From Chloroflexota bacterium (lineage in GTDB: Bacteria; Chloroflexota; Anaerolineae; B4-G1; SLSP01), in contig JAAZNO010000592.1 in the NCBI GenBank assembly GCA_012798275.1, positions 1 through 11,328 on the forward strand: DNA of 11,328 nt, read 5' to 3'. Shown here in pieces: positions 1-11,328 of this stretch. Positions within the stretch are counted from its first letter, which is position 1. Every line of letters begins with the position of its first letter. The translations under genes and the position numbers were made by a program. Under the pieces are notes generated by a model that ran no database searches, had not been told where the DNA came from, and saw only the letters and a program-made list of their open reading frames with translations.

Positions 1-1
1 C

Positions 2-769
2 TGGGCTTTCGGGCCGGATTGCGGCATTGACAATCTGGACAAGATCGGCGAGCTGGTGACGCTCTGCAACGCCTACGGGCTTGACACGATCGAGACCGGC
101 GTGACGCTGGGTGTAGCGATGGATTCGGGGCTCCTCCCCTTTGGCGACGTCGAGGGCGCGATCGCCTTGCTGCACGAGATGGGCCAGGGCACGCCGCTGG
201 GACGCCTGCTGGGCAGCGGGGCAGCCACGGTTGGCAAGGTCTACGGGAATCCGCACGTGCCCACCGTCAAAGGACAGGCCATGCCGGCGTATGAGCCGCG
301 CGCCGTCAAAGGGATCGGCGTGACCTACGCCACCACCACGATGGGCGCGGATCACACCGCGGGCTACACCATCGCCCCCGAAATCCTGAGCGTGGGCGGC
401 AAGTCCGATCCGCTGGTTGCGGAGAGCGCCAAAGCCGACCTGAGCCGCGCCTTCCAGAGCACGACCGCGCTGATTGACTCCAGCGGGCACTGCCTCTTCA
501 TCGCCTTCGCCATTCTGGACATCCCTTCCGGTTTCCAGGGCATGGTAGACGAGGTCAATGCCGTGCTGGGCACGTCCATGAGCAGCGATGAAGCCGTGGC
601 CATGGGCGCGGAGATCCTCAAACGCGAGCGCGCCTTCAATGAGGCCGCGGGCTTCACCCGCCAGGATGACCGGTTGCCGGAATTCATGAAATACGAGCCG
701 CTGCCGCCGCACAACGTCACCAACGATCTCCCCGATTCAGTCTTCGACTCCGTGTTCGGCCAGCTGTAA
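2..769 (+). CDS. Aldehyde ferredoxin oxidoreductase, C-terminal part (5' end outside window)
   Basis: The 255 visible codons are the C-terminal part of an AOR-family enzyme, which oxidises aldehydes to acids using a tungsten (rarely molybdenum) bis-pterin cofactor and one [4Fe-4S] cluster. Seen: an AFGPDCGIDNLD segment at the window edge, then CNAYGLDTIETG, then MGADHTAGY, then IDSSGHCLF. These match the conserved pterin-binding blocks of the family. The Cys at 491-493 in the DxxGxC motif corresponds to the fourth cluster ligand of Pyrococcus furiosus AOR. The CxxCxxxC cluster motif expected further upstream lies outside the window. The reading frame is open to base 2 and stops at TAA 767-769, followed by a terminator hairpin. 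Two MoaD-like genes lie downstream, in line with a pterin cofactor enzyme. The family assignment is firm; the substrate cannot be told. Confidence 0.93.
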   Translation, partial: WAFGPDCGIDNLDKIGELVTLCNAYGLDTIETGVTLGVAMDSGLLPFGDVEGAIALLHEMGQGTPLGRLLGSGAATVGKVYGNPHVPTVKGQAMPAYEPRAVKGIGVTYATTTMGADHTAGYTIAPEILSVGGKSDPLVAESAKADLSRAFQSTTALIDSSGHCLFIAFAILDIPSGFQGMVDEVNAVLGTSMSSDEAVAMGAEILKRERAFNEAAGFTRQDDRLPEFMKYEPLPPHNVTNDLPDSVFDSVFGQL

Positions 770-783
770 GCGACTGACTCCAG

Positions 784-823
784 ACCCACGCCGGAAATCT
801 TGCTCCGGCGTGGGTTGGTTTCT
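784..823 (+). terminator. Intrinsic terminator after the oxidoreductase gene
   Basis: A perfect 12-bp stem, ACCCACGCCGGA (784-795) and its complement (804-815), with an 8-nt loop, begins 14 bases after the stop codon and is followed by TGGTTTCT. The T-tract is interrupted, so termination may be imperfect, but position and stem strength fit the end of the oxidoreductase transcript. Confidence 0.75.
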
Positions 824-833
824 CCACGAGCTA

Positions 834-842
834 TGCTATGAT
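834..842 (+). promoter_or_regulatory. Possible extended -10 promoter element
   Basis: TGC followed by TATGAT matches the extended -10 pattern (TGn plus 5 of 6 to TATAAT). A weak -35 (TTGGTT, 815-820) sits 16 bases upstream, in the terminator tail. It could start transcription toward the MoaD-like genes, but the leader would be about 440 nt. No better promoter was seen closer to them. This is sequence pattern only. Confidence 0.25.
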
Positions 843-986
843 ATCGCCAGGAGTGTAGAGTTGACATGTTCCTGCGGCACACCGCCGCGGATGAAAATGT
901 AATGTGAGGTCATAGTTCAGCCCGGCGTCAGGTAGCTCGACGGCGATGGATGAACCTTTGCGAGCTGTAGCTTTTGCCCTTCCCCC

Positions 987-1028
987 CACCCCCTCCCCAA
1001 CAGTGCATGCGCCGTTGGGGAGGGGGTG
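987..1028. repeat. Palindrome 1: 15-bp perfect inverted repeat
   Basis: CACCCCCTCCCCAAC (987-1001) pairs perfectly with 1014-1028 around a 12-nt loop. The left arm is pyrimidine-rich and the right arm purine-rich, and an A8 run follows at 1029-1036. No T-tract follows on either strand, so it is not a standard terminator. It resembles REP-type intergenic palindromes. Confidence 0.8.
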
Positions 1029-1039
1029 AAAAAAAATAA

Positions 1040-1078
1040 GGGATTTTGCAGGCGGGCTACGCCCGCCTGCAAAATCCC
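1040..1078. repeat. Palindrome 2: 18-bp perfect inverted repeat
   Basis: GGGATTTTGCAGGCGGGC (1040-1057) pairs perfectly with 1061-1078 around the 3-nt loop TAC. It is flanked by A-runs on both sides (1029-1036 and 1081-1088). Read on the minus strand it has T-runs on both sides, so it could act as a minus-strand terminator, but no minus-strand gene ends here. Confidence 0.85.
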
Positions 1079-1090
1079 ACAAAAAAAAGT

Positions 1091-1127
1091 TCCCTTTCCT
1101 CCCACGCTTTGCGCGGGAGGAAAGGGA
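1091..1127. repeat. Palindrome 3: 13-bp inverted repeat
   Basis: TCCCTTTCCTCCC (1091-1103) pairs perfectly with 1115-1127. Inside, one A/C mismatch is followed by CGC/GCG closing a TTT loop. As in palindrome 1, one arm is all pyrimidine and the other all purine. It lies 12 bases after palindrome 2. Confidence 0.8.
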
Positions 1128-1209
1128 CAGGGGACAAGCATTGATTCTCAATCTTCAGCAATTGCCAGGAAATCTTGCGTTTTTTAGTCAGTGGCTGAAC
1201 AGTTACCGT

Positions 1210-1255
1210 GTGAGTCGTGAGCCGTGACTGCGACAACTCTCTACTCACGGCTCAC
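1210..1255. repeat. Heptamer repeats forming an 11-bp inverted repeat upstream of the MoaD-like gene
   Basis: Three degenerate heptamers in a row (GTGAGTC, GTGAGCC, GTGACTG; 1210-1230) face complementary heptamers (CTCACGG, CTCACTG; 1244-1257). The perfect core GTGAGCCGTGA (1217-1227) pairs with 1245-1255 around a 17-nt loop, ending 36 bases before the next start codon. It may be a leader hairpin or simple repeat drift. Confidence 0.65.
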
Positions 1256-1291
1256 TGCTCTCTATTTTCTGAGGAGGATGGGAGTCAGCCG

Positions 1292-1534
1292 ATGAAAGTA
1301 AAAGTGAAGCTTTTTGCGACCCTGCAGCGCTACGCGCCGGAAGGACAATTTGCGGGTGAGCCGTTTGAGATGGAACTGCCCGAAGGAAGTCCCATCACCG
1401 CCGTCATTGAACGGCTTGCCATCCGTCCCCACGAGGTCAAAGTCACCTTCGTAAATGGCAAGGCCCGCGCCGAGGTCTACCGCCTGAAGGAGGGCGACGA
1501 GGTCGGTATTTTCCCTCCCGTAGGAGGCGGCTAG
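1292..1534 (+). CDS. MoaD-like sulfur-carrier protein
   Basis: An 80-residue beta-grasp protein of the MoaD/ThiS family. MoaD is the small subunit of molybdopterin synthase: its C-terminal Gly-Gly is adenylated and thiocarboxylated, then donates sulfur to the pterin precursor in the cytoplasm. Seen: the N-terminal strand MKVKVKLFATLQRYAP, the turn VTFVNGKARAEVYRLKEGDEVGIFPPV, and the tail PPVGGG ending at the stop. The ATG at 1292 was chosen because GGAG (1281-1284) lies 7 bases upstream; an ATG at 1278 abuts its Shine-Dalgarno and is out of frame. The gene lies downstream of a tungsten-type oxidoreductase and one base before a second beta-grasp gene, so a role in that enzyme's cofactor is likely. 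Whether it is the general MoaD or an AOR-dedicated copy cannot be told. Confidence 0.88.
   Translation: MKVKVKLFATLQRYAPEGQFAGEPFEMELPEGSPITAVIERLAIRPHEVKVTFVNGKARAEVYRLKEGDEVGIFPPVGGG
1522..1527 (+). promoter_or_regulatory. Ribosome binding site inside the Gly-Gly tail codons
   Basis: AGGAGG lies 8 bases before the ATG at 1536. The same bases encode the Val-Gly end of the preceding MoaD-like protein, so the essential glycine tail and the next gene's translation signal share sequence. This suggests translational coupling of the two genes. Confidence 0.8.
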
Positions 1535-1535
1535 C

Positions 1536-1913
1536 ATGGAAGACATCACCCTGGACGTGTGGCTCTACGGGCCGCTGGCGCGTTACGGCGGCAGCGACGA
1601 CAACATCTTCGCGCAAGTGGCCATCACGCTGCCCGCGGGCAGCGTGATGCGGGACTTGCTCGCGCGCCTGCAATTGCCTGCAGAGGAGCGCGGGATCACT
1701 TTCATCAACGGCAATCTGAGCGCCATGCCCGGCTTACAACCGGACCTGGAGCACCCCCTCAGTCATGGGGATCGGGTGGCGTTATTCCATCTCAAAAGCA
1801 TGTGGCCCTTCCAGTACCGGCATGACGTCGCCGCCATTCCAGAGTTCAGAGAGTCGCTCGAAGCGCGCGAGGATCACGGCTTGCGCTCGCGGTATGACAC
1901 GGTCGTCAAGTAA
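1536..1913 (+). CDS. Second MoaD/ThiS-like protein with C-terminal extension and no Gly-Gly tail
   Basis: A 125-residue protein. Roughly residues 5-85 look like a beta-grasp domain: LDVWLYGPLARYGG at the start, a middle ITLPAGSVMRDLLARLQLPAEERGITFINGN, and LSHGDRVALFHL where MoaD normally reads GDEVAIFPPVAGG. Instead of the Gly-Gly end it continues with MWPFQYRHDVAAIPEFRE and a charged tail rich in Arg, Glu and Asp (about 40 residues). Without the terminal glycines it cannot be a normal sulfur carrier. It starts one base after the first MoaD-like gene, so the two are surely co-translated. It may be a structural partner, or a beta-grasp protein specific to the aldehyde oxidoreductase system. 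Domain assignment is by pattern; function is inferred from context. Confidence 0.8.
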   Translation: MEDITLDVWLYGPLARYGGSDDNIFAQVAITLPAGSVMRDLLARLQLPAEERGITFINGNLSAMPGLQPDLEHPLSHGDRVALFHLKSMWPFQYRHDVAAIPEFRESLEAREDHGLRSRYDTVVK

Positions 1914-1939
1914 ATGTGCGTACGGAGATCGCAACGCCG

Positions 1940-3610
1940 CTACGGTGCACCACGGCCAGCGCGGTTGAAACCCTCCAGATCCACAAACTGCCGCAAGGCG
2001 CCACCCTGCAGGGCCCACAGGCCCGTCGCAAAGGCGCGGATGAAGTAGCGATCGTGTACCACCGCCAGCACCGTCCCCTCAAAAGCCGTCATAGCGCGCT
2101 CAAATTGCGTGCGGCTGGGGATGTCCAGGTGATTGATCGGTTCGTCGAGCAGCAGGAAGTTGCAGCCCATCGCCACCATCCGGGCCAGGGTCAGCCGGGC
2201 GCGCTCCCCATAGCTCAACGCTCGGACCGGGATGAAGACGTCGTCGCCGGAGAACAGGTAATAGTGCAGGAAGGAGCGCACGTCGGTGTCCGACAGCGCC
2301 GCGACAGCGCGGACGACCTCGAAGGGGGTGCTGTCCGGGTCTAACGTTTCCTGCTCCTGAGCGTAGTAGCCCACCTGAACGTGAGTCCCCAGGCGCGCGC
2401 GCCCCTCCAGCGGGGGGAGCTGCCCCATGATCACTTTGAGCAGGGTGGTCTTGCCGGCGCCGTTGGGACCGATCAGCGCCACGCGCTCTCCCGCGCCCAA
2501 AATGGCGTCCACGTTGCGGAAAAGCGGGATGCCGCCGTAGCCGGCAGCGAGGTTTTCCAGCACGAGCACCTCACGGCCACTCGTCGGCGCTTCCGTGAAT
2601 TCGAGCTTCATCCGCCAGGTGAGTTTGGGTTTCTCCACACGCTCGTCGCTTTCCATGTAGCGCTCGAGCTTGCGTTCCCGGGATTTGGCCTTCTGCGCCA
2701 CCTTTTTGGCGTAACGGCGGATGGTGAAGTCGTGCGGTTTGGTGGTGAGCTCCACACTCAGCGCCTGCATCGCCGTGCGGTGGATGTCCCCCTGAATCCG
2801 TCGGATTTCTGCCTGCTCGTCTCGCCATTGCGCCAGCTGTTTCTCCCGCTGGCGTTCCCACGTTTCGAGGTAGGCGCTGTAATTGCCCACATACTCGGTG
2901 AGGGTGTGCGTCTCAGGATCGAGATCGAGAATGCGGGTGACGGTGTGATCCAGGAAGGCGCGGTCATGAGAGACGAGCAACGCCGCCCCGGCGTAGGCGC
3001 GCAACCACGCCTCGAGCCACTCCAGCGCTTCGATGTCCAGGTGATTGGTTGGCTCGTCAAGCAACACGATCTCTGGCCGGTGGAGTAACAGGCGCGCCAA
3101 TCCCAGCCGCGTCTTCTGTCCCCCGCTGAGGATTTCCAGCGGCGTGTCGAGGCTAACGTGCGCCAATCCCAATCCCGCGAGCACCGCCGCAGCTTCGTGT
3201 TCCGCCGGCGCGATCGCCGCCAGAGCCTCCAGGCGCGCCAGGGCCTCGCTGTAAGCTTCGAGCGCTTGGGGCTCTGGCTCGCGCGTGAAGAGCGTCTCAG
3301 CCAGCGCTGCGACCTGCGCCTCCGCTTCGGCCAGCGCCTCCTCGCCCATCTGAAGGAACTGCGCCACGGTCTGCGCCCCGCGATGGGCGAAGCCCTGCTC
3401 CAAAAACCCCACCCGCACCTCCGGCGGCGTGAATTGCACCCCTCCCGCATCCGGCGCCAGCTGTCCCGTGATGATGCGCAGCAACGTCGTCTTGCCGGAG
3501 CCGTTGGGGCCGATCAGCCCCACCCGCTCACCGGGGTTCAACACAAAGGAAACGTCCTTGAGAATGAGCTCGCTTCCGTAATGTTGGGTGATATTCGATA
3601 CCTTGAGCAT
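1940..3610 (-). CDS. ABC-F family ATPase (ribosome-associated)
   Basis: A 556-residue protein with two ABC ATPase domains and no membrane segments, typical of ABC-F factors that bind the ribosomal E site and act in translation or antibiotic protection. Domain 1: Walker A GPNGSGKTT (34-42), signature LSGGQ (161-165), Walker B IVLLDE (181-186), switch His215. Domain 2: Walker A GPNGAGKTT (381-389), signature LSYGE (465-469), Walker B FLLLDE (485-490), switch His519. Between them (about 246-335) is a charged helical linker, the part that reaches toward P-site tRNA in this family. The second DEPTNHLD motif reads DEPINHLD; catalytic Glu490 is kept. The ATG at 3610 has GAGG five bases upstream; an in-frame ATG at 3712 would overlap the leader hairpin. 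It ends 26 bases from the convergent beta-grasp gene. Regulation is probably by the upstream leader. Subfamily and substrate, including any resistance role, cannot be told. Confidence 0.93.
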   Translation of the reverse strand: MLKVSNITQHYGSELILKDVSFVLNPGERVGLIGPNGSGKTTLLRIITGQLAPDAGGVQFTPPEVRVGFLEQGFAHRGAQTVAQFLQMGEEALAEAEAQVAALAETLFTREPEPQALEAYSEALARLEALAAIAPAEHEAAAVLAGLGLAHVSLDTPLEILSGGQKTRLGLARLLLHRPEIVLLDEPTNHLDIEALEWLEAWLRAYAGAALLVSHDRAFLDHTVTRILDLDPETHTLTEYVGNYSAYLETWERQREKQLAQWRDEQAEIRRIQGDIHRTAMQALSVELTTKPHDFTIRRYAKKVAQKAKSRERKLERYMESDERVEKPKLTWRMKLEFTEAPTSGREVLVLENLAAGYGGIPLFRNVDAILGAGERVALIGPNGAGKTTLLKVIMGQLPPLEGRARLGTHVQVGYYAQEQETLDPDSTPFEVVRAVAALSDTDVRSFLHYYLFSGDDVFIPVRALSYGERARLTLARMVAMGCNFLLLDEPINHLDIPSRTQFERAMTAFEGTVLAVVHDRYFIRAFATGLWALQGGALRQFVDLEGFNRAGRGAP

Positions 3611-3640
3611 AAAGACCTCGTTATTTTCTCTCGTCGCTGC

Positions 3641-3671
3641 GTGGCTGTTTAACGTTATGCAAAACAGCCAC
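3641..3671 (-). other. Second leader hairpin before the ABC-F gene
   Basis: GTGGCTGTTT (3641-3650) pairs perfectly with 3662-3671 (10 bp, 11-nt loop), about 30 bases before the ABC-F start. No T-tract follows, so it is not a terminator. It lies between the leader terminator and the gene's ribosome binding site and could shape read-through RNA or translation start. Confidence 0.65.
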
Positions 3672-3710
3672 AAGAAATCCTGGTCGCGCCTTTGCGATAC
3701 GCCAGACAAC

Positions 3711-3743
3711 AAAAAAGCCGTGGGGCGGCAGCTCCCACGGCTT
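3711..3743 (-). terminator. Leader terminator (putative attenuator) upstream of ABC-F
   Basis: On the minus strand AAGCCGTGGG, a 9-nt loop and CCCACGGCTT form a perfect 10-bp stem ending in TTTTTT (the T-tract shares two bases with the stem), then GTTGTC. It is a textbook intrinsic terminator, placed after a promoter and short leader ORF and about 100 bases before the ABC-F start. Without the promoter at 3863-3890 it could be read as the end of the prolyl isomerase transcript, and it may serve both. Confidence 0.85.
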
Positions 3744-3766
3744 ATAGCGGCAATGCTTGCAGCGAT

Positions 3767-3823
3767 TCAGGCAGCAGGAATCACAACACGCCCAAAGGGG
3801 GTCTGTGATGCGCTGTCAATCAT
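3767..3823 (-). CDS. Putative leader peptide of the ABC-F gene (18 residues)
   Basis: A short ORF encoding MIDSASQTPFGRVVIPAA. It starts with ATG, has a strong AAAGGAG ribosome binding site 9 bases upstream, and ends with TGA 23 bases before the terminator stem. It lies fully inside the leader RNA that would start near 3856. Short translated ORFs before terminators are known regulators of ABC-F resistance genes, where drug-stalled ribosomes change leader folding. Within the ORF, ATCACA and TGTGAT (3804-3809 and 3780-3785) can pair, and GATTC/GAATC pair around its stop codon. I do not recognise the peptide, and no clear antiterminator was found, so the mechanism is inference from layout. Confidence 0.6.
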   Translation of the reverse strand: MIDSASQTPFGRVVIPAA

Positions 3824-3832
3824 CCCTGTGCT

Positions 3833-3839
3833 CTCCTTT
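3833..3839 (-). promoter_or_regulatory. Ribosome binding site of the leader peptide
   Basis: AAAGGAG on the minus strand with 9 bases to the ATG at 3823. It is at least as strong as the binding sites of the neighbouring full-length genes, which argues that the short ORF is really translated. Confidence 0.7.
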
Positions 3840-3862
3840 ACTGAATATGCCAACGTACTTTA

Positions 3863-3890
3863 ACTATATCACAGAGCCACGGATTGACAA
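3863..3890 (-). promoter_or_regulatory. Sigma70-type promoter for the ABC-F leader
   Basis: On the minus strand TTGTCA (3885-3890) and TATAGT (3863-3868) are 16 bases apart, each matching its consensus at 5 of 6 positions. Transcription would begin near 3856, about 33 bases before the leader peptide start. It lies just downstream of the prolyl isomerase stop codon, so the ABC-F gene has its own promoter. Confidence 0.7.
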
Positions 3891-3904
3891 GGGGAAATTC
3901 GACC

Positions 3905-4327
3905 TCACGGGTGGATCTCCAGCAGCTCCACTTCAAAGATCAAGGTGGCGTTCGGCGGGATCACATCGCCTGAGCCGCTCGCGCCGTACCCCAATTCCGG
4001 CGGGATGATGAGCTTGCGCACGCCGCCGACGCGCATCGTGCTGACCCCCTCGTCCCACCCGGCAATCACACTCCCCGTGCCGATGAGGAACTCGAAGGGC
4101 TCGCCGCGATCTACGGAGCTGTCGAATTTCGTGCCGTCCTCCAACCAGCCGGTGTAATGTACAACGACGGTATCACCAAACTTGGGGAAGTTGCCGTCGC
4201 CAACTTTGATGTCCACGTACTGCAAGCCCGTCCTCGTGGTCACCACTTCCTCAGTGTCCTTGCCGCCACAGGCGGTCAGCAACAGCGCCAGAATCAACAT
4301 TCCCAGTAACCCGATTTTTCCACGCAT
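3905..4327 (-). CDS. FKBP-type peptidyl-prolyl isomerase, lipoprotein
   Basis: A 140-residue secreted FKBP. It catalyses cis-trans isomerisation of X-Pro bonds and probably helps fold exported proteins at the outer face of the membrane. Seen: a lipoprotein signal peptide (charged MRGK, then about 13 hydrophobic residues) with lipobox LTAC and Cys20; a short linker; then one full FKBP domain (about 34-140) with HYTGWLEDGTKFDSS, VIAGWDEG and LGYG. The pocket residues Tyr58, Asp69, Trp91 and Tyr114 are present. The ATG at 4327 was chosen because AAAGGAG lies 7 bases upstream and the signal peptide begins there; an upstream in-frame ATG at 4384 would put a charged stretch before it. It lies 99 bases downstream of the secreted-protein gene, with its own possible promoter and a palindrome in the gap. 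Confidence 0.93.
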   Translation of the reverse strand: MRGKIGLLGMLILALLLTACGGKDTEEVVTTRTGLQYVDIKVGDGNFPKFGDTVVVHYTGWLEDGTKFDSSVDRGEPFEFLIGTGSVIAGWDEGVSTMRVGGVRKLIIPPELGYGASGSGDVIPPNATLIFEVELLEIHP

Positions 4328-4363
4328 GAATGATCTCCTTTCTCTTGAGAATGCCCCTGGATT

Positions 4364-4394
4364 TTCACGTGAGCACGTGAACACGACTTTAGCA
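4364..4394 (-). promoter_or_regulatory. Tandem CACGTG palindrome by a possible extended -10
   Basis: TTCACGTG-AG-CACGTGAA (4364-4381) is a perfect 8-bp inverted repeat with a 2-base spacer. Just upstream on the minus strand, TGC plus TAAAGT (4386-4394) could be an extended -10 for the prolyl isomerase gene, which would put the palindrome at the transcription start, a common place for a repressor site. The promoter part is weak (4 of 6); the palindrome is clear. Confidence 0.45.
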
Positions 4395-4426
4395 TGGAAT
4401 CCCCTTTCGGCAAACGCCGCCGGCGT

Positions 4427-4984
4427 TCACGGCGCGACAGGCAGGTCCAGAGGCAACGGTGTGAGGCGGCGCAATTCCACCCTCATGCCGCGGCCAACGG
4501 TGTCCCAACGCACCGCGGTCGGATAATCCACTTCCGCCACGAAGACCGGCTGATACTCCCCGGTGTGCACGCGGCGAAGCCACTCCTCGGCCACGCGCTG
4601 GCTCATCGGCGTGTGGCGGTTAAAGAGCATGAAGCCAATCCCACCGTCGGCCAGACCGGCGCAATCAACGGCATACGCGGTTTCCCAGGGGTAAGGCGCG
4701 CCGTTCTCGTCCACGCCGGCGCGCCGCATCTCGAACCAGCTGCCGATATCACGGCAATCGAGCGTTGCAAAGTAGACCTCGGCCTGCGGCAACGGGGTGG
4801 GCAACGTGAAAGCCGTTCGGCCCGCCTGCCGCACCTGGATGGTCGCCTCCATGCGGCCCGGTCCGTACTGGCTGGCGATCCCGGCCAGTATCGGAGCGTC
4901 TGCACCAGTTCCCGGCTCCCAATCACCGGCTCCGGTGAGAAGAGTTGCTGTCATGGTCAACAGCAACGCGCTTTTCATCAACAT
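4427..4984 (-). CDS. Secreted protein, possible double-psi beta-barrel (RlpA/expansin-like)
   Basis: A 185-residue protein of unproven function. It has a signal peptide (MLMKSALLLTMTATLLTGAG) without a lipobox Cys, so it is probably released by signal peptidase I. The mature part resembles small double-psi barrel proteins: GIASQYGPG near residues 35-43 (compare the ASxYG opening of RlpA-type domains), LDCRDIGSWFEMRR (75-88), AVDCAGLADGGIGF (105-118) and AEVDYPTAVRWDTVGRG (150-166). Cys77 and Cys108 may form a disulfide, and Asp residues follow where such barrels place them. The ATG at 4984 has GGGAGG 8 bases upstream; a second Met two codons later is possible. It has its own strong promoter and a 5' hairpin. 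The fold is inferred from faint motif likeness only. Confidence 0.65.
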   Translation of the reverse strand: MLMKSALLLTMTATLLTGAGDWEPGTGADAPILAGIASQYGPGRMEATIQVRQAGRTAFTLPTPLPQAEVYFATLDCRDIGSWFEMRRAGVDENGAPYPWETAYAVDCAGLADGGIGFMLFNRHTPMSQRVAEEWLRRVHTGEYQPVFVAEVDYPTAVRWDTVGRGMRVELRRLTPLPLDLPVAP

Positions 4985-5005
4985 TGTTCTCTGCCTCCCA
5001 ATAGA

Positions 5006-5032
5006 ATCGCCGGATCCATTTGATCCGGCGAT
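5006..5032 (-). other. Hairpin at the 5' end of the secreted-protein mRNA
   Basis: ATCGCCGGATC (5006-5016) pairs perfectly with 5022-5032 (11 bp, 5-nt loop). It would sit about 10 bases after the predicted transcription start near 5042 and five bases before the ribosome binding site. There is no T-tract. It could protect the mRNA 5' end or modulate translation. Confidence 0.65.
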
Positions 5033-5048
5033 GACTAACAAGGCAGGA

Positions 5049-5076
5049 ATTGTAAAAGAAACCGGAATTCTGTCAA
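5049..5076 (-). promoter_or_regulatory. Sigma70-type promoter of the secreted-protein gene
   Basis: On the minus strand TTGACA (5071-5076, perfect -35) and TACAAT (5049-5054, 5 of 6) are 16 bases apart in an AT-rich patch. The predicted start near 5042 gives a leader of about 58 bases. It is the best promoter match in the window. Confidence 0.8.
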
Positions 5077-5120
5077 GGGGCATTTTCTATTGCATAAAAC
5101 ATCTCTGAATTTAGCATAAT

Positions 5121-5279
5121 TCACAAAAGATCACCGCAGTAGATTTCACGCTCTTCCGCGCGGCACATGTGGAGCTCCCCCTGCTTCAACCATGAAGTGA
5201 CGCGCCCCCTCACTGATGGGCTCGTCGGATCTTCAGCTCTGTCGTCGGCGCCGGAAATCGGCCCCTGCAGCAGGAGCTC
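5121..5279 (-). other. Open in-frame stretch after trmO, with a possible 15-codon ORF
   Basis: After the TGA of trmO the same frame stays open for 52 more codons to a second TGA at 5121-5123. The end of this translation is varied and not low-complexity (VTSWLKQGELHMCRAEERE, then IYCGDLL). Inside it, ATG at 5168 follows GGGGGAG at 6 bases and would give MCRAEEREIYCGDLL. It may be a tiny gene, the relic of a longer trmO or of another gene, or chance. I recognise no family. Confidence 0.3.
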
Positions 5280-5774
5280 TCAGCGGCTGAACCTGTCATC
5301 GGCGCTGGGAAGCGGCAAATGGCCGCGTCGCTGTTCGTACCATCCCAGCCGTTCCACAGTGCAGCTGTCGAAATCCGGAATGTAGGGCTTGATGTCCAGC
5401 AGCGGCGTGCCGTCCAGCATGTCCAGATTTTCCAGGTAGAGGACGCACCCCGCGCGCTCCAGCAGACGCACGACCGACAGGCCCAGCGGATTAGGGCGCG
5501 CCGGGGCGCGGGTGGCAAAGACGCCGCGCAGCTCGGTATCCAGAAACGGCGTCACCCGCAGGCGAGGCGGCGCCGCGCGATGGAGATGGTACAGCAGGAT
5601 CAGGTGCGAGAAGCCTTCCAGGTCCTGCAACGCCTCCTCGAACTCCGGGTAGAGTTCCGCCGTGCCGCGCGTCCCAACGGCGCACGCCGCCTGGATGGGC
5701 ATCCCGACAGGCTCCTGAAACGGCGTATGCAAGACGCCAATGGGTCGGTAGGTAATCGGTAAGAGAGGTTCCAT
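5280..5774 (-). CDS. trmO: tRNA (N6-threonylcarbamoyladenosine37-N6)-methyltransferase, TrmO/TsaA family
   Basis: A 164-residue protein of the TrmO (TsaA, VirR-like) family, which methylates t6A at position 37 of certain tRNAs with S-adenosylmethionine to refine decoding. Seen: YRPIGVLHTPF (residues 9-19), GMPIQ, the core LEGFSHLILLYHLHRA, the signature GVFATRAPARPNPLGLSVVRLL, and the family's closing strand LDMLDGTPLLDIKPYIPDFD. It covers the single catalytic domain and ends soon after, so it matches the short bacterial/archaeal form without the extra C-terminal domain of the E. coli protein. The ATG at 5774 has GAGGAG 7 bases upstream; an in-frame ATG at 5801 has no good site. The metallo-beta-lactamase-fold gene lies 86 bases upstream on the same strand, so the two may be co-transcribed. 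Some TsaA homologues may have other substrates. Confidence 0.88.
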   Translation of the reverse strand: MEPLLPITYRPIGVLHTPFQEPVGMPIQAACAVGTRGTAELYPEFEEALQDLEGFSHLILLYHLHRAAPPRLRVTPFLDTELRGVFATRAPARPNPLGLSVVRLLERAGCVLYLENLDMLDGTPLLDIKPYIPDFDSCTVERLGWYEQRRGHLPLPSADDRFSR

Positions 5775-5860
5775 GGAATTGCTCCTCAGGCGCGCGGCCA
5801 TGTGATCTCAAAGCCGGCGCAGGCGTGATCGCGCTCGCCTTGCACGAACGATCGTGAAGG

Positions 5861-6706
5861 TCACGCCCCAACGTCCCATTCCAGCGCCGTCCCTGCCGGA
5901 CACGGACGCACCACCTCCCCGCCCAGCGCCTGGCGAAGGGTGTACATTGCCTCATCGCCCGAGCAGTGATTGAGGTAAAGTCGCCGCAGGGTCCCCCATC
6001 CCGCCAGCGTCTGGACGACGATCCCCAGCGTGGCAGCATCCGCGCTGGTCAGATGGGTACCGCCTGCCACGGCCACGATGGGCCGTTGAAAAACCCGCTG
6101 CACATGCGCCAGCGTGTTGAGCAATCCGGCATGACAACAGCCACACAGCACGATCAACCCCGCAGAACCTTCCACGACCAGCGAGAGGTCATCGCGGTAA
6201 GGATCGGGGGCATAACCAGCGCCGGCGCGAATTTCCTGCCGGGGCACATAGCCACCGGGATAGGGACGCTCCGTAATCGCGCCGGTCGTCCACACGCCGG
6301 GGAGCACCTGCTGCGGCGCATCGTCCAGATGCAGGGCAAAACGCGCAGCAAGCCAGGCATGATCCACCGACAGACCAATGGCGCGCCGCTCCCCCGTGCT
6401 CTGTGAGAAACGCTCGCGCAACAGGTCGGCGTTGGCGTACAGGGGCAACCCCGGCGCAAGACGCTCAGCCAACGCGGGCAAGCCGCCGGTGTGATCGTAG
6501 TGGGCATGGCTCAGCGCCAGCGCTGCCAGCGTCCCGGCGTCCAGCTGCAACGTGTCGAGATTGTGCAGCAAGACTGTGCCGCTCTGCCCGGTGTCCAGCA
6601 GCACAGAGCCCTCCGCCATAGCAATCCAAAAAGACAGACCATGCTCGCCCCAAAGGTGGCTGCTGTACCTCACGGAGTTATCTACAAGGCAAGTGATAGC
6701 AGGCAT
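5861..6706 (-). CDS. Metallo-beta-lactamase-fold hydrolase, dihydropterin-phosphate-synthase-like (MJ0301 type)
   Basis: A 281-residue MBL-fold protein. Seen: an N-terminal LVDNSV segment, SFWI and LLDTGQS, the metal motif HAHYDH (67-72), CGCCHAG with His192, GGTH (215-218) and NHCSG (246-250). CGCCHAG plus the late NHC(S/T)G block are typical of the subgroup annotated as 7,8-dihydropterin-6-yl-methyl-4-(beta-D-ribofuranosyl)aminobenzene 5'-phosphate synthases or MJ0301-like hydrolases; outside methanogens the substrate is unknown. The start at 6706 has GGAGG only 3 bases upstream, which is close, so the start is less certain. It lies 53 bases after the GNAT gene and 86 bases before trmO. A pterin link to the upstream tungsten enzyme is tempting but unproven, as the two are about 5 kb apart on opposite strands. 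Confidence 0.83.
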   Translation of the reverse strand: MPAITCLVDNSVRYSSHLWGEHGLSFWIAMAEGSVLLDTGQSGTVLLHNLDTLQLDAGTLAALALSHAHYDHTGGLPALAERLAPGLPLYANADLLRERFSQSTGERRAIGLSVDHAWLAARFALHLDDAPQQVLPGVWTTGAITERPYPGGYVPRQEIRAGAGYAPDPYRDDLSLVVEGSAGLIVLCGCCHAGLLNTLAHVQRVFQRPIVAVAGGTHLTSADAATLGIVVQTLAGWGTLRRLYLNHCSGDEAMYTLRQALGGEVVRPCPAGTALEWDVGA

Positions 6707-6759
6707 TGTCCTCCAATCATCCGCATCCCCCACTGAAGGCCGGATCAAGACCTCACGTT

Positions 6760-7350
6760 TCAGCGCGCCAGGCACCGTTGTAGCCAGTCTTCCTCAGTGG
6801 ACCGCGGATAGCGCGCGTGAAATTCCTCCACCGTCATGCCGAAAACGAGCAGGTCGAAGTGCCGCCCCTGCGAGAAGACTACCCGTCGAATGCGCCCCTC
6901 CTGCACGAAGCCCAACCGCTCATGGAATCGCGCCGATCTCTCGTTGTAGGCGTAGACCTCAGCAGTGGCTTTCTGATAGCGGAGCTCATCGAAGAAATAG
7001 CGCAACACGAGGAGGACCGCTTCCGTCGCGTAGCCCCGTCCACGGAAGGCAGGAGCGACGGAGACGCCGTACTTGAAGCTCCCCACCCGACGGTCGCAGC
7101 TGTGGGTGTTGATCACGCCGACGAGCCGGCCCTCGGCGTTCTCGATGGCGAAGAAGAATTCGTCGTTCCTGGACTCCTCGGTAGCGCGCCTTTCCGCCCA
7201 CTGTCGGGCTTGCGCCAGCGACCCGGCGGGCCACACCCACTCCACCATGCGGGCCGTCTCCGTCTCCGCGCTGTCCCAGGCGTAGAAGGTCTCCGCATCT
7301 TCCGGCTCGATGCCCCGCAGCCGAACGTTCACGCCGCGCCAGAGATTCAT
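6760..7350 (-). CDS. GNAT-family N-acetyltransferase (RimJ/RimL-like)
   Basis: A 196-residue acetyltransferase that would move an acetyl group from acetyl-CoA to an amine, perhaps a protein N-terminus or a small molecule. Seen: the opening VNVRLRGIEPEDAETFYAW typical of the RimJ/RimL branch; FFFAIENAEGRLVGVI (beta strands); the acetyl-CoA motif VSVAPAFRGRGYATEAV with RGRGYA at 103-108; and NERSARFHERLGFVQEGRIRR, the motif B region with the usual ERLGF. The ATG at 7350 follows the TAG of the glucosidase gene by one base. Its binding site GGAG lies in the Val-Glu codons of that gene, so it is translationally coupled to it. The substrate cannot be told; sugar-operon membership is by position only. 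Confidence 0.88.
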   Translation of the reverse strand: MNLWRGVNVRLRGIEPEDAETFYAWDSAETETARMVEWVWPAGSLAQARQWAERRATEESRNDEFFFAIENAEGRLVGVINTHSCDRRVGSFKYGVSVAPAFRGRGYATEAVLLVLRYFFDELRYQKATAEVYAYNERSARFHERLGFVQEGRIRRVVFSQGRHFDLLVFGMTVEEFHARYPRSTEEDWLQRCLAR

Positions 7351-7351
7351 C

Positions 7352-9070
7352 CTAGCGCTCCACGGCTGCGAGGTAGATCTCGAAGGGCGCGAGCTCCAGC
7401 GCCCGCAGATCTCCGACCTCCCGCCGCCCCGCGCTGGAAAAGAGCAGCCGCGGCGCCCAAAGCTGCTCAAAGGTCAGCGTGTGCGCGCGAGTGGAAAAAT
7501 TGAGCACCACCAGACAGGTCTGCCCTTCCACCGCGCGCAGGAAGCAGAAACAATCGGGGTGCTCCTCCAGCAGCGGCGTGTAATCGCCCGCAATGAGGGC
7601 GGGGGTCCGCTTGCGCAGCGCGAGCAGCTGCTTATAGAAGGCGAGCATCGAGGCGGGATCGTTCTGCTGCCCGGCCACGTTGATGCCGGCGGCATAATTG
7701 GGATTCACCGGCAGCCAGGTCGTCACGCCCTCGGGACTGAAGCCGGCGTTAGGCGCGTCAGCCCACTGCAGCGGGGTGCGGCAGCGGTCGCGGGTGTGCT
7801 GGAAGGCTATCGCGGCTGCCTCCGCCTCGGGAAGGCCCATCCTCACCGCCAGCTCGTATTGGCGCAGAGCCAGAGTGTCGCGCAGCTGGGCAATCTCGGT
7901 GAAGACGGCGTCCGTCATGCCGATTTCCTCGCCGTTGTAGAGGAAAGGCGTCCCCCGCAGAGTGAGCATGAGCGCCAGAGCCAGGCGGGCGAGCTCGTCG
8001 TCGTGTTCACCGTCCCCATAACGGCTTTTGACGCGGGGCGAATCGTGATTGCCCAATGTGTTGCAGGGCCAGGCGCCCTCCGGCAGCGCCGCCAAGCGCT
8101 CCGCCTGATTGTTGCGAATGTGCGCCGGCGTGAGGAGACCTTCGATGCGCATCAGCGGAAAGTTGAAGACCAGGTGCAGCTCGTCGTCGCCATTCCCATG
8201 ATAAGCCAGGTCGCTATCTTCCGCCACGAGCACGCGATCGGGGTATTCGTCCACCACACGCCGCAGCTCCTTCATCAGCGAGTGCATCTCCTCGGCCCGA
8301 TCCACCTGATGGGCAAAGAGCAGTTCCCACTTCTCGCTCACGGCCTGACGCTCCTCGGCCGTCTGCGCTGCCTGCCCCAGCTGATACAGGTCGAGCAGCG
8401 TGAATCCTGCCTCGTGATCGGGCATAGCGGGGTCCTCGAAGATGGTGCCAATCGCGTCGAGACGGAATCCATCCACGCCCATGTCGAGCCAGAAGCGCAC
8501 GGCGTCCCACATGGCCGCCTTCACTTCGGGATTGCGCCAGTTGAGATCGGGCTGCTCTTTGAGGAAAAAGTGATAGTACCACTGATCGGTCGTTGGATCG
8601 TACTCCCACGCCGGGCCGGTGAAACTCGACTCCCAGTTATTGGGTGGAAGTTTCTCGCCGTCGGGGCCGATTTTCCCATCGCGCCAGATGTACCAATCGC
8701 GTTTGGGATTGTCACGGCTGGATTTCGATTCCAGGAACCAGCGGTGTTGATCCGAGGTGTGATTGAAGACCATATCCAGGATCACGCGGATGCCCCGCTT
8801 GTGGGCCGCCTCGAGGAACAGGCGGAAGTCATCCAGCGTGCCGTATTCGGGAGCCACGTCGCAGTAATCCGCCACGTCATAGCCGCAATCGGCCTGCGGC
8901 GAGGGGTAGTGCGGCGACAGCCACACGCCTTCGACGCCCAATTCCGCCAGGTAATCCAGCTTTTCGAGCATCCCCCGCAGGTCGCCGATCCCGTCGCCGT
9001 TGCCGTCGGCGAAGCTGCGCGGGTAAATCTGATAAAAAACCGCTTTCTGCCACCATTTGAGATTGTCCAC
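7352..9070 (-). CDS. GH13 alpha-glucosidase (oligo-1,6-glucosidase/maltase type)
   Basis: A 572-residue cytoplasmic GH13 enzyme without a signal peptide, releasing glucose from short alpha-glucosides. Seen: WWQKAVFYQIYPRSF opening; a calcium loop DGNGDGIGD (22-30); region I DMVFNH (99-104); region V QPDLNW (173-178), the hallmark of the oligo-1,6-glucosidase group; region II GFRLDA with nucleophile Asp205; acid/base Glu284 in LVAEDSD; and region IV NHD with Asp343. In characterised family members Val after the nucleophile goes with alpha-1,6 preference and Ala or Thr with alpha-1,4. Here it is Ala, hinting at maltose-type substrates. The GTG at 9070 was chosen because AGGAG lies 8 bases upstream; the in-frame ATG at 9097 has no comparable site. 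It is overall like the GH13 gene at the right edge, so the two are paralogues. Confidence 0.93.
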   Translation of the reverse strand: MDNLKWWQKAVFYQIYPRSFADGNGDGIGDLRGMLEKLDYLAELGVEGVWLSPHYPSPQADCGYDVADYCDVAPEYGTLDDFRLFLEAAHKRGIRVILDMVFNHTSDQHRWFLESKSSRDNPKRDWYIWRDGKIGPDGEKLPPNNWESSFTGPAWEYDPTTDQWYYHFFLKEQPDLNWRNPEVKAAMWDAVRFWLDMGVDGFRLDAIGTIFEDPAMPDHEAGFTLLDLYQLGQAAQTAEERQAVSEKWELLFAHQVDRAEEMHSLMKELRRVVDEYPDRVLVAEDSDLAYHGNGDDELHLVFNFPLMRIEGLLTPAHIRNNQAERLAALPEGAWPCNTLGNHDSPRVKSRYGDGEHDDELARLALALMLTLRGTPFLYNGEEIGMTDAVFTEIAQLRDTLALRQYELAVRMGLPEAEAAAIAFQHTRDRCRTPLQWADAPNAGFSPEGVTTWLPVNPNYAAGINVAGQQNDPASMLAFYKQLLALRKRTPALIAGDYTPLLEEHPDCFCFLRAVEGQTCLVVLNFSTRAHTLTFEQLWAPRLLFSSAGRREVGDLRALELAPFEIYLAAVER

Positions 9071-9115
9071 AACGTCAACTCCTGTTATGATGATCATTTA
9101 CCCCAAACACACGAA

Positions 9116-9155
9116 GGCGCCAAGATTTTTTCTCGCGTTCTGGTATCTTGGCGCC
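9116..9155. repeat. 11-bp inverted repeat between GH130 and GH13 genes
   Basis: GGCGCCAAGAT (9116-9126) pairs perfectly with 9145-9155 around an 18-nt loop, with a few more pairs possible outside after mismatches (9109-9112 with 9159-9162). On the minus strand it follows the GH130 stop by 38 bases and is followed only by TTCGTGTGTTTGG, a poor T-tract. It may be a weak terminator or mRNA processing site that tunes expression within the operon, or a dispersed intergenic palindrome. Confidence 0.75.
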
Positions 9156-9193
9156 GTGGTGTCTTGACCTGATAAGCTTCCAACAAGACTCCC

Positions 9194-10114
9194 TCACTCC
9201 CCATGGAGCACAAAATCCACCAGTTCCGCCAGGGGGCATGTCGCCAGACCGATCACGTGATCGCCGCCGCCGTAGTACACGTAGACGGTGTCTCCTACGA
9301 CGATGTTAGCGCACGAGAAGACGACGTTGGGCACGTCGCCGCGCAGCTCCCAGAGCTCCTCAGGCCAGAAGATGGAGGCCTTGGGACGCCGCACAACCCG
9401 CGTGGGATCGTCAAGATCGAGCAGCGCCACGCCGATGTGGTAGATGTGCCGCTGATCGTAGCCGTGGTAGAACATCAGCCAACCGTGCTCCGTCTCGATG
9501 GGAACGCCGTTGCCGCCGACGCTTTGGTGATCCCAGGTGTTCTCCGGGCGCGGAGCGAAAACCGGCGCCATGTCGGCTTCCCGCCAGGTGAGGAGGTCAT
9601 CGCTGTAGGCCAGCCAGATGGTGGGCCAACGGCGATGGAAGGCGACGTAACGTCCACCAATCCGCCGCGGGAACAGGGCGTGATCCTTGTTATCCTCGCC
9701 GCGCACGAGCGGCCCGAGCCGCTCCCATATAATGCCGTTCTGACTACGCGCAACCATGGGCAGGATGCCACCCCCGGCGTGCGTCGGCTGCGCCCCCAAG
9801 TACTCCCGGCCATACGCCGTGTAGGTCATGAGGAACTCACCGTCGAGCTTCACCACACGCGGGTCTTCCAGGCCCCGCGAATCGGTCCCGTCGTGCGGCC
9901 CCAGCACCGGACGCCGCAGCCGGTTCCAGTGCACGCCGTCCGCGCTCACGGCATACCCGATGCGGCTGATCCAATCCAGCCCCTGCGCGCGATACCACAT
10001 GTGAAACAGGCCGTTGTCATAGACGACGGCGGGATTGAAGACATTGTACGTCTCCCAATCCGAGGTCGGATCGGGCAGCATCACCGGGTTCTGGGGATAG
10101 CGCGTGAGCTGCAT
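9194..10114 (-). CDS. GH130 family enzyme (beta-mannoside phosphorylase or beta-1,2-mannosidase)
   Basis: A 306-residue five-bladed-propeller enzyme of GH130, a family that phosphorolyses beta-1,4- or beta-1,2-mannosides or hydrolyses beta-1,2-mannosides. Seen: [35 protein letters not shown] with the expected catalytic Asp84, [24 protein letters not shown] (141-164), [19 protein letters not shown], and [15 protein letters not shown] near the end. The length is usual for the family and there is no signal peptide, so it acts in the cytoplasm. The ATG at 10114 was preferred because GAGGAG lies 7 bases upstream; an ATG two codons earlier would overlap the previous stop but leave only one base of spacing. 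It lies 2 bases after the nucleotidyltransferase gene. Phosphorylase versus hydrolase cannot be decided by eye. Confidence 0.9.
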
Positions 10115-10116
10115 TC

Positions 10117-10545
10117 TCATACTCCTCGCTCGCGTAAATCGGCAAAGAAGGCCGCCTGCAATTGGTCGTGAATGGGCCGATAATCGAAGTAACGCATGCG
10201 GGTCTCGACCTCAAAAGCTACCCGCACTTCCTCATCCCGCGCGTAGAGCAGCACCCCCTCCGTGACCACCTTGCCGCGAAAGATCAACGGCGCGTCGTTC
10301 AGGATGCGCACATCCGCGTTGGGAATCTGACAGTTTTCAGCCAGCCAGGCCTCAAGCCCCAGAAGCAGGTCCAGCCGTTCCCTGGGGGCCGGCAAAGTTG
10401 CCAGCACCACCCCTATATCCACATCGCTGAAGGGCGTGGCGTAGCCGGTAACGACCGAGCCGTAGAGATAAGCGAGGTCTACCGGCAAGGGCGCCAAAAG
10501 CGCCGGCAGAGCCTGCCGAAGTCGGGTGACAAGATCTTCAGCCAT
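10117..10545 (-). CDS. MNT-type nucleotidyltransferase domain protein (MntA-like)
   Basis: A 142-residue protein with the minimal nucleotidyltransferase core: [20 protein letters not shown] with Gly29-Ser30 and Asp41/Asp43, matching GSX10DXD exactly, and a C-terminal helix set of the MntA type ([25 protein letters not shown]). MntA antitoxins of the type VII HEPN/MNT systems AMPylate their HEPN toxin. Other family members of this size are uncharacterised. No HEPN gene (RX4-6H) lies beside it: the flanking genes are GH13 and GH130 enzymes, 6 bases upstream and 2 bases downstream. Translation starts at ATG 10545 with GAGG overlapping the previous stop region, so it is coupled to the upstream glucosidase. 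The partner, if any, may be outside the window, or the protein has another role such as modifying an operon enzyme. Confidence 0.85.
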
Positions 10546-10551
10546 CCCCCC

Positions 10552-11328
10552 TCACAGCGCGATGATCACACCCTCATGCGCCCGCAGCTGCAGCGCCCCG
10601 AGGGTCACCGGTTCCTCCCGATCCAGATGCGTGGAAAGCAGGATCTGCCCCGCCTCTGCTTCTGCGAGGGCGAGAGTACGCGGCTCAGCCGCAAAGTTGA
10701 GGGCGATGAGATACCGGCTGCCGTCTGCTTCCCGCACGTAGGCGTAGCAGTCGGACGGCACGCCAGCATCCACCGGGCGATACCTGCCGCCGAACAAGGC
10801 CGGCGTCTCCTGGCGCAGCGCCAGCAATTGATGATAGAGCGTCAAGATGGAAGTGGGATCCTGCGACATCACGGCGACGTTGCGCGTCTTGTAGTCGGCC
10901 GTCACCGGCAGCCACGGCTCCACCTCCGGCGGGCAGAAACCCGCGTTCGGGGAAGCGTCCCACTGCATCGGCGTGCGGCAGACGTCACGGCTGCGCTCCG
11001 GCCCCAGGTTGCGCCCCTGCGGATCCTGGATCTTCTCCGGCGGAATGGGCACATCGGGCAAGCCAATCTCGTCGCCGTAGTAGAGCGTCGGCGTCCCCCG
11101 CAGCGTGAGCAGCAACATCGCCGCCACGCGCGCCTGCGCTTCCCCGCCAAAGCGGGTCACCAACCTCATGCGATCGTGATTGCCCAACACGTAATTGGGC
11201 CAGGCGAAGTCCGGCAGGGTCGTCTCCAACGCATCCACCACTTCCCGCAACGCCTGCGCGTCCCAGGTCATGCTGCTGAGCCCCATCCCATCCATGAGGC
11301 GGAAGTTGAAGGGCAGCTGCAGCTCCTC
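10552..11328 (-). CDS. GH13 alpha-glucosidase, C-terminal part (5' end outside window)
   Basis: 258 codons of a GH13 enzyme, open to the right window edge. Seen: ELQLPFNFRLM at the edge; region IV VLGNHDRMRLVTRFGG with the transition-state Asp in NHD; LLLTLRGTPTLYYGDEIGL; VPIPPEKIQDPQGRN; SRDVCRTPMQWDASPNAGF; SILTLYHQLLALRQETPAL; then a C-terminal beta domain (LIALNF to GVIIAL). The pattern is that of maltase-type alpha-glucosidases, close in layout to the second copy at 7352-9070, though the CRTP(M/L)QW blocks and loops differ, so it is a diverged paralogue and not a recent duplication. The catalytic nucleophile and acid lie outside the window. The stop TGA is 6 bases before the nucleotidyltransferase start. 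The cut at the edge is due to the window, not a broken gene. Confidence 0.92.
   Translation of the reverse strand, partial: EELQLPFNFRLMDGMGLSSMTWDAQALREVVDALETTLPDFAWPNYVLGNHDRMRLVTRFGGEAQARVAAMLLLTLRGTPTLYYGDEIGLPDVPIPPEKIQDPQGRNLGPERSRDVCRTPMQWDASPNAGFCPPEVEPWLPVTADYKTRNVAVMSQDPTSILTLYHQLLALRQETPALFGGRYRPVDAGVPSDCYAYVREADGSRYLIALNFAAEPRTLALAEAEAGQILLSTHLDREEPVTLGALQLRAHEGVIIAL

Follow-up and report, generated by a model that had tools for sequence, protein, structure and literature searches.

The window, that is, the whole stretch of 11,328 nucleotides analysed here, comes from a Chloroflexota bacterium whose assembly comprises 3.06 Mb in 724 contigs. On its minus strand, a leader was placed between the gene of an FKBP-type isomerase (3905-4327) and an ABC-F gene (1940-3610). 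An earlier note had listed a promoter, a ribosome binding site, an 18-codon ORF, a 10-bp terminator with a T6 tract and the ABC-F gene, all of which were found as it described them. The features considered in this work are the following:

3863..3890, minus strand: sigma-70-type promoter, TTGTCA-16-TATAGT, from a sequence scan
3833..3836, minus strand: Shine-Dalgarno sequence (SD) GGAG of the leader ORF, seen in the sequence and also in aligned leaders
3822..3828, minus strand: region 1, CAGGGAU, 5′ arm of the start-codon stem, its pairing kept in relatives
3767..3823, minus strand: leader ORF (uORF) of 18 codons, MIDSASQTPFGRVVIPAA*, its start codon kept in relatives and its peptide not
3789..3793, minus strand: GGGCG motif, with GGGC near the same place in 11 of 18 leaders
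3775..3781, minus strand: region 2, AUUCCUG, 3′ arm of the start-codon stem, the putative anti-antiterminator
3711..3741, minus strand: intrinsic terminator, regions 3 and 4 followed by U6, from sequence and fold prediction
1940..3610, minus strand: ABC-F ATPase of 556 aa (NF000355), the proposed regulated gene

The promoter matches the consensus at five of six positions in both its −35 (TTGTCA, 3890-3885) and its −10 element (TATAGT, 3868-3863), with a spacer of 16 and a TG preceding the −10, and a transcript start is predicted near 3856. The uORF starts with the ATG at 3823-3821, the A and U of which belong to region 1, while region 2 falls within codons 15-17. The resulting start-codon stem is a 7-bp helix with one G-U pair; this stem (3828-3822 with 3781-3775) was missing from the description in the earlier note. 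The terminator hairpin (3741-3717) reads GCCGTGGG-A-GC-[TGCC]-GC-CCCACGGC, with 10 bp and one bulged A, its arms being region 3 (GCCGUGGG-A-GC) and region 4 (GC-CCCACGGC), and the T6 tract follows directly at 3716-3711. The ABC-F gene starts with the ATG at 3610, so that the predicted terminator ends 100 bases before it. Regarding its product, the score against NF000355 (ribosomal protection-like ABC-F) was 427 bits for a cutoff of 380, and the closest ABC-F proteins among named assemblies came from metagenome assemblies of Anaerolineae or Chloroflexota. The best solved chains were YbiT, YheS, EttA and Uup, followed by ExpZ (VmlR) and PoxtA. These matches do not prove the product to be a resistance factor.

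When the window was scanned alone, 5 promoter-like sites (2.3 expected) and 4 terminator-like sites (8.0 expected) were found, both unremarkable, so the case for the leader rests on its recurrence in relatives; the fold of the window leader gave a z of −2.58. In a sister genome, 148 of the 149 leader positions (3708-3856) were identical, including 57/57 in the uORF (with limits one base off the coordinates 3767-3823) and 30/30 in the terminator; the promoter stretch was identical at 45/48 positions. The leader was thus closer to the sister genome than the neighbouring genes (around 95%), with identities of 402/423 for the FKBP gene, 628/673 upstream and 94.6% over 1283-3378, a span holding most of the ABC-F gene.

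A first comparison comprised the window and 18 orthologues, leaving out L019-L021, in which no leader was visible or Ns were present. A SD, a start codon and a short ORF followed by a GCCG(T/C)GG terminator appeared in 14 of these 19 sequences; L011 kept the terminator without the uORF, and L093-L096 had no uORF of this kind. In an evenly drawn sample of the class, an orthologue was found at E 1e−150 in 102 of 396 genomes, and 89 upstream regions of 340 bases each, representing most but not all of these matches, were searched with a uniform detector. A uORF with terminator was detected in 32 of the 89 regions and in 1 of 267 dinucleotide shuffles (9 of which, derived from 3 N-containing regions, went unshuffled and were scored as none), these rows sharing kinship and not being independent events. 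The terminator alone was detected in 54/89 regions and 17/267 shuffles. The detector failed in the other 57 regions, among them L109 and L110, in which a leader is visible by eye, and in the window it named another ORF with a GTG start first, the MIDS... ORF having come from the first orthologue comparison. Moreover, a second ABC-F paralogue showed a uORF with terminator in 9 of 18 upstream regions and a terminator in 13 of 18 (1/54 and 3/54 in shuffles); for a third paralogue, taken as a control, the numbers were 0/18 and 3/18 (0/54 and 4/54 in shuffles). Promoters matching at least 9 of 12 positions were present in 14 of 18 window-type leaders, the window included, while 1.3 were expected from mononucleotide shuffles.

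Relatives keep the start codon, the SD and the terminator. In 12 of 18 leaders, the start codon is also covered by a helix of 6-10 bp, the partner strand of which lies at +38 to +44. The recurrent stem joins CAGGGAUG, which holds the start codon, with CAUCCCUG about 40 bases downstream; a clear helix was not found in five of the 18 leaders (L013, L016, L054, L014 and L151). The two arms of a leader paired better with each other than when swapped between leaders (P = 0.0004 for 16 leaders and 0.005 for 11 lineage representatives), with a mean z of −1.75 against shuffles for the region 1:2 pairing in the 18 window-type leaders. Furthermore, an alignment of 20 leaders (A8) was made with a covariance model, including L194 and L198, which precede an ABC exporter, and L188, which has no ABC-F gene within 1.5 kb downstream; being fitted to the structure, it had 97.1% of its cells paired. 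Double changes affected four of the eight stem pairs (5 cells) and two of the eight terminator pairs, and the total of 14 double-change cells in stem and terminator was reached by none of 500 shuffles. In particular, compensated stems were found in L196 (UAGG/CCUA), L188 (CAGGAAUG/CAUUCCUG), and both L194 and L198 (AGAGAUG/CAUCUCU). Among the five stem cells, two are in the exporter leaders L194 and L198, one is in L188 and one is in L213. The GUG start of L213 with its matching partner base was set aside as evidence because that leader has no clear helix.

On the peptide side, conservation was limited to members of the genus (MIDSASQTPFGRVVIPAA, MIDSGSRTLIGRLVIPVAV and MIDSGSRSPFGRFVIPVAV), while beyond it the ORFs read MIRLNTVFVLGNVHL, MIVMLHALSYCGRMASLFH, MTDNTGFKHVQRCASLHG, MPGRVAAGQRL, MGDSAA and others, with lengths from 6 (MGDSAA) to 28 codons. 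In MGDSAA and MPGRVAAGQRL, the ORF can stop before region 2 and the start-codon stem is still kept. The earlier note had proposed to compare the leader across relatives for a kept peptide and a covarying stem, and only half of this expectation held: the stem recurs, with some compensatory changes, but the peptide is lost beyond the genus in relatives that keep the ABC-F gene. Its proposal that ribosomes stall under drugs on this particular peptide consequently finds no support as worded, since elsewhere the peptide is a different one or only six codons long.

These data suggest that the leader, which is regarded as genuinely attenuator-like, is probably a ribosome-responsive transcription attenuator of the ABC-F gene acting through a ribosome held at the uORF start or on its first codons. 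The order of predicted promoter, uORF start within a recurring stem, terminator and ABC-F gene is shown by comparison between genomes, and the attenuator-type reading of the earlier note was borne out by the orthologue leaders, the sister genome, the pairing and the shuffles. By default, the nascent RNA would form the start-codon stem (1:2) and then the terminator (3:4), and transcription would halt before the ABC-F gene. A ribosome detained at the uORF start codon or on the codons just after it would cover region 1, leaving region 2 and the adjoining GGGCG free for pairing with the ascending arm of the terminator hairpin, so that transcription would continue. By analogy with known leaders, the start-codon stem would act as an anti-antiterminator, and region 2 would be the antiterminator strand, a role unsupported statistically in the group of the window; the GGGCG motif might also pair with the 3′ side of the terminator. 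The sensor is likely a ribosome positioned on or close to the start codon, and the signal may be a drug or stress that stops ribosomes at or just after initiation. The weak link is the blocking of the terminator by the freed region 2, which is unproven.

Concerning this link, the pairing between regions 2 and 3 in the 18 leaders of the window's group had a mean z of −0.38 against shuffles and overlapped with region 2 in 7/18 leaders (6.5 expected), and, with the distant leaders L151 and L177 left out, its swapped-pair P-values were 0.43 and 0.46. For the window itself, 63.5% of shuffles equalled the 2:3 duplex. Duplexes such as GCAUCC/GGGUGC and GCACC/GGUGC are attractive by eye, but the statistics do not support a 2:3 antiterminator in this group. 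With L151 and L177 included, the first permutation of the 2:3 pairing had given P-values of 0.014 (18 leaders) and 0.041 (13 representatives). When the whole terminator was taken as the partner, again with these two leaders, swapped pairs gave P-values of 0.001 and 0.002, and the shuffle z-scores, computed for 10 of the 18 leaders, ranged between −1.7 and +0.6. A multi-window scan located the strongest mean pairing to the 5′ arm and loop of the terminator at +28 to +54, with −10.6 kcal/mol there and values between −6.5 and −8 kcal/mol elsewhere. The corresponding P-values were 0.03-0.12, and those of two scanning windows placed from the terminator were 0.005-0.04, uncorrected for the number of windows. 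The antiterminator pairing of this group is regarded as suggestive only. Equilibrium folding with a ribosome mask was likewise discarded as proof of switching, since the terminator of the window stayed at 1.00 for every mask position; a mask at codon 5 lowered the terminator in L151 (0.01), L017 (0.11), L116 (0.67) and L015 (0.85).

Leaders of other types were then considered. Model R1, built from six leaders, matched 88 of the 396 class genomes at E 0.01, many of its weaker matches being taken to be terminators alone, and beyond the class it matched few genomes (7 of 301 in the phylum at E 0.001, the window's own genome included). From some of its class matches, 18 mixed other leaders (set B) were drawn, of which 17 had promoters (0.7 expected). 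As this set was found with the type A model, its start stem and terminator were partly selected for, while the region 2:3 pairing was not modelled. The mean z was −1.85 for region 1:2 and −2.52 for region 2:3, the swapped-pair P-values were 0.003 and <1e−4, respectively (16 of the 18 leaders, two near-copies being dropped), and the two partners of region 2 overlapped in 15/18 leaders (7.2 expected). Set B, whose leaders come from related genomes and precede acetyltransferase and ABC genes, thus shows the whole scheme of predicted 1:2, 2:3 and 3:4 pairings. In type B, its core, UCGCAGUGCGCC is complementary to both the start region and the rising side of the terminator. A type B model from seven leaders (R2) matched 31 of 48 genomes of the order at E 0.1, including the source genomes of most of those seven leaders, and had no match in the window's own genome at that threshold. 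In 17 of 30 R2 loci, a uORF was found that has RSAP close to its end, and in L254, L255, L256 and L261 the same RNA is read in another frame. In the alignment of 31 R2 leaders (30 distinct), 83.2% of the antiterminator cells were paired (81.6% in shuffles; reached by 1/500), with double changes in 3 of 11 pairs (reached by 63/500 shuffles) and in 7 cells (0/500). The covariation score was reached by 10/500 shuffles, and further pair types were fewer than in 490/500.

Attenuators with alternative 1:2, 2:3 and 3:4 folds are familiar from leader peptides of the trp, his and ilv type. The ilvB leader belongs to this amino-acid type (PMC11109978), from which the window differs in its target, an ABC-F gene, and in lacking a run of codons for a single amino acid, as do the peptides of the first orthologue comparison. 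Closer systems are vmlR of Bacillus subtilis (PMC9226507), where the uORF is enclosed in an anti-antiterminator stem and ribosomes stalled by antibiotics permit the antiterminator, and cplR of Clostridioides difficile (PMC10201436), following the same logic, both demonstrated experimentally. Like the window, vmlR has its uORF inside the first stem with a SD just before it, an intrinsic terminator and an ABC-F gene, and the switch of fold by ribosome arrest on its uORF is what is proposed for the window by analogy (PMC9226507). However, its host belongs to a different phylum, and its uORF has 3 codons (MIN) instead of the 6-28 of the leaders compared here; a pause hairpin (SL-2) and a SD-hiding hairpin (SL-4) are also described for vmlR (PMC9226507). 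The cplR leader also has a 5′ hairpin sequestering the uORF, an intrinsic terminator and little need for context, and its antiterminator fold has a putative counterpart in the window; its terminator, however, also hides the SD of the gene, while that of the window ends well before it (PMC10201436). The uORFs of cplR and relatives are MR[I/M], with MK[L/Q] for VmlR2 and MAGN for LsaA (PMC10201436), and another regulated ABC-F gene, the streptococcal msrD, responds to macrolides (PMC10314930).

Among the alternatives weighed, an attenuator of the same class in which the nascent peptide causes a drug-dependent arrest and the RNA stem is secondary is considered unlikely. A G-R near codons 10-13 recurs in the genus and some other lineages (FGRVVIP, IGRLVIP, VGRxAP and CGRMASL), and by eye L009 and L010 keep the R through AGG instead of CGN. 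However, GGGC is found in two reading frames, being kept in the other frame in L004 and L108, and lies beyond the ORF in L116, so that a constraint on the RNA explains it; moreover, the peptides otherwise differ and six codons can make up an ORF. Arrest on the msrD leader is reportedly peptide-dependent, as opposed to the unconserved peptide of the window type. Slightly less likely still is a small gene or RNA standing by itself between a promoter and a terminator of its own, the ABC-F gene being read by leaky read-through or from another promoter. The window has everything that such a minute transcription unit needs, and L188 has a leader for which no ABC-F gene was found within 1.5 kb downstream, but by eye the unit accompanies this ABC-F gene and not the upstream FKBP gene, the peptide is unconserved and similar units precede other ABC-F, ABC and acetyltransferase genes.

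A ligand-sensing riboswitch or protein-bound leader with an incidental ORF would agree with RNA elements being kept better than the peptide. This is judged improbable, as conservation is confined to a small core around a start codon that has its SD, and no Rfam family was found at its gathering score, with one match (E 0.87) below it and no covariance-model match at that score for the riboswitch and T-box families. Finally, chance juxtaposition of promoter, ORF and terminator would fit the near-expectation scans of the window, yet the recurrence, the sister-genome identity and the pairing statistics make it hardly credible.

Control of ABC-F genes by uORF-dependent transcription attenuation is of a known kind; the variant features here are the long uORF without a fixed sequence, the start-codon stem as the core and the several families of target genes. 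No ABC-F attenuator of Chloroflexota was found described in the open-licence PMC literature searched, and the available portions of PMC10201436, PMC9226507, PMC10219788, PMC11109978 and PMC2965389 do not mention ‘Chloroflex’. In the accessible text of PMC11264731, Chloroflexota are among the species in a tree of erm genes, some having leader peptides and others lacking them, so drug-response uORFs have been screened in the phylum at least for erm. As for the corresponding parts of other reports, PMC3766115 covers T-boxes and riboswitches in Chloroflexi, not ABC-F leaders, PMC4833913 calls its own Chloroflexi leader signal insignificant, and PMC9413887, PMC6497799 and PMC4959651 name the phylum in unrelated content.

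If the attenuator reading is true, ribosome-sensing attenuation of ABC-F genes would reach Chloroflexota, and selection would keep the buried start codon and not the peptide. It would also predict that the leader senses drugs or stress affecting ribosomes as they initiate or begin to elongate, with specific base pairs amenable to testing. Analogous leader units precede further ABC-F, ABC and acetyltransferase genes, and ten proteins downstream of R1 or R2 matches were assigned by Pfam to GNAT (3), ABC ATPases (3), HAD (1) and ABC exporters (3). It is conceivable, at a little less than an even chance, that attenuators sequestering the start codon form a large, rapidly diversifying set in Anaerolineae, with unrelated peptides but a single RNA logic. 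Such leaders would together make up a regulon for translation stress, and their targets would be ABC-F proteins, ABC exporters and ATPases, GNAT acetyltransferases and HAD hydrolases. Together with the other leader types, the attenuator reading would, if true, suggest a stress regulon discoverable from sequence alone. The second ABC-F paralogue in the window's genome (G000:C22) provides another supporting case: it has nine detected relatives, eight of which carry a uORF with GV[VI] (MNITFLWGQSVVSLPGVVSF..., MIKIAAGKSSLAIYGVICF...), that of L238 being different.

To begin with, the second ABC-F paralogue of the window genome (G000:C22:3313-5320) was preceded by a leader of its own (L229), with relatives L230-L245. 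A short leader ORF (uORF) bearing GV[VI] was common to eight of the nine detected relatives, in contexts such as ..LPGVVSF.., ..MRGVVAF.. and ..IAGVVAS.., and a GCGCACC/GGUGCGCC hairpin was often seen by eye close to the stop codon. These leaders also included a terminator and may represent a peptide-dependent attenuator.

Two further groups of leaders were distinguished in related genomes:

L131, L135, L136, L137, L141, L147, L150, L152, L157 and L162: type D leaders, upstream of ABC-F orthologues
L249-L278, L197 and L200-L222: type B leaders, in genomes other than that of the window

Type D leaders presented a uORF of 7-8 codons (MTDTFAA, MTDRFAA, MTNTITV or MIELIIA), followed by the recurring RNA CCCGCUUCCCAC..GUGGGAAACCACCUG..CAGGUUCGUGGCGGGACCACGCGCCUGC and then by a terminator, in which GCAGGCGC complements GCGCCUGC; L131 had only the later part of this arrangement. 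One example gave a fold z of -4.21, and the Rfam search returned four matches with E up to 0.5, none reaching the gathering score. For type B, UCGCAGUGCGCC was complementary to the start region and to the terminator alike, and RSAP appeared in the uORFs of 17 out of 30 leaders. Type B leaders were located before genes for GNAT acetyltransferases, ABC ATPases, ABC exporters and one HAD hydrolase.

Moreover, other repeats and hairpins were found in the window:

3641-3671, minus strand: perfect 10-bp inverted repeat GTGGCTGTTT/AAACAGCCAC, shortly before the ABC-F ribosome-binding site
1040-1127, minus strand: two adjoining hairpins of 18 and 17 pairs, both very strong and with T-runs

The inverted repeat lacked a T-run and was not noticed in the set of upstream regions of relatives that was compared by eye.

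Finally, a close copy of the window leader with a compensated stem (L188, G020:C55:13423-13565) was detected, and no ABC-F gene was found within 1.5 kb downstream of it. In the G017:C212 orthologue (L011/L088), the terminator was kept and other sequence replaced the uORF and the stem, which is possibly a natural loss of the sensor part.
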